Shown piece after piece: positions 1-64,000 of a stretch of 64,000 bases of DNA. The position numbers and the translations under genes are program-made. Position 1 is the first letter of the stretch; each line of letters starts with the position of its first letter. The notes beneath the pieces were generated by a model. It was not told the origin of the DNA, made no database searches, and saw only the letters and a list, made by a program, of their open reading frames with translations. The stretch is from Streptobacillus ratti (GTDB taxonomy: Bacteria; Fusobacteriota; Fusobacteriia; Fusobacteriales; Leptotrichiaceae): positions 1 through 64,000 of the forward strand of contig NZ_LKKW01000004.1 in the NCBI RefSeq assembly GCF_001891165.1, written 5' to 3'.

Positions 1-16
1 TTTTTTTCACACTCTC

Positions 17-51
17 AAAAAATAAGGAAGTATTATCTTCCTTATTTTTTT
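17..51 (-). terminator. Terminator after the cyclophilin lipoprotein gene
   Basis: On the minus strand an AAATAAGGAAG arm, a 6-nt loop and the complementary CTTCCTTATTT arm are followed by T residues. The hairpin overlaps the last codons and stop of the cyclophilin gene. A-rich sequence on the 5' side means it could also work for a gene entering from the left on the plus strand. Confidence 0.85.
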
Positions 52-719
52 AACTCATATCCTGTAGCTTTTAATTTCTCAGTCCATTCCTTTATTTCTT
101 CTTCAAAATTTCCTAAAAAATCATTTACATCATATCCTGAAATTTCAATATCTAATATTGAATCATCTTGTCTAATTAATCTTGCAATTGATAAATCATT
201 TCTATCTTTTAAGTTTCCAATAATAGAATATTCATCATTATAATCTTCAGCTTTTTGTAATGTTATAAATATTTGTGAACCATTTGTATTTTTTCCAGCA
301 TTTGCCATAGCAAGTATTCCAGCTCTATCAAATCTCAAGAAACTAAATTCATCATTTAATAAATATCCTGGATTTCCAGTACCATCTCCAGCTCTATCTC
401 CAGATTGTATAATATTATTTAAACTAACTCTATGAAATTTTAAATTATCATAATAGTCATTAGTTGCTAAAAATACAAAATTGGCAACTAATTTTGGTGC
501 AGCTTCAGGATATAAATAAACATTTATATCACCTTTAGTTGTTTTTATTACTGCTTCAAGTTTATATGCTTTCATTTTATTAGCTAATTTTTCTTCTTCT
601 GTTAAATTAAATAGTTTTTCTCCTAAAAAGCTTGTCAAAAATTTTTCACCGGCACTAGTACAACTTACTACAAAAAGTGAAAAACAAGCAATAAATAATA
701 ATTTTACAATTTTTTTCAT
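42..719 (-). CDS. Cyclophilin-type peptidyl-prolyl cis-trans isomerase, lipoprotein
   Basis: Predicted to catalyse proline isomerisation during folding of exported proteins. The start at 719 is preferred over an upstream ATG at 761 because it directly precedes a lipoprotein signal peptide (MKKIVKLLF, then a hydrophobic stretch ending in VVSC) and has AGG at good spacing. Lipidation on that Cys would anchor it in the periplasm or outer membrane. The cyclophilin fold follows from about residue 50: ITTKGDINVYLYPEAAP, FHRV, a QSGD/GTGNPGY loop, MANAG and GSQIFITL. The catalytic Arg of FHRV is present, but the usual active-site Trp and Phe are replaced, so activity may be low. The unknown 119-aa gene lies 4 nt upstream. 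Confidence 0.88.
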   Translation of the reverse strand: MKKIVKLLFIACFSLFVVSCTSAGEKFLTSFLGEKLFNLTEEEKLANKMKAYKLEAVIKTTKGDINVYLYPEAAPKLVANFVFLATNDYYDNLKFHRVSLNNIIQSGDRAGDGTGNPGYLLNDEFSFLRFDRAGILAMANAGKNTNGSQIFITLQKAEDYNDEYSIIGNLKDRNDLSIARLIRQDDSILDIEISGYDVNDFLGNFEEEIKEWTEKLKATGYELKK

Positions 720-723
720 TTTT

Positions 724-1083
724 TTACCTATAAATATTGAATCCTTCAACCATGTTTTCAATATCTACTTTTTCCTTTCTATTAAAATTAAATATATTAA
801 AATTAAATTCTTCTACTTTTAATGAACTTAATAATTTCATTTCTTCTTTTTCTGAAACTAATAAATCATAAATAACTAATAAATCTAGTACTTCATCATT
901 TGAACTTACAACTTCTACAATTTGAATTAATCTTCTATTATTAATATTCAAACTTTCTTTTAGTATCTCATTTGCAAGTTTTTTATTGGCTATTGCATTA
1001 TATAAATTAGATTCTAAATTATTTAAAACTAAACCAAATAATATATTAGGTTTATGAGGTTTTTTAATTTTTACTATTGCCAT
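724..1083 (-). CDS. Conserved-looking hypothetical protein, 119 aa
   Basis: I do not recognise this protein. The start at 1083 is chosen over an upstream ATG at 1116 because AAGGAAGGAG sits just before it. The product is soluble, with no signal peptide, membrane segment or cysteine. It opens with a basic patch (KIKKPHKP) followed by an alternating helix/strand pattern and ends in an acidic, Phe/Asn-rich stretch (FNFNIFNFNRKEK). It has its own promoter at 1107-1135 and is followed 4 nt later by the cyclophilin lipoprotein, so the two are probably co-transcribed. Size and composition suggest a small adaptor or regulatory protein, but nothing in the sequence assigns a function. Confidence 0.7.
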   Translation of the reverse strand: MAIVKIKKPHKPNILFGLVLNNLESNLYNAIANKKLANEILKESLNINNRRLIQIVEVVSSNDEVLDLLVIYDLLVSEKEEMKLLSSLKVEEFNFNIFNFNRKEKVDIENMVEGFNIYR

Positions 1084-1106
1084 TAAATCTCCTTCCTTTA
1101 TGTGTA

Positions 1107-1135
1107 ATTTTATCATATTAAGATTAGGAATTCAA
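1107..1135 (-). promoter_or_regulatory. Promoter of the 119-aa protein / cyclophilin unit
   Basis: Minus strand -35 TTGAAT (1130-1135), 17-bp spacer, -10 TAAAAT (1107-1112) preceded by TGA (extended -10). About 25 bp upstream of the 119-aa gene start. Confidence 0.7.
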
Positions 1136-1141
1136 TTATTA

Positions 1142-1726
1142 TTACCTTAGTTTATAAATATTATTTAACTCATTAAAAACTTCTCTTATCGGTAATCCCA
1201 TTACATTATGATAAGGTCCTTCAATTTTTTCTATTAAAATTGAGCCTGCATCTTGTATCCCATATGCACCAGCTTTATCAAATGGAGAGAAATTATCAAC
1301 ATAAAAATTTATTATTTCTTCAGAATTATTTGCAAAATATACTTTAGTTTTACATGTAAATTTTATAATATAATTATCATAAATAATACATACTGCAGTA
1401 ATAACTTCATGTACATTTCCATTTAATTCATGTAACATTTTTAAAGAGTTTTCCTTATTAATTCCTTTTCCATATATTTTTTTATTAAAATATACTATGG
1501 TATCTGCTGAAATAACAATTTTATCTTCAACATTTTCAAGTTCATTAAATGCTGTAATTCCTTTTCTCTCAGCTAATTTTAAAGTTAATTCTATAGGATC
1601 ATTTATATTTATTTCTTTAGTAAATTTCTCCTCATCAAATTTTGGTATATGTATTTCAAAGTTATCAGTTATCATAGAAAGTATTTCTTTTCTTCTAGGT
1701 GATGAACTTGCTAAATATATTTTCAT
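1142..1726 (-). CDS. maf: Maf-family nucleoside triphosphate pyrophosphatase
   Basis: Maf proteins hydrolyse non-canonical or methylated NTPs to monophosphates as a house-cleaning activity and can affect septum formation. The N-terminal MKIYLASSSPRRKEIL is the family signature (substrate-binding SSSPRR). ISADTIVYF supplies the catalytic Asp, and the C-terminal FDKAGAYGIQDAGSILIEKIEGPYHNVMGLP is also diagnostic. The length of 194 aa is normal. The start has AAGGGAG upstream. It lies 49 bp downstream of punA with a hairpin between them, so it can be read from the punA promoter. Both products act in nucleotide metabolism. Confidence 0.96.
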   Translation of the reverse strand: MKIYLASSSPRRKEILSMITDNFEIHIPKFDEEKFTKEININDPIELTLKLAERKGITAFNELENVEDKIVISADTIVYFNKKIYGKGINKENSLKMLHELNGNVHEVITAVCIIYDNYIIKFTCKTKVYFANNSEEIINFYVDNFSPFDKAGAYGIQDAGSILIEKIEGPYHNVMGLPIREVFNELNNIYKLR

Positions 1727-1748
1727 TTTAACTCCCTTATATAATAAA

Positions 1749-1769
1749 TACCGATTATATTAATCGGTA
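1749..1769 (-). terminator. Hairpin between punA and maf (weak terminator or processing site)
   Basis: Perfect inverted repeat TACCGATTA-TAT-TAATCGGTA immediately after the punA stop. Only a broken T tail follows on the minus strand (TTTATTATA), so partial termination or mRNA end protection is more likely than full termination. Confidence 0.5.
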
Positions 1770-1775
1770 TCTAAT

Positions 1776-2594
1776 TTATACTAACTCTTTAATGAATTCT
1801 TCCATCCAACTACATAATTTCTTACTTGCTTCTTCTGCAATTAAAACTACTTCATCGTGTGAATGATTACCTACACGTAACCCTGTTGCCATATTTGTTA
1901 TACATGATATACCTAATGTCTTTATCCCTACATAATTTGCAACGATAGTTTCTGGTACTGTAGACATACCTACTGCATCACTTCCTGCACGACCAAACAT
2001 TCTAATTTCAGATGCACTCTCATAATACGGACCTTGGAAAAAAGTATATACACCTTTCTTTATATCTAGTCCCATTCTTTTAGCTACATTTTCAGCTTTC
2101 TCTCTTAATTCTAAACTATATGGTTCTGACATGTCAGGAAAACGTACCCCAAATCTTTCATCATTTGCTCCTCTTAAAGGATTATCTCCAACAGCATTAA
2201 TAAAATCTTCTATTATCATTAAATCACCAGGTTTAAAACTTGGATTTATTCCACCACACGCATTTGTAACTATCATCTTTTTTATTCCTAATAATTTCAT
2301 AACATATACAGGATATGCTGTTTCTTTCATAGAATATCCCTCATAATAATGGAATCTTCCTTGTAATGCCATAACTTTTGTTTTTCCTATTCTTCCAAAA
2401 ACTAAATTACCTGCATGACCTACTACTGATATTTGTGGGAAATTAGGTATATCTTTATATGATATATATTTCTTATCTTCCATAATGTCAACTAATTTAC
2501 CTAATCCACTTCCTAAAATTACTGCTATGTCTATATCTGTATCAACTAGTGATGATATATAATCTGCACTCTCTTTTACTTTATTATAAAACAT
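1776..2594 (-). CDS. punA: Purine nucleoside phosphorylase (trimeric type)
   Basis: Phosphorolysis of inosine and guanosine to free base plus ribose-1-phosphate for purine salvage. The 272-aa length and motifs fit the trimeric class: ILGSGLG phosphate loop, VVGHAGN, RFHYYEG, ACGG, YYESASEI with the base-binding Glu, and ITNMATG carrying the catalytic Asn. The start has AAAAGGAG upstream. A consensus promoter lies at 2629-2657, just downstream of murJ. Hypoxanthine/guanosine specificity (PunA) rather than adenosine (hexameric DeoD) is inferred from the subclass motifs. Confidence 0.95.
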   Translation of the reverse strand: MFYNKVKESADYISSLVDTDIDIAVILGSGLGKLVDIMEDKKYISYKDIPNFPQISVVGHAGNLVFGRIGKTKVMALQGRFHYYEGYSMKETAYPVYVMKLLGIKKMIVTNACGGINPSFKPGDLMIIEDFINAVGDNPLRGANDERFGVRFPDMSEPYSLELREKAENVAKRMGLDIKKGVYTFFQGPYYESASEIRMFGRAGSDAVGMSTVPETIVANYVGIKTLGISCITNMATGLRVGNHSHDEVVLIAEEASKKLCSWMEEFIKELV

Positions 2595-2628
2595 GTCTTC
2601 TCCTTTTTTATTTTATATATTCGTTATT

Positions 2629-2657
2629 ATTATAACTATATTTTATATTCTAGTCAA
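2629..2657 (-). promoter_or_regulatory. Promoter of punA
   Basis: TTGACT (2652-2657), 17 bp, TATAAT (2629-2634) on the minus strand. It separates punA transcription from the long murJ run; no terminator is visible between murJ and this promoter. Confidence 0.8.
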
Positions 2658-2662
2658 TATAT

Positions 2663-4150
2663 TTATCTATCCAATATTTCTTTCTTATCCTTAATATATT
2701 TTAAAGATAAAATTGCAAAGTATAGTATTATAAATATAAATAATTTTACAATTATTTCTATATTTTGATTTTGTATATTTATAGTATTTTCTATTATAAA
2801 TATACAAATTATTGAGTTTACAAAAGAAATCATAATAAATTTAAAATATTTTGATAAACTTACATTTGAATATCTAGTTTTTAATGAAATTAGTAGAATT
2901 ACATAATTTACAAAAGCTGAAAAAGTAGTAGCAAATGTAAGCCCTCTATGAGTAAATTTTTTATATAATAAAAAATCTAAAATAATATTTATAGTAATTG
3001 CAATTAGAGATGAAATTACAGGTAATTTTCTATCTTTATTTGCATAATGGGCTCTAGTTAATAGATGTATTGTTGAAAAAAATATTAATCCCAAAGCATA
3101 TATTTCTAATATTTCAGAAGTTAGAGTTACACTTTCTAATGTAAATTTACCCCTTTTAAAAAGTAAAGTAATAATTTCTTTAGAATAATATATTAAACCT
3201 AAACTAGACGGAACAATTAAAATAACAAGTAAATTCATTCCTCTTTCTATAGTAAGTTTGAATAATTCATTATTCTTTTTCAAAACTGCCTTAGATAAGT
3301 CTAGAAAAACTACAACTGATAAAGATATTGCAAATACTCCTATTGGTAATAAATATAATCTTGAAGCATAGTTTATAGCACTTATTGTACCGAGTTTTAA
3401 ACTCCCAGCAAATGCAGTGTCAACTAATTCATTTATTTGATACCCAAATATACCAATTAATGTTGGAATCATTAATAAAAAAAACTTTTTAACATATTCA
3501 TCTTTATAATCAAATGTAAATTTATATGTTTTCAATATTTTTAAAAATGAAGGTAATTGTATTAAAACTTGAAATAGTCCCGATAATAAAAATGAAACTC
3601 CAAGTCCATATATTCCTAAACTATTTTTAGTTAATATTGCTCCTATTATTATTGTTAAATTAAATACTACTCCAACTAAAGTTGAAATATAGAATTTTCC
3701 ATAATTATTAAGTAGTGATGAAATTAATCCTGAAATAGAAATAAATATTAAGTAAAATGACATTATTTTTAGTAAAATTGATGCTGTAGCAAGCATTTCT
3801 GGATCTTTAAATTTCAATATATATTTTAAAGTAAAATCTGAAAATAAAGCCATAAATAAAGAAATAGTAAATGCTAATGAAATTATTAAATTAGTTAAGT
3901 TAAATACAAAATCATTAGCTCTCTTTAAATTTTTTTCTTCTTTAACCTCATTATAAATTGGGATAAATGCTGTACCAAGTGAACCCTCACCTAATAAAGT
4001 AGTAAAAAAATTAGCTATTCTTGATGATGCAAAATAGGCATCAGTATAACCAGTAGCACCAAAAAAAGCAGCAATAACTATTTCTCTTATTAGTCCTAAA
4101 ATTCTACTTAACATATTAATTAACATTACAATTAAACTTGATTTAAACAT
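2663..4150 (-). CDS. murJ: Lipid II flippase MurJ
   Basis: Polytopic inner-membrane protein of the MVIN/MurJ (MOP) family that moves lipid-linked peptidoglycan precursor to the periplasmic side. The N-terminus SSLIVMLINMLSRILGLIREIVIAAFFGATGYTDAYFAS contains the conserved GLIRE and A.FG..DA elements. GEGSLGTAFIPIY also matches the family. About 13-14 membrane segments can be counted. The start at 4150 (MFKSS) has AGAAAGGAA upstream and overlaps the scpA stop by 8 nt; a longer ATG start at 4177 lacks a good site. It is the last gene of the rimP-to-murJ run. Confidence 0.93.
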   Translation of the reverse strand: MFKSSLIVMLINMLSRILGLIREIVIAAFFGATGYTDAYFASSRIANFFTTLLGEGSLGTAFIPIYNEVKEEKNLKRANDFVFNLTNLIISLAFTISLFMALFSDFTLKYILKFKDPEMLATASILLKIMSFYLIFISISGLISSLLNNYGKFYISTLVGVVFNLTIIIGAILTKNSLGIYGLGVSFLLSGLFQVLIQLPSFLKILKTYKFTFDYKDEYVKKFFLLMIPTLIGIFGYQINELVDTAFAGSLKLGTISAINYASRLYLLPIGVFAISLSVVVFLDLSKAVLKKNNELFKLTIERGMNLLVILIVPSSLGLIYYSKEIITLLFKRGKFTLESVTLTSEILEIYALGLIFFSTIHLLTRAHYANKDRKLPVISSLIAITINIILDFLLYKKFTHRGLTFATTFSAFVNYVILLISLKTRYSNVSLSKYFKFIMISFVNSIICIFIIENTINIQNQNIEIIVKLFIFIILYFAILSLKYIKDKKEILDR

Positions 4151-4847
4151 GTAATTCCTTTCTAATAATAAAATCATTATCAGATAAAGTTATATCTATA
4201 CTACCCTCTTTAAATAAATCTAGTATAGCTAAGAAAAAACTAACAATTCTTCCTTTTGAAAAATTCCCTTTCATTAATGAAGAAAATAATAATTCATTAT
4301 TTTTACTAAATTCTTTTTCAATTTCAAACAACGCATCTGTTGTTGTAAATGTATCTACAACATTTATTTTAATATTTTCCTTAATTTCTACTTTATTAAT
4401 CAAATTATTAAATATTTCACACAAATTATTCAAAGTTAAATCTTCCAAAGAATAATATATGTTATATTGCTCTTTAGTTTTATTTCCTTTAACTATATAT
4501 GGAACATTATATTCAATTTCTCTTTTAGAAAATTCTTCAGCAATTTCCTTAATCACCTTGTATTCAAGTATTCTTTTTTCTAAATCTTGTTCTTTTTCTA
4601 TTTTTTTATCCTCATTTAATATAGAATAAGCCTTAATTTCTAATAGTTCTGTTGCCATAGCTAAAAATTCTATTTTAATTTTTAAATTTTGTTCAGTTTC
4701 TTTATTAATAATATTAAGATATTCATCAATAATTTCTGATATATATATTTTTGAAATATCAATTTTTTTATTATCTATCAAATGTAAAAATAAATCTAAT
4801 GGACCCTCAAAATCTTCAGTTTTAACTAATAAATCAATATTTATCAT
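4143..4847 (-). CDS. scpA: Segregation and condensation protein A
   Basis: Kleisin subunit of the SMC-ScpAB complex that compacts and separates the chromosome. The N-terminal EDFEGPLDLFLHLIDNKKIDISKIYISEIIDEYL is the hallmark of ScpA, and a C-terminal winged-helix region (GRIVSFFLAILDLFKEGSIDI) fits binding to the SMC head. The length of 234 aa is normal. The gene overlaps ribF by 14 nt upstream and murJ downstream, so translation is probably coupled. scpB is not in this window. Confidence 0.95.
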   Translation of the reverse strand: MINIDLLVKTEDFEGPLDLFLHLIDNKKIDISKIYISEIIDEYLNIINKETEQNLKIKIEFLAMATELLEIKAYSILNEDKKIEKEQDLEKRILEYKVIKEIAEEFSKREIEYNVPYIVKGNKTKEQYNIYYSLEDLTLNNLCEIFNNLINKVEIKENIKINVVDTFTTTDALFEIEKEFSKNNELLFSSLMKGNFSKGRIVSFFLAILDLFKEGSIDITLSDNDFIIRKELHV

Positions 4848-5853
4848 ATATTTTCTCTTTCCATATTTTTGTATCCATTAAAATTTGTTGTTTTAGTTCT
4901 TCTAATGAACACATCTTTTTTTCTAATCTAATATTTTCAAGTAAATCTACAACTATTATTTTATCATAGATTTCTTCATCAAAATCAAAAATATGAGTTT
5001 CAATATGTAACCCCTCATTTTCTAATGTTGGATTTTTGCCAATATTCATAATACCGTAATATGTATTATCATCATCTTCTATATGTATCCTAACACCATA
5101 AACAGCAAATAAAGGATAAATCTTATTTTTTGATAATAGATTTGCAGTCGGAAACCCTAGAGTCCTAGCAAGTTTTTTTCCATGAACTACTTTATCCATA
5201 ATAATATATTCGTGACCCAATAATTTTTGTACATAAGTCATTTTACCATTTTCAATTAATGTTTTGATAAATGTACTTGAAATTACACAATAATCTTTAT
5301 CTAAATAATCTTTTAATTCTTTTATATCTACTATTTTTAATTCATCAGTTTTCAAATTAAATAAAACAGGATTGATAACATTAACTTTAATCTTATCTTT
5401 TAATAATTCATTTAATTTTATAACATCACCTTTTTTTCTATTTCCAAAACTATAATTAAAACCACAAAAAATTTCTGATGCGTTTAATTTATCAATTAGT
5501 ATATTATTTACAAAATCTTCTGGAGATAATTCATTAACATCAAAAAATTCTTCTAAATATACATAATCTAAATTCATTTTTTCAAAAATATATAATTTCT
5601 CAGATAATGTTGTAATTAAAGTATCCTTTTTTTTAGGATATTCTCTAAAAGTATATATCAATACTTTTTGATTTAATTTTTTCCCTAATTCTAATGCTTC
5701 ATTGATAATTTTATGGTGTCCTAAATGGACACCATCAAAATTACCTAAAACTACTATATTTTTTTCTTTAAAAACAATATCATTAAGAATCTTACTCTTA
5801 CTAAATTTTGCAAATTCCTCTGCATAACTTACATTTTTTAAGATTACTTTCAT
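4834..5853 (-). CDS. ribF: Bifunctional riboflavin kinase / FAD synthetase
   Basis: Makes FMN from riboflavin and FAD from FMN. The N-terminal adenylyltransferase half has NFDGVHLGHHKII (the HxGH-like nucleotidyl transfer motif) and a later CGFNYSFG. The C-terminal kinase half has GKKLARTLGFPTANL and GIMNIGKNPT. The length of 339 aa is slightly above average, with an N-terminal extension of about 30 residues. GAGAGG precedes the start. It sits between lon (14 nt) and scpA (overlap) in the long run, with no obvious functional link to either. Confidence 0.95.
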   Translation of the reverse strand: MKVILKNVSYAEEFAKFSKSKILNDIVFKEKNIVVLGNFDGVHLGHHKIINEALELGKKLNQKVLIYTFREYPKKKDTLITTLSEKLYIFEKMNLDYVYLEEFFDVNELSPEDFVNNILIDKLNASEIFCGFNYSFGNRKKGDVIKLNELLKDKIKVNVINPVLFNLKTDELKIVDIKELKDYLDKDYCVISSTFIKTLIENGKMTYVQKLLGHEYIIMDKVVHGKKLARTLGFPTANLLSKNKIYPLFAVYGVRIHIEDDDNTYYGIMNIGKNPTLENEGLHIETHIFDFDEEIYDKIIVVDLLENIRLEKKMCSLEELKQQILMDTKIWKEKIYDKY

Positions 5854-5867
5854 TTTTTACCTCTCGA

Positions 5868-8192
5868 TTATTCAGAAAATACTATTTTTTCTACTTCTGA
5901 ATATTTTTTTACATAATGTATTTTAATTTGTGATAATATTTCTTCTGGTAGCTCTACTGTATCACTTTTATTTTCAAAAGGAAGTATTATTTCTCTAATA
6001 CCTATTCTGTGTGCTCCTAATACTTTCTCTTTTATTCCACCAACTGGAAGTACTTCTCCAGTAATAGTAATTTCACCTGTCATAGCAATATTTTGTCTTA
6101 CTTTTCTTTCAGATAAAATTGAAACTATTGCAGTTGTAATTGTTATACCTGCTGATGGTCCATCTTTTGGTGTAGCACCCTCCGGGAAATGTAAATGTAT
6201 GTCATATTCTTCATAAAATTTAGAATTAATTACTGATAACTTTTTATAATTTGCCCTAACATAAGTATAAGCAACACTTGCTGATTCTTTCATTATTAAA
6301 CCTAATTTACCAGTAAACTGTATTTGACCTTTTCCATCCATTTTAACAGCTTCAACATCTAAAGTAGTTCCTCCAACAGAAGTCCAAGCAAGTCCCTTAA
6401 CTACTCCTAATTTTGCATTTTTTTCTGCCATTTTATCTTTCTTATATTTTTCTGGTCCTAAATAATCTGATAAATTTTTTAAATTAATCGCATACTTTTT
6501 AGATGAATCTTCTAGCTTTAGTTTAGCAATTTTTCTAAGTATTTTTACTATTTCTCTTTTCAAATTACGAACTCCAGCTTCCATAGTATATTTATTAATA
6601 ATTTCAAGTAAAACACTATCTGAAAATTTAACATCTTTTATACTTGTTTCAACTTTTGCTTGACTAACTAAATAATTTTTAGCAATAACTAATTTTTCTT
6701 GTATAGTATATGAATCTACATTTATTACTTCCATTCTATCAAGTAATGGTCTAGGTATACCTGAATAATCATTAGCTGTACAAATAAAGAAAGCATCTGA
6801 TAAATCATATTCAAAATCAACATAATTATCTTTAAATGTTTTATTTTGTGCAGGATCTAATACTTCTAGCAATGCAGAAGCTGGATCTCCTTTAAAATTA
6901 GAATCTAATTTATCTATTTCATCTAATAATATTACAGGATTATTAACCTTTGCTCTTTTTAATGCTTCTATAATTCTTCCTGGCATTGCTCCTATATATG
7001 TCCTTCTATGACCTCTAATTTCAGATTCATCATGAACACCACCTAATGAAATTCTTTCAAATTTTCTATTCATAGCATGAGCTATAGACTCCCCTAACGA
7101 AGTTTTACCAACTCCTGGTGGTCCTATTAAGCAAAGTATAGTTCCCATTTTTTTATTATTTTCTTTATTTAATTGATTAACAGCAAGATATTCTAAAACA
7201 GTATCTTTAACTAATTTTAAACCAAAATGTTCTTTATCTAGTATTTCTTCTGCTATTTTTATATCAATATCCTCTGTTTCACTTTTTTCCCAAGGAATTT
7301 CAAGCATAGTATCTATATATGTTCTAATAACACCTGCTTCAGCAGAAAAATTATTCATTTTCTTATATCTATTAACTTCTTTCATTAGCTTATCTGCTAA
7401 TTCATATGGTAAATCTCTTGATTCTATATGAGATATTAATTCATTTATTTCATCTTCAGTATCTTCTTCATCTAATTCAGAATAAAGCCCTTTAATTTTC
7501 TCTCTAATATAGTACTGTCTTTGATTATCTTCTATGTTTTTTTTAACCTTATTTTCTACACTTCTATCAATTTCTTCTAATTCTATTCTAATTTTTAATG
7601 CTTTAGTTAAATTTTCAAAAATCTCATCTACATTGTTAGATTTTAAAATTTCTACTCTATTTTCTTCATTTAAATCTAAAGTTGATGCTAAAGTATACAT
7701 AAAAGTTTCAAAAGATTTAATTTCAAAAATACTTTTTATTAAATCTTCAGGAATTAATTTATTATTTACAATATTTAAATCTTGAATTAAAGATTGTAAA
7801 TACATTCTATATTTCTTATTATTAGCTTTCTTTGTTTTTTCTATAGGATAGTTTTCATATTTTGCTTTAAACATCCCATTTTCACTAATAACATCTGTTA
7901 CCTTTATTCTTTCTTCCCCTTCAATTATTAACCTTAAATTACCATCTGGTGTTTTCATTATTTGAATAATTTTACCAATTACACCCACTGTTTCAACATC
8001 ATCAATTCCCTCTATTTCCTCATTAAATGAGTTTTTTTGAATTGCTAAAACTAATTTACCCTCTGTATGTTCTACAGAATAATCTACGGCTTTTTTACTG
8101 AAATCTCTTCCTACTATTATAGGTATAACTGCTTGTGGAAAAAATACTATTTCTCTAATAGGAATAAAAGGTAATATTTCCATTTTATTCAT
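5868..8192 (-). CDS. lon: ATP-dependent protease Lon
   Basis: LonA-type protease of misfolded and regulatory proteins. An N-terminal LON substrate domain (PFIPIREIVFFPQAVIPIIVGR) leads to an AAA+ module with Walker A GPPGVGKTSLGE and Walker B VILLDEIDKL. The C-terminal Ser-Lys protease domain has catalytic Ser in PKDGPSAGIT and Lys in VGGIKEKVLGAHR. The ATG at 8192 shares one base with the clpX stop (TGATG) and has AAAGGGAAG upstream; a TTG at 8195 is less likely. The length of 774 aa is standard. The direct clpX-lon coupling groups the ATP-dependent proteases. Confidence 0.97.
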   Translation of the reverse strand: MNKMEILPFIPIREIVFFPQAVIPIIVGRDFSKKAVDYSVEHTEGKLVLAIQKNSFNEEIEGIDDVETVGVIGKIIQIMKTPDGNLRLIIEGEERIKVTDVISENGMFKAKYENYPIEKTKKANNKKYRMYLQSLIQDLNIVNNKLIPEDLIKSIFEIKSFETFMYTLASTLDLNEENRVEILKSNNVDEIFENLTKALKIRIELEEIDRSVENKVKKNIEDNQRQYYIREKIKGLYSELDEEDTEDEINELISHIESRDLPYELADKLMKEVNRYKKMNNFSAEAGVIRTYIDTMLEIPWEKSETEDIDIKIAEEILDKEHFGLKLVKDTVLEYLAVNQLNKENNKKMGTILCLIGPPGVGKTSLGESIAHAMNRKFERISLGGVHDESEIRGHRRTYIGAMPGRIIEALKRAKVNNPVILLDEIDKLDSNFKGDPASALLEVLDPAQNKTFKDNYVDFEYDLSDAFFICTANDYSGIPRPLLDRMEVINVDSYTIQEKLVIAKNYLVSQAKVETSIKDVKFSDSVLLEIINKYTMEAGVRNLKREIVKILRKIAKLKLEDSSKKYAINLKNLSDYLGPEKYKKDKMAEKNAKLGVVKGLAWTSVGGTTLDVEAVKMDGKGQIQFTGKLGLIMKESASVAYTYVRANYKKLSVINSKFYEEYDIHLHFPEGATPKDGPSAGITITTAIVSILSERKVRQNIAMTGEITITGEVLPVGGIKEKVLGAHRIGIREIILPFENKSDTVELPEEILSQIKIHYVKKYSEVEKIVFSE

Positions 8193-9424
8193 CAATTCTT
8201 CCCTTTCTCACTTTTTATAAATAATTCATTTTTTTCAATTATCATGTCTTTAGTAATAATTACTTTCTCAGTATCTTTTTTTGAAGGTATTTCATACATT
8301 AAATCAAGCATGGTATTTTCAATAATACTTCTTAAACCTCTTGCTCCTATTTTTCTTTTTAATGCAAGTTCAGCAATTTCTTCTATAGCATCTTCTTCAA
8401 AAATCAATTCTACATTTTCAATTTCAAAATATTTTTTATATTGCTTAATAATCGCATTTTTAGGCTTTGTTAAAATAGAAACTAAAGCTTCTTTATTTAA
8501 TTCTGATAAAGCTGTTATTACTGGTAATCTTCCTATAAGTTCTGGAATTATACCAAATTTTCTAATATCTTCTGGTAAAACATGGTCAAAAATAGTCATA
8601 TCATCTAATTCTTCGTTTTTATCCAAGTTTAAACCAAAACCAATTTGTTTTTTATTTAATCTTCTTTTTATTTTTGATTCAAGTCCCTCAAAAGCTCCAC
8701 CAACTATAAATAATATATTAGTTGTATCAATTTCTATCATTTCTTGATTAGGGTGTTTTCTTCCACCTTGAGGTGGAACAGAAGATACTGTTCCCTCAAC
8801 AATTTTTAATAATGCTTGTTGTACCCCCTCACCAGATACATCACGAGTTATAGAAGTATTTTCAGACTTTCTAGCTATCTTATCAATTTCATCTATATAT
8901 ATTATTCCTCTTTGTGCTAATTCTATATTATAATCTGAGGCTTTTATTAACTTTAACAATACATTTTCAACATCATCTCCAACATAACCTGCTTCAGTAA
9001 TAGTAGTTGCATCTGCTATAGCTAAAGGAACATCAAGTATTTTGGCTAATGTTTGAGCAAGTAAAGTTTTACCTGAACCAGTTGGTCCAATTAATAATAT
9101 ATTAGATTTTTGAATTTCTATATCATTATCTTCTCTATCAAGTATTGAAAGTCTTTTAAAATGATTATATACTGCAACAGATAATACTTTTTTAGCTTGT
9201 TCTTGACCTATAATATATTCATCAAGTTTTTCTTTTATTTCCTTAGGTTTTAATAAATTAAAATTATCAAAATTATCTGTTTCTTCATATTCTAATTCAA
9301 TATCTCTATTTTCAATACATTCATTACATATAAATGCAGTTGAATCTTCATTTGAAAATAATGTATCTACTTCATTTTCACTTTTATCACAAAATGAACA
9401 AAAACATTCTTTTTTATTTTTCAT
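8192..9424 (-). CDS. clpX: ClpX, ATPase subunit of ClpXP protease
   Basis: AAA+ unfoldase that feeds substrates to ClpP. The N-terminal zinc-binding domain has paired cysteines (CSFC, then CNEC near residue 34). Walker A is [12 protein letters not shown] and Walker [25 protein letters not shown] follows, with the ClpP-docking loop KKQIGFGLN and sensor-2 [11 protein letters not shown]. The length is 410 aa. GGAGAAATAAG precedes the start, and the stop overlaps the lon start by one base. It lies 2 nt after clpP, so both partners are made from one message. Confidence 0.98.
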
Positions 9425-9426
9425 TC

Positions 9427-10005
9427 TTATTTCTCCAATACTTTATCTACTAATCCATAAGCTACTGCTTCTTCTGCTGATAAATAATTATCTCTTTCAG
9501 TATCTGCTATAATTTTTTCAAAACTTTGTCCAGTATTTTTTGAAAGTATTTCAGCTAACTTATGTTTTGTTTTTAATATATTTTCTGCAACTATTTGTAT
9601 ATCTGTTGCTTGTCCTCTTGCTCCACCTAAAGGTTGATGTATCATAACTTCTGAATTAGGTAATGCAAATCTTTTGCCTTTAGTTCCTGAAGATAAAAGA
9701 AATGCTCCCATACTTGCTGCCATACCTATACATACAGTTACAACATCACAAGATATATGATTCATTGTATCATAAATCCCAAACCCTGCTGTAACCATTC
9801 CACCTGGTGAATTTATATACATTGTAATATCTTTTTCTTTATCCTGTGCATTTAAGAATAATAATTGAGCTATTATTGCATTTGCCATTTCTGTATTAAT
9901 TTCACCACTTAAAAAAATTATTCTATCTTTCAATAATCTTGAATAAATATCGTAAGTTCTTTCTCCATTACCCTCATTTTCAATTACATATGGTACTAAA
10001 CTCAT
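9427..10005 (-). CDS. clpP: ClpP, proteolytic subunit
   Basis: Serine protease ring of ClpXP. The start at 10005 (MSLVPYVIE) is chosen because AAAGGGGAG lies just upstream and it gives the usual 192-aa length; a start at 10056 would add 17 atypical residues. The catalytic triad is visible: Ser in [10 protein letters not shown], His in MIHQPLGG, Asp in [11 protein letters not shown]. Upstream tig is 57 bp away across a hairpin; clpX follows by 2 nt. The tig-clpP-clpX-lon order is a common arrangement in many bacteria. Confidence 0.98.
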
Positions 10006-10027
10006 TTTTTCTCCCCTTTCTATATAT

Positions 10028-10054
10028 TGGAAAACTAGACCTAAGTCTAGTTCC
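10028..10054 (-). other. Intercistronic hairpin between tig and clpP
   Basis: GGAACTAGAC-TTAG-GTCTAG..TTCC can pair on the minus-strand transcript with one small bulge. There is no T-run after it, so it is more likely an mRNA processing or stability element, or a weak pause, than a terminator. Confidence 0.45.
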
Positions 10055-10062
10055 AAAAATTA

Positions 10063-11337
10063 TTAGTTATTTATTAATAAATAATCATTTACTTTTGCAA
10101 AGAATAATTGTGAATTAATTTGTCCAAAAAATCTATTAACTCCATCTGTTTTTTCTAATTCAGCAGTTAATTGATCCATTGTCATTCCATACATTCCAGC
10201 AACTCTTTGTAATTCTGCATCAAATTCAGCTTCTGTAACTTCAATTCCCTCTACTTCAGCAATTCTTGATAAAATAAAGCTTGATTTAACACCTTTTTCA
10301 GCATTTTCTCTTAAGTCTTCTCTCATTTTTTCAACTGTTTGACCTGTCATTTGTAAGTATGCTTCTAAATTCATACCTTGCATTTGTAATGTTTGTGCAA
10401 ATCTATCAATTTGTGCATTTATTTCTTGTTCTACAGTTATTGTAGGAACTTCCATTGTTGTTGCATCTGCTATATTTTCAACAATTGTTTGTAATCTTTT
10501 ATTTTTTGCTTGATTTTCTTTATTTGATAATATATTTCCTTTAATTGCATTTCTTAAATCTTCTAAAGTATCTGAACCTGATGCTTTTGCAAATTCATCA
10601 TTTAATTCTGGAATTATTGATTCTTCTAAACTATTTAATTTAACTTTAAATACTGCTTCTTTCCCTTTTAAATTTTCAGCATGGTATTCTTCTGGGAATT
10701 TAACATTTACATCAAATTCTTCTCCAAGTTTTTTACCAACTATTTGTTCTTCAAAAGTATCTATAAAGCTTTTAGAACCTAATTCTAATCTATGATTTTC
10801 TGCTTTACCTCCATCAAAAGCTACACCATCTACAAATCCTTCAAAATTAATAACTGCTATATCTCCTAATTTAGCCTCTTCTCTTTCAGTTTTTTCAAAT
10901 TTCTTAGCTCTTTGAACCATTCTATTTATTTCATTTTCTACTTCTTCATCAGTAACTGATACTTCTTCTGCTTTTATATCTAACCCTTTATATTTAGGTA
11001 ATTCAAATTCTGGAAATACAGCAACCTTTAAATTCATTTTTAATTTATTTTCATCATATTCTAATGAAACTATTTGTAAATCTGCTACAGGTCTTAATTT
11101 TTCTTCTCTAATTAAAGTAGTATATTCTGTTTTTAATATTTCATTTATTAATTCATCTCTTATTTCACTCTTGAATGTTTTTTCAATAACATCTACTGGT
11201 ACATGACCTTTTCTAAATCCATCAACTTTAACATTTTTAAATTTAACTAAAATAGATTCTCTTAATGTTTTGTATTCTTGTCCTTCTTTTAATATTTCAA
11301 AAGCTACCTCTGAACCTGCTAATTTTTCTAATTTCAT
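10063..11337 (-). CDS. tig: Trigger factor, ribosome-associated chaperone
   Basis: Binds the ribosome exit site and nascent chains. The N-terminal ribosome-binding domain ends in the signature VDGFRKGHVP (a variant of GFRxGKxP with His for Lys). The central FKBP-like PPIase domain (EAKLGDIAVINFEGFVDGVAFDGG) spans about residues 150-235, and a long helical C-terminal domain follows. The length of 424 aa is normal. GGAGG precedes the start. It is 12 nt downstream of recJ, so it is transcribed with the translation-factor genes ahead of it. Confidence 0.96.
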   Translation of the reverse strand: MKLEKLAGSEVAFEILKEGQEYKTLRESILVKFKNVKVDGFRKGHVPVDVIEKTFKSEIRDELINEILKTEYTTLIREEKLRPVADLQIVSLEYDENKLKMNLKVAVFPEFELPKYKGLDIKAEEVSVTDEEVENEINRMVQRAKKFEKTEREEAKLGDIAVINFEGFVDGVAFDGGKAENHRLELGSKSFIDTFEEQIVGKKLGEEFDVNVKFPEEYHAENLKGKEAVFKVKLNSLEESIIPELNDEFAKASGSDTLEDLRNAIKGNILSNKENQAKNKRLQTIVENIADATTMEVPTITVEQEINAQIDRFAQTLQMQGMNLEAYLQMTGQTVEKMREDLRENAEKGVKSSFILSRIAEVEGIEVTEAEFDAELQRVAGMYGMTMDQLTAELEKTDGVNRFFGQINSQLFFAKVNDYLLINN

Positions 11338-11349
11338 TTTTCCTCCTAA

Positions 11350-13023
11350 TTATTCTATATCTTTTAATTTTAATCTTAATATTTTTTTACCTATTAATTC
11401 AGGTGTATATATTATTTTATACAATTTATTTGAATTTTTCAAGTTTAATTTATAACTCAAATTATAGCCTAATATTTGTATATCTTTACCATTTCTATAT
11501 ATATTTGCTTTAAAATGTTTATTATCAACACCAAATATTAAAATATTTCTAAATTTAATATTTTCATCATAGAAATTTGGTTCATCATTAGAAAGACCAA
11601 ATGGTCCTAAACTATTTATTTCAGTCATTTTCTTTGTAGTTATTTGAGCTATAGGAAATTTAGCATCTATAACTATATTATTTTTTGATTTTTCTGTAAG
11701 ATTTAAATTATACATCTTTTGTTTAAGTTTATCTCTTATTAAATTTAAGTTAGAACTTGTAATTAAAAATCCAGCTGCAAGATTATGTCCACCAAAATTA
11801 ATAAAATAATCTGAAAATTCAGATATTAATTTATATATATTCTTATTTTCGATACTTCTACACGAACCTTTGCAATAACCATCAACCTTAGAAACAATAA
11901 TCACTGGAACTTTAAATTCTAATGCTAATTTTGATGTAATAGAACCTAAAACTCCTAAGTTTATATCGTTTATTTCATAATATATATAATTTAATTTTTT
12001 AATATCTCTGTTTTCAAGAAATTTTACTATTTTATTGTATATCTTGCTTTCATAATTTTTTCTTTCGTTATTATACTCATACATTTCATTTAATATCTGA
12101 GTATTAATTTTTTCAGAATTTGATGTTAAAAATTTTATTATTTTTAACGGGTCATCTAATTTTCCTATTGCATTAATTAACGGTGATATTCTATAACTTA
12201 TATCATTAATTGTAATATATTCTGGATCAATTTTAAAATTTTCTATTATCATTTTAAATGCCAAAATATTAGTTTTAGAAAAATTCTTAAGTCCTCTTTT
12301 TATCAAAAATCTATTTTCATCAACACATTCCATAACATCTGCAATAGTAGCAAGTGAAATTAATTCACAATATTCATATATATCTGAAATTGATTTATCT
12401 GGTAATTTTGAATATATAGCTTGAACTAACTTAAATACTACTCCTGCACCTGATAATTCCTTAAATGGATAATTTTCTGATTTTTTAGGGTTGATTTCTA
12501 ATATAGATTTCATATTTTTATTATTATAATGATGGTCTGTTATTATTAAATCAACACCCATAGACTTTAACATATCCATATGTAATATCTCACCAAACGA
12601 ATTATCCACTGAAATAACAAGTTTAATATTTTTATCTTCTATATTTTTAAAATATTCTTCATCCAAACTATATTTAAACATTGTTCTTGTAGGAATATAT
12701 ATTTCATTTTTTATATTTAATTTATCAAAAATTTTAGAAAGATAAAGTGAGCCTGATATGCCATCAATATCATAATCTCCAAAAATCAATATTTTCTTGT
12801 CTTTATCCATAAATTCTAAAATTTTATCAACTACTTCTTCCATATTTGTTAATAAAAATGGATCATGTAATTGTTTATAACTTGGATTTAAAAAAGAGTT
12901 CATTTCTTCTTTAGAATGTATTTTTTTATTAAGTAGTAAAGTTGTAATTAATTCATCTTTATTAAAAAGTTTCATTTTACTTTCTAAATAATCATTCTCA
13001 TAGAACATCCATTTCCAATTCAT
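11350..13023 (-). CDS. recJ: Single-stranded-DNA-specific 5'-3' exonuclease RecJ
   Basis: DHH-family nuclease for recombination and repair. Motifs in order: DYDIDGISG (metal-binding Asps), SVDNSFGE, ITDHHYNN (the DHH motif), and C-terminal DHHA1 element INFGGHNLAAGF. The length of 557 aa is near the lower end for RecJ. GAGGAA precedes the ATG. The gene is 2 nt after rbfA and 12 nt before tig, an unusual place for a repair nuclease, between ribosome maturation and chaperone genes. Confidence 0.94.
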   Translation of the reverse strand: MNWKWMFYENDYLESKMKLFNKDELITTLLLNKKIHSKEEMNSFLNPSYKQLHDPFLLTNMEEVVDKILEFMDKDKKILIFGDYDIDGISGSLYLSKIFDKLNIKNEIYIPTRTMFKYSLDEEYFKNIEDKNIKLVISVDNSFGEILHMDMLKSMGVDLIITDHHYNNKNMKSILEINPKKSENYPFKELSGAGVVFKLVQAIYSKLPDKSISDIYEYCELISLATIADVMECVDENRFLIKRGLKNFSKTNILAFKMIIENFKIDPEYITINDISYRISPLINAIGKLDDPLKIIKFLTSNSEKINTQILNEMYEYNNERKNYESKIYNKIVKFLENRDIKKLNYIYYEINDINLGVLGSITSKLALEFKVPVIIVSKVDGYCKGSCRSIENKNIYKLISEFSDYFINFGGHNLAAGFLITSSNLNLIRDKLKQKMYNLNLTEKSKNNIVIDAKFPIAQITTKKMTEINSLGPFGLSNDEPNFYDENIKFRNILIFGVDNKHFKANIYRNGKDIQILGYNLSYKLNLKNSNKLYKIIYTPELIGKKILRLKLKDIE

Positions 13024-13025
13024 GA

Positions 13026-13400
13026 TTATTCCTCACTATCTATATTAACAGTAGCCATTGCTTCTTTTAATATTTTAGATATTTTCACACTATATTCTAC
13101 ACTATCATCTAAATGTATTCTAATTTCTGGAGTATATCTAATTTCTAAATTTTCACCAACTTTTTTCCTAAAAAATCCTTTTAACTTATTTAATTCTTCT
13201 AAAAGTTTTTCTTTATTTATATTTTGTTTATAATCTAAAATTGACATAATTACATCTGCATAACGAGCATCTGGCGATAAATTAACTGACTTAACTGTAA
13301 CCAAGTTTCTAATTTTTTCATTTTTAACTTCTAATAATATAGCTGTACCGATGATTCTTGAAATTTCTTTTTCTAAACCTCTTTTTCTTCTAATATTCAT
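13026..13400 (-). CDS. rbfA: Ribosome-binding factor A
   Basis: KH-like protein required for late 16S rRNA and 30S maturation. It starts with RRKRGLEKEISRII and has the conserved VSLSPDARYADVIMS-like segment (VNLSPDARYADVI) and LRxKVGENLEIRYTPEIRIHLDDSVEYSVKI. The length of 124 aa is normal. GGGG precedes the start. It follows infB by 12 nt, the standard infB-rbfA pairing. Confidence 0.96.
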   Translation of the reverse strand: MNIRRKRGLEKEISRIIGTAILLEVKNEKIRNLVTVKSVNLSPDARYADVIMSILDYKQNINKEKLLEELNKLKGFFRKKVGENLEIRYTPEIRIHLDDSVEYSVKISKILKEAMATVNIDSEE

Positions 13401-13412
13401 AAATACCCCTAT

Positions 13413-16076
13413 CTATTGTTTTACTTGTTCTACAACAAATGCTTCTATTATATCTCCTGCTTTTATATCATTGAAATCTTTAATTCCTATACCACAATCT
13501 TGTCCAATACTTGCTTCTTTAACATCATCTTTATATCTCTTAAGTGATGCAATTTCACCCTCATGAACAATAATACCGTCACGTAATAATCTAATCTTAG
13601 ATTGACGAGTAATTTTACCTTCAATTACTAATGAACCAGCAATATTACCTACATTTGAAATTTTGAATACTTCTCTTACTTCTAATCTTCCATTATATAT
13701 TTCCTTATATTCTGGATCTAACATACCTTTCATAGCTTTTTCAAGATCTTCTGTAACATGATATATTACATTATAGTTTCTAATTTCTACTCCAGATTTT
13801 TCTGCTTCTGTTCTCGCTGTATTTGTTGGTCTAACACTAAATGCAATAATAATTGCATTTGATGCTGCCGCAAGCATTACATCTCCCTCAGTAACTGCTC
13901 CAGCACTTGCTTGAATAATATTCATACTTATCTTATCATTTGATAATTTATTAATTGATTCTTTAAGTGCTTCAGCTGATCCTTTAGAATCTGCTCTAAT
14001 AATACATTTTAATTCTTTTAATTGTTGATCTTCTAATTCTTTAGATAAACTTTCAAGTGAAATATGTTTTTTCTTATTAAGTTCATCTTTTTTCTCATTT
14101 TTAAAATCTTCAACTATTTTCTTAGCTTGTTTATCATTATTTACACAATATAGTAAATCTCCAGCTTCAGGTATTTCATTAAATCCTGTAATTTCAACTG
14201 GTTGTGAAACTCCAGCTTTAGTAATCTTATTTCCTCTATCATCTAACATAGATCTTACTCTACCATAAGATGACCCAGAAACAAATATATCTCCTATTTT
14301 TAATTCTCCCTCTTGAATTAAAATGTCTGCAACTGGTCCCATTTGTACATCTAATCTTGATTCAACTACTATAGCCTTAGCTCTCTTTTTGTGATTTGCT
14401 TTAAGCTCCATTATTTCTGAAGTTAAAAGTATTGTTTCTAGTAGGGCATCTAAATTTAACTTTTGTTTTGCTGAAATTTCTACCATTTCAGTATTTCCTC
14501 CCCATTCTGGAGAGATTAAACCATGTTCAAGTAATTCTTGTTTAACTTTCATTACATTTGCACCAGGTTTGTCTATCTTATTAATAGCAACTATAATAGG
14601 CACATTTGCTTCTTTAGCATGCGAAATTGCTTCAATAGTTTGTGGTTTAACGCCATCATCTGCTGCAACTATTAATATAGAAATATCTGTTATATTCGCT
14701 CCTCTTACTCTCATTTCAGTAAAAGCCTCATGTCCTGGAGTATCTATAAATGTTATTTTTTGTTTATTCCATTCAACTTGATAAGCACCTATTCTTTGTG
14801 TAATACCTCCAGCTTCACCATCAATCACATTTGTATGTCTTAGTGCATCTAATAATGAAGTTTTACCATGATCTACATGTCCCATAATTGTTATTACCGG
14901 AGCTCTTAATTCTTTATCTTCTTCTTTATCTTCTATTTCAAGATTATATTTTTCTCCATAAGATACTTCTATTATTTCTTCTTTTTCAACTATTACATTA
15001 TACTCAATAGCTATTTCTTCTGCTTCTTCAATGTTTAATATAGCATTAGCAGTATACATCTTACCTTGCATAAAGAATTTTTTAATTATGTCAGATGAAT
15101 TAATTCCTAATTTTTCAGCTAATTCTTTAATTGATATTTCTTGAGGTAGAACAACTAGTCCAACTCCACCCTCTTCATCTCTTATTACTTCTGATTTTAC
15201 AACTTTTTCTTTTTTCTTGATTTTTTTCTTTTTATCTTCTTTTCTAAAATCATCACGTAATTCTTTTAATTTTCTTTCTTCATCTTTTGTTTTTTTATCA
15301 TTTTCATATTTCTTTTTCTCAAATTTAGATTTTAATTTAGAGTTTTTAGATTTAACATCATTTTCCATTGTTGGAATTTCTATTATAGCTTCTTTTTCTT
15401 CTTTAGCGTGTGTTTTAAATGGTTTCTTATTATCATCATTTCTTCTATCTTTATTAAATGGTCTTCTTTCTCCATTTTCAAAAGGCTTTCTTTCTCCAAA
15501 ATTTTGATTATTTCTTTTCTCAAAAGGTTTTCTTTCTCCATTATTGCTAAAGTTTCTATTGTCTCTATTTACTCTATTATCCCTATCTTTATTAAAGTTT
15601 TCTTTATTTTCAAACTTAGGTCTTTCTCCTCTAAAATTATTTTTTCTTTCATTATTATTTTTTTCAGAAAAATCTCTATTTTCTCTATTAAAAGGTTTTC
15701 TTTCTCCGAAATTTTGATTGTTTCTTTTTTCAAAAGGTTTTCTCTCACCAAAATTCTGATTATTTCTTTCTGGTCTTTCACCTTTATTTTCATTTTTATC
15801 AAATCTATCATTTCTAAATTTATTATTATTATTATTATTTTTATTAAATTTATTGTTATTTCTGTTATTAAATATTATTTTTTCACCAATTACTTCTTCT
15901 TTTTTAGAAGTATTTTTTTCAACTGATTTCATTGGATTTAATTTATTTTCTATATCTTTTATTTCACTTTCACTTAAAGCTGATAAACTTGATTTATCAT
16001 ATCCCATTGTTTTTAATTTTGTAATAAGATCATTAGTTGATTGTCCAATTTTCTTAGCAAACTCATAAACTCTCAC
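13413..16076 (-). CDS. infB: Translation initiation factor IF-2
   Basis: GTPase that places initiator tRNA on the ribosome. It starts with GTG, directly after the ylxR stop, with a strong GGAGGTGG. An IF2-N domain (VYEFAKKIGQSTNDLITKLKTMG) is followed by a long low-complexity Asn/Arg/Phe-rich region (about residues 75-215) containing copies of NNQNFGERKPFEKR. A second IF2-N domain (EISIKELAEKLGINSSDIIKK) leads to the G domain: GHVDHGKTSL, DTPGHEAF, NKID. Domains II-IV complete 887 aa. The repetitive linker is the only unusual part. Confidence 0.98.
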   Translation of the reverse strand: MRVYEFAKKIGQSTNDLITKLKTMGYDKSSLSALSESEIKDIENKLNPMKSVEKNTSKKEEVIGEKIIFNNRNNNKFNKNNNNNNKFRNDRFDKNENKGERPERNNQNFGERKPFEKRNNQNFGERKPFNRENRDFSEKNNNERKNNFRGERPKFENKENFNKDRDNRVNRDNRNFSNNGERKPFEKRNNQNFGERKPFENGERRPFNKDRRNDDNKKPFKTHAKEEKEAIIEIPTMENDVKSKNSKLKSKFEKKKYENDKKTKDEERKLKELRDDFRKEDKKKKIKKKEKVVKSEVIRDEEGGVGLVVLPQEISIKELAEKLGINSSDIIKKFFMQGKMYTANAILNIEEAEEIAIEYNVIVEKEEIIEVSYGEKYNLEIEDKEEDKELRAPVITIMGHVDHGKTSLLDALRHTNVIDGEAGGITQRIGAYQVEWNKQKITFIDTPGHEAFTEMRVRGANITDISILIVAADDGVKPQTIEAISHAKEANVPIIVAINKIDKPGANVMKVKQELLEHGLISPEWGGNTEMVEISAKQKLNLDALLETILLTSEIMELKANHKKRAKAIVVESRLDVQMGPVADILIQEGELKIGDIFVSGSSYGRVRSMLDDRGNKITKAGVSQPVEITGFNEIPEAGDLLYCVNNDKQAKKIVEDFKNEKKDELNKKKHISLESLSKELEDQQLKELKCIIRADSKGSAEALKESINKLSNDKISMNIIQASAGAVTEGDVMLAAASNAIIIAFSVRPTNTARTEAEKSGVEIRNYNVIYHVTEDLEKAMKGMLDPEYKEIYNGRLEVREVFKISNVGNIAGSLVIEGKITRQSKIRLLRDGIIVHEGEIASLKRYKDDVKEASIGQDCGIGIKDFNDIKAGDIIEAFVVEQVKQ
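15460..15790 (-). repeat. Imperfect coding repeats in the IF-2 linker
   Basis: At least four related units of about 14 codons encode (NNQN)FGERKPFEKR-like peptides inside infB. The repeats are visible in DNA as recurring TTCTCCAAAATTTTGATT-like tracts on the plus strand. They lie in the disordered linker between the N-terminal domains and the GTPase, where length variation should be tolerated. Confidence 0.75.
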
Positions 16077-16658
16077 TTATTCCACCTCCATTTTATTTAG
16101 TATCCCTCTTACAACCTTTTTAGTTTTTACCCCTATTACCTTAACATCACTTAAAAAGATTTTTTTTAAAGAATATTGTTTTTCAATAAATATTATATTT
16201 ACATTATTTAACTTAGCTATTTTTTTTAATTTATTAACATATTTCCCATTAATATCAGATGGTATAATCAAAAGTTTCACTATAGAATCTTTCATTCCAT
16301 CTAAATTTTCATCTACTCCATATACTAAATATTCAGAATTTTTTAATCCCTCTAATATTCTTAAAATATGTTCATCTTTGTTTTCTCTATTTTCTTTTTT
16401 TTCAAAATGCTTAAGAATTTTTTCTGCACTTTTCATTTCAACTTTAAATTTATTAAAAAATTTCTGAAAAACTTCTAAATCATTTTTGATATACTTTCCT
16501 CTATTTTGAATATTTTGATTTTCATCATAAACATATTCACCTTTTAAATTTTCAACAAATCTAAGTAAATTTTCTTTCTTATCATTAGCTCTTGTAATTA
16601 CACAAGTTCTTATTATTACATTACTCTTGTTTTTCTCTCTCTTCTTCTCCAATTTCAT
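16077..16658 (-). CDS. YlxR (DUF448) domain fused to an L7Ae/YlxQ-like RNA-binding domain
   Basis: The N-terminal half (from about residue 17: IIRTCVITRANDKKENLLRFV) is the YlxR fold, an RNA-binding protein linked to RNase P modulation in Firmicutes. The C-terminal half (from about residue 105: LEGLKNSEYLVYGVDENLDGMKDSIVKLLIIPSDINGKYVNKLKKIAKLNNVNIIFI) looks like the L7Ae-type protein YlxQ. In Bacillus these are two adjacent genes between nusA and infB. Here one 193-aa chain occupies the same slot. An ATG at 16658 follows AGAGGCGAG and overlaps nusA by about 38 nt; a GTG at 16661 is also possible. The C-terminal assignment is weaker than the N-terminal one. Confidence 0.8.
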   Translation of the reverse strand: MKLEKKREKNKSNVIIRTCVITRANDKKENLLRFVENLKGEYVYDENQNIQNRGKYIKNDLEVFQKFFNKFKVEMKSAEKILKHFEKKENRENKDEHILRILEGLKNSEYLVYGVDENLDGMKDSIVKLLIIPSDINGKYVNKLKKIAKLNNVNIIFIEKQYSLKKIFLSDVKVIGVKTKKVVRGILNKMEVE

Positions 16659-17709
16659 CACTCGCCTCTATATTTACTCTTAATTTACATAGTTTACCAG
16701 CAAGTTTAGAGTTTACTCCTTTTTTACCTATAGCAAGTGTTAATTGACTTGGATCAACTTCAACTTTAGCAACTATTTCATCTTCATTTCTTACTATTTC
16801 TACTGAAAATATTTCAGCAGGATATAGTGCATTTTTAACAAAAAGTCTTTGATCAGCATTCCATTCTACTAATTCAATCTTTTCTCCATTTAATTCATTA
16901 ATAACATTACTTATTCTAATTCCGTCTTTACCTATACAAGACCCTTTTAAATCTATATTTGGATCTTCTGAATAAATAGCTACCTTAGATTTAACTCCTA
17001 CTTCTCTTGCTATGTTTTTAATAACTATGCTACCTGAAGCAATTTCAGGAACTTCTCTTTCAAATAGTTTATGTATTAATTTATCATCTGTTCTTGTAAT
17101 ATCCACTTTTGGAAATCTTCCATTAGTATCAACATTTCTAATATATGCTACTAATCTATCTCCAACTTGCACTTTATCAAGTTCTGATAATTCTCTTTGT
17201 GGTATTATTACATCTAGTCCATTCATAGAAACGTAAAGACTTCCATTTTCTTCAATTCTTCTTACTATAACATTTACTATTTGGTGTTCTATTGCAATAA
17301 GTTGTTTAGAAATTAATTCTTTCTCTTGTTCTCTTATATATTGAATAATTATTGATTTTGCTCTTTGAATTGCATTTCTATTAAATTCATCAGCATTTAA
17401 TTCTATTTTTAAATAATCTCCAACTTTTATCCTTTTTCTATAGTTTTTAGCCTTACTAAAAGGAATTTCAGTTGTTTCATTATATACTTTAACTTCATCA
17501 TCTATAATTAACTTTTCACAGAACATTTTAACATCTCCTGTTATTTGGTCAATTTCAATTTCTAAATTTTCTTGATCATTAAAATCCTTTTTATATGCAG
17601 CTAACAATCCTGTTTTTAGTCTTTCTAATAAATCACCTTTTGGTATACCTTTTTCTTTTTCTAATTCTTCGATTGCATCTAAAAATGTCAATTTATCTTT
17701 AGATTTCAT
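16621..17709 (-). CDS. nusA: Transcription termination/antitermination factor NusA
   Basis: Binds RNA polymerase and nascent RNA to control pausing and termination. An N-terminal polymerase-binding domain (FLDAIEELEKEKGIPK...LLAAYKKDF) is followed by S1 (VGDRLVAYIRNVD), KH1 (REVGVKSKVAIYSED, CIGKDGIRI) and KH2 (LAIGKKGVNSKLAGKL). It ends soon after KH2 at 362 aa and so lacks the C-terminal acidic repeats of the E. coli protein, as in Firmicutes. The start at 17709 gives proper spacing from AAGGAGG; the ATG at 17718 abuts it. It overlaps rimP by 11 nt. Confidence 0.97.
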   Translation of the reverse strand: MKSKDKLTFLDAIEELEKEKGIPKGDLLERLKTGLLAAYKKDFNDQENLEIEIDQITGDVKMFCEKLIIDDEVKVYNETTEIPFSKAKNYRKRIKVGDYLKIELNADEFNRNAIQRAKSIIIQYIREQEKELISKQLIAIEHQIVNVIVRRIEENGSLYVSMNGLDVIIPQRELSELDKVQVGDRLVAYIRNVDTNGRFPKVDITRTDDKLIHKLFEREVPEIASGSIVIKNIAREVGVKSKVAIYSEDPNIDLKGSCIGKDGIRISNVINELNGEKIELVEWNADQRLFVKNALYPAEIFSVEIVRNEDEIVAKVEVDPSQLTLAIGKKGVNSKLAGKLCKLRVNIEASDEIGEEEREKQE

Positions 17710-18193
17710 TTTCAACATCCTCCTTAAATATTTTATCAGATAAATTAAATATTAATTTTGCAGTTTTAACTTTTTCTAAAGGTATTTCTATATTTCCTAT
17801 AACATCATCCTTTAGTAAAATTAGATTATTTTCAAAACCTAATAACATACCTTCAAAACTCTTTTTATTTTCAATATTATTTTTTGTTTTCACACTTATC
17901 TTTTTACCTGTAAATCTAATAAAATCTTTTTCTTTTTTTAGCTTTCTTTCAAGTCCAGGAGTTGAAACTTCTAAATAAAATTTATCATCAATTAATTCAT
18001 CAACAATATTATCTATTTTTGTACTTAGCATAACACAGTCATCTAAACTTGTATTTCCAGTTTTAGATTCAACATATATTCTTAGAAAATTGTATCCTCC
18101 CTCTCTAACATACTCAATGTCTGCTAATTCCAAAGAATTTTCATTTAAATATGGCTGTATTTCTTTTTCAATTTTTAATAAAACTTCTTCCAC
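17699..18193 (-). CDS. rimP: Ribosome maturation factor RimP
   Basis: Needed for 30S subunit maturation. The GTG at 18193 is chosen because AAAGGAGG lies 8 nt upstream and the resulting N-terminus (VEEVLLKIEKEIQPYLNENSLELADIEYV) aligns with RimP families; an in-frame TTG at 18250 would run translation through a GC-rich hairpin. Signature segments are FLRIYVES, DCVMLSTKIDNIVD and FYLEVSTPGLERKL. The length is 164 aa. First gene of the long run, with promoter at 18270-18298 and a structured leader. Confidence 0.95.
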   Translation of the reverse strand: MEEVLLKIEKEIQPYLNENSLELADIEYVREGGYNFLRIYVESKTGNTSLDDCVMLSTKIDNIVDELIDDKFYLEVSTPGLERKLKKEKDFIRFTGKKISVKTKNNIENKKSFEGMLLGFENNLILLKDDVIGNIEIPLEKVKTAKLIFNLSDKIFKEDVENEI

Positions 18194-18222
18194 ATTATAT
18201 TCCTCCTTTATTTTAATATTAA

Positions 18223-18242
18223 AGAGTGGGTCGCCCCACTCT
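18223..18242 (-). promoter_or_regulatory. GC-rich hairpin in the rimP operon leader
   Basis: On the transcript AGAGTGGG-GCGA-CCCACTCT forms a perfect 8-bp stem with a GNRA-type tetraloop, in an otherwise extremely AT-rich leader. The 5' arm partly covers an AAAGGAG that precedes it; the real rimP Shine-Dalgarno lies about 20 nt after the stem. No T-run follows, so it is not an intrinsic terminator. Possible roles are autoregulation, stability, or protein binding. Confidence 0.6.
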
Positions 18243-18269
18243 CCTTTCAAATATCATATTTATATTGTT

Positions 18270-18298
18270 ATGATAACATATTTTTACTTAAAAATCAA
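18270..18298 (-). promoter_or_regulatory. Promoter of the rimP-to-murJ run
   Basis: TTGATT (18293-18298), 17 bp, TATCAT (18270-18275) preceded by TGT, giving an extended -10 form. Divergent from the yebC promoter. Predicted leader of about 70 nt. Confidence 0.65.
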
Positions 18299-18326
18299 GA
18301 ATTTTAGTAATATATACACATTTTTA

Positions 18327-18355
18327 TTTAATTTTTAAAAAGATTATGATATAAT
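18327..18355 (+). promoter_or_regulatory. Promoter of yebC
   Basis: Perfect extended -10 TGATATAAT with hexamer at 18350-18355; the -35 region at 17-bp spacing is only TTTAAT. CGGAGGG precedes the ATG. Confidence 0.65.
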
Positions 18356-18384
18356 TAGGAATATATTATATAACGGAGGGAAAA

Positions 18385-19101
18385 ATGGGAAGACACGGTA
18401 CTATCGCAGGTCGTAAAGAGGCTCAAGATAGAAAAAGAGCATCTGCATTTACAAAATATGTAAGATTAATTACAGTTGCAGCTAGAGAGGGTGCAGATCC
18501 AGATTACAACGTTGCATTAAAACATGCTATTGAAAAGGCTAAAAGTATTAATATGCCTAACGACAATATACAAAGAGCTATAAAAAAAGGTTCAGGTGCT
18601 GATGGTGGAGCTGGTTATGAAAGCTTAAATTATGAGGGTTATGGACCAGGTGGAGTTGCATTAATAGTTGAAATACTTACAGATAATAGAAATAGAACTG
18701 CTTCAAGTGTTAAATCTTCTTTTGACAAAAACGGAGGGAATCTTGGAACACCAGGATGTGTATCATATATGTTTGAAAGAAAAGGAGAAATTATTATTGA
18801 AAAAACATCTGAATCAGATGAAGATGAATTAATGATGATAGCATTAGATTCAGGAATGGATGATATGAAAGTTTATGATGATAGTTTCTACATCACTACT
18901 CCTACTGATACTTTTGATAATGTATTAAATAGTATTAAAGAAGCTAAATATTCTGTAGTTGAGGCTGACATATCTTATGTACCCTCTATAGAAGTTGAAA
19001 ATCTATCAGCTGAAGATTTAGAAAAATTAAATAAATTAATAGATGTACTAGAAGATAATGATGATGTTCAAAAAGTACATCACAACTATACTGGAGAATA
19101 A
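18385..19101 (+). CDS. yebC: YebC/PmpR-family protein
   Basis: The only plus-strand gene of the window. The family acts as a DNA-binding transcription factor (PmpR) and, in recent work on related proteins, as a ribosome-associated factor easing proline stretches; which applies here cannot be told from sequence. The N-terminus GRHGTIAGRKEAQDRKRASAFTKYVRLITVAAREGADPDYN and the following NMPNDNIQRAIKKG are diagnostic. The length of 238 aa is normal. GGAGG precedes the start. It converges on disA with a shared bidirectional terminator. Confidence 0.96.
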   Translation: MGRHGTIAGRKEAQDRKRASAFTKYVRLITVAAREGADPDYNVALKHAIEKAKSINMPNDNIQRAIKKGSGADGGAGYESLNYEGYGPGGVALIVEILTDNRNRTASSVKSSFDKNGGNLGTPGCVSYMFERKGEIIIEKTSESDEDELMMIALDSGMDDMKVYDDSFYITTPTDTFDNVLNSIKEAKYSVVEADISYVPSIEVENLSAEDLEKLNKLIDVLEDNDDVQKVHHNYTGE

Positions 19102-19128
19102 AAAAAAACGACTAGCGTCGTTTTTTTT
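19101..19128. terminator. Bidirectional terminator between yebC and disA
   Basis: AAAAAAAACGAC-TAGC-GTCGTTTTTTTT: a symmetric stem with A and T runs on both sides, placed between convergent genes. Works for yebC on plus and disA on minus. Confidence 0.92.
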
Positions 19129-20177
19129 TATAATAAATGTCTATATCTTTCTCTTAATCTTAAAACCCTTTCAGTTTTAAATTTACCCATACCTTTTATA
19201 CTACATATTTGCTCATAATCTGCATTTAATAAATTACTTAAATTTTTAAAATGTTCTACAAGATTTTCAACATCTTTTTTTGTTAATTTATTGGCAGTAT
19301 TAAGTATTCTATATCCCTTAGGAAATAAATTCTCATCAATAAGATCTTGTTTTAAATCATATCCAAGTACTTTAGCGAGTTTAGAATCATCTCTAATATC
19401 GTCCTTAGATAATTCAAGTAAATCAGCAAATATCTTTTCTGCACTTTTATTTTTTCTATTATAGTCTTTAATAAAATCTATTAAACTATTTTTTTGATTT
19501 GCCATTATCTCATTATGTTGTAATTCAACTAAACGTCCCTCTGTTCCAAGCTCCATTATATATTGTCTAACTTCTTTATCCATAGTAAACATTAAACAAA
19601 AATATCTTAAGCCAGAAATCACTTCTTCAAGCAATACAGTATTTTCAAATTCAGATATAGTTAAATTTACTAAATATTTATTCACTGAACTAGCATATTT
19701 TTCAAGCGACATTATAGCTTGTGATGATTTAATTAATAAATCTCCTACTAATTCTAATGTACGCTTAAATTGACCTTTTGAAACAGTAATTCTTTTTCTC
19801 CTCTCAGAAATAGTTATAACAATATTTCCTGTGAGTTTTGCAATTCTATCAGCAGTTCTATGTCTTGTTCCACTTTCGGTAGTTTCTACATTTTTATCAG
19901 GTTGTAATTGTATATTAGCTCCATGAATTATTTTTAAATCTTCAGAAATTAATATTGCTCCATCCATTTTAGCAAGTTCGTAAACTTTTTGAGGAGTAAA
20001 AGTTGTTTCTAGTTTAAATCCACCATCTATATATTTTTCCATATCTTCAAGTGAACCTAAAATTATTAGACCTCCTAATGAAGCTTCTTGTATTTTTTCT
20101 ATGGCAGACCTCAAAGGTTGACCTGGTGCTATTATTTTAAATATTTGTTCATATACTTTCTCTTCTTTATTAATCAT
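19128..20177 (-). CDS. disA: Diadenylate cyclase DisA (c-di-AMP synthase)
   Basis: Condenses two ATP into cyclic di-AMP and scans DNA for branched structures. The N-terminal DAC domain has the catalytic motifs KMDGAILI (DGA) and SGTRHRTADRIAKL (RHR). A central helical spine follows, then a C-terminal helix-hairpin-helix (ICSIKGMGKFKTERVLRLR). The length of 349 aa is typical. It directly follows radA (6 nt), the same linkage as in Bacillus, where both act on recombination intermediates. No c-di-AMP phosphodiesterase gene is present in this window. Confidence 0.97.
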   Translation of the reverse strand: MINKEEKVYEQIFKIIAPGQPLRSAIEKIQEASLGGLIILGSLEDMEKYIDGGFKLETTFTPQKVYELAKMDGAILISEDLKIIHGANIQLQPDKNVETTESGTRHRTADRIAKLTGNIVITISERRKRITVSKGQFKRTLELVGDLLIKSSQAIMSLEKYASSVNKYLVNLTISEFENTVLLEEVISGLRYFCLMFTMDKEVRQYIMELGTEGRLVELQHNEIMANQKNSLIDFIKDYNRKNKSAEKIFADLLELSKDDIRDDSKLAKVLGYDLKQDLIDENLFPKGYRILNTANKLTKKDVENLVEHFKNLSNLLNADYEQICSIKGMGKFKTERVLRLRERYRHLL

Positions 20178-20183
20178 AGATTA

Positions 20184-21530
20184 TCACAACCTTTCTACCA
20201 ATTCACTAATATTATTAATATAACTTAATTTTAATTCTGTTTCAAAATTTTCAAGCTCTAATTGATGTGCTCTAGGAATATATACACCTTTAAAGCCTAA
20301 TTTTTCTAATTCCTTTATTCTCTTTTTTATAAAAGATATTTTCCTTATTTCACCTCTTAATCCTATTTCGCCTATTGCAGCAATTTTTTGACTAATTTGT
20401 AAATTTTTTATAGTTGAAATAAAAGATAAGACTATAGCTAAATCAGCTGCTTGATCTTTAAGTTGTATTCCACCTGGTATATTTAAATAAATATCATTAT
20501 TACCTAAATCTATTGATAAAGTTTTAGATAATACAGCAAGTAATATTTCTATTCTATTTCTATCATATCCCTCAATAATTCTTTTAGGTAATCCAAATTT
20601 AAGAGGAAGTGCTAAAGTTTGTATTTCAAATAATATAACTCTTGAACCCTCTATTGATGTTGTTATAATACTTCCAACATTTTTTTCATCTCTCTCGGAT
20701 ATAAAAAACTCTGAAGGATTTTTTATTTCTTCTATACCGTCTTCTTTCATATCAAAAATTGATATTTCATTTGTAGAACCATATCTATTTTTTATACTTC
20801 TTATTATTCTATAATAATTATTTTCATCTCCCTCAAATGAAAGAACAGCATCGACCATGTGTTCTAATAATTTTGGTCCTGCTAATTTTCCATCTTTAGT
20901 TACATGTCCAACTATATAAAAAGAAATGTCATTTGTTTTAGCTATATCTATTAATTTTAAAGAACAATCTCTTATTTGAGATACTGAACCAGGAACTGAA
21001 GATACAGTTTCTGAATATATGGTCTGTATTGAATCTATTATTACAACTTTAGGCTTTGAATTATTAATTGCAACTTCAATATTTTCTAAATTAGTTTCAC
21101 TTAATAAGAAAATTGATTTAGAATTGACACCAATTCTCATAGCTCTTTCTTTTATCTGCTTTGTAGATTCTTCTCCTGATACATACAAAACCTTATTATT
21201 TTCAGCATACTCATTAGATAATTGTAATAAAAAAGTAGATTTTCCTATTCCAGGATTACCTGTAATTAATACAACTTCTCCTTGTGTTAATCCACCACCA
21301 AGGACTCTATCAAATTCTGAAAATTTAGTTTTTATTCTAAATTCTTTTTCAAATTTAACTTCATTTATTGTAGTTAAATCAATATTTTTACTTGATTTTA
21401 TTTTAGAAATATTTAATTCTAATTCTTCCTCTATAGTTCCCCAACTCTCACATGATGGACATTTTCCAATCCACTTTAAAGTTGTATTTCCACATTCGGT
21501 ACAAACATATCTCACTTTTTTATTTGCCAT
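20184..21530 (-). CDS. radA: DNA repair protein RadA
   Basis: RecA-like helicase that promotes branch migration. An N-terminal C4 zinc finger (CTECGNTTLKWIGKCPSCESWGT), Walker A GNPGIGKSTFLLQ, the RadA-specific KNRYG motif (SIKNRYGSTNEI) and a Lon-like C-terminal domain (AAIGEIGLRGEIRKI) are all present. The length of 448 aa is normal. The start overlaps the coaD stop by 11 nt. It has only a weak Shine-Dalgarno, so coupling to coaD translation is likely. Confidence 0.96.
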   Translation of the reverse strand: MANKKVRYVCTECGNTTLKWIGKCPSCESWGTIEEELELNISKIKSSKNIDLTTINEVKFEKEFRIKTKFSEFDRVLGGGLTQGEVVLITGNPGIGKSTFLLQLSNEYAENNKVLYVSGEESTKQIKERAMRIGVNSKSIFLLSETNLENIEVAINNSKPKVVIIDSIQTIYSETVSSVPGSVSQIRDCSLKLIDIAKTNDISFYIVGHVTKDGKLAGPKLLEHMVDAVLSFEGDENNYYRIIRSIKNRYGSTNEISIFDMKEDGIEEIKNPSEFFISERDEKNVGSIITTSIEGSRVILFEIQTLALPLKFGLPKRIIEGYDRNRIEILLAVLSKTLSIDLGNNDIYLNIPGGIQLKDQAADLAIVLSFISTIKNLQISQKIAAIGEIGLRGEIRKISFIKKRIKELEKLGFKGVYIPRAHQLELENFETELKLSYINNISELVERL

Positions 21531-22026
21531 TTTTTATCATATTTACCTTTTCATTGATATCTGAAATAATAGCTTTTGGTAAAAATCCAGATAAATTCCC
21601 ACCATTTAAAGCAATTTCTTTTACTATACTAGAACTTAAATAAAGATACTCTCTGGAAGCTGTTAAAAATATTGTTTCAAAAGGTTTAGATGCTAGAGTT
21701 TCATTTGTTAATGTAACTTGAAGTTCATATTCATAATCTGAAACTGCTCTTAATCCTCTAACTAAAATATCAATATTTTCATTTTTCATATATTCTACAA
21801 GTAGTCCAGAACATTTAACTACCTTAGCATTATTAATATTTTCTTCTCTTAAAACTTTTTCTATTAATTTAACTCTTTCATCTATACTAAACCATTCTTT
21901 TTTAGATGAATTTATAAATACTCCTATTATTAAATCATCAAACAATTTAGCACTTCTTTTTATAATATCTAAATGACCTTTAGTAATAGGATCAAAACTT
22001 CCTGGATAAATAACCTTAATATTCAT
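21520..22026 (-). CDS. coaD: Phosphopantetheine adenylyltransferase
   Basis: Penultimate step of coenzyme A synthesis. The sequence has VIYPGSFDPITKGHLDII (T/HxGH nucleotidyl-transfer motif), RGLRAVSDYEYELQ and the C-terminal YLYLSSSIVKEIA. The length of 168 aa is standard. AAGGAG precedes the ATG. It follows rnc directly; the link to acpP two genes upstream is apt, since ACP carries the phosphopantetheine arm derived from CoA. Confidence 0.97.
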   Translation of the reverse strand: MNIKVIYPGSFDPITKGHLDIIKRSAKLFDDLIIGVFINSSKKEWFSIDERVKLIEKVLREENINNAKVVKCSGLLVEYMKNENIDILVRGLRAVSDYEYELQVTLTNETLASKPFETIFLTASREYLYLSSSIVKEIALNGGNLSGFLPKAIISDINEKVNMIKNGK

Positions 22027-22728
22027 CTAATGCTCCTTATTTAATTTCTCTATAGCTTGTTTTGCTGCAATTTTTTCTGCCATTTTCTTACTTTTGGCTA
22101 TACCTTTACCATATAATCTTTCTTCAACTCTTACTTCTATTTCAAAAGTTTTATCATGATCTGGTCCTAATTCACTTACCACATTGTAAATAGGTGTTAC
22201 CTTGTATTTTAGTTGAGTAATTTCCTGTAATGCCGATTTATAGTCTGAAACCCATTCTATCTTATCTAAATTATTAATTTTAGATTCTAATAATTTCAAC
22301 ACAACATCTCTAGTTGTAGAATAATCTGAATCAAGATATATTGCTCCTACCATAGCTTCAAATACATCCCCTAACACAGAATTTCTTTCTCTACCTCCAG
22401 ACATATTTTCTCCATTACTCAAAAAAACATAATTTCCTAAATCTAAATCTCTTGAAATAGTTGAAAACACTGTTTCACTAATAATTTGACTTTTTATTTT
22501 GGATAATTCTCCCTCATTACTTTTTAAATTATTCTTATATATATATTCTGTTGTAATTAAATCCATAACAGAATCTCCTAAAAATTCTAATCTTTCATTA
22601 TCCTTAATATTAGGAGAATTATGTTCATTCACATATGAACTATGAGTCAAAGCTTCTAAAAGTAGCTTTTTGTTTTTAAAAGTATAATTTATTTTGGACA
22701 TCAATTCATCAAAATCCATTTTTTTCAT
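22027..22728 (-). CDS. rnc: Ribonuclease III
   Basis: Cleaves double-stranded RNA, including rRNA precursors. The catalytic domain shows the signature NERLEFLGDSVMDL and a second metal-binding segment GDVFEAMVGAIYLDS. A C-terminal double-stranded-RNA-binding domain (YKSALQEITQLKY to KSKKMAEKIAAKQAIEKL) is complete. The length is 233 aa. It starts one base after the acpP stop, the common acpP-rnc order. Confidence 0.97.
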   Translation of the reverse strand: MKKMDFDELMSKINYTFKNKKLLLEALTHSSYVNEHNSPNIKDNERLEFLGDSVMDLITTEYIYKNNLKSNEGELSKIKSQIISETVFSTISRDLDLGNYVFLSNGENMSGGRERNSVLGDVFEAMVGAIYLDSDYSTTRDVVLKLLESKINNLDKIEWVSDYKSALQEITQLKYKVTPIYNVVSELGPDHDKTFEIEVRVEERLYGKGIAKSKKMAEKIAAKQAIEKLNKEH

Positions 22729-22729
22729 A

Positions 22730-22960
22730 TTATTTTACTCTTTTCTCCTCAATAATTTTAATTAAATCATTTACTGTCTTTATATCTTTTATTTCTTCTT
22801 TTGTAATTTCAAATCCATATTTTTCTCCTATAGTCGAAGATAATTCAATTAAATCTAATGAATCTGCTCCGAAGTCTTCAACTATTTTAGATTCAAGTGT
22901 TATATTTTCACTTTCAATATCTAATTGATCTAATATTATTTCCCTTATTTCTTCAAACAT
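22730..22960 (-). CDS. acpP: Acyl carrier protein
   Basis: Carries fatty-acyl chains on a phosphopantetheine attached to Ser34 of the GADSLDLIEL motif. The protein has 76 aa, is very acidic and has the classic four-helix pattern. GAAAGGAAA precedes the start, and a consensus promoter lies at 22989-23017. No fab genes are adjacent; fatty-acid synthesis must be encoded elsewhere or be reduced. Confidence 0.97.
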   Translation of the reverse strand: MFEEIREIILDQLDIESENITLESKIVEDFGADSLDLIELSSTIGEKYGFEITKEEIKDIKTVNDLIKIIEEKRVK

Positions 22961-22988
22961 ACTTTTTTCCTTTCAAGTTTAATACCTT

Positions 22989-23017
22989 ATTATATCATAT
23001 TTTTAAACTACTTACAA
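22989..23017 (-). promoter_or_regulatory. Promoter of acpP-rnc-coaD-radA-disA
   Basis: TTGTAA (23012-23017), 17 bp, TATAAT (22989-22994) with TGA before the -10. The -35 lies inside the 3' end of the HAD gene. Confidence 0.75.
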
Positions 23018-23694
23018 TGATTTAAGATTTCTAAAATATCAGCAAAATCACTTGCAAAATATGTTGGTTTAATATCTATATCATTATCTTTTTTCATATA
23101 ATTAAACCATATAGAATCAATACTATAATTATTGGCACCTAAAACATCAGCAGTTAAACTATCACCTATCATTAAAACTTCTTTTTTATTAAATTTTAAA
23201 TCTTTTTCTATAAACTCAAAAAATTCTTTAGAGGGTTTACTACTACCAATTTCTTGAGAAATATATACTTTTTTAATATATTTTTTAATACTTGAATTAT
23301 TTAATCTACTGTTCTGTATTTCTGTAAATCCATTAGTTGCTGCATAAATTTCATATTTGCAAGATAATTTTTCTAATAATTGACTAGCACCTTTCATTTC
23401 TATTCCTTGTTTTCCAATTATTTTAGTATATTTTTCTGATAATTCTTTGCCATCTTTTTCTATGCCAAAATGATTAAATACTATGGAAAATCTTGTGTCC
23501 ATTAATTCTTCACTATTAATTAAATTTTTTTCTAATTTTTCCCATAATTTTTTATTTTCTATTTTATACAAAGATTTAAATTCTTCAATATTTTCTACTC
23601 TTTCTTCAGTAAAAAATTCATTTAGTGCATTTTCTTCTGATTTATTAAAATCTAATAATGTATTATCTAAATCAAATAATAATATTTTATACAT
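23008..23694 (-). CDS. HAD-family hydrolase, YjjG-like nucleotidase
   Basis: Haloacid-dehalogenase phosphatase. Motif I is LLFDLDNTLLDF with the nucleophile Asp; ATNGFTEIQ gives motif II, Lys in GSSKPSKEFF motif III, and MIGDSLTADVLGANN motif IV. The cap region and the 228-aa length resemble the YjjG pyrimidine 5'-nucleotidase group, but substrate cannot be fixed from sequence. It lies after the glgA terminator and carries the acpP promoter in its last codons. Confidence 0.85.
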   Translation of the reverse strand: MYKILLFDLDNTLLDFNKSEENALNEFFTEERVENIEEFKSLYKIENKKLWEKLEKNLINSEELMDTRFSIVFNHFGIEKDGKELSEKYTKIIGKQGIEMKGASQLLEKLSCKYEIYAATNGFTEIQNSRLNNSSIKKYIKKVYISQEIGSSKPSKEFFEFIEKDLKFNKKEVLMIGDSLTADVLGANNYSIDSIWFNYMKKDNDIDIKPTYFASDFADILEILNHCK

Positions 23695-23710
23695 ATCTAT
23701 CTCCTACTTT

Positions 23711-23743
23711 AAAAACACTCTTAATCGAAATCAAGAGTGTTAA
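23711..23743 (-). terminator. Terminator after glgA
   Basis: AACACTCTT-(10-nt loop)-AAGAGTGTT followed by TTTTT on the minus strand, 5 nt past the glgA stop. The HAD gene downstream may be read by leakage. Confidence 0.85.
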
Positions 23744-23747
23744 TCTA

Positions 23748-25139
23748 TTATGGTGTTGTTTTTGCTATTTGATATAATTTTTCATATTCTTTAGAAGATT
23801 TATCCCAAGAATTATCAATCATCATATTTCTTTTTATAAGTTTATTCCATATATCTTTTTTATCATAATATATATGTTCTGCATATCTTATAGTATTTAA
23901 CATATCATCTGCATTGAAATTTGTAAATGAAAATCCATTACCCTCATCAGTATATTCATTATACGCTATAACTGTATCTCTTAATCCTCCAGTTTCTCTA
24001 ACTAGAGGTATAGTTCCATATCTCATAGCTATCATTTGTGATAGACCACATGGTTCATATCTTGATGGCATTAAAAATAAATCTGAACCAGCATACAATA
24101 AATCAGATATTTCTTCAGAATATCCTATATATGCTTTAAATTTATCCGGATATTTATATTCTAAATATTTATAGTAATCTTCATAATATTTAGAACCTGA
24201 ACCAAGTATTACAAATTGAACAGCATCATGTTTTAATATTTCTTCTATTCTTGAAGATACTAAATCTAATCCCTTACCTTCAACTAATCTTGAAACTAAA
24301 GTAATAAATAAAGTGTCATCTTGTTTAAAATCAAATATTTCTTGAATTTTTCTTTTATTTAATATTTTTTTATCTAAGCTTTCAACATCAAAATTAATAA
24401 TTTTACTATTTGTCATAGGATTATATATATCATAATCTATTCCATTTAAAATTCCATGTATTTGCTTATATGATGTAAGCCATTCTAATCCCTCTGCAAA
24501 ATATGGATATTTTATCTCTTCAGCATAACTAGGACTTACTGTATTAATTACATCTGCAAAAGAAAGTCCTATTTCCATAAAGTTTAAAAAACTACTTTCT
24601 CTTTGATAACCTAATTTATCAAATGAATAATTATTAAATCTTCCTTGATACATTAAATTATGTATTGTAAAAACTACTCTCATATCCCAATAATAGGGAT
24701 CTTGCTTATATCTATTCTTTAAAAAATATGGTAAAGGTCCTGTTTGCCAATCATTACAATGTATAATATCAACTTGTAATCCTATCTTTTTTAGGAAAAT
24801 TAATGTTGCCTCACAAAAAAGTGCATATTGATAATCTTCATCTAAATCACCATATACTTTTCCTCTTTCAAAAAAATTTCTATTTTCTATAAAATAATAG
24901 TTGATTTTATCTTCACCACTATATCTAATTAAATTAAATATTTCTCCATTTATCTCAGTAGTAGCTATAAACTCCATTTTTTCTAAAAATTTAAGAGGAA
25001 TTTTATCATATTTAGGCATGATAACTGAAACATCATGTCCTAAACTCTCCATTTTTTTAGGCAATGCTTGTAATACATCTGCAAGACCACCTGTTTTAAA
25101 AAAAGGATATACTTCTGATGATACATATATAATTTTCAT
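23748..25139 (-). CDS. glgA: Glycogen synthase (ADP-glucose)
   Basis: Extends alpha-1,4-glucan from ADP-glucose. The GT5 N-terminus IIYVSSEVYPFFKTGGLADVLQALP contains the KTGGL ADP-glucose-binding loop. Mid-protein FTIHNLMYQG and the C-terminal SRYEPCGLSQMIAMRYGTIP are family signatures. The length of 463 aa is normal. It lies 14 nt after glgC; together they form the synthesis arm of glycogen storage, driven by the glgC promoter and closed by a terminator. Confidence 0.97.
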   Translation of the reverse strand: MKIIYVSSEVYPFFKTGGLADVLQALPKKMESLGHDVSVIMPKYDKIPLKFLEKMEFIATTEINGEIFNLIRYSGEDKINYYFIENRNFFERGKVYGDLDEDYQYALFCEATLIFLKKIGLQVDIIHCNDWQTGPLPYFLKNRYKQDPYYWDMRVVFTIHNLMYQGRFNNYSFDKLGYQRESSFLNFMEIGLSFADVINTVSPSYAEEIKYPYFAEGLEWLTSYKQIHGILNGIDYDIYNPMTNSKIINFDVESLDKKILNKRKIQEIFDFKQDDTLFITLVSRLVEGKGLDLVSSRIEEILKHDAVQFVILGSGSKYYEDYYKYLEYKYPDKFKAYIGYSEEISDLLYAGSDLFLMPSRYEPCGLSQMIAMRYGTIPLVRETGGLRDTVIAYNEYTDEGNGFSFTNFNADDMLNTIRYAEHIYYDKKDIWNKLIKRNMMIDNSWDKSSKEYEKLYQIAKTTP

Positions 25140-25153
25140 ATAACTCCTATTCT

Positions 25154-26407
25154 CTATTTCTTAATTGTTTCTCCACTATGTATATAGTTACCCTCATTTA
25201 ACATATGAACTTTTGAAAAAATTCTAACATTTCTTTCAACTATTGTACTATTACCTAACTTGGAACTTTTTCCTATTACACTTATTCCTTTATATAATAA
25301 GTCGGGTTTTTCAATATTTGTAGTATAATCATCACCATGTCCTATTAATGAATTTTTACCTATATATACATTTTTATCTAATATTACCGTATCTAAATGT
25401 GTATTTTCATCTATGTATGTATTAGAAAATATAATACTATTTCTAACTGTAGCTCCTTTTCTAATAGTAACTCCAGGACCTAGTACTGAATTTTCAACTC
25501 TACCCTCAATTTTACAACCATTACAAATCAATGAATTTAATACACTTCCTGTAACACCTATTCTCACCGGTGCCATATCTTCACTTCTTGTATAGATTTT
25601 CCAATTAGGGTCGTATAAATTTATACCAATTTCTTCAGATTTTTTTATTAAATCTAAATTTGCCTCTAAATATGAGTCATATGTTCCTACATCCATCCAA
25701 TAAGAATCATAATAATGTAAAAACACTCCTCTTTGATCTTCAATTAATTTAGGTATTATATGTTTACCAAAATCTAAATCAGGAATATCACTTTCTTCAA
25801 TATACTTAATTAATGTTTCAGTATTAAATATATAAATACCCATAGAAGCAAAATTGCTCTTAGGATGTTCTGGTTTCTCTTCAAAACTTAATATTTTATT
25901 ATGTTCATTTACTTCAAAAATACCAAATCTTGAAGCTTCTTCATAAGGGACGTTAATTGCAGCTATGGTTAGTTCTGCATTATTTCTTTTGTGTTCTTCT
26001 AACATCCATAAATAATTCATCTTGTATATATGATCTCCAGATAAAATTAAAACATATTTAGGTGCTTTACTTTTAATAAATGCTAAATTTTGTCTTATTG
26101 CATCTGCAGTACCCTCATACCATGATTGACCTTTTAAAGTTTCGTGTGGTTGTAATAATGTAATGCTAGAATCTCTTCTATCAAAATCCCATGGCTTACC
26201 TGAACCTATATGCTCATTTAATGATAAAGGTAAATATTGTGTCAACAAAGCAACATCATATATACCTGAATTAGAACAATTACTAAGTGTAAAGTCTATT
26301 ATTCTAAATTTACCAGCAAATGGAACACTTGGTTTAACTCTTTCTTCTGAAAGAATATCTAGCCTAGAGCCACGGCCACCAGCTAAAATCATTGCCAATA
26401 CTTCCAT
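25154..26407 (-). CDS. glgC: Glucose-1-phosphate adenylyltransferase
   Basis: Forms ADP-glucose, the committed step of glycogen synthesis. The N-terminus MILAGGRGSRLDILSEERVKPSVPFAGKFRIIDF has the nucleotide-binding loop. GTADAIRQN and a C-terminal left-handed beta-helix of hexapeptide repeats (about residues 300-400) follow. The ATG at 26407 is preferred to a GTG at 26416 that would touch the AAAGG site. Only one GlgC-type subunit gene is present, without the GlgD partner common in Firmicutes. Confidence 0.96.
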   Translation of the reverse strand: MEVLAMILAGGRGSRLDILSEERVKPSVPFAGKFRIIDFTLSNCSNSGIYDVALLTQYLPLSLNEHIGSGKPWDFDRRDSSITLLQPHETLKGQSWYEGTADAIRQNLAFIKSKAPKYVLILSGDHIYKMNYLWMLEEHKRNNAELTIAAINVPYEEASRFGIFEVNEHNKILSFEEKPEHPKSNFASMGIYIFNTETLIKYIEESDIPDLDFGKHIIPKLIEDQRGVFLHYYDSYWMDVGTYDSYLEANLDLIKKSEEIGINLYDPNWKIYTRSEDMAPVRIGVTGSVLNSLICNGCKIEGRVENSVLGPGVTIRKGATVRNSIIFSNTYIDENTHLDTVILDKNVYIGKNSLIGHGDDYTTNIEKPDLLYKGISVIGKSSKLGNSTIVERNVRIFSKVHMLNEGNYIHSGETIKK

Positions 26408-26438
26408 AACTTTCACATCCTTTATTTGTATATATTAA

Positions 26439-26466
26439 ATTATAGCCTAATTTTATGAAAAGTCAA
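26439..26466 (-). promoter_or_regulatory. Promoter of glgC-glgA
   Basis: TTGACT (26461-26466), 16 bp, TATAAT (26439-26444) on the minus strand, directly behind the miaB terminator. Confidence 0.85.
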
Positions 26467-26468
26467 AT

Positions 26469-26507
26469 TAAAAAGAAATAATTCAAGCAAAAAGCTTAAA
26501 CTATTTC
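26469..26507 (-). terminator. Terminator after miaB
   Basis: A 14-bp stem (GAAATAGTTTAAGC pairing with GCTTGAATTATTTC, two G-U pairs), TTTTT loop, then a T-run on the minus strand. The 5' arm contains the miaB stop codon. Confidence 0.88.
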
Positions 26508-27806
26508 TCCATATAATGTCCACGTTTTACACTCATTTATTTTTACATTAACAAAACGACCTCTATATAATTTATTATCGCCACTAAATAATACTACTTT
26601 ATTAGTTGAAGTTCTACCAGTAAGAACTTCCTTATTTTTTTTACTAGGTCCCTCAACCAAAACTCTAACTGTTTTACCAAGATATTTTACACTTTCTTTA
26701 TATGCACATCTATCTTGTAAATTATTTAATTTTTGCAATCTTTCTTTCTTAATTTCCTCAGGAATTTGTTCTTCCATAAGTGATGCTCTAGTACCTTTTC
26801 TAATTGAATACATAAAAATATAGGCATTTTCAAATCCTACTTTTTCTACCACATCTAAAGTATCTTTAAAATCTTCATCAGTTTCTCCTGGAAATCCTAC
26901 TATAATATCTGTAGTTAAAGATGCTCCGGGTATTCTTTCTTTTATTTTTCTTGCAAGTTCTATAAATTGCTCTTTAGTATACCCTCTTATCATTTTTTTA
27001 AGTATTTTAGTTGAACCTGATTGTAAAGGCATGTGTATACATCTTGCTATTTTCTCATTTTTTGCTATTACATCTATAACATCATCTGTGAAATCCTTTG
27101 GATGTGGTGATGTAAATCTTAAGATGTAATCTCCCTCTATCTTACAAATTTCATCAAGTAATTTTGCAAAAGTATCTCCATTTTTAAATTTTTTACCATA
27201 GGCATTAACATTTTGACCAAGCAATACTATTTCTTTTGCACCTTTTTTTAAATAGTGTCTAACATCAAATAATATATCTTCCATTGGAACTGATCTTTCT
27301 TTTCCTCTTACATAAGGAACTATACAAAAACTACAACGTTTATCACAACCATAGCTTATTGAAATTGAAGCAGTTTTGTCACTTCCAAAATCAGCATCAA
27401 GCCTTGGTGGTAATTCATCTTCATTATCTGTATATACTTCATGTTCACTTTCATGTTTTAGAATTTTTTCAATAGCATCAGGTATACGACCTATATTTTG
27501 GTTACCCATTACTATATCTATCATAGGGAATTTTTTAATAAGTTCAAATCCTGCCTCTTGTGCAAAACAACCTGTAATACCTATTATTGTCCCTTTATTT
27601 TTCTTTAATTCTATCAATTCACCAAGTTTACCAAATATTTGTGTAGCTGCACCCTCTCTTACTGTACATGTATTTAAAAATACTGCATCACAATCATCAA
27701 TATCATCTACAACTTGATATCCCATATTTTGAAATATTTTTTTAATCTTTGCACTTTCATTTACATTCATTTGACAACCATATGTAATTACCGTTGCTTT
27801 TTTCAT
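26496..27806 (-). CDS. miaB: tRNA-2-methylthio-N6-dimethylallyladenosine synthase MiaB
   Basis: Radical-SAM methylthiotransferase acting on A37 of tRNAs reading UNN codons. The N-terminal cluster domain has cysteines in YGCQMNVNE, NTCTVRE and GCFAQE. The radical-SAM motif is GCDKRCSFCIVPYVRGKERS, and a C-terminal TRAM domain spans about residues 375-436. MiaB rather than MtaB is supported by CQMN and FCIVPYVRG. It lies 11 nt after the formate/nitrite channel gene and ends at a strong terminator. Confidence 0.96.
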   Translation of the reverse strand: MKKATVITYGCQMNVNESAKIKKIFQNMGYQVVDDIDDCDAVFLNTCTVREGAATQIFGKLGELIELKKNKGTIIGITGCFAQEAGFELIKKFPMIDIVMGNQNIGRIPDAIEKILKHESEHEVYTDNEDELPPRLDADFGSDKTASISISYGCDKRCSFCIVPYVRGKERSVPMEDILFDVRHYLKKGAKEIVLLGQNVNAYGKKFKNGDTFAKLLDEICKIEGDYILRFTSPHPKDFTDDVIDVIAKNEKIARCIHMPLQSGSTKILKKMIRGYTKEQFIELARKIKERIPGASLTTDIIVGFPGETDEDFKDTLDVVEKVGFENAYIFMYSIRKGTRASLMEEQIPEEIKKERLQKLNNLQDRCAYKESVKYLGKTVRVLVEGPSKKNKEVLTGRTSTNKVVLFSGDNKLYRGRFVNVKINECKTWTLYGEIV

Positions 27807-27817
27807 AAATTCAACTC

Positions 27818-28576
27818 CTAATCTTTATTACAATACCATAAAGTTAATCCTATAACTATTCCTCCACCTATAAAATTACCTATAGTAACAAACACAAAAT
27901 TATACATTACATTTAAAATTGTAACTCCCTCTACGCCATACATTAAGGCTAAAGGTAAATAAAGCATATTGGCTACAACGTGATCATATCCCAAGATTAT
28001 AAACAGCATTATAGGGAACCATATTCCAAATAATTTTGATATACCGTCATTTGCAATATATCCAAGTAAACTAGCACCACAAACTAATACATTACATAAT
28101 ATTCCTTTTAATACTAAATCATATACACCTGTATGTACTTTATGTTCTGATAAATGAGATAAAAAGGTAACTCCTGCATCACTTAAAGTATGTGTTTCAT
28201 ATGAAATATATGCTACTATTATTGAACCTATCAAATTAAAAATCCAAACTATTGATAATATTTTTAACATTTTTAATATACTAATCTTTTTTTCTATATA
28301 ACCTACTGTCATCATACAATTACTAGTGAATAATTCTAAGCCAAGAAGTACTATCATAATTAAACCCACTGGAAATACAGATGCTCCAAAAAATTTTGCA
28401 ATACCAGCATTTGTTTCAATTAAATTTGCTACTGTAATGATATTACCTACAGAACCAAATGCAATAAACATTCCTCCTAATACTGACAATAAAGCCAGTT
28501 TAATAAATGGTTTTTTCATTCTTTTTTCTGTCGCATATACAACATATTCCATCAATTCTTTTTGTGTCTTTAACAT
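27818..28576 (-). CDS. Formate/nitrite transporter family channel (FocA/NirC type)
   Basis: Pentameric inner-membrane anion channel with six membrane segments. GGMFIAFGSVGN, LLGLELFTSNCMMTVG, KGILCNVLVCGASL, the pore His in LGYDHVVANMLYLPLAL, and C-terminal GNFIGGGIVIG all match the FNT family. Fermentative context makes formate export the best guess, but nitrite or lactate cannot be excluded. The start is unusual: the AAAGGAG Shine-Dalgarno is 27 nt upstream, separated from the ATG by a perfect hairpin that also contains a 6-codon in-frame ORF ending 3 nt before this ATG. Confidence 0.92.
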   Translation of the reverse strand: MLKTQKELMEYVVYATEKRMKKPFIKLALLSVLGGMFIAFGSVGNIITVANLIETNAGIAKFFGASVFPVGLIMIVLLGLELFTSNCMMTVGYIEKKISILKMLKILSIVWIFNLIGSIIVAYISYETHTLSDAGVTFLSHLSEHKVHTGVYDLVLKGILCNVLVCGASLLGYIANDGISKLFGIWFPIMLFIILGYDHVVANMLYLPLALMYGVEGVTILNVMYNFVFVTIGNFIGGGIVIGLTLWYCNKD

Positions 28577-28610
28577 AGTTTATAATATGATTTTTATCAT
28601 ATTCTCCTTT
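28577..28610 (-). promoter_or_regulatory. Shine-Dalgarno / hairpin / mini-ORF before the formate channel gene
   Basis: Minus strand order: AAAGGAG (28610-28604), stem AATATGAT (28603-28596), loop AAAA, stem ATCATATT (28591-28584), ATAAACT, then ATG at 28576. Folding the stem gives an effective 7-nt spacing. An ATG at 28600 is ideally placed for the same AAAGGAG and encodes MIKIIL then TAA, in frame with the channel gene. Confidence 0.7.
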
Positions 28611-28626
28611 CTTTTTATTCAAGATA

Positions 28627-28667
28627 AATATATCACAAAAACACATAAAATTCAACAATATATATTG
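28627..28667 (-). promoter_or_regulatory. Promoter and adjoining palindrome of the formate channel-miaB unit
   Basis: TTGAAT (28650-28655), 17 bp, TATATT (28627-28632) preceded by TGA. Directly upstream of the -35 is the perfect palindrome CAATATATATTG (28656-28667), a possible regulator site, though AT-rich palindromes arise easily here. Confidence 0.7.
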
Positions 28668-28672
28668 AATTG

Positions 28673-28703
28673 TAAAAAAACACCAATAAAAATATTGATG
28701 TTT
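28673..28703 (-). terminator. Terminator after exonuclease III gene
   Basis: AACATCAATA-TTTT-TATTGGTGTT followed by a T-run on the minus strand, starting at the exoA stop. Confidence 0.85.
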
Positions 28704-29459
28704 TTAATCTATATACAATACAACAGGACAATGATCTGACCCCTCAACTTTATCATGAATTTCTGCATTAATTAATCTATCTTTTAATACATCAGAAACA
28801 CAGAAATAATCTATTCTCCACCCTGTATTATTTTTTCTTGCATTTCCTCTATAAGACCACCAAGAATATGAATGTATTTTATCTGGATAAAAATATCTAA
28901 AAGTATCTATAAATCCATTTTCAATAAGTTCTGTAAACTTATTTCTCTCTTCTATTGTAAATCCAGCACTTCTAGTATTAGTTTTAGGATTTTTTAAATC
29001 TATTTCTTTATGTGCTACATTTAAATCTCCACATACTATAACTGGCTTTTTTTCTTCTAATTTTTTTAAATAAGCTCTAAACTCATCTTCCCATATCATA
29101 CGGTAATCTAGTCTTTCTAATTCATTTTTAGAATTTGGAGTATAAACAGTTACAAAATAGTAATCTTCAAATTCTGCTGTTATTACTCTTCCCTCTTTAT
29201 CATGTTCTTCTATTCCTATACCATAACTAACAGAAATAGGCTCAGTATCTGTAAATATAGCTGTGCCAGAATAACCTTTTCTTTCAGCATAGTTATAATA
29301 TGTATAATATCCCTCTAATTCTAAATCTAATTGACCTTCACTCATTTTTATTTCTTGTAAACCAATAATATTAGGTTTTTGTTCATTAAAATAGTCTAAA
29401 AAACCTTTTTTAATACAAGCTCTTAATCCATTAACATTCCATGAAATATATTTTTTCAT
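28704..29459 (-). CDS. exoA: Exodeoxyribonuclease III / AP endonuclease
   Basis: Base-excision-repair nuclease of the Xth/ExoA family. The N-terminus [22 protein letters not shown], the metal-binding Glu in [23 protein letters not shown], the TxEER segment and the C-terminal GSDHCPV are all conserved. The length of 251 aa is standard. GAGGTG precedes the start, with its own promoter at 29487-29515 and terminator after it: a single-gene unit. Confidence 0.97.
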
Positions 29460-29486
29460 TTTTCACCTCTTCAAATTATATGATTA

Positions 29487-29515
29487 ATTATACTTTATTT
29501 AAAAAAATATATCAA
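29487..29515 (-). promoter_or_regulatory. Promoter of exoA
   Basis: TTGATA (29510-29515), 17 bp, TATAAT (29487-29492) on the minus strand. It lies immediately after the terminator of the FtsL-like gene. Confidence 0.78.
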
Positions 29516-29542
29516 ATAAAAAAATTGCTATTAAAAGCAATT
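29514..29542 (-). terminator. Terminator after the mraZ-rsmH-ftsL unit
   Basis: AATTGCT-TTTAAT-AGCAATT followed by TTTTTTTATTT on the minus strand; overlaps the stop codon of the FtsL-like gene. Confidence 0.82.
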
Positions 29543-29876
29543 ATTTTATGTATCTTACATTTTCATTATATACAAATCCTAATTCTTTACTTTCTTTTTG
29601 AATTTTTATTACATTTGATATAGCCATTAATTCTGATTTAATAGAGTCTATTTCTTTTTCTACTCTTTCTATTCCTTTTGTATTAGCATAATTCTCACGA
29701 GCTATATTAGTTAAATTAAATTCTGTAACTATACTTACTAAAGCTACAAATATTAATGGTAGCATAAATAAAGTTAATTTAAAAAATGCAACTTTTTCTA
29801 AATTAGCTCTTAAACTTCTTATTCTTCTTAAATTTATTATTCCTTCATTTCTTCTTAAAACTCTTTCTCTTTTCAT
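29541..29876 (-). CDS. ftsL: FtsL-like cell-division protein (by position and architecture)
   Basis: This 111-aa protein has a basic cytoplasmic head (RERVLRR, RRIRSLRANLEK), one membrane segment (about residues 32-50, KLTLFMLPLIFVALVSIV) and a periplasmic heptad-like region (IERVEKEIDSIKSELMAIS). Such bitopic coiled-coil proteins directly after rsmH are FtsL, a linker of the FtsQLB divisome complex. FtsL sequences diverge fast, so homology cannot be proved by eye. The start overlaps the rsmH stop (TAATG). A terminator follows, so the usual pbp, murE and mraY genes are not in this transcript. Confidence 0.7.
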   Translation of the reverse strand: MKRERVLRRNEGIINLRRIRSLRANLEKVAFFKLTLFMLPLIFVALVSIVTEFNLTNIARENYANTKGIERVEKEIDSIKSELMAISNVIKIQKESKELGFVYNENVRYIK

Positions 29877-30805
29877 TATTTATCTCCTTTAATAAACACT
29901 CTTAATTTTGCCGAATGGGCTCTGTTATTTGTTTCTAATTCTATTTCTTTTGAAACTATAGGTTTTCTTGTAAGCACTTTCCCCTTTGATTTATTTCCAC
30001 ATTTACATATTGGTAAATCATATGGACATGTACAAGGGTTTTCATAATTTCTAAATTTTTCTTTTACAATTCTATCTTCTAAAGAATGAAATGTAATTAC
30101 TAATAATCTTCCATTTGGATTTAACAATTCAATAGATTTATCTAATGCTTTTTCAAGAACTTCTAATTCTCTATTTACATATATTCTGATTGCCTGAAAT
30201 GTTCTTTTTGCAGGATGTTTTTTCATGCTTTTACCTATTGCTTTTATAACTATATCGGCAAGTTCAATTGTTGTTTCTATACTTTTATTCTTTCTATATT
30301 CTACAATGTATTTAGCTATTTTTCTTGATTTTGGTTCTTCACCATATTTATACAATATATTAGCTATTTCTTCTTCTTTATAATCATTTACTACTTCATA
30401 TGCACTAAGTTTTTGACTCTCATCCATACGCATATCAAGTTTTGCTTCTTTTCTATAAGAAAATCCTCTTTTATCATCATCTAATTGTTTTGAAGATACT
30501 CCTATATCCATTAATATTCTATCAACTTTATCATATCCAGCTAAATAAGCTACTATATCAATATTTTCAAAATTATTCTTAAATATACTAACTTTATTTC
30601 CGAACTTTTTTAATCTTTCACTTGCATATTTAATTGCATTATCATCTTGATCTATAGCAATAAGTTTTGAATTATCAGTAGAATTTGATAAAATACCTTC
30701 ACTATGTCCTCCTCCACCAAGTGTGCAATCCATATATATTAAATCTTTTTTTTCTATGATATTTTCTAAAACTTCATCATATAGTACAGGTAAATGATAT
30801 TCCAT
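29876..30805 (-). CDS. rsmH: 16S rRNA (cytosine(1402)-N(4))-methyltransferase RsmH
   Basis: SAM-dependent methyltransferase modifying C1402 in the decoding centre. The sequence shows HLPVLYDEVLENI, DCTLGGGGHSEGIL (SAM loop), AIDQDDNAI, ILMDIGVSSKQLD, RTFQAIRIYVNRELE and VITFHSLEDRIVKEKF. The length of 309 aa is standard. It is the second gene of the mraZ unit, 17 nt after mraZ. Confidence 0.98.
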   Translation of the reverse strand: MEYHLPVLYDEVLENIIEKKDLIYMDCTLGGGGHSEGILSNSTDNSKLIAIDQDDNAIKYASERLKKFGNKVSIFKNNFENIDIVAYLAGYDKVDRILMDIGVSSKQLDDDKRGFSYRKEAKLDMRMDESQKLSAYEVVNDYKEEEIANILYKYGEEPKSRKIAKYIVEYRKNKSIETTIELADIVIKAIGKSMKKHPAKRTFQAIRIYVNRELEVLEKALDKSIELLNPNGRLLVITFHSLEDRIVKEKFRNYENPCTCPYDLPICKCGNKSKGKVLTRKPIVSKEIELETNNRAHSAKLRVFIKGDK

Positions 30806-30822
30806 TTTATACCGTCCTTTTC

Positions 30823-31248
30823 TTAGAAGTCTATATCTATTTCTTCCATTATTTCATTTATATCTTCATCTTCTCTATAAATATCTAGTTTTTCACTATC
30901 CCATATTTCAATCTTATTTCCCATACCTATTACTGTGGCTTTTTTTGATAATTCAGCATATTTTTTTAAAGTTGATGTAACTGTAAGTCTTCCATGGCTA
31001 TCAAGTTCTATTTCTTGTGCTGACCCTATAATAAATCTTTTAAATTTAGTTGCTTTTTCATCTGTTTGTCTAACTTTAGATAATTTTTCTACAATTTCTT
31101 TCCAATTTTCAAGATTATATAAATCAATTTGTCCATTAACACCTCTAGTAATATAGAAATTTTCTCCATTTAATAATTCTCTAAATTTAGCAGGTAACAT
31201 TAAACGACCCTTAGTATCTACACTACAACTATATTCACCAATAAACAT
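30823..31248 (-). CDS. mraZ: Transcriptional regulator MraZ
   Basis: AbrB-like dodecameric DNA-binding protein that controls its own division operon. Two swapped-hairpin domains are visible, each with the DxxxR motif: VDTKGRLMLPAKFREL near residue 10 and ELDSHGRLTVTSTLKK near residue 78. The length of 141 aa is normal. GGAGGTG precedes the start. The upstream region carries 10-bp-phased GTGGT repeats that fit MraZ boxes. Confidence 0.97.
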   Translation of the reverse strand: MFIGEYSCSVDTKGRLMLPAKFRELLNGENFYITRGVNGQIDLYNLENWKEIVEKLSKVRQTDEKATKFKRFIIGSAQEIELDSHGRLTVTSTLKKYAELSKKATVIGMGNKIEIWDSEKLDIYREDEDINEIMEEIDIDF

Positions 31249-31271
31249 ACATTACACCTCCTTTTCTAAAA

Positions 31272-31320
31272 ATTTACCACTTTCAACCACTTTTTACCAC
31301 CTTTTACTAATTTATACCAC
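31272..31320 (-). promoter_or_regulatory. MraZ operator: GTGGT boxes at exact 10-bp period
   Basis: GTGGT (ACCAC on plus) occurs at 31276-31280, 31286-31290, 31296-31300 and 31316-31320, with the 31306-31310 position degenerate. Adjacent units read AAAGTGGT, resembling reported MraZ boxes. The outermost box overlaps the -10 of the mraZ promoter; the others cover the start site and leader, so binding should repress. Confidence 0.8.
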
Positions 31321-31339
31321 AAAAAACATTTAAAGTCAA
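31311..31339 (-). promoter_or_regulatory. Promoter of mraZ-rsmH-ftsL
   Basis: TTGACT (31334-31339), 17 bp, TATAAA (31311-31316) on the minus strand. The -10 is embedded in the first MraZ box. Confidence 0.82.
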
Positions 31340-31370
31340 TATTTTTAGTACTTCTTTTACATTTTTATTA

Positions 31371-31403
31371 AAAAAAAATAAGTTACTTAAATTTAAGTAA
31401 CTC
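31371..31403 (-). terminator. Second terminator behind glgP (22-bp palindrome)
   Basis: AGTTACTTAAATTTAAGTAACT is a perfect palindrome followed on the minus strand by TTATTTTTTTTT. It lies about 110 bp beyond the first glgP terminator and just ahead of the mraZ promoter, so it probably insulates mraZ. The 31404-31513 stretch between the two terminators is AT-rich and shows no gene to me. Confidence 0.7.
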
Positions 31404-31513
31404 ACATTTTTATTTTTTTATATAAAATCAACCATATATTTATATATTAATTCTAAAAATTATACATTTTTCAAACTATCATTTGTTTATAAAAAAAATT
31501 TATTTATAGTAAA

Positions 31514-31551
31514 TATAAAAGCCCTATAAATATTAGATTTATAGGACTTTT
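31514..31551 (-). terminator. Terminator after glgP
   Basis: 15-bp stem AAAAGTCCTATAAAT pairing with ATTTATAGGGCTTTT (one U-G), ending in a T-run on the minus strand, about 10 nt past the glgP stop. Confidence 0.9.
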
Positions 31552-31560
31552 ATTATCTAT

Positions 31561-34017
31561 TTAAAAAATATAGTTTCTAGGTAAACAAGGTTTAATATTC
31601 CATATATTTTCAGCATAATCTTGTATAGTTCTATCTGAACTAAATTTACCAGCATTTGCTATATTTAATAATGATTTTCTTAACCATGTTTTTTGATCTT
31701 TATAATCTTTACTAATTTTTTCTTGTGCTTTTCTATAATCAGAGAAATCTTTTAATACAAAGTATACATCTGGTCTATTACCCTCAACACCATTTAGTAA
31801 TGAATCGTATAATTCTCTGAATATTCCTGTATGAGAATCATCATATGTTCCATCAACTAATTGTTCCATTACTTTCTTAAGACCTTCTACTGTTTCATAA
31901 TCGACTCTTGGATCATATTTACCATATCCCTCAAGTCTTAAAACTTCATCGGCTTTTAATCCAAATATATAGGCATTTTCCATTCCAACTTCTTCAACTA
32001 TTTCCACATTAGCACCATCTAATGTTCCTAAAGTTAATGCACCATTTAACATAAATTTCATATTACCTGTACCAGATGCTTCTTTCCCTGCTGTTGATAT
32101 TTGTTCTGAAATATCAGATGCTGGGAATATTTTTTCAGCAAGTGAAACTCTATAATTTTCTAAGAATACAACTTTAATTTTATTATTAATACTTGTATCA
32201 TTATTAATTACTTCAGCAACAGTATTAATTAATTTAATAATACCTTTAGCTCTTCTATATCCAGGAGCAGCTTTTGCACCAAATATAAATGTACGAGGTG
32301 TTACATCTAATAATGGATTTTCTTTTAATTTATTATATAAATCCATAATATGTAAAACATTTAATAATTGACGTTTGTATTCATGTAATCTCTTAACTTG
32401 AACATCAAAAATTGAATTAATATCTACTTCTATACCTGTTGTATCTTTAATATATTTAGCTAATTTAATCTTATTTTCTTTCTTAATATCAGATAATTTA
32501 TTTAATACATTTTCATCATCTAAATATTTTTCTAATTTTTTAAGTTCTTTTAAATCAACTATCCATTTATCTCCAATTAATTCAGTAATTAATGAAGCAA
32601 GTTCTGGATTTGAATTTAATAACCATCTTCTTTGTGTAACTCCATTTGTTTTATTTTGGAATTTTTCTGGATATAATTCATACCAATCTTTTAATTCTTG
32701 ATTTTTTAGAATTTCTGTATGTAATTCAGCAACTCCGTTTACAGCATGTGAACCAACTATTGCAAGCCATGCCATTTTAACTTTGTCATCTCCTATTATA
32801 CTCATTCTTTTAATTTTTTCATAATCTCCATTAATTTTTTTAGAAAGCTCTATTAAAAATCTTCTATTAATTTCTTCAATTATTTGATAAATTCTTGGTA
32901 ATAATGGTCTAAATATATTTATTTCCCATTTTTCTAAAGCTTCTGATAAAATTGTATGATTAGTATATGCAAATACTTTTTTACAAATTTCCCATGCTTC
33001 ATCCCAACTTAGTTTTTCTTGGTCAAGTAATATTCTCATTAATTCTGGAATTGCAACCACTGGGTGAGTATCATTTAATTGTATTGCAACTTTTTCTGGT
33101 AATATTGCAAAATTATTTCCAAATGTTGCTTTATGTCTTCTGATAATATCTTGTAAAGATGCAGATGTAAAGAAAAATTGTTGTTTAAGTCTTAAAATTT
33201 TTCCTTCTCTTTCTGTATCATTTGGATATAATACTCTTGAAATATCTTTAGCTCTAACTTCTTTTTCAGATGCTAAAATATAGTTTTGAGAATTAAATAA
33301 TTTTAAATCAAATCCCTCGGGTGATCTTGCTTCCCATAATCTTAAAGTATTAATAACATTATTTCCATAACCTATTACAGGAACATCGTATGCAACAGCT
33401 AATACATTTTCTGTATTTACTCTTTTAAAATATTCTTTTCCTACTTCATCTTTATGGATTTCAATATCTCCTCCGAATTTAACTTCAAACACTCTGTCTA
33501 TTCTTTTTACAGACCATGGAGTTCCATACTGTTGCCAATCATCTGGATATTCAACTTGGAATCCATTTTCTATTTTTTGTTCAAACATACCATATCTATA
33601 TCTTAATCCATATCCATGTCCTGGCAATCCTAAAGTAGCAAGTGAATCTAAGAAACAAGCTGCAAGTCTTCCTAATCCACCATTTCCAAGTCCAGCATCC
33701 ATTTCATAATCTTCTAATTTATTAATATTAAGTCCTAATTCTTCTAATACTTCTTTCATAACTTCATTATATCTTAAATTAATCAAGTTATTACTCATAT
33801 ATCTTCCCATTAAAAATTCTGCTGATAAATAATACATTTGTTTAACTTGATCTTGTTGTCTAGTTTTTTTAGTATTATACCAATGTTCAGTTATTTCATC
33901 CATAGTTGCTCTTGCAACTGCATAATATATTTCATATTCTTTTGCATCATCTAAAGTTTTACTATACTGTCTTCTTAAAGATAATAGAATTTTATCTTTC
34001 AATATCTTTTTATCCAT
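31561..34017 (-). CDS. glgP: Glycogen/starch phosphorylase
   Basis: Releases glucose-1-phosphate from glycogen. GT35 signatures: MYYLSAEFLMGR, DAGLGNGGLGRLAACFLDSLATLGLPGHGYGLRY, QLNDTHPVVAIPELMR, VQVKRLHEYKRQLLN, and the PLP-binding Lys in EASGTGNMKF. The length of 818 aa is standard. The ATG at 34017 has GGAGGAA upstream; a TTG at 34029 is inside that site. It is a single-gene unit with a strong promoter (34045-34073) and two terminators. It is about 5 kb from glgCA, not in the same operon. Confidence 0.98.
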   Translation of the reverse strand: MDKKILKDKILLSLRRQYSKTLDDAKEYEIYYAVARATMDEITEHWYNTKKTRQQDQVKQMYYLSAEFLMGRYMSNNLINLRYNEVMKEVLEELGLNINKLEDYEMDAGLGNGGLGRLAACFLDSLATLGLPGHGYGLRYRYGMFEQKIENGFQVEYPDDWQQYGTPWSVKRIDRVFEVKFGGDIEIHKDEVGKEYFKRVNTENVLAVAYDVPVIGYGNNVINTLRLWEARSPEGFDLKLFNSQNYILASEKEVRAKDISRVLYPNDTEREGKILRLKQQFFFTSASLQDIIRRHKATFGNNFAILPEKVAIQLNDTHPVVAIPELMRILLDQEKLSWDEAWEICKKVFAYTNHTILSEALEKWEINIFRPLLPRIYQIIEEINRRFLIELSKKINGDYEKIKRMSIIGDDKVKMAWLAIVGSHAVNGVAELHTEILKNQELKDWYELYPEKFQNKTNGVTQRRWLLNSNPELASLITELIGDKWIVDLKELKKLEKYLDDENVLNKLSDIKKENKIKLAKYIKDTTGIEVDINSIFDVQVKRLHEYKRQLLNVLHIMDLYNKLKENPLLDVTPRTFIFGAKAAPGYRRAKGIIKLINTVAEVINNDTSINNKIKVVFLENYRVSLAEKIFPASDISEQISTAGKEASGTGNMKFMLNGALTLGTLDGANVEIVEEVGMENAYIFGLKADEVLRLEGYGKYDPRVDYETVEGLKKVMEQLVDGTYDDSHTGIFRELYDSLLNGVEGNRPDVYFVLKDFSDYRKAQEKISKDYKDQKTWLRKSLLNIANAGKFSSDRTIQDYAENIWNIKPCLPRNYIF

Positions 34018-34044
34018 GATTTCCTCCAATAATAATATATTTAC

Positions 34045-34073
34045 ATTTTATAATATTTGCCTTGATTTGTCAA
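34045..34073 (-). promoter_or_regulatory. Promoter of glgP
   Basis: Consensus -35 TTGACA (34068-34073), 17 bp, -10 TAAAAT (34045-34050) on the minus strand. Confidence 0.85.
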
Positions 34074-34180
34074 CTATTAAACCGTTTGCATAAAATTTAG
34101 AAAATCGAAGTATTTTAAGTTACAATTCATTATTAAAAATATATCAAAATCATACATTTTATGTTTTATGTAAAACTTAT

Positions 34181-34210
34181 AAAAAAAGATACCCAAATTT
34201 TGGATATCTT
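34181..34210 (-). terminator. Terminator after the 1383-aa outer-membrane protein gene
   Basis: AAGATATCCA-AAATT-TGGGTATCTT followed by TTTTT on the minus strand. Confidence 0.85.
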
Positions 34211-34218
34211 AATTTTAT

Positions 34219-37200
34219 CTACCATTTATATTCAAGTCCAGTTCTAATATTAAAATTAACTTCTTTATAATCCTTATTTTTAAAATATACAGGTAATTCT
34301 CCACTTATTCTTGCTTTTAAATTATGAATTAATCTATATGTCATTTTAACCTCTGGAATTATAGTATTCTCAAATGAATAATGATTACTTCCATATAACC
34401 TAATATCTTTTAATATTATCTTATCTGTAGATTCATACTTTCCAATTAATTTATATCTCATTCCAAGTGATATATCTACATTTTTAGTTGCATTAAAATT
34501 ATACCCTAAATATGTGTTTAAATTTACATTTATCTTCTTTGCATGTAAATAAGTATTTTCCACTATACTCTTATTTTCTGATACTTTATTTGGTATAGAA
34601 AGTATTTCTTTTAATTCAGTTTCGGTTATTTTTGCATAATTAAGTTCATAAAATTTCTTTCCTGGTACATAAATTTCATTACCATCTGCATTTTTCTTTT
34701 TAACAAAGTCTTTTAAAGATTGTAATAAATCATTTTCATTCATGTCTACTTTATTATTCATGTTATTTTGAATGTCAGTATCATTTATAGAATTTTTATT
34801 ACTTTCAACTACTATAACTTTTGATTTAGTTTCTATCTTTGTTGTTTCTTTCTTTATATCTATTAATTTTGTATCATTATACCCTAATACTAAATTTAAA
34901 TTAAAGTTAATACCTTTTTCTTGTCTATATTCTGTTTCTATATCAATATCATATTTTTCATGTTCTAAAGTTTTAATTTCATTTTTTGATGTTGTTTTTT
35001 CCTCTGTTTGTACATCAACGAAGTAATTATATACTTTCCGAGAAAAAAAGTGCCACCAAGGGAAATTTTTTTGAGTATTCCATGCAAAAGTTGTATTTTT
35101 AGTACTTACATTACTATTGACTTCTTTTTTCTCTATAGAACCACTTACTTTAGTACTATCAGCTTTAATATTTACTCTAAAATTACCCTCTTCTTTCTTT
35201 ATATCTAAAAATGGTGTAATTATATACTCTAACTTATCATCAAACGCTACATTGGATAAAGCATTATTTACATGGCTATATTCATTACTATTACGTTTTT
35301 TTAATATACCTAAAACATTAGGCTTTAATTCATCCCCAAGAATATCTTTTCTAGGTTTAAAAACATATTTAAATCCTACTACTGTTGAAAATTCAGTCCC
35401 TTTTGAATATTCCAATCCAACTCTTGTTGATATATCTGAATCATCCTTAGATATCATAAATCTTGGCTTAATAGGTAAATTAACTATCAATGGATTTAAA
35501 GATACATTAAAGTCTATATTTTTATCATTTCCCTTTATATCTCCTCTTAAAAAAGTAAGATCTGCCATAGCTTTATATGAGAAATAATAGCCTGGTTCAT
35601 TACCTAATACTGCTCCACCCTCAATATTACCAGATGTTTTAAATTTAATTGGATTTTCTTTAGTAAATATTATATCTTTATAACTATCATCTATTAAATA
35701 TTTAATTTCTCCTGAATACATAGCCTTTAATCCAGATGGTGAGAAATTTCTAAATCCTATTGGTAATTCAAAATTAGTAGAAAATATTATATTATCATAT
35801 GGTCTATATAACATAGTAATTCTTGGAGATACTATATTATACATCTCATACATAGATGTTACTGCACCACTTTCCACAGTTTCTATATAGTCTGTTTGAT
35901 GTATATCTCTTTTTAGTTTAGTTTTATTTTCACCTTTAAGTTTATTGTATTCTTTATCAACTAATTCTTTTTCTGTTGTTTGAGATGTTATTATAGGGTT
36001 TTTATCTTTACCTATAGGATTATTATCTTTATCTCTTTTAGCAATATTCCACTTTACATCTTTGTCATCTTTTAAAATATGTTTTGGATTAATCCAACCA
36101 TATTGACCAATATGTCTTATACCTAATAATAAATTAAATCTTTTTGTTGCTGGTATATTAAAACCAAAATATGTATCTGTATTTAAATCAATAGTATTGT
36201 ATACATATTTTAATTCATTTTCATTTACTTTTTTATTATCTTTTTTCTTAATTAAATCATTTTCAGAGAATGATAATCTAACTTTACTACTAAAGTCTAA
36301 AACTCCTTTTTTATATATTGCATCAATATCTAAATGATGAGCTTTTTTTGAATATGAATATTTTTCTGCATCAACTTTAACACTATCATTTACTAAAAAA
36401 GAAAGACCAAATTTATTAATTCTATCAAAATAACCTAAATCTATCCTTATTTTAGGTGAGTATTTTGCCTTATTATCATTTAAATCAATCTCAGAAAAAA
36501 TATTTTTTAACTCTTCTTCATATTTTAATATATTTTTTCCTTTTTCACTTTGATGTATATATAGTCCTCTTAAAATATCAAGACTCTTAACTTCATAAGG
36601 ATTTTTAATAGTCTCTTGTATTATATCAAATTCAGTATGTACAGTATCTCTAATTCTTTTATACCAAAATATATCTTTTATAATATTCCAAGTACCAAGT
36701 TTAGAAATATTTTGAATTGGATCTATTTTATGTTCCCTTAATAATCCAGCTATTAAATAATCTCTAATATCATTGTCAAAAGTATGAAATCCATTTTTTT
36801 TCAATAAAAAACTATCAGAATCTTTAGGATTGGGCAATAAATTTCCTCCTGAAGATTGAGGCTGAGGACTAGAAACATTTCTTTTTCCTTTTAAATAAGA
36901 AACAGTAGCACTAGAAGCTCTATATACATCTGGAAGTTGAGGGTTTCTTATACCGTCATATAGATAGTCTGGACCTAAGTCATCAAAATTTATATTAGAA
37001 TAATCAAAATTTTTATAATATCCAGGTAACAGATATTCAAAATCTTTTTGAACTTGAGTCCAAAGACCTACCTTTGAATATTTTCTATCAGGATCTATCC
37101 CTAATTTTTTATATATATCTTTTGCTATCTTTTTTGCTATACTATTAAACTGATTTTTATTTTCTACTTCTGCCATTGTACTTTTATATTTAATTGCAGG

Positions 37201-38370
37201 CCACCAAAAATCTGTTATAGCTGCTTTTTTATCTTTTTCAAAAATCTTTACTATTTCTGAAATATTTTTAAAATATGGATTAGAATGTATTTCATCAAAT
37301 ATACTCTTACTAACATATCTAATCAAAGAATCCCCATAAAGTGAACCTGAATTATATCCAAGTATTCTTATTGTTCCCTTTCTACCAGATACTTCAGCTT
37401 TTGATAAATCTGCATAATCCTTATCATATTTATCTGCATTAATCATATCATCTTTATTATATTCACTTTTTAATGTCCATTTTTTAAAATATTCTATTTT
37501 ATTATAACCGGGTACAACATATTTAATCTTATCTAATTCATTATTTAGATTATACGATGATTCATTATGATTAAGTAAAACAGAAACACTAGAATATATA
37601 TTGTTACTTCTATATCTAATAGTTGGTCCATAATCTAAATTTTTATTTTGACCATAAAAATCAAAAGAAACAGATACTTTACTATCTGGAATAGGATTAA
37701 CACTAAAATTATAGTCTACAACCTTATTTTTCAAAACTTTTTCTGCATCTGTTTTATCCAAATCTATTTTTTCAGAACTCTCTCCCTTGATATAGTAATT
37801 AATTTCTCCATTAATATATTTATTATCAGAAATTAATGAAAGTTTTATTTTATCTATATCATTATTACTTAAAAACTTATCATATGAAAGACCTTTACCA
37901 ATTACATCAACCTTTATTCCTAAACCAAAGTAGTTTTCTTTTAATTTAATTCCAAGTCTTTTTCTAAGTTCTATATTTTTTGATAAATATTTTATAGCTA
38001 ATTTTACATCTCTTTCTGTTGGACTATAGCTAGGTTTATAATAATTGTATCCTGAATAATAACTAGGTTGTGGCAAATAATTAGTACTTCTTGGACTTAT
38101 ATTACCAACATTTTGACTAGTAAGCATAGCACTTCTATAATTATAATTTAATTTTACATAATCTGTATATACTCTAGGTCTAACTAAATCTATTAATTCT
38201 GGTAATGATCTTATAGTACTTTCTACTCCATCTACACCAGATGATGTATCTATACCAAAACTAACTTCCCCCTCTATTTTACTCTTTTCTTCAATTGAAT
38301 ATGTAATTGAAGATAATAAGAATAAAAATAGTAGTTTTTTATTTATAATCTCTTTAATATTAAATATCAC
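34219..38370 (-). CDS. Large outer-membrane beta-barrel protein of unknown function, internally duplicated
   Basis: No family I can name. A signal peptide (KKLLFLFLLSSITYSIEE) opens 1383 aa; the chain ends in GLEYKW, the aromatic C-terminal signature of outer-membrane barrels. Alternating beta-strand patterns dominate. The last 100 residues (NTYLGYNFNATKNVDISLGMRY ... MTYRLIHNLKARISGELPVYFKN) match a segment near residues 724-890 (TYFGFNIPATKRFNLLLGIRH ... MLYRPYDNIIFSTNFELPIGFRN). Another repeat pair is IDPDRKYSKVGLWTQVQKD and IDPIQNISKLGTWNIIKD. The start is GTG with AAAGGG 6 nt upstream; an overlapping ATGTGA start-stop precedes it. A solitary gene with its own promoter and terminator. An adhesin, porin-like or assembly role is possible but unproven. 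Confidence 0.75.
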   Translation of the reverse strand: MIFNIKEIINKKLLFLFLLSSITYSIEEKSKIEGEVSFGIDTSSGVDGVESTIRSLPELIDLVRPRVYTDYVKLNYNYRSAMLTSQNVGNISPRSTNYLPQPSYYSGYNYYKPSYSPTERDVKLAIKYLSKNIELRKRLGIKLKENYFGLGIKVDVIGKGLSYDKFLSNNDIDKIKLSLISDNKYINGEINYYIKGESSEKIDLDKTDAEKVLKNKVVDYNFSVNPIPDSKVSVSFDFYGQNKNLDYGPTIRYRSNNIYSSVSVLLNHNESSYNLNNELDKIKYVVPGYNKIEYFKKWTLKSEYNKDDMINADKYDKDYADLSKAEVSGRKGTIRILGYNSGSLYGDSLIRYVSKSIFDEIHSNPYFKNISEIVKIFEKDKKAAITDFWWPAIKYKSTMAEVENKNQFNSIAKKIAKDIYKKLGIDPDRKYSKVGLWTQVQKDFEYLLPGYYKNFDYSNINFDDLGPDYLYDGIRNPQLPDVYRASSATVSYLKGKRNVSSPQPQSSGGNLLPNPKDSDSFLLKKNGFHTFDNDIRDYLIAGLLREHKIDPIQNISKLGTWNIIKDIFWYKRIRDTVHTEFDIIQETIKNPYEVKSLDILRGLYIHQSEKGKNILKYEEELKNIFSEIDLNDNKAKYSPKIRIDLGYFDRINKFGLSFLVNDSVKVDAEKYSYSKKAHHLDIDAIYKKGVLDFSSKVRLSFSENDLIKKKDNKKVNENELKYVYNTIDLNTDTYFGFNIPATKRFNLLLGIRHIGQYGWINPKHILKDDKDVKWNIAKRDKDNNPIGKDKNPIITSQTTEKELVDKEYNKLKGENKTKLKRDIHQTDYIETVESGAVTSMYEMYNIVSPRITMLYRPYDNIIFSTNFELPIGFRNFSPSGLKAMYSGEIKYLIDDSYKDIIFTKENPIKFKTSGNIEGGAVLGNEPGYYFSYKAMADLTFLRGDIKGNDKNIDFNVSLNPLIVNLPIKPRFMISKDDSDISTRVGLEYSKGTEFSTVVGFKYVFKPRKDILGDELKPNVLGILKKRNSNEYSHVNNALSNVAFDDKLEYIITPFLDIKKEEGNFRVNIKADSTKVSGSIEKKEVNSNVSTKNTTFAWNTQKNFPWWHFFSRKVYNYFVDVQTEEKTTSKNEIKTLEHEKYDIDIETEYRQEKGINFNLNLVLGYNDTKLIDIKKETTKIETKSKVIVVESNKNSINDTDIQNNMNNKVDMNENDLLQSLKDFVKKKNADGNEIYVPGKKFYELNYAKITETELKEILSIPNKVSENKSIVENTYLHAKKINVNLNTYLGYNFNATKNVDISLGMRYKLIGKYESTDKIILKDIRLYGSNHYSFENTIIPEVKMTYRLIHNLKARISGELPVYFKNKDYKEVNFNIRTGLEYKW

Positions 38371-38409
38371 ATGCTACCCTTTCGTTATCTATTAATCAAA
38401 CACTTCTAT

Positions 38410-38438
38410 ATTATAAAGTAAAAAAAATGAATTTGCAA
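38410..38438 (-). promoter_or_regulatory. Promoter of the outer-membrane protein gene
   Basis: TTGCAA (38433-38438), 17 bp, TATAAT (38410-38415) on the minus strand, 40 bp ahead of the GTG start. Confidence 0.78.
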
Positions 38439-38452
38439 TAAAATTTTGTTAA

Positions 38453-38468
38453 TGTTAAACTTTTAACA
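38453..38468. promoter_or_regulatory. Inverted repeat upstream of the outer-membrane protein promoter
   Basis: TGTTAAACTTTTAACA: perfect 7-bp arms TGTTAAA/TTTAACA around 2 bp, lying 15 bp upstream of the -35. Its size and position fit an operator for a dimeric regulator; no regulator gene is adjacent. Confidence 0.4.
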
Positions 38469-38556
38469 ATCTTACATTAAATAAGGATTTGTAAAAACTA
38501 TTTTTGTTTATAAATTACCATTTTCAGTTCTAAATTTTTTACACAAAATTATAGCA

Positions 38557-38589
38557 TAAAAAAAACTACACACTTAAATATGTAGTTTT
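38557..38589 (-). terminator. Terminator after the HU gene
   Basis: AAAACTACA-(10-nt loop)-TGTAGTTTT then TTTT on the minus strand. Confidence 0.85.
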
Positions 38590-38597
38590 ATATATCA

Positions 38598-38879
38598 TTA
38601 TTTTGCTTTTGAAACTTTTTCAGCAAATTTTTTACCAACTTTGAATTTTAAAACTTTTTTAGCAGGTATTTTAATTTCTTTTTGAGTTTTAGGATTAATT
38701 CCTTCTCTTTCTTTTCTCTCTTGAACTTTGAATGATCCCCAACCAACGAATTGAACATCTTCACCTTTAACTACTAAGCTTTCAACTGTTTCTAAGAAAG
38801 CATTAACTAACTCTTCTGATCTTTTTTTAGTTTCTCCTGTTAATTTTGCATATTCTTCAACAAATCCTTTTTTTGACAT
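38598..38879 (-). CDS. hup: DNA-binding protein HU
   Basis: Histone-like dimer that bends DNA and organises the nucleoid. The N-terminus SKKGFVEEYAKLTGETKKRSEELVNAFLETVESLV is the helical body, VQFVGWGSFKVQERKEREGINPKTQKEIKIPAKKVLKFKVGKKF the DNA-binding beta arm with its conserved NP. The length is 93 aa. The start at 38879 is 8 nt from GGAGG; the ATG at 38885 is too close. It has a consensus promoter at 38912-38939 and its own terminator, fitting high expression. Confidence 0.97.
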   Translation of the reverse strand: MSKKGFVEEYAKLTGETKKRSEELVNAFLETVESLVVKGEDVQFVGWGSFKVQERKEREGINPKTQKEIKIPAKKVLKFKVGKKFAEKVSKAK

Positions 38880-38911
38880 AAACATTTCCTCCTTATTTTA
38901 TAATCAATATT

Positions 38912-38939
38912 ATTATACACTTTTTTTTTTCTTTGTCAA
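38912..38939 (-). promoter_or_regulatory. Strong promoter of hup
   Basis: TTGACA (38934-38939), 16 bp, TATAAT (38912-38917): both hexamers perfect on the minus strand; the spacer is mostly A. Confidence 0.92.
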
Positions 38940-38974
38940 GCTCAAAGTGTCATAAATCTCAGTTTTTATCATAT

Positions 38975-39175
38975 TTATCTAATAATATTATGTAAAATTG
39001 CAACAAATAAGAATAAAAAAGCAACATATTCTGTAAACTTCTCTATACCCTCTTTTTCTTGATCTAATACATTTGCAGTTTTAGCAATACCACGACTTCT
39101 ATCTGGTTGAATTAAAATAACTCCTATTAGAATAATCGCTAATATTACTAATAATACTACTAATAATGTTTTCAT
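38975..39175 (-). CDS. secG: Protein translocase subunit SecG
   Basis: Small inner-membrane component of SecYEG. The 66 residues form two membrane helices (about 3-22 and 48-64) joined by a loop with the family pattern ILIQPDRSRGIA (usually QxSKGGGL). It follows tpiA by 13 nt, the tpiA-secG neighbourhood seen in other bacteria. No clear terminator follows before the hup promoter. Confidence 0.9.
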   Translation of the reverse strand: MKTLLVVLLVILAIILIGVILIQPDRSRGIAKTANVLDQEKEGIEKFTEYVAFLFLFVAILHNIIR

Positions 39176-39188
39176 TATTCAATCCTCC

Positions 39189-39947
39189 TTATATTTGAGA
39201 ACCAGCTTCTACAAGTTTAGCAAAACTCATAGGATCTAATGCTGCTCCACCAATTAATCCACCATCAATATCATTTTGTGACATTAATTCTAAAGCATTT
39301 TCTGGTTTCATAGATCCACCATATTGTACAGTTATTTCATTTGCAATGTCAGAACCATACATATCTATTAATAAGTTTCTAATAAAAGCATGAACTTCTT
39401 GTGCTTGTTCAGCAGTAGCAGTTTTACCAGTTCCAATTGCCCACACTGGCTCATATGCTAATACTACATTAAGTATACCTTTATCACAAACATCTTTTAA
39501 ACCTTCTCTTAATTGTTCTTCAACAACTTTTTCAGTAACATTAGCTTCTCTTTGTTCAAGAGTTTCACCAAAACATAAAATTGGTTTTAATCCATTATGA
39601 ATAGCTGCAAGAACTTTTTCATTAATAAATTTATTACATTCTTTATAGTATTCTCTTCTTTCAGAATGTCCTACTAATACATATTCAACACCTAAATCTT
39701 TTAACATTAAAGGAGAAATTTCTCCAGTATATGCTCCATTATCTTTTGGGTTCATATTTTGAGCTGCTATTTTAACATTAGAACCTTTTGTTTCTCTAAT
39801 CGCAGTTTCTAAGTTTGTAAATGGTGCAGCTACAACTATTTCAACATTTTTCCCCTCTACTAAAGGTAATAATTCTTTAAAGAATTTTTCTGTTTCAGTT
39901 CTAGTTTTATTCATTTTCCAGTTTCCTGCAACAATAATTTTTCTCAT
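39189..39947 (-). CDS. tpiA: Triosephosphate isomerase
   Basis: Interconverts dihydroxyacetone phosphate and glyceraldehyde-3-phosphate in glycolysis. The sequence has the N-terminal AGNWKMNK with catalytic Lys, GHSERREYYKE with the catalytic His, AYEPVWAIGTG with the catalytic Glu and flexible loop 6, and phosphate-binding QYGGSMKPENA. The length of 252 aa is standard. GGAGG precedes the start, promoter at 39978-40006. Confidence 0.98.
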   Translation of the reverse strand: MRKIIVAGNWKMNKTRTETEKFFKELLPLVEGKNVEIVVAAPFTNLETAIRETKGSNVKIAAQNMNPKDNGAYTGEISPLMLKDLGVEYVLVGHSERREYYKECNKFINEKVLAAIHNGLKPILCFGETLEQREANVTEKVVEEQLREGLKDVCDKGILNVVLAYEPVWAIGTGKTATAEQAQEVHAFIRNLLIDMYGSDIANEITVQYGGSMKPENALELMSQNDIDGGLIGGAALDPMSFAKLVEAGSQI

Positions 39948-39977
39948 TTCATTCCTCCAATTTTAATTCTATATGTA

Positions 39978-40006
39978 ATAATATCATATTTTACTTAGCT
40001 TGTAAA
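39978..40006 (-). promoter_or_regulatory. Promoter of tpiA-secG
   Basis: TTTACA (40001-40006), 17 bp, TATTAT (39978-39983) preceded by TGA on the minus strand. Confidence 0.7.
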
Positions 40007-40023
40007 TAGTAGAAAGCCCATAT

Positions 40024-40833
40024 TTACTTAATTAATATAAATTTTTCAATTAAATCTGCAAGTATTCCCTCATCATTACTTACCCCTACATAATCAGCCA
40101 TTTCTTTTACCTCAGGCTTAGCATTACTAGGTGCAACTTTAAAAGCACCAGCAGAAAGTAAAGGTATATCATTGTAGCTATCTCCTACAACTATTGTATT
40201 ACTTTTATCAAAATTTAATATTTCTAATAATTTATGTAAAGTTTTACCTTTATCTATATTTTTATTTACTATCTCTAAAAATATAGGTAGAGATCTAGCA
40301 AAAAATAGTTTTTCAGCAAATTTACTTTCTTTTAATATTTTTTCATGTTTAATCAAATTTTCTGGTTCAGAAAGTAATGAACATTTAATAGAATTTTCAA
40401 AATTCATTTTTTCTATATCTTCTATTAATTTTATTTCTCCTTTTGTAATTTCACCTTCAACTATTGCATATTCATTAATTTCATTTACATATATACTTTT
40501 ATCATCATACATTAAAAAAGTTAAATTATTTTCTTGTGCATAATTATACATTTCTAAAATATCATTTTTTTCTATACCTAAACTATATATTGTCTTCCAA
40601 GTTTTACAATCTATTATTTCTCCACCATTAAATGATACTATATATCCACCAAATTTATCCATTTTAAGTTCTTTAGCAAAATCAATCATAGCAAAAGTTG
40701 GTCTACCACTTGCTAAAACAAATTTATGACCCATTTCTTGTATCTTTATAATCTTATCTACATTTTTTTCTGCAATTTCATGCTTGCTATTTAATAGTGT
40801 GCCGTCCATATCGGTAGCAATTAATTTTATCAT
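40024..40833 (-). CDS. Cof-type HAD-IIB phosphatase
   Basis: Sugar- or nucleotide-phosphate phosphatase of the Cof/YidA group. Motif I is LIATDMDGTLLNSKHEI with nucleophile Asp, motif II LASGRPTFAM, motif III KGKTLHKLL and motif IV VVGDSYNDIPLLSAGAFKVAPSNAKPEVKEMADY. The type IIB cap lies between about residues 85 and 185. The start at 40833 has AGAGGAG upstream and gives 269 aa; a more distal ATG at 40884 adds atypical residues. Single gene with its own promoter. Substrate unknown. Confidence 0.9.
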   Translation of the reverse strand: MIKLIATDMDGTLLNSKHEIAEKNVDKIIKIQEMGHKFVLASGRPTFAMIDFAKELKMDKFGGYIVSFNGGEIIDCKTWKTIYSLGIEKNDILEMYNYAQENNLTFLMYDDKSIYVNEINEYAIVEGEITKGEIKLIEDIEKMNFENSIKCSLLSEPENLIKHEKILKESKFAEKLFFARSLPIFLEIVNKNIDKGKTLHKLLEILNFDKSNTIVVGDSYNDIPLLSAGAFKVAPSNAKPEVKEMADYVGVSNDEGILADLIEKFILIK

Positions 40834-40895
40834 ACAATTCTCCTCTTTTATTATATAAATATATAAAGTTGTTTTCCAATACATATTACAGTAGT

Positions 40896-40924
40896 ATTAT
40901 ATCAAAAATTCACTATTTATTCAA
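40896..40924 (-). promoter_or_regulatory. Promoter of the Cof-type HAD gene
   Basis: TTGAAT (40919-40924), 17 bp, TATAAT (40896-40901) with TGA before the -10. It sits immediately after the ABC exporter terminator. Confidence 0.78.
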
Positions 40925-40929
40925 ACAAC

Positions 40930-40961
40930 AAAAAAAGCCACCTCAAGTGAGGTGTAGCGCT
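40930..40961 (-). terminator. Terminator after the ABC exporter operon
   Basis: CACCTC-ACTT-GAGGTG with an outer AGC/GCT pairing, followed by TTTTTTT on the minus strand. Confidence 0.85.
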
Positions 40962-40992
40962 TATTTTCTCCAACATAAATATTTACAAAAGT

Positions 40993-41778
40993 CTATGTAC
41001 CTGTACTAGTATAACTCTTTAGATAATTTAAAAAGACTAAACAACTAATACAAAAGAATATCAAAGATACTCCAATAGAAATTAATAATATAATAAGAGA
41101 ATTTAAAAAATTATTCTCAATAAAAATATGACTAGAAATAAAACTAATCCATGCTACTGGTAATATATATGTAAAAATAGCTACTAATACATTACCATAT
41201 ATAGTTACAGGGTATTTCATAAATTCATATATCAGATAAGGAATATCTGAAAAATCACTAACACCTACTGTTTTTAATGATATAATTGAACCTAAAATTG
41301 AAAAACTTGCAAAAATTAAACTACCAAAGAAAGATAAAATAATAGAAAATATTAAAGTATACCAACTTAATTTTAATTGATAAATACATATAATATTAAT
41401 CAAAATACCAATAATTAAATCTCCCCAGGCATCATCATCAAACCCCTCCATAAAAATCTGAAAAAGTGGATTAACAGGTTTTACTAAAAAACGTTCTAAA
41501 ATTCCATTACGAACATAATAAGAAATATTAAGTGTGTTCATAAATAGAGAACGCCACATAGCAAAGCCCATAGTAGAAAGTGAGTATAAATGCAACAATT
41601 CATAAAAAGACCAACCATCTAACTTAGGTACAAGTGTATAAAGGAAAAATAACATAAATAAGCTAGATATATTTTTTATCATCATTGCAAAAATTCCTAT
41701 ATAGAAATCAGTCCCATATGACTTTAATCCTTTAATATTTAAACTGAAATATTTACAAAATAAATTAATGTATCTCAT
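40993..41778 (-). CDS. ABC-2 type exporter permease (second permease)
   Basis: A 261-aa protein with six hydrophobic segments. It resembles the COG3694-type permease that pairs with a COG4587-type permease and a COG4586-type ATPase in three-gene exporters. The FxRNGILERFLVKPVNPLFQ segment (YYVRNGILERFLVKPVNP) is typical of the cytoplasmic coupling region. It starts 2 nt after the first permease and ends at a strong terminator. Substrate unknown; such systems have been linked to export of small hydrophobic or antimicrobial compounds, but nothing here specifies it. Confidence 0.85.
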   Translation of the reverse strand: MRYINLFCKYFSLNIKGLKSYGTDFYIGIFAMMIKNISSLFMLFFLYTLVPKLDGWSFYELLHLYSLSTMGFAMWRSLFMNTLNISYYVRNGILERFLVKPVNPLFQIFMEGFDDDAWGDLIIGILINIICIYQLKLSWYTLIFSIILSFFGSLIFASFSILGSIISLKTVGVSDFSDIPYLIYEFMKYPVTIYGNVLVAIFTYILPVAWISFISSHIFIENNFLNSLIILLISIGVSLIFFCISCLVFLNYLKSYTSTGT

Positions 41779-41780
41779 TT

Positions 41781-42545
41781 TTAACCTCCATTCACAGTAA
41801 GTCTTTTAATACATATTTTCATTACCATTTTATATAATATGAATATAAGTATAATGTATATAAATTGTACTAATAAGATTTTTGAAAAATCTATTTTAAA
41901 TATATAAAATTCTGAAATTTTACCAATAGTCAATGAAAATGGTAAAAAAGAAACAATCTGTTTTAACCAATTAGGATATAGGAATAATGGAAAAATAGAT
42001 CCTGAAAACACAGTCATCAAGGCTTGTTTTAATGAATCAATCCCCCATATACTTTGTGTAAAGAATGCAAGACTTCCAAAAAATAATTCCATTACAAAGT
42101 TTAAAACATATCCAGTTATAATTAAGAAAAATGTTTGAATTAATATAAATAAACTAAAATTATCTGTAAGAACAATAATAAAAGCAATGTTCATAATACT
42201 TATCGTCGCAACTTTAGCTACACTTGAACCAAGAGATTCAAAGAAATACTGTTTTTCTAATGGAACAGGTTTACATAATCTATGGATAATAGTCCCCTCT
42301 CTAATATCATCACTGATAGTCATTGAAATATTAGTATGTAGAACACTCAAAAATTGATTAAGTAAAAAGTATGTCATTAAAACAGGTAATTCTACTTGCT
42401 TATTTTGGTAAGCAAGTATGTTAGACCATAACATATATTGAATAAAGATATAAATAATATTTTTTAATATTGAAAAGAAAAGAAATTCTCTATAAATCGC
42501 TATTTTCTTAATTCCAATAACAGTAATTCTGTATATCTGATTCAT
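41781..42545 (-). CDS. ABC-2 type exporter permease (first permease)
   Basis: A 254-aa polytopic protein with about six membrane segments. The cytoplasmic SDDIREGTIIHRLCKPVPLEKQYFFESLG element matches permeases of the COG4587 group. GGAAAGGAAT upstream lies inside the true 3' end of the ATPase gene: the ATG is only 3 nt after the stop of the out-of-frame ATPase tail (42549), which supports that tail as the original gene end. Confidence 0.85.
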   Translation of the reverse strand: MNQIYRITVIGIKKIAIYREFLFFSILKNIIYIFIQYMLWSNILAYQNKQVELPVLMTYFLLNQFLSVLHTNISMTISDDIREGTIIHRLCKPVPLEKQYFFESLGSSVAKVATISIMNIAFIIVLTDNFSLFILIQTFFLIITGYVLNFVMELFFGSLAFFTQSIWGIDSLKQALMTVFSGSIFPLFLYPNWLKQIVSFLPFSLTIGKISEFYIFKIDFSKILLVQFIYIILIFILYKMVMKICIKRLTVNGG

Positions 42546-42548
42546 ATT

Positions 42549-42620
42549 CTATAATTCCTTTCCAAATTCTATTAACAATGATTCTAAATCACTCTCTTTT
42601 ATTTCAAAATGAACAATCTG
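42549..42620 (-). pseudogene. Out-of-frame 3' tail of the ABC ATPase gene
   Basis: Past the A7 tract at 42622-42628 the other frame continues with a coherent acidic 23-residue end, QIVHFEIKESDLESLLIEFG plus KEL, and stops 3 nt before the permease ATG. This looks like the native C-terminus of COG4586-type ATPases. Removing one A from the tract would join it in frame to the upstream coding region. Confidence 0.7.
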
Positions 42621-43485
42621 ATTTTTTTGAAAACAATATATTAACATATTCTGTCAACTTATGTTTTGGAATATCCTTGATTTGATATTCATAATCATTA
42701 AATTTTTCAATAGAAGTATTACTAGATAAATGTTCTAGTTCTAGTCCTTTTTCTGAAAGAGTAAGATTCATTGTAACATAACCTATTTTTTCTTTTACTT
42801 GTTCTTTGTTATTATCCAACAATATTTTTCCATGATTTAACACAATAAATCTATCACATACTTCGTAAACATCTTGTAATTGGTGTGAAGTAAAAATAAT
42901 TGTCATTTCTTCTTTTAATTTAATAATTAAATCAATTATTTTCCTTTTACTAACTACATCAAGTCCAATTGTTGGTTCATCTAAAATTAATAACTTTGGT
43001 TTGTGTAATAATGATGCAAGAATATCTGCTCTCATCTTTTGACCTAAACTTAAAGTTCTAACGGGTCTATCCCAAAATACTTTTACATCTAATAATTCAG
43101 CATATTTATTTAAAAGATTATCAAATTCTTCTTCATCAATCTTATATAAAGCCTTATTTAGTAAATAAGCATCAAGTGGAGTTACGTCCCATCTTAACTG
43201 ACTACGCTGTCCAAAAACAACACCAATTTCTTTCATATTTTGTTCTCTATAATCAACAGCATTTTTCCCAAATAAGAGTGCATCCCCTCTATCAGGTTTA
43301 AGTATTCCTAAAACAACCTTTAATAACGTTGATTTCCCTGCTCCATTTAAACCGATTAATCCAATACATTCCTTATCTTGTATTGTTAAACTAACATCAG
43401 TTAAAGCTGGAATTTCTTCTATTGTTCGTTTAAAGAAACCTTTTTTAATCACATATTTTTTAAATACAGATGTTAATTGAATCAT
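42604..43485 (-). CDS. ABC exporter ATP-binding protein, frameshifted near the 3' end
   Basis: The nucleotide-binding domain is complete: Walker A GLNGAGKSTLLKVVLG, Q-loop VFGQRSQLRWD, signature LSLGQKMRADIL, Walker B LLILDEPTIGLD, H-loop FTSHQ. The N-terminus IQLTSVFKKYVIKKGFF and the GQRSQLRWDVT element fit the COG4586 group. In frame, translation ends early with KKSDCSF after an A7 tract; one base less would give about 24 further residues. The ATPase core is intact, so function may persist. The start codon has no close Shine-Dalgarno; AAAGGAG lies 36 nt upstream behind a perfect 12-bp hairpin. Confidence 0.85.
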   Translation of the reverse strand: MIQLTSVFKKYVIKKGFFKRTIEEIPALTDVSLTIQDKECIGLIGLNGAGKSTLLKVVLGILKPDRGDALLFGKNAVDYREQNMKEIGVVFGQRSQLRWDVTPLDAYLLNKALYKIDEEEFDNLLNKYAELLDVKVFWDRPVRTLSLGQKMRADILASLLHKPKLLILDEPTIGLDVVSKRKIIDLIIKLKEEMTIIFTSHQLQDVYEVCDRFIVLNHGKILLDNNKEQVKEKIGYVTMNLTLSEKGLELEHLSSNTSIEKFNDYEYQIKDIPKHKLTEYVNILFSKKSDCSF

Positions 43486-43528
43486 ATTCTATCTTGTATG
43501 ATATAAAACTATATCATACAACTCCTTT
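43486..43528 (-). promoter_or_regulatory. Shine-Dalgarno and 12-bp hairpin before the ABC ATPase gene
   Basis: Minus strand order: AAAGGAG (43528-43522), arm TTGTATGATATA (43521-43510), loop GTTT, arm TATATCATACAA (43505-43494), GATAGAAT, then ATG at 43485. Folding gives an effective 8-nt spacing. The 5' arm also holds TGATATAGT, an extended -10-like sequence, and a 2-codon ORF ATG ATA TAG, so operator or promoter roles are possible instead. Confidence 0.65.
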
Positions 43529-43662
43529 CTTTTATGTTTTATTGTTTATGAGTAGTTGCTAAATTAAATTTAATTAAAACAGCATTAAGCTAGGTTTGAA
43601 TTTTTAAAAATAATATCTAATAAAGTGAATCCTTAAATCTCAATAAATTATTTATATAATCT
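43529..43662. other. AT-rich gap upstream of the ABC exporter
   Basis: The whole gene-free gap between the ABC ATPase and ogt is about 290 bp (43486-43777). It holds the hairpin leader at its left and the ogt terminator at 43663-43690. In this middle part I see no open frame with a ribosome site, no RNA gene and no consensus promoter. Confidence 0.5.
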
Positions 43663-43690
43663 AAAAAAACATATTATGAAAATAATATGC
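43663..43690 (-). terminator. Terminator after ogt (end of the copA-to-ogt run)
   Basis: CATATTAT-TTTC-ATAATATG followed by TTTTTTT on the minus strand, about 90 bp past the ogt stop. Confidence 0.85.
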
Positions 43691-43777
43691 TTTTTCAACT
43701 TTTGATATTTATAAAATTTAAAAATATACACATTACTAACTTAATCTATATAGCATCATAAATGATATTATTTTATA

Positions 43778-44293
43778 CTAATACTTTAAACTATCTATAT
43801 CAATACCCTCAAGAGCCAATAATTCTACTTTTATATCAATTCCTCCAGCATAACCTGTAAGTGAGCCATTAGCTCCCACTACCCTATGACAGGGTATTAA
43901 AATAGAAATTGGATTATGTCCTACTGCTCCACCAACAGCTCTTGCAGAACTTTTTATTCCATATTTTTCATTTAATTTATCAGAAACTTCTTTATAGCTC
44001 ATAGTCTTACCATAAGGTATAGATAGCAATACCTCAAATACTTTTTTTCTAAATTCTGTTGCTTCTGGTAATAAAATATTAGTATTAATTGTTGGATTTT
44101 CTCCTAAAAAATATCTTTTTAACCAATTTATAGTTTCTAAAATTATTTTATTTTCTCCAACTTCTATATTAGAAATATCATACTCTGAACCAAAATATTT
44201 TTGATTTTCAAACCAAAGTCCTTTTAAAGTTTTTTCATCTGCTAGTATAATAATTTTACCAATATGTGAATTATAAATATTTTTTATTAACAT
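43778..44293 (-). CDS. ogt: Methylated-DNA--protein-cysteine methyltransferase
   Basis: Suicide repair enzyme that removes O6-alkyl groups from guanine. The active-site motif ILIPCHRVV carries the acceptor Cys, followed by GANGSLTGYAGG. The winged helix IPYGKTMSYKEVSDKL and RAVGGAVGHNP are conserved. The length of 171 aa is normal. GAAAGG precedes the start, one base after the ackA stop. Confidence 0.96.
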   Translation of the reverse strand: MLIKNIYNSHIGKIIILADEKTLKGLWFENQKYFGSEYDISNIEVGENKIILETINWLKRYFLGENPTINTNILLPEATEFRKKVFEVLLSIPYGKTMSYKEVSDKLNEKYGIKSSARAVGGAVGHNPISILIPCHRVVGANGSLTGYAGGIDIKVELLALEGIDIDSLKY

Positions 44294-44294
44294 A

Positions 44295-45515
44295 TTAACC
44301 TTTCAATAAATTATATGTTTCAATAGAAATCATAAGTTCTTCATTTGTGCCTATTTTAAATATACTTGTTTCTGAATCAGATGTACTTAAATCTACATCT
44401 CCAGATTGTCTAATCTTATTTTTTTCATAATCAAGTTTAACACCTATAAATTCTAAATTTTCACATACTTTTTGTCTTGTTTCACTAGAATTTTCTCCTA
44501 TACCACCAGTGAAAATTATTGCATCAACACCTTGTAAAAGTATATAATATTCTCCTATATATTTTTGTATGCTATATGCCATCATATCAAAAGCTAATTT
44601 AGCTCTTTCATCTCCACTTAACATAGCCTCTGTCAATTCTCTATTATCAGAACTTTTACCAAATATCCCTAAAACTCCTGATCTTTTATTTAATTTTTGA
44701 CTCATTTCTTCAACTGATAAATTATATTTTTCCATAATATGTAAAACAATTGAAGCATCAATATCTCCACAACGAGTACCCATCATAAGACCTGCAAGTG
44801 GTGTAAATCCCATAGATGTATCTAAAACTTTTCCATCTTTAATTGCAGTAATTGAAGCACCATTACCTAAATGACAACTTATTATCTTATACCCACCATA
44901 AGGTTTTTTTACACCTTTTTCAAGTAATAATTTTTCAGCAACCTTAGATACATACTTATGACTAGTTCCATGAAATCCATATTTTCTAATTTTTAATTTT
45001 TCATATTCTTCATAAGGAATTGCATACATATATGATTTTGCAGGCATAGTTGAATGAAAAGCCGTGTCAAATACAGCAACATTTGGTATATCAGGTAATA
45101 ATTCCCTCATTACCTTAATTCCCATAATATTTGCTGGATTATGTAAAGGGGCTAGTGATGAAATATTTTCAAGTGATATCATATTCTTATCATTTATTAA
45201 TAATGGTTCTATAAACTCTTCTCCACCATGTACTACTCTATGACCAATAGCTTGTATTTGACTTACATCTTCAAAAACTCCAAATTCATTGTCTACTAAT
45301 ACATTCAACACAAATTCTAAAGCTCTCTTATGGTTAGGAAATAATTCAGGAACTTTATCTATCTTATTATTTCTAATATAGTTTTTAATACTAAATCTTG
45401 AATTTTCTATACCAATTCTTTCACATAAACCATTTATCATTATCTTTTCAGTAGTAGTGTCAATTACAGAAAATTTCAAAGATGAACTACCACTATTTAA
45501 TACCAATATCTTCAT
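44295..45515 (-). CDS. ackA: Acetate kinase
   Basis: Acetyl phosphate plus ADP to acetate plus ATP, the energy-yielding end of mixed-acid fermentation. Conserved: ILVLNSGSSSLKF, GHRVVHGG, VFDTAFHSTMP, CHLGNGAS, GFTPLAGLMMGTRCGDID and FTGGIGENS. The length of 406 aa is standard. No phosphotransacetylase gene is adjacent. It lies 13 nt after the CNNM/CorC gene in the copA-to-ogt run. Confidence 0.98.
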   Translation of the reverse strand: MKILVLNSGSSSLKFSVIDTTTEKIMINGLCERIGIENSRFSIKNYIRNNKIDKVPELFPNHKRALEFVLNVLVDNEFGVFEDVSQIQAIGHRVVHGGEEFIEPLLINDKNMISLENISSLAPLHNPANIMGIKVMRELLPDIPNVAVFDTAFHSTMPAKSYMYAIPYEEYEKLKIRKYGFHGTSHKYVSKVAEKLLLEKGVKKPYGGYKIISCHLGNGASITAIKDGKVLDTSMGFTPLAGLMMGTRCGDIDASIVLHIMEKYNLSVEEMSQKLNKRSGVLGIFGKSSDNRELTEAMLSGDERAKLAFDMMAYSIQKYIGEYYILLQGVDAIIFTGGIGENSSETRQKVCENLEFIGVKLDYEKNKIRQSGDVDLSTSDSETSIFKIGTNEELMISIETYNLLKG

Positions 45516-45528
45516 AACTTCACCTCTT

Positions 45529-46818
45529 TTATATTATTTCTAAAATTACTTTCTCTATCCTTTTATTATTTACTTTAAGTATCTTTATTTTAAATTGCTC
45601 AAAAACTATATCATCTATCTTATTATCCATAGGTATAAATCCTAATTTTTCAATAAGTATACCATTTAATGAATCATAATGATTAGATTCTATATTAAAA
45701 TTAAAATAGTCATTAAAATCGTTTAAACTTATAGATGAATTAATCATATATTTATTTTCAGATATCTTCTGAATATCTTCATTTTCTAAATCATATTCAT
45801 CATTAATATTACCAACTATTTCTTCAAGTAAATCCTCAAGTGTAACTATACCTGATACACCACCATATTCATCAATTAATATTGCGATATGTTTCTTTAA
45901 AGTCTTCATTTCTACAAATAATGATTGTATTTTTTTAGTTTCAGGTACAAAATATGCCTCTTGAAGAATTTCATTAATCTTGATGTTTTCAAAACCAATT
46001 TCATATGATTTTTTTAATAAATTCTTAGTATGCAATATACCAACTATATTATCTAAATCCTCTTTATATACTGGTATTCTTGAAAATCTAATTAAATCAT
46101 CATATGAAAATATTTCTTGAATATTAGAATCAATATCAATTGCAAACATCGAAGTTCTAGGTATCATAATTTCTCTAGCTACCTTATCTTCAAAATCTAT
46201 TATTCTTTCTATCATTTCTCTTTCACTATCTTTAATATCACTATCATTTACAATCATTTTTATTTCTTGTTTACTTACAATTTCTAAATTATCATTTTCA
46301 TTAATTTTAAATATTCTTAGAAATATGTTAGTTGAAAAAGATAATATTTTAATAAAAGGTATAAACAATCTATATACAAATAATATTATATTTATATTTG
46401 TAAGAGCAATTTTTTCTGGATTTAAAAGTGCCAACCTTTTAGGTATCAATTCACCAAATACTAAAGATAAATATGATAATATCAATGTTACAAGTACAAC
46501 AGATACTTGTTGATAATACGGAAATGATAACTTATTTAAAAATGAAGCTAAAAATTCCGATAATGAAATTGCTGCTGAAGCAGATGCTAAAAATCCTGCC
46601 AAAGTTATTCCTATTTGTATAGTAGATAATAAATTGGCTGGTTCTTCCATAAGTTTTTCAAGTTTTATAGCTTTTTCATTTCCCTCATCAATTAATATCT
46701 TTAATTTATTTTTATTAATAGAAACTATTGCCATCTCACTTCCAGAAAAAAAAGCATTAATTAATATCAACACTATTATCAATAATATCTGGGGCAATAT
46801 GGACGATCCTGTATTCAT
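45529..46818 (-). CDS. CNNM/CorC (HlyC) family membrane protein with CBS domains
   Basis: A DUF21 membrane domain with four hydrophobic segments (about residues 8-190, with NAFFSGSEMAIVSINKNKL and FGELIPKRLAL) is followed by a CBS pair (from IMIPRTSMFAIDID to VSGIVTLEDLLEEIVGNI) and a C-terminal CorC/HlyC ion-transport-associated domain. The length is 429 aa. The family is linked to magnesium or cobalt efflux; the older hemolysin label is a misnomer. The acidic IVTLEDLLEEIVG hinge is fully conserved. Confidence 0.93.
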   Translation of the reverse strand: MNTGSSILPQILLIIVLILINAFFSGSEMAIVSINKNKLKILIDEGNEKAIKLEKLMEEPANLLSTIQIGITLAGFLASASAAISLSEFLASFLNKLSFPYYQQVSVVLVTLILSYLSLVFGELIPKRLALLNPEKIALTNINIILFVYRLFIPFIKILSFSTNIFLRIFKINENDNLEIVSKQEIKMIVNDSDIKDSEREMIERIIDFEDKVAREIMIPRTSMFAIDIDSNIQEIFSYDDLIRFSRIPVYKEDLDNIVGILHTKNLLKKSYEIGFENIKINEILQEAYFVPETKKIQSLFVEMKTLKKHIAILIDEYGGVSGIVTLEDLLEEIVGNINDEYDLENEDIQKISENKYMINSSISLNDFNDYFNFNIESNHYDSLNGILIEKLGFIPMDNKIDDIVFEQFKIKILKVNNKRIEKVILEII

Positions 46819-46831
46819 TTATTTCACACTC

Positions 46832-47785
46832 CTATTTTATTGACTGCATTGCTAGATATGCTGAACCATAAATCCCTGCATCATTACCAAGTTTTGCAAT
46901 TTTTATTTCAATATTTTTTTCAATAGATGTAATTAAGTACTCAGGTAAATATTTCTTTATTTTATCTATTAGAAATTCTCCAGCAAGTGCAACTCCACCA
47001 CCTATAACTACTACATCAGAATCAAGTATAGAAAGAGCTGAGCCTATACCCATAGCTATATATTCTGCTGTTTCTTCAACTATGTCAATTGATAATTTAT
47101 CCCCTTGTTTTGCACAGTCAAAAACATCTTTTGCTTCTAAAGTTCTATCTTTTGTTAGATTATATAGCATGTTATTCTTATCAACTTGTAATCTATCTTT
47201 GGCTATTCTTTCTATACCAGTTGCTGAGGCATAGGCTTCAAAACATCCTCTTTTACCACAACCACATAGTCTACCTTTTTTTTCTAAAGGAATATGTCCA
47301 ATTTCTCCAGTCGCACCGTTTTTTCCTGAAATTATTTCTCCATTTACTACTATTCCTCCACCAATTCCAGTTCCTATTGCCATACCTAATACATTTTTAT
47401 ATCCTTTTGCAACACCAACCCATAATTCTCCAAGTGTAATAACATTAACATCATTATCTATATATACTGGTTTTGATAATTGACTTTCAAACTCATAAGC
47501 TAAATTTAGATTTTCAGGCCAAGGAAAATTTGCCCACATTATTACTGTTGATTTATTTATAGTAGGTCCAGGAACACCTATTCCTAATGAAATAAAATCA
47601 TCATAATTTATTTGTTTTTGTTCTAATCCAAATTTTAAACAGTCCGATAATTTTTTGACAGTTTCTTTATAACCTAAATTTGATTCAGTTTTAACTATTG
47701 TTGAATAAATAATATTTCCATTTTCATCCAAAATACCTATTTTTGAATTAGTCCCTCCTAAATCAATTCCACCATAATATTTCAT
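46832..47785 (-). CDS. glcK: ROK-family glucokinase
   Basis: Phosphorylates glucose with ATP. N-terminal YYGGIDLGGTNSKIGI is the phosphate-binding motif; GIGVPGP, AIGTGIGGGIVVNG, EIGHIPL and the zinc-binding CGCGKRGCFEAYAS follow. The length is 317 aa. The ATG at 47785 follows GGAGG; a GTG at 47797 would abut that site. It follows gapN by 11 nt: two glycolytic genes together. Glucose rather than another hexose is the usual substrate for this ROK subgroup but is inferred. Confidence 0.92.
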   Translation of the reverse strand: MKYYGGIDLGGTNSKIGILDENGNIIYSTIVKTESNLGYKETVKKLSDCLKFGLEQKQINYDDFISLGIGVPGPTINKSTVIMWANFPWPENLNLAYEFESQLSKPVYIDNDVNVITLGELWVGVAKGYKNVLGMAIGTGIGGGIVVNGEIISGKNGATGEIGHIPLEKKGRLCGCGKRGCFEAYASATGIERIAKDRLQVDKNNMLYNLTKDRTLEAKDVFDCAKQGDKLSIDIVEETAEYIAMGIGSALSILDSDVVVIGGGVALAGEFLIDKIKKYLPEYLITSIEKNIEIKIAKLGNDAGIYGSAYLAMQSIK

Positions 47786-47796
47786 TTTTACCTCCA

Positions 47797-49170
47797 CTAC
47801 ATATCTAATACTATTGTTTTTATCTTAGTCATTGAAAGAATACTATGTCTTATACCTTGAACACCAGCTCCAGAATTTTTAATTCCTAAAAATGGAAAAT
47901 TATCTGGTCCACGTTGTGTCTTATTATTAATATGTACTGTTCCAACTTCTAATTCATTTGCAAATTTAAATGCTTTTTCAATACTATTTGTAAAAATAGA
48001 GCTTTGTAAACCATATTCTGATTTATTTGCTATTTCTAATGCCTCATCTTCACTATTTACTCTAATTATTGGTAATACAGGTCCAAATGGTTCTTCCCAT
48101 GCTATATCCATTTCTGTATTTACATTATCAAGTAAAACAGGATACATTAAATTACCCTCTCTTTTAATTTCTGTTAGTGCTTTTGCCCCTTTATTTATTG
48201 CATCTATAATTAAATTTTCAACAAAAATTGCACTCTTTTCATCAATTAAAGGCGTTATAACAACATTTTCAAAAGGATTTCCAACTTTTAAATTTAATAC
48301 CTTATCTTTAATTTTTTCTAATAACTTATCAGCAATACTTTCCATTACTAAAACTCTTTTAATTGCAGTACATCTTTGTCCTGAATATGAAAACGCTCCT
48401 GAAACAATATCATTTGCTGCCTTATCTAAATTAGCGTCTTCAAGTACTATAGCAGCATCTTTTCCACCAAGTTCTAATAATATTGGTTTCATTTTTGCCT
48501 GAACTCCTATTTTTTCACCAATAGCTGTACTTCCAGTAAAGTTTATAAAATCTATTTCTTTATGAGTATTTAAATAATCTCCAATTTCTGAACCTTTACC
48601 TGTTACAATTTGCAATACATCTTTTGGTAATCCAGCCTCTTCAAAATATTTTACTAATTCTATACCCGATAGTACACCTTGACTTGCAGGTTTAAATACA
48701 ACAACATTACCAGATATTAATGCTGGCACAATCTTAGAAGCTGCTAAATTAATAGGATAATTAAATGGAGATATAGCCAGAACTACACCTACTGGTTCTC
48801 TTCTAACTATTGCAACCTTGTTTTTAGAAGATTCATCATAATTTTTACCCTCATAAACTTCTCCAAAAATTCTCATTCCCTCTTCTGCTGAATATTTTAT
48901 TAAACCTACAGTTCTTTCAACTTCAATTAAAGCATCTTTAAGAGGTTTAGAAATTTCTTTACTCATTAAAATAGCAATCTCTTCTTTATTTTTTTCTAAA
49001 ACATCTGCTGCTTTATACATTATTTCTGCTCTTTTAGCTGTAGATAATTCTTTCCATTTCTTAAATGATTTACGTGCATTAATATATATTTTATCCACAT
49101 CTTCTTGCGTCATTTTTTTAATACTACCTAACATGCTTCCATCTATTGGAGATAATACATTAATTTCCAT
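47797..49170 (-). CDS. gapN: NADP-dependent non-phosphorylating glyceraldehyde-3-phosphate dehydrogenase
   Basis: Oxidises glyceraldehyde-3-phosphate directly to 3-phosphoglycerate with NADPH formation, skipping one ATP. ALDH fold: AISPFNYPINLAASK, FTGSTAIG, ELGGKDAAI with the general-base Glu, and GQRCTAIKRV with the catalytic Cys. The C-terminal RGPDNFPFLGIKNSGAGVQGI strongly resembles streptococcal GapN and separates it from general aldehyde dehydrogenases. The length is 457 aa. The start overlaps the hydrolase stop. Confidence 0.9.
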   Translation of the reverse strand: MEINVLSPIDGSMLGSIKKMTQEDVDKIYINARKSFKKWKELSTAKRAEIMYKAADVLEKNKEEIAILMSKEISKPLKDALIEVERTVGLIKYSAEEGMRIFGEVYEGKNYDESSKNKVAIVRREPVGVVLAISPFNYPINLAASKIVPALISGNVVVFKPASQGVLSGIELVKYFEEAGLPKDVLQIVTGKGSEIGDYLNTHKEIDFINFTGSTAIGEKIGVQAKMKPILLELGGKDAAIVLEDANLDKAANDIVSGAFSYSGQRCTAIKRVLVMESIADKLLEKIKDKVLNLKVGNPFENVVITPLIDEKSAIFVENLIIDAINKGAKALTEIKREGNLMYPVLLDNVNTEMDIAWEEPFGPVLPIIRVNSEDEALEIANKSEYGLQSSIFTNSIEKAFKFANELEVGTVHINNKTQRGPDNFPFLGIKNSGAGVQGIRHSILSMTKIKTIVLDM

Positions 49171-50050
49171 TATTTATACCATCCATATTTTTTATTATTT
49201 CTTCTATTATTTTATCCTTATTTAATTCAAATAAAATATCATGTCTTGCTTTATTAACTTTTAAAAACTTAATATTATTTTTCCCATTATTTATCTTCTG
49301 CATATATTTTTTTAATTTTGTTTCAGAAACTAAAGCATCTTTAGTTCCAAACACTATAAATATATTTGCATTCTCACTAATTTTTTTAATATTTGATTTT
49401 ATAAATGCAGTAAGTGATAATATATTATTATATGATCTTGCTGAAGCTTGTTTTAAATAATTTTCATCATTTAAATAAGAGTTTACAATTTCTTTATCTC
49501 TATTTAACCAAGCTGATTTACCCTCTTTAATGAATGACCTATTAAGGCTTTTTACCATACAATTATTAACAAAACTATTTTTAAAACCTAATTTCATTTC
49601 TAACTTAGTTATTATTTTACCTATAAAAATTGAAAATCTTTTTTCTATAGGCATTGAAATCAATACAGAATTTTTTAATTGCATATCTTCTTGAAGATAT
49701 AGAGAGAATAATCCTCCCAATCCTTTACCTATTAAAAAAATATTTTCATTAGGTGTATTATTAAGTTTATGTTTTATAAATAATTTAATGTCATTTAAAA
49801 CACCAGTAATACCTTTATCTCCAAAATCTGCAATATTTCCCTCTCTAAGTTCTCCATGTCCTCTGTATTCAAAAATATATACATCATAACCTGCTTCATT
49901 AAGTTTCATTGCAAATTCATTATATCTATCTATATATTCATATAATCCGTGTAACATTAATACTTTTTTTGTATTACCACTTTCAAATGAAGTATACGGA
50001 ATTTTTAAACCATCAAAACTTTCAAAATATTCTTTATTCATTATACTCAC
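49160..50050 (-). CDS. Alpha/beta hydrolase (lysophospholipase-like) lacking the nucleophile Ser
   Basis: Serine-aminopeptidase/monoacylglycerol-lipase-like fold: VLMLHGLYEYIDRYNEFAMKLNEAGYDVYIFEYRGHGEL gives the oxyanion region and RGHG, and late VFGTKDALV and ARHDILFE carry the expected Asp and His. The nucleophile elbow reads IGKGLGGLFS, where GHSxGG is expected, so Ser is Gly. Either it is a non-catalytic relative or uses another chemistry. The GTG at 50050 has AAAGGAG 7 nt upstream and overlaps the copA stop (GTGA); ATG at 50041 is an alternative. 296 aa. Confidence 0.82.
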   Translation of the reverse strand: MSIMNKEYFESFDGLKIPYTSFESGNTKKVLMLHGLYEYIDRYNEFAMKLNEAGYDVYIFEYRGHGELREGNIADFGDKGITGVLNDIKLFIKHKLNNTPNENIFLIGKGLGGLFSLYLQEDMQLKNSVLISMPIEKRFSIFIGKIITKLEMKLGFKNSFVNNCMVKSLNRSFIKEGKSAWLNRDKEIVNSYLNDENYLKQASARSYNNILSLTAFIKSNIKKISENANIFIVFGTKDALVSETKLKKYMQKINNGKNNIKFLKVNKARHDILFELNKDKIIEEIIKNMDGINNGN

Positions 50051-52224
50051 TTATTTTCTCCTTTAAATAATTTTAATGTCAAGGCATTTAATAAAATACA
50101 TATAGAGCTTACACTCATAGCAAATGCAGCAAACATAGGATTTAATGTTAAACCAAATTTAACAAATACTCCCATTGCTAAAGTAATCCCAATTATATTA
50201 TATATAAAAGCCCAGAAAAGACTAAATTTTATATTTCTAATAACAGCTTTACTTAAATTAATCGCATTAATTATATCTATAAGTCTTTGTTTCATTAATA
50301 CTATATCTGAAATTTCCATGGCTATATCTGTAGAACCACCTATACTTATACCAATATCTGCTTTAGCTAAAGCTGGTGCATCATTAATTCCATCGCCTAC
50401 CATTATAACCTTATTATCTTTTTGTAAATTAACTAATATATCATATTTTTCATTTGGTAATAATTCTGCATGAACTTCTTCTATACCAACCAACTGTGCT
50501 ACATATCTAGCAGTTTCTACATTATCTCCTGTTAGCATAATTGGTCTAATGTTTTTATCTTTTAATTTTTCAATAGTTATTTTTGCATCTTCTCTAATTT
50601 CATCAGCTATAGTTATTATAGCTACCAACTCTTTGTTAATTGAAGCTAAAATAACAGTTTTACCTTGTTTTGAAAAATTATTAATACTCTCAATATATTT
50701 AGATAAATCTACATTACCCTCTATCATCATTTTTTCATTTCCTATTAATATCTCATCATTTTTTACTTTTGCGTTAATTCCTCTTCCCTCAATCTGAATA
50801 AATTCATCAATATCTACTGAATTTACATTTAAACTTTCACAATAAGTTATTATAGATGTTGCAATATGATGTTCTGATTTTTTTTCAGCAGAATATATAT
50901 ATCTAATTACTTTATCATCATCTAAAAAGGAAATATAATCAATTACCTTAGGTTGCCCTTTAGTAAGTGTTCCTGTTTTATCCATTAATATTATACCTGC
51001 TTCTTTAATAATTTCAAGTAGTTCTGCTCTTTTAAATAAAATTCCTATTTGAGAACCTTTTAAATTACCTATCATTATTGATATTGGAGTTGCAATTCCT
51101 AATGCACAAGGACATGAAATTACAAGTACTGAAATAGCTCTATTAACTGCAATTGAAAAATCATTTCCAACTATTAACCAAAATCCAAAAGTTATAGCTG
51201 AAATAATAAATATTATCGGAACTAAAATTCCACTTATCTTATCTGCTAATTTTGAAATTGGTGCTTTACTTGATGTAGCTTCCTCTACAAGCTCTATAAT
51301 TTTAGCAATTATAGTGTCATTACTTTCTTTATTAACTCTTACTTTTAAATATCCTTTTTCAAGAATACTTGAGGCTATTACTTCATCATTAATATTTTTT
51401 TCTATTAATTTACTTTCACCAGTTATAGATGATTCATTTACATAAGCTTTCCCCTCTAAAACTATACCATCACAACTAATTATTTCTCCTGTTTTAATTA
51501 AAACTTCATCATCTATTTCTAAATCTTCTACATCTATTATTATTTCTTTACCATCTTTAATTATAGTAGTTTTTTTAGGAGCTAAATTAATCATTTTAGT
51601 AATACTTTTTGTAGCATTTTTCTTAATTCTACCCTCTATATATTTCCCTATACTTACAAGTGTTAATATTACAACTATAGATTCAAAGTATAAGTCATGA
51701 TTTTTTCCTTGAATAACGTTATATAGACTATATACAAAAGATGCAAGTGTACTTACTGCTATTAAACTTGACATATTAGAACTATTATTTTTTAATGCCA
51801 TAAATCCTGAGAAATAATAGGATTTATAAATAAGCATTATACTAATAGTAATTATAATTTGTATTATCTCTGAATGATTTACCTTATTAAAGCCTAACAT
51901 ATGAGACATAGATACATACATTATTAATATACTTAATATTATTGAAACTATTAGTCTTATTATACTATAATCGCTATTTACAGTTTCAATATTTTCTTTA
52001 TTTCTCTTATTATTTATTTTTTCTATTCCATACCCTATTTCTTCTACTTTTTCAATTATTTTTTCAACGCCAATAATTTTTTCATCATATATTACTGACA
52101 TTTTAGAAGTTATAAGATTAATATTTACTTTTTCTATCCCCTCTAATTTTTCGAGATTTTTATTAATATTTAAAGCACAATTTGTACAGTGAATGCCAGT
52201 TATATTAAATTTTTCTCTTTTCAT
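50047..52224 (-). CDS. copA: Copper-type P1B ATPase
   Basis: Exports monovalent copper (possibly silver). One N-terminal HMA domain with GIHCTNCALN; eight membrane segments; TGES phosphatase loop (SSITGESK); intramembrane SCPCALGIATP metal site; phosphorylation motif DKTGTLTKG; hinge GDGINDAPALA. The length of 725 aa is standard. AAGGAG precedes the ATG. It is the first gene of a seven-gene run ending with ogt; no copper chaperone or CsoR/CopY regulator gene is adjacent. Confidence 0.95.
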   Translation of the reverse strand: MKREKFNITGIHCTNCALNINKNLEKLEGIEKVNINLITSKMSVIYDEKIIGVEKIIEKVEEIGYGIEKINNKRNKENIETVNSDYSIIRLIVSIILSILIMYVSMSHMLGFNKVNHSEIIQIIITISIMLIYKSYYFSGFMALKNNSSNMSSLIAVSTLASFVYSLYNVIQGKNHDLYFESIVVILTLVSIGKYIEGRIKKNATKSITKMINLAPKKTTIIKDGKEIIIDVEDLEIDDEVLIKTGEIISCDGIVLEGKAYVNESSITGESKLIEKNINDEVIASSILEKGYLKVRVNKESNDTIIAKIIELVEEATSSKAPISKLADKISGILVPIIFIISAITFGFWLIVGNDFSIAVNRAISVLVISCPCALGIATPISIMIGNLKGSQIGILFKRAELLEIIKEAGIILMDKTGTLTKGQPKVIDYISFLDDDKVIRYIYSAEKKSEHHIATSIITYCESLNVNSVDIDEFIQIEGRGINAKVKNDEILIGNEKMMIEGNVDLSKYIESINNFSKQGKTVILASINKELVAIITIADEIREDAKITIEKLKDKNIRPIMLTGDNVETARYVAQLVGIEEVHAELLPNEKYDILVNLQKDNKVIMVGDGINDAPALAKADIGISIGGSTDIAMEISDIVLMKQRLIDIINAINLSKAVIRNIKFSLFWAFIYNIIGITLAMGVFVKFGLTLNPMFAAFAMSVSSICILLNALTLKLFKGENK

Positions 52225-52255
52225 ATTTCTCCTTAATTTTAAAAATATTTTTTAT

Positions 52256-52261
52256 ATTATA
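52256..52261 (-). promoter_or_regulatory. Extended -10 of the copA promoter
   Basis: TGATATAAT on the minus strand 30 bp ahead of copA, with no good -35. It lies directly after the trxA terminator and probably drives the copA-to-ogt run. Confidence 0.55.
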
Positions 52262-52288
52262 TCACAAAAGAAAGTAATAGTATATATT

Positions 52289-52316
52289 AAAAAGATGTGA
52301 ACCATGTCCACATCTT
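52289..52316 (-). terminator. Terminator after trxA
   Basis: AAGATGTG-(9-nt loop)-CACATCTT followed by TTT on the minus strand, 10 nt past the trxA stop. Confidence 0.85.
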
Positions 52317-52325
52317 AAATTAAAA

Positions 52326-52643
52326 TTATATGTTATTTTTTACTAAAGAAATTAATTCTTCTTTTGTTTTAAATCCTAAATCTGTAGCAACCTTTTCTCC
52401 ATCTTTAACTACAAATAATGTAGGTATACTTCTTACTCCATATTCTCCAGCTAATTCAGGGAATTGATCTACATCTATTTTAACTATTGAGAAATCAGCT
52501 TCTTCACTTAATTCATCTAAAACTGGTCCAAGTCTTTTACATGGTCCACACCAAGTTGCAAAAAAGTCTACTAAAACAACTTTTTCTTTCTCACAAATTT
52601 CTTTTAATTGCTCTACAGCACCTAAATGTAATACTTTACTCAT
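52326..52643 (-). CDS. trxA: Thioredoxin
   Basis: Disulfide reductant. The active site WCGPCK is at residues 31-36 of 105; VDFFAT before it and cis-Pro in SIPTLFVVKDG are conserved. GGAGG precedes the start. It follows nox by 19 nt, so both are probably transcribed together as redox-defence genes. No thioredoxin reductase gene is nearby. Confidence 0.97.
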   Translation of the reverse strand: MSKVLHLGAVEQLKEICEKEKVVLVDFFATWCGPCKRLGPVLDELSEEADFSIVKIDVDQFPELAGEYGVRSIPTLFVVKDGEKVATDLGFKTKEELISLVKNNI

Positions 52644-52662
52644 TATTATTCCTCCTAAATAA

Positions 52663-53997
52663 TTATTTTGCTCCTAATGCAGTCATTGTGAAGTAGTTAT
52701 ATGGTTTATTAAAATGAGGTAAGAAGAAGATATCAAGTAATTTAAATTTATCTATAGTTACCTTTTCTTGAATTGCAAGTGAGAATACATGTAATCCAAG
52801 TGAAATATCTAATGTAGAAGCCATTTGTGCTCCTAAAATTCTTCTATTATTTTTATCATAAACTATTTTAACTGTTACTGCGTCATTTTCTGTTTTCATA
52901 AATTCAGGTTTTTGATTGTCTGTAAATGTAGTAGTTTCAACTTCAAATCCATATCTCTTAGCATTTTCTTCAGATAATCCTGTAGAAAGCATGTTTAACT
53001 CATAAACAGAGATTCCATTTGAACCTTGAACTCCTATTCCTTCTAATTTAGTTCCACATACATTGTGAGCTGCAACTATACCACTTCTAACAGCATTTGT
53101 TGCAAGTGCAATATAGTTAATATCATCTATAGAGTTATCATATATAGTTGCACAATCTCCTATAGCATAAACATCTTCACAAGAAGTCTTTTGAGTTCTA
53201 TCAACTAAATATGCTCCATTTCTAAATAATTCAACTTTTCCTTTTAATAAGTCTGTGTTAGGTCTAAATCCTGCACATAATATTACCATATCAGTTGCAT
53301 ATTCAGATTTATCAGTTACTATAGATGAAACTTTACCATTTGTTCCTTTAATTTCTTTTAACATTTCTCCAAATGATAATTCAATACCATGACTTGCTAA
53401 TTTTTCATTCATTCTTGTTCTAAATTCTTTATCATAGTAAGTAGATAAACAATCGCTACAAGAATCTACTAATCTAACTTTTTTACCTTTTCTTTCAAAT
53501 GCTTCTGCTAATTCTACCCCTATATATCCAGCACCTATTACAGTAACATGTTTAATTTCAGGATTTTTTAATTTTTCAATAACTTCAGCTGCATTTTGGA
53601 ATAATTTTACATATTGTACATTTTCTAATTCTTTTCCTGGAATTGGTAAATCAATTGGTAAAGATCCTGTAGAAACTATTACCTTGTCATATTTTTCTGC
53701 AAATTCTTTTCCACATTTACTTTTTGCATATACTACCTTATTTTCAAAGTCTATGTCATATACTTCAGTTTCCATGTAAACTTTTGCACCATTAGCTTCT
53801 AATTTTTCCTTATTTGAATAGAATAGTCCATCTGAACCATCAATTTGATCTCCTATCCATAATGCCATTCCACAACCTAAGAAACTAATATTATTATTTC
53901 TATCAAATACAACTACTTCTGTTCCTGGATAATTTCCTAAAATTGTATTAATTGTTGCTGTTCCTGCATGATTTGCACCTATAACTACTACCTTCAT
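52663..53997 (-). CDS. nox: NADH oxidase, water-forming (Nox/CoA-disulfide-reductase family)
   Basis: FAD-dependent reduction of oxygen to water with NADH, regenerating NAD+ and detoxifying oxygen. N-terminal [18 protein letters not shown] binds FAD. The redox Cys42 lies in [13 protein letters not shown], closely matching streptococcal Nox; [15 protein letters not shown] is the NADH site and DVYAIGDCA the second FAD contact. The length of 444 aa is standard. CoA-disulfide reductases share most motifs, so the substrate is likely but not certain. Own promoter at 54030-54058. Confidence 0.92.
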
Positions 53998-54029
53998 TTA
54001 GTCCTCCTATAAATTTGTTTATACAATAC

Positions 54030-54058
54030 ATTTTAACTTATTTTATTTAAAAATTCAA
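54030..54058 (-). promoter_or_regulatory. Promoter of nox-trxA
   Basis: TTGAAT (54053-54058), 17 bp, TAAAAT (54030-54035) on the minus strand; the -35 lies inside the 3' end of dusA. Confidence 0.65.
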
Positions 54059-54986
54059 GAATTGTACCACTAGTTACACTTGTAGGAGAAATCATATTTT
54101 TCCACATTTTACTATATTTTGTATTATAAAATAAACCCAATGTATGTCTAAGAAAATGATGTGGTTTTTCATTGTTTTCTTCTAACATTTTCACATAGTG
54201 AAACATTTCATTTACTATTTCTATATGTTTTTTTACACTTTTACCATTTAGTAAATTTATTTCATTTGCTAACATAGGGTTATCATAAAATGCCCTACCT
54301 ATCATTACAGAATCAACATAATTATGATGAATTTTAATATCTTCAATAGTTTTAATTCCACCATTAATTTCTATTGTTAAATTAGGTCTATCTTTCTTAA
54401 GTCTATAAACCATTTCATAATCTAGTTGTGGTATAGTTCTATTCTCCTTTGGACTTAACCCCTTTAAAATGGCAATTCTAGCATGAACAATATATTTATT
54501 AACATTAGTGATGTCAATAAAATCTAATAATTCCCTATAACTTACAATTTTTCTATCATTTTCTAAAATACCTTTACCGTCTATACCAATTCTATTTTTT
54601 ATGGTAACTTCTTTACCTGAATATTCTTTCATAGCTTGTGCAATATCTCTTACAAGTTCTGGCTCACTCATTAGATAAGCTCCCATATTATGACCTGAAA
54701 CTCTATCTGATGGACAACCTACATTAAGATTAATAGCATCGTAGTTTGTATGTTTAATATATTTTGCAACTTCAATACTTTCTTGTAAACTAGATGTAGC
54801 TATTTGTAATACTACAGGATTTTCAACTTTTGTACTTCTTAATATTTTAGCTCTATCTCCATTTAAAATCGCTTGAGTAGTTATCATCTCTGTATATAAC
54901 TCTATATCTTTATTTATCATTCTAATAAAATTTCTAAAATGAATATCAGTTCTATCTACCATTGGGGCTAAAGCTATTTTAAACAT
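54033..54986 (-). CDS. dusA: tRNA-dihydrouridine synthase, DusA-like
   Basis: FMN enzyme reducing uridine to dihydrouridine in the tRNA D-loop. The N-terminus IALAPMVDRTDIHFR, catalytic Cys in NLNVGCPSDRV, KNRIGID, and YIVHARIAILKGLSPKENRTIPQLDYE match DusA (U20/U20a) rather than DusB or DusC. INGGIKT and MIGRAFYDNP bind FMN phosphate. The length of 317 aa is standard. No terminator is seen before the nox promoter. Confidence 0.93.
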   Translation of the reverse strand: MFKIALAPMVDRTDIHFRNFIRMINKDIELYTEMITTQAILNGDRAKILRSTKVENPVVLQIATSSLQESIEVAKYIKHTNYDAINLNVGCPSDRVSGHNMGAYLMSEPELVRDIAQAMKEYSGKEVTIKNRIGIDGKGILENDRKIVSYRELLDFIDITNVNKYIVHARIAILKGLSPKENRTIPQLDYEMVYRLKKDRPNLTIEINGGIKTIEDIKIHHNYVDSVMIGRAFYDNPMLANEINLLNGKSVKKHIEIVNEMFHYVKMLEENNEKPHHFLRHTLGLFYNTKYSKMWKNMISPTSVTSGTILEFLNKIS

Positions 54987-54992
54987 AAATAC

Positions 54993-55439
54993 CTACTTTC
55001 TGTTTATTAAAAATATTCCAATAGCCATTAATGCAACACCTATCATTCTTTCTACAGAAAAAGATTTAACTGCATATCCAAAAAGTCCATAATGATCTAT
55101 TATCATAGCCATAACTAATTGTGAAAACATTAATAATATAGTTGCAAGTCCTACTCCTAAAGCTGGTATAACCGTAATTACCGATAATACATAAATCGCT
55201 CCTGTAATTGCACCTAAATACTTCCACCAAGCAGTAGTTGTAAACTGAGTAATTGTTGGTGATTTCTGACCTGTTAGAATTATAAATAAAAATATAAATA
55301 ATAATCCTATAAAAAAAGATGTAAATGCCGACCAATAATCACTTCCTAAAGATTTTCCAAGTTCAACATTTATAGGACCTTGAATTGTAACAACAAATCC
55401 TGCAAATACCGTTAATAATATATATAATACTTTTTCCAT
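54993..55439 (-). CDS. DMT-family transporter, DUF606/YdcZ type
   Basis: Small 148-aa membrane protein with five hydrophobic segments. FAGFVVTIQGPINVELGKSLGS and AWWKYLGAITGAIYVLSVI match the YdcZ (DUF606) half-size members of the drug/metabolite superfamily, which often work as dimers. Its Shine-Dalgarno AAAGGAG is formed by the last codons of rarA, whose stop directly precedes this ATG. Substrate unknown. Confidence 0.85.
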   Translation of the reverse strand: MEKVLYILLTVFAGFVVTIQGPINVELGKSLGSDYWSAFTSFFIGLLFIFLFIILTGQKSPTITQFTTTAWWKYLGAITGAIYVLSVITVIPALGVGLATILLMFSQLVMAMIIDHYGLFGYAVKSFSVERMIGVALMAIGIFLINRK

Positions 55440-56627
55440 TTATTTTTCTCCTTTTATTTTAATCCAAATTTCTTCCATATTTTTTTCAAACTTATTGTTT
55501 CCTGCTAAATAATATTTTTTCTTTTGATTCATATATTTTTGATTAACATAATTATTTTCATAATCATGAGGATATAGATATTTTTTTGCACCAACTTTAG
55601 TTAAATGCACCGGAACACTCTGTGCTCCATTTTCTTCTATATCAGCCATAGCTTCATTTACAGCCATATATGCACTATTACTTTTAGGTGAAAGTGCTAA
55701 ATATATCGCACATTCTGATAAAATTATTCTTGATTCAGGCATTCCAATTTCTTTTACTGCATTCATACAAGAAACGGCAACATTAATTGCTTGAACATTT
55801 GCAAGACCTATATCCTCACTTGCAGAAATAACTAATCTTCTAGCAATGTACATAGGGTCTTCTCCACCAATTAATAACTTACTCATCCAATAAACAGCAG
55901 AATCTGGGTCAGAACCTCTTATTGATTTAATCATTGCAGAAATTGCATCATATCTATCTGCAAATACCTTAATATTAAATAATTCTGTAACTTCTTCAAT
56001 ACTAGAATTTAAAAAATCTGCGTTTATTAAAGTTTCTAAAAAGTTGATAGAAGTTCTTGCATCTCCATCTGATATCATAGAAATGTATTTTAATATATCT
56101 TCCTTATACTCAAGTTGCTCTTCTTTAACAATTTTTTCTAATATATTAAATATATCTTCTTCATCTAATTTTTTAAATTCAAATAAAAGTACCCTAGATA
56201 ATAAAGCTCTATTAAGTGAATAATAAGGATTTTCTGTTGTAGCCCCTATTAAAATAATATTCCCATTTTCTAAATCTTCTAATAAAGAATCTTGTTGCAA
56301 TTTATTAAATCTATGTATCTCATCAAAAAACAATAGTGTCTTATTGACACTATTCTTAGCTTTTAAAGATATCTGAGTTATATCATTTTTTGATGCCTTA
56401 ATTGCATTTAAATAAACATAGTCATATCCAAGTTTATCTGCAATTATTTTAGCTAAAGTTGTTTTACCAGTACCACTTGGTCCAAAAAATATTGAGCTTA
56501 TGATTTTATTGTTTTCAAGCATTCTAAATAATATTTTCCTTATATTTTCTTGCCCGTAAAACTCATCAAAATCCTTAGGTCTATATTTATATGCTAAAGG
56601 TTCTTTATCATAATTAAATAAATTCAT
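55440..56627 (-). CDS. rarA: Replication-associated recombination protein A (RarA/MgsA)
   Basis: AAA+ clamp-loader-like ATPase acting at stalled forks. LAYKYRPKDFDEFYGQENI, Walker A FFGPSGTGKTTLAKII, Walker B LFFDEIHRFNKLQQD, sensor GATTENPYYSLNRALLSR, and C-terminal GEDPMYIARRLVISASEDIGLAN with VPVHLT are all diagnostic. The length of 395 aa is normal. Second gene of the malQ unit (13 nt after malQ). Confidence 0.96.
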   Translation of the reverse strand: MNLFNYDKEPLAYKYRPKDFDEFYGQENIRKILFRMLENNKIISSIFFGPSGTGKTTLAKIIADKLGYDYVYLNAIKASKNDITQISLKAKNSVNKTLLFFDEIHRFNKLQQDSLLEDLENGNIILIGATTENPYYSLNRALLSRVLLFEFKKLDEEDIFNILEKIVKEEQLEYKEDILKYISMISDGDARTSINFLETLINADFLNSSIEEVTELFNIKVFADRYDAISAMIKSIRGSDPDSAVYWMSKLLIGGEDPMYIARRLVISASEDIGLANVQAINVAVSCMNAVKEIGMPESRIILSECAIYLALSPKSNSAYMAVNEAMADIEENGAQSVPVHLTKVGAKKYLYPHDYENNYVNQKYMNQKKKYYLAGNNKFEKNMEEIWIKIKGEK

Positions 56628-56639
56628 AAGCCCTCCTTT

Positions 56640-58106
56640 TTATCTACCATATATTTCAGTTATGTGTGCAATTGTTGATGCTAAATCATCGTTTAATTCC
56701 CAACCATTTAATCTCCATTGCCAGTTTCCACTTGCAAGTCCTGGAGTATTAATACGTGCAAATTCTCCTAAATTTAAATAATCTTGCATTGGTATTATTG
56801 CAGTTTCAGCAACAGATCTTAAAGCAAGTCTAATCATTGAATAAACTATATATGAATCATCACTTACATTTAAGTAATCTCTTACCTCTCCTTTTTGCAT
56901 ATCATTAAGTTTAAAATACCATGAATTTGTTGTATCATTATCATGTGTTCCTGTATAAACTACAGTATTTTTTTCATAATTATGTGGTAAATATTCATTT
57001 TCAGGATCTTTATCAAATGCAAATTGTAAAATTTTCATTCCTGGAAATCCTGCACTTTCTTTTAATTCTACAACTTCATCTGTAAGTATACCTAAATCTT
57101 CTGCAATAATATTAATCTCTCCTAAAGATTTTTTTATAGCATTAAATAAATCAATTCCTGGTCCTTTTTCCCATTTACCATTAATAGCTGTAGTTTCTCC
57201 ATAATTAACAGCCCAATATGATTCAAATCCTCTAAAATGATCTATTCTTATTATATCATATAGAGAAAGGTTAGCTTTAACTCTATCTATCCACCATTTA
57301 TATCCTGTTTCTTTTAATTTATTCCAATCAAATAATGGATTCCCCCATAATTGCCCAGTTGCTGAGAAATAATCAGGTGGAACTCCTGCAACCTTAACTG
57401 GATTTCTATCTTTATCAAATAAGAATATTTCTGGATTTGACCACGCATCTGCTGAATCCATAGATACAAATATTGGTATATCTCCAATAATTTCAATCCC
57501 ATTTTGATTAGCATATGATTTAACAGATTTCCATTGTTTAAAAAATATATATTGTAAAAATTTTTGATAGTTAATTTCATCAGCTAATTTAACTTTATAT
57601 TCCTCTATTGCATTATTTTCTCTATTTTTTAATTCATTTGGCCAATTTGACCATGATTCTCCATTAAAATATGTTTTAAGTCCAGCAAATAGAGAATAAT
57701 TACCTAACCAATAATCATTTTCTATATTAAATTTAATAAAATCCTCATTTTCTATATTAAACTTCTCAAAAGCACTTCTTAATATAGGTAATTTATTTGT
57801 ATAAATCATTCCATAATCAATATTTTCTTTATTATCTCCAAAATTTGTATCAAGTACTGAATAATCTAAATATCCCTCTTGAACTAAAGTTTCTAAATCT
57901 ATTAAATATGGATTACCTGCAAATGCAGAAAAACATTGATATGGAGAATCTCCATAACCTGTAGGTCCTAATGGGAATATTTGCCATAATTTTTGTTTAG
58001 ATTTTTTCAAAAAATCAATAAATCTATATGCTTCAAATCCCAAAGTACCTATTCCCTCTTTTCCAGAAAGTGATGTAGGATGAAGTAAAATCCCTGCTTT
58101 TCTCAT
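56640..58106 (-). CDS. malQ: 4-alpha-glucanotransferase (amylomaltase)
   Basis: Rearranges maltodextrins, working with GlgP in glycogen breakdown. GH77 signatures: RKAGILLHPTSLSGKEGIGTLG, QIFPLGPTGYGDSPYQCFSAFAGNPYLIDL, nucleophile Asp in IIRIDHFRGFESYWAV, acid/base Glu in IIAEDLGILT, third carboxylate in GTHDNDTT. The length of 488 aa is standard. It heads the unit malQ-rarA-DMT-dusA from the promoter at 58139-58166. Confidence 0.97.
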   Translation of the reverse strand: MRKAGILLHPTSLSGKEGIGTLGFEAYRFIDFLKKSKQKLWQIFPLGPTGYGDSPYQCFSAFAGNPYLIDLETLVQEGYLDYSVLDTNFGDNKENIDYGMIYTNKLPILRSAFEKFNIENEDFIKFNIENDYWLGNYSLFAGLKTYFNGESWSNWPNELKNRENNAIEEYKVKLADEINYQKFLQYIFFKQWKSVKSYANQNGIEIIGDIPIFVSMDSADAWSNPEIFLFDKDRNPVKVAGVPPDYFSATGQLWGNPLFDWNKLKETGYKWWIDRVKANLSLYDIIRIDHFRGFESYWAVNYGETTAINGKWEKGPGIDLFNAIKKSLGEINIIAEDLGILTDEVVELKESAGFPGMKILQFAFDKDPENEYLPHNYEKNTVVYTGTHDNDTTNSWYFKLNDMQKGEVRDYLNVSDDSYIVYSMIRLALRSVAETAIIPMQDYLNLGEFARINTPGLASGNWQWRLNGWELNDDLASTIAHITEIYGR

Positions 58107-58138
58107 AATATTTATCTCCTTAATATTTTATCATTATA

Positions 58139-58166
58139 ATTATATCACATTATTCACTGATATCAA
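58139..58166 (-). promoter_or_regulatory. Promoter of malQ unit
   Basis: TTGATA (58161-58166), 16 bp, TATAAT (58139-58144) with TGA before the -10; overlaps the 3' end of rmuC. Confidence 0.78.
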
Positions 58167-59229
58167 CTAAATTTTTTATTTTCTCAAACTCTTTAGATAT
58201 TTTATCACTAGTAATATTTAAATCATTAAAATCTTTTTCTAAACGTTTAAAATCCCTATTTAAATTCTGCCATCTATCACTATATCTTAAAAACTCTTTA
58301 GAAAATCTATCAAGTTGATTTAAAATTTCTTTTGCATTCTCATTTCTTTTATACTCTATAGTTGAAAACTGCATAGTAGTAATATATATCATTAAATTTG
58401 TTTGTGATGCAATCCAAACCCTTTTAGAATAAGCATATTCTAATATTTCAGGAAATTCAGAATATATCTCCATAAATATTGATTCACTGGGTAAAAACAT
58501 TATTGCTTGATTAATAGTTTCTCCTATTATAATATACTTATTTGAAATATCATCTATATGTTTTTTTAAATCTTTAATAAATTCTTTTCTATACTCCACA
58601 TTCTTATTTTCTACATATAAGATATAGTTTTCAAGTGGAAATTTTGAATCAATAGCAACCTTATTTAATTTTGTGTTTAAAAATAAAACTGCATCTGCTA
58701 CTTTTCCATTTGAAAATTTATACTGTCTTTCATATAAATTATTATTATCTCCATATACATAACCTAAAACTTGTTCTAATCTAGTTTCTCCAAAACTTCC
58801 TCTTGATTTCTTATCAGATAAAATTTTTTGTAATGAAATAACTTCACTTGATAATTTCTCAATATTTTTTTGAGTTTCATCTATTTTAACTAGCCTATTT
58901 ATAACTGAATTAACAGCTTCATTAGATATTTTAAATCCATCTTTTAATACATTTTCTACTTTATCTCCAAGACTTAAAACATCTTTAGTGATATTTTCTT
59001 TCATATTTAATTTAAAATCATTAATTTCACTTGTAACATTTGTTTTCCCCTCATAAATTAATTTTGAGATATCCTCTTTTGACTTTTCATTCTTCTCCAT
59101 TAATTTTTCTAATATTTCAAACTTCATATCTTTAAATTCATTTTCATTTTTATTAAAATTAATAAGATAGATTAAATAAATCAACATAAATATTAGAATT
59201 ACAAGTAATATTAATATAGCATAAATCAT
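58150..59229 (-). CDS. rmuC: DNA recombination protein RmuC homologue
   Basis: The family limits DNA inversions and has a predicted endonuclease-like core. An N-terminal membrane anchor (about residues 2-25) leads to a long coiled coil, then the conserved core LSDKKSRGSFGETRLEQVLG, DAVLFL, KVAIDSKFPLENY and FLPSESIFMEIYSEFPEILEYAYSKRVWIASQTNLM. The length of 359 aa is typical. It follows yihY by 8 nt and closes the rel-tgt-thiI-yihY-rmuC run. Confidence 0.93.
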   Translation of the reverse strand: MIYAILILLVILIFMLIYLIYLINFNKNENEFKDMKFEILEKLMEKNEKSKEDISKLIYEGKTNVTSEINDFKLNMKENITKDVLSLGDKVENVLKDGFKISNEAVNSVINRLVKIDETQKNIEKLSSEVISLQKILSDKKSRGSFGETRLEQVLGYVYGDNNNLYERQYKFSNGKVADAVLFLNTKLNKVAIDSKFPLENYILYVENKNVEYRKEFIKDLKKHIDDISNKYIIIGETINQAIMFLPSESIFMEIYSEFPEILEYAYSKRVWIASQTNLMIYITTMQFSTIEYKRNENAKEILNQLDRFSKEFLRYSDRWQNLNRDFKRLEKDFNDLNITSDKISKEFEKIKNLVDISE

Positions 59230-59237
59230 TACATCAC

Positions 59238-60455
59238 CTACTCTTCATTTATTATTTTATCATTGTGGTAAGTTAGTTCATTTGAAATTTTTTCAAATTC
59301 ATTTCTTCTTTCAGTCGGCATATCCTTTAAAATATCCATATCATCTATACCCTCATTTTCAATAATATTATTAAATAATTCATAACTTAATTTATTAGGA
59401 TTAATATTTATCTGATAATACTCTACTTCTTTATTCTCATCTAATACTTCATTAACCAATTCATAATCTTGTAATAATGCCATAGTTCTATTAAGTGCCT
59501 TTTTAGAAATTCCAATATATGCTGATAAATCATTCATATCTAGTGGTTTTTCTAATTTACTAAATCTATCAGATAGTATATACATAATATATGCACCTAT
59601 TTTCTTTTTCATTGATAATGATATCTCAAAATCTTCTTCTACTAATTCCTTAGATGTCTGTATAGTATAAGTTATTTGAGCCCCTATCAATATTATTGTC
59701 CACGCATATTTAATCCAAATTAAAAATATTGGTATAAATGCAAGTGAACCATATATTATATTATATCTACTAATTGAATATTGCAAATAAACATATATTA
59801 CATAAAGTATATTTAACCCTATATCAGAAATAGCAGCACCTATTATAGCTGGTAATATTTTAACTCTTTTATTAGGAATTAAAATAAATAATCCTGATAT
59901 AAACATCATTCTCATAAACATATTGAATATCTTTAATATATATTTAGTTAAATTCGATATATTAGTAAATGACTTAATAAATTCAACTAAAACAGAACTA
60001 CTTGCAAGTATTAATAGAATAAATATAGGTGTTATAAAAACAAGAGCAGTATAACTAATAATTTTAGAAGTAAAATTTCTATTTTTTCTTACATTCCAAA
60101 TATTATTAAATGTATTTTCAAGTAAATCAAACATACTGATTACTGAAAAAATTAATATCAAAATCCCAAGTCCAGTAAGTATTCCACCTTTTGCATTTTC
60201 TATTAACTTATTAGTAGTTTCTAATACATATGATAAAACTTGTTCATTTTGAGGTACTAAATCCTTAACTTGAATAATTAATTTTTCATCTAAACCAAAG
60301 CCTTTTGCAATTCCAAGTATAATGGCAAAAAAAGGAAATATTGTTAGTATCATCATGTATGTTAGATTTGATGCAAGTAACGACAAATCTTTTGAAAAAT
60401 ACTTTTTAAAATATATTTTTACCATTGATATTACTTTTTCTTTATTGTAAATCAT
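59238..60455 (-). CDS. YihY/BrkB-family inner-membrane protein with C-terminal winged helix
   Basis: Six membrane segments occupy residues 15-270: LLASNLTYMMILTIFPFFAIILG, LENTFNNIWNVRKNRNFTSKI (family NxIW motif), YGSLAFIPIFLIWIKYAWTIILIGAQI. The 130-residue cytoplasmic C-terminus (MKKKIGAYIMYILSDRFS ... LSAYIGISKKALNRTMALLQDYELV) looks like a winged-helix domain, as in the longer members once wrongly called RNase BN. The ATG overlaps the thiI stop (ATGA). Function unknown; 405 aa. Confidence 0.9.
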   Translation of the reverse strand: MIYNKEKVISMVKIYFKKYFSKDLSLLASNLTYMMILTIFPFFAIILGIAKGFGLDEKLIIQVKDLVPQNEQVLSYVLETTNKLIENAKGGILTGLGILILIFSVISMFDLLENTFNNIWNVRKNRNFTSKIISYTALVFITPIFILLILASSSVLVEFIKSFTNISNLTKYILKIFNMFMRMMFISGLFILIPNKRVKILPAIIGAAISDIGLNILYVIYVYLQYSISRYNIIYGSLAFIPIFLIWIKYAWTIILIGAQITYTIQTSKELVEEDFEISLSMKKKIGAYIMYILSDRFSKLEKPLDMNDLSAYIGISKKALNRTMALLQDYELVNEVLDENKEVEYYQININPNKLSYELFNNIIENEGIDDMDILKDMPTERRNEFEKISNELTYHNDKIINEE

Positions 60456-61635
60456 TTAACTATAACCATTTTCTTATTATTAAAAATTTCAAGTAATAGT
60501 TCATCATAGTTTTCAATTTTTTCTTCTTCAAGTAATATCTTATCAAGTTTTGGTTTAGTATTTGGATGTTTAGGTGCAAACATTGCACATGAATCATCAT
60601 GTGGTTCTATAGATTTTTCATATGTTCCTATTTCATTTGCTTTTTCAATTATTTCAAGTTTATCTATACTTATTAATGGTCTAAATACAACTAAATCTGT
60701 TACAGAGGCTGAAGTACAATTTAATCCCTCAAGTGTTTGAGATGCAACTTGTCCTAAACTTTCTCCAGTAACTAAAGCTCTTAAATTATTTTTCTTAGCA
60801 AGCATTTCAGAAAGCCTCATCATTGCACGTCTTGTAAGAATAGTTGCATACTCCTTATTTGTCTTTTCATTAATAGCCTGTTGTATTGGTAAAATATTCA
60901 TAGAATAAAATTTAGATTTACCGTTATATTCACTTAATATTTTTACTAATTCTTCAATTTTAACTAATGCCTTTTCTGAAGTAAAAGGGAAAGAATGATA
61001 AGTAACAAAATCAAGTTTCAATCCTCTTTTAGACATTAAAAATGAAGCAACTGGAGAATCTATTCCACCAGAAATTAAAGATAATCCATTTCCAGCTGAA
61101 CCTAAAGGCAATCCACCATAAGTATTAATCTTTTGTGTATAAATATATGTTTTCTCCCTTATATCTAAAGAAATTAAAGTATCAGGATTTTTCATAGAAA
61201 CTTTAGAAAATTCTGTATTTATTAAAACAAAAGCTCCAAGTTCTTTAGCAAAATCCATAGAATTTTTTTCAAATTTTTTATTAGCTCTATTTACCTCTAT
61301 TTTAAAAGTTCTTGCACCATCTTGATATAGTTCTGTTGCAATTTCTTTAAGTTTATCTTTTATTGATTTTTCATCTGTATCTACCATAACAGAAAAATTA
61401 ATATTATTTATACCAAAAATCTTTTTTAATTCTGTTATTAAACTTTCTATATTTTCATCATTTGTTTGTACATAAAGTTTAGATAAATCATTTACTAACC
61501 TTGCATCAAATGATGATATTTTATTATTTATTCTTTGTTTAATATTCCCCTCAAAAATACCTCTATTTTTACCCTTTAATGCAAGTTCTCCATATCCTAA
61601 ACCTATTGCATTAATTTTATTTAACCTAATATTCA

Positions 61636-61636
<1 letters not shown>
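60452..61636 (-). CDS. thiI: tRNA 4-thiouridine synthase ThiI
   Basis: Adenylates and thiolates U8 of tRNA. The N-terminal ferredoxin-like and THUMP region starts YGELALKGKNRGIFEGN. The PP-loop SGGIDSPVASFLMSKRG binds ATP; LVTGESLGQVASQTLEGL and SCAMFAPKHPNTKP are conserved. It ends without the C-terminal rhodanese domain of E. coli ThiI, so sulfur must come from another carrier and a thiazole role is unlikely. 394 aa. The start overlaps the tgt stop (TAATG), uniting two tRNA-modification genes. Confidence 0.95.

Positions 61637-64000
<2,364 letters not shown>

Follow-up and report, generated by a model that had tools for sequence, protein, structure and literature searches.

The window analysed here, a stretch of 64,000 nucleotides, comes from contig 4 of a Streptobacillus ratti genome that totals 1.43 Mb in 146 contigs. 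Its longest ORF, at 34219–38370 on the minus strand, is the largest gene in the window, as the sequence-only reading had stated. It runs as a single frame of 1383 codons without a break and encodes the long form of a putative barrel protein, 1383 residues in length, from a GTG start. The ortholog at the same site in G031, a congener that is almost certainly Streptobacillus moniliformis, is likewise without an ATG; its GTG start lines up with that of the window gene, and AACGAAAGGG precedes the GTG in both. Reading the adjacent sequence, we find a ribosome-binding-site-like AAAGGG (38377–38382, minus strand) 6 nt before the GTG. A promoter-like TTGCAA-17-TATAAT (38410–38438, minus strand) lies 40 bp upstream of the start and is weak evidence, because shuffled sequence yields such consensus matches equally often. 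Directly 3′ of the stop codon is a terminator-like hairpin followed by a T run (34186–34210, minus strand), the sole one in 5.3 kb, where shuffles yield 0.4. On the same strand, genes for triosephosphate isomerase (TPI) and an HU-type protein lie upstream of the window gene, the glycogen phosphorylase gene lies downstream of it, and no partner gene is evident in this neighbourhood. Also in the window, glgA, glgC, glgP, and a 4-alpha-glucanotransferase gene are dispersed and do not form one operon (23748–26416, 31561–34029, and 56640–58106). The part of infB encoding the N-terminal part of IF-2 carries imperfect 42-base tandem repeats of NNQNFGERKPFEKR-like units (15478–15557 and 15690–15769), a possible typing marker.

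The encoded protein opens with a hydrophobic, signal-peptide-like stretch (residues 1–25; 38296–38370, with all features of the protein given on the minus strand), its cleavage point placed by eye, and it closes with ...GLEYKW. This agrees with the signal peptide and the barrel-type C-terminal Trp that had been proposed. The N-terminal pattern, again judged by eye in the alignment, is common to all complete family members, and the C-terminal residue is W in nearly all long forms and F in the short forms. A signal peptide together with a C-terminal strand that has an aromatic end is the general mark of an outer-membrane beta-barrel, and we infer an outer-membrane location. The first predicted membrane strand (residues 34–46; 38233–38271), taken from the strand scan and alignments, is conserved in long and short forms alike. 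Alignment and strand scan also delimit an N-terminal beta-rich region (residues 121–286; 37513–38010) with a dN/dS of 0.10–0.37 between relatives. Farther along lie a first copy of an internal repeat (residues 714–891; 35698–36231), an extension found in long forms only (residues 896–1383; 34222–35685), and within that extension the second repeat copy (residues 1267–1381; 34228–34572), which ends near the C-terminal Trp.

The sequence-only reading had assigned the protein a large extra N-terminal part. That part is instead mostly an insert of ~340 residues (residues 286–626; 36493–37515) between two beta-rich parts. The evidence is an 888-aa paralog that occurs naturally in G031 (L026:520-3141), is without this segment, and aligns by BLASTP to window residues 129–285, 627–761, and 821–1383. 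The first 64 residues of the insert form a core (residues 287–350, PGYNKIEYFKKW ... VSGRKGTIRILGYNSGSLYGDS; 37321–37512) that is among the best-conserved stretches of the family, short forms included. The part that follows is variable (residues 351–586; 36613–37320), with a dN/dS of 0.62–0.93. The insert is probably helix-rich, a reading that leans chiefly on the coiled-coil-like insert of one short form. We considered YGDSLIRY as a GDSL-lipase motif and rejected it, since its letters vary in relatives.

At least two internal duplications had been claimed for this protein, and one of them is real. Its C-terminal end does repeat an earlier segment: the literal matches are TYFGFNIPATKRFNLLLGIR and TYLGYNFNATKNVDISLGMR, together with MLYRPYDN..ELPIGFRN and MTYRLIHN..ELPVYFKN, at spacings of 490–554 residues across the motifs of the pair. 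Although BLASTP self-comparison of the single window protein does not detect this pair, family profile–profile comparison (hhalign) matches copy 1 and copy 2 with a probability of 97.8%, an E-value of ~1e-12 (9e-13), and a score of 97. In the controls, reversed profiles reached at most 22% and 60 column-permuted profiles a score of at most 23. Among 170 pairs of 130-residue windows, the top six were all copy 1 against copy 2, and the rest lay at ~20% or below. The second claimed pair, IDPxxxxSKxGxW at residues 425 and 549, is a literal match, yet its profile score of 15.0 falls below the permuted maximum of 16.2, its profile probability is 1.3%, and its second site is not conserved in relatives, so that this pair is ascribed to chance. 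Copy 2 also resembles the C-termini of other, smaller membrane proteins in these genomes (probability 69–95%), whereas copy 1 resembles them weakly, and the proteins with a copy-2-like C-terminus have sub-threshold matches to the OmpA_membrane, Autotransporter, and TonB_dep_Rec barrels. Because reuse of C-terminal strands is generally known among barrels (PMC6340704), we interpret the repeat as a barrel end that was copied, in preference to a unique invention.

The position of copy 1 is clarified by short relatives of ~930–1070 aa in G028, G029, and G020, which match the first ~885 residues of the window protein and end where copy 1 ends. The window long form runs ~490 residues beyond this point, to copy 2. 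A profile of the full-length short forms covers residues 11–882 of the long form (99.9%, E 7e-36). Aligned to the C-terminus of the short forms, copy 1 matches along 237 columns (E 1.4e-14), copy 2 along just 57. In a maximum-likelihood tree of the shared part, 14 long forms separate from five short forms with a split support of 100/100. One genome, G020, contains both.

Long and short forms together make up an undescribed family of very large, putative surface proteins in a few animal-associated relatives of the rat-bite-fever bacterium. The window gene had been called solitary, which is true of its immediate neighbourhood alone, as a paralog of 55% identity lies in the same genome (G000:C15:13859-17848). 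In G031 the family occupies eight places, comprising seven full-length copies, one of which has an in-frame stop, and the 888-aa copy; copy numbers such as these are lower bounds where they come from draft genomes. Further members occur in G030, G032, G001, G019, and G020. The earlier failure to recognise a family is borne out, in that nothing lies above the Pfam or NCBIfam cut-off and no relative has a solved structure. The sole Pfam barrel model seen was OMP_b-brl_2, for one relative and below cut-off (E 0.0024). With a family profile built from 19 sequences, 9 of 98 Fusobacteriota genomes were positive, belonging to 4 of the 29 genera searched and all to one taxonomic family, and the remaining 89 genomes gave no match. 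The proposed lineage specificity thus holds across these genomes, with occurrence restricted to a few host-associated Leptotrichiaceae. We found no member on plasmids, and the sole match among viral contigs was a near-identical copy of the G031 ortholog (L057), located beside phage-type genes. Two scans of a collection of genome contigs also gave no match, although these do not demonstrate absence because close records may be missing from it. The layout of autotransporters (type V), in which an N-terminal passenger precedes one C-terminal 12-strand barrel, does not fit: the Autotransporter profile has no match in the family, and beta-rich regions flank the insert on both sides.

Copies of the gene have both exchanged segments and come and gone. 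Three G031 paralogs, at 171, 178, and 347 kb, have exact common blocks of 694, 1056, and 1142 nt within flanks that are 60–85% identical, a pattern that indicates gene conversion; the 347 kb copy lies ~170 kb from the other two. The two copies in the window genome have no common exact run of 60 nt and thus no sign of recent exchange. The gene order TPI-HU-[gene]-glgP is kept in G031, and the site is empty in two of four congeners (G030 and G032), where HU directly adjoins glgP. At these empty sites (L080 and L081), the terminator behind HU and the sequence upstream of glgP are both intact, and neither repeats nor an integrase are seen at the junctions. The window gene is thus present or absent as one cleanly bounded gene between two transcription units. 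In both the G031 ortholog (L003) and the viral-collection record L057, an in-frame stop interrupts the gene at the same place, near codon 122, and the two sequences differ at 4 of 4056 bases. This copy is therefore dispensable in the S. moniliformis-like genome, and intact members exist elsewhere in G031. In L057, an S. moniliformis-like record, phage-type genes, including a primase/helicase-like ORF, directly follow glgP (L057:6928-9053); for this reason, the HU-glgP neighbourhood may be a phage integration site.

The sequence-only reading had recommended comparing strains for variable loops. Comparison between relatives shows variation concentrated in the insert and in two segments of the extension, residues 1086–1139 (34954–35115; dN/dS 0.38–0.65) and 1171–1275 (34546–34860; dN/dS 0.58–0.70). 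Across four comparisons between relatives, dN/dS was 0.38–0.93 in these two segments and the variable part of the insert, and mostly 0.10–0.4 in the beta-rich parts. The exceptions are copy 1, at 0.78 in a pair touched by gene conversion, and the core motif of the insert, at 0.93 in a pair with an interrupted partner. Because dN/dS stays below 1 throughout, we read this pattern as relaxed or diversifying change under overall purifying selection and not as proven positive selection.

Strands were counted with a crude segment scan, for which calibration on 13 E. coli barrels gave a mean absolute error of 3.2 strands; it replaced a hidden Markov strand model that under-counted known barrels. AlphaFold models built from two-row alignments of the window protein and L057 reached a pLDDT of 27 and 28 and were discarded. 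The scan predicts 26–36 strands per full-length member, 1–5 of them inside the insert, with ~16 before residue 895 and ~14–16 after it. This is compatible both with one barrel of ~30 strands and with two barrels, and it does not separate the two arrangements. Two complete, self-closed barrels placed end to end (residues ~30–895 and 896–1383) would suit the near-even division of strands, the existence of short forms that stand alone and end at copy 1, and the likeness of copy 2 to the segments that close other membrane proteins of smaller size. A copied barrel end could also just lengthen one barrel, however, and a limited literature search yielded no natural two-barrel chain. Duplicated OmpX constructs reportedly fold as one larger barrel. 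We think the end-to-end arrangement unlikely, including the version in which the second barrel was a later addition to a one-barrel ancestor whose short form persists in relatives, in one case alongside long forms in a single genome. As for the direction of change, the tree is unrooted and cannot be rooted between short and long forms, so that either gain of the long form or loss to the short form could have occurred. This leaves room for the short form to have arisen from the long by C-terminal loss and not the long by extension. Of the two copies, copy 1 is the better fit to the C-terminus of the short form, but both directions predict as much, and among barrels the gain of strands is reported to be commoner than their loss (PMC6340704). 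Derivation by loss is the less probable course, although it deserves some weight.

Other functions for so large a predicted barrel also have to be weighed. The family could be a set of transport channels, porins or substrate-specific receptors, expanded for nutrient uptake, in which case the variation would reflect substrate or phage pressure and not adhesion. The apparent size of the barrel, the many paralogs, and the gain and loss of copies would all suit such a role. Against it, Pfam gives no match to a TonB-dependent receptor plug or barrel profile in the window protein or its paralogs, the window copy is without adjacent transport genes, and the fastest-changing part is the large insert and not the pore; we regard transport as an improbable main role. 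A further candidate role is that of an export pore through which other proteins or lipids leave across the outer membrane, as with LptD and SprA, two very large single-chain barrels. LptD forms a barrel of 26 strands. SprA has 36 (PMC9581022), and the strand number estimated for the family falls in the same range. LptD and SprA are core export proteins, however, whereas the family is multi-copy, patchy, missing from most of the phylum, and unrelated to them in sequence. One copy is also interrupted in a relative that is nonetheless viable, and we consider an export function highly improbable.

The reading that we favour, and consider reasonably probable, is that the window gene encodes a lineage-specific, recombining outer-membrane beta-barrel surface protein whose likeliest role is that of an adhesin, an antigen, or both. 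Exposed adhesins and antigens show the same pattern of many copies, patchy occurrence, and recombination, in which a conserved beta framework carries a variable insert and variable loops. The closest working analogues, as opposed to relatives, are the Helicobacter pylori Hop adhesins (BabA, SabA, HopQ, and LabA), which are also barrel proteins present in several copies, each with a large exposed domain joined to the barrel; in LabA this domain is helical (PMC8244420). Gene conversion moves segments between Hop paralogs (Talarico et al. 2012, as cited in PMC8244420), and exchange of this kind between paralogs is present in G031 and not seen in the window genome. Unlike the Hop adhesins, the family proteins are about twice as long and carry an internal copy of the barrel end, and comparison of the family profile with solved PDB chains reveals no sequence relation to the Hop head or barrel. 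The copied end itself recalls hairpin amplification and duplicated OmpX (PMC6340704), in which a barrel end is likewise copied within one chain and C-terminal strands are conserved and reused. Folding of duplicated OmpX is reported (Arnold et al. 2007, as cited in PMC6340704); in contrast to these constructs, the extension in the family is natural and ~490 residues long, and the short form survives beside the long in G020.

On the adhesin or antigen reading, the chain consists of a short-form equivalent (the first ~885 residues) and an extension of ~490 residues ending in the second copy of the barrel end, and a fast-changing, probably helix-rich domain separates the first beta-rich part from the remainder. 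The insert and the two variable loops are probably exposed outward, and we infer that the insert faces away from the cell and binds host material. Paralogs swap segments by gene conversion, as in G031, and whole copies are gained and lost at fixed sites, so that segment exchange and copy turnover together would diversify the exposed cell surface. The likeliest use of such a surface, by analogy with the Hop adhesins, would be attachment to host material, evasion of antibodies, or both. According to a 2024 review, virulence-associated genes are not described in sequenced Streptobacillus species, and haemagglutination by S. moniliformis is mentioned there (PMC11609424); the family is therefore a plausible candidate that merits testing.

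Because it lacks the insert, the 888-aa paralog is a natural means of probing the function of that domain. A short barrel protein beside a long form with an extra barrel end provides a natural comparison for how barrels gain strands, and the long/short pair, found within one genome in G020, lets one ask whether one chain can hold two barrels. For the sequenced Streptobacillus species themselves, the family provides a specific candidate for the variable surface.
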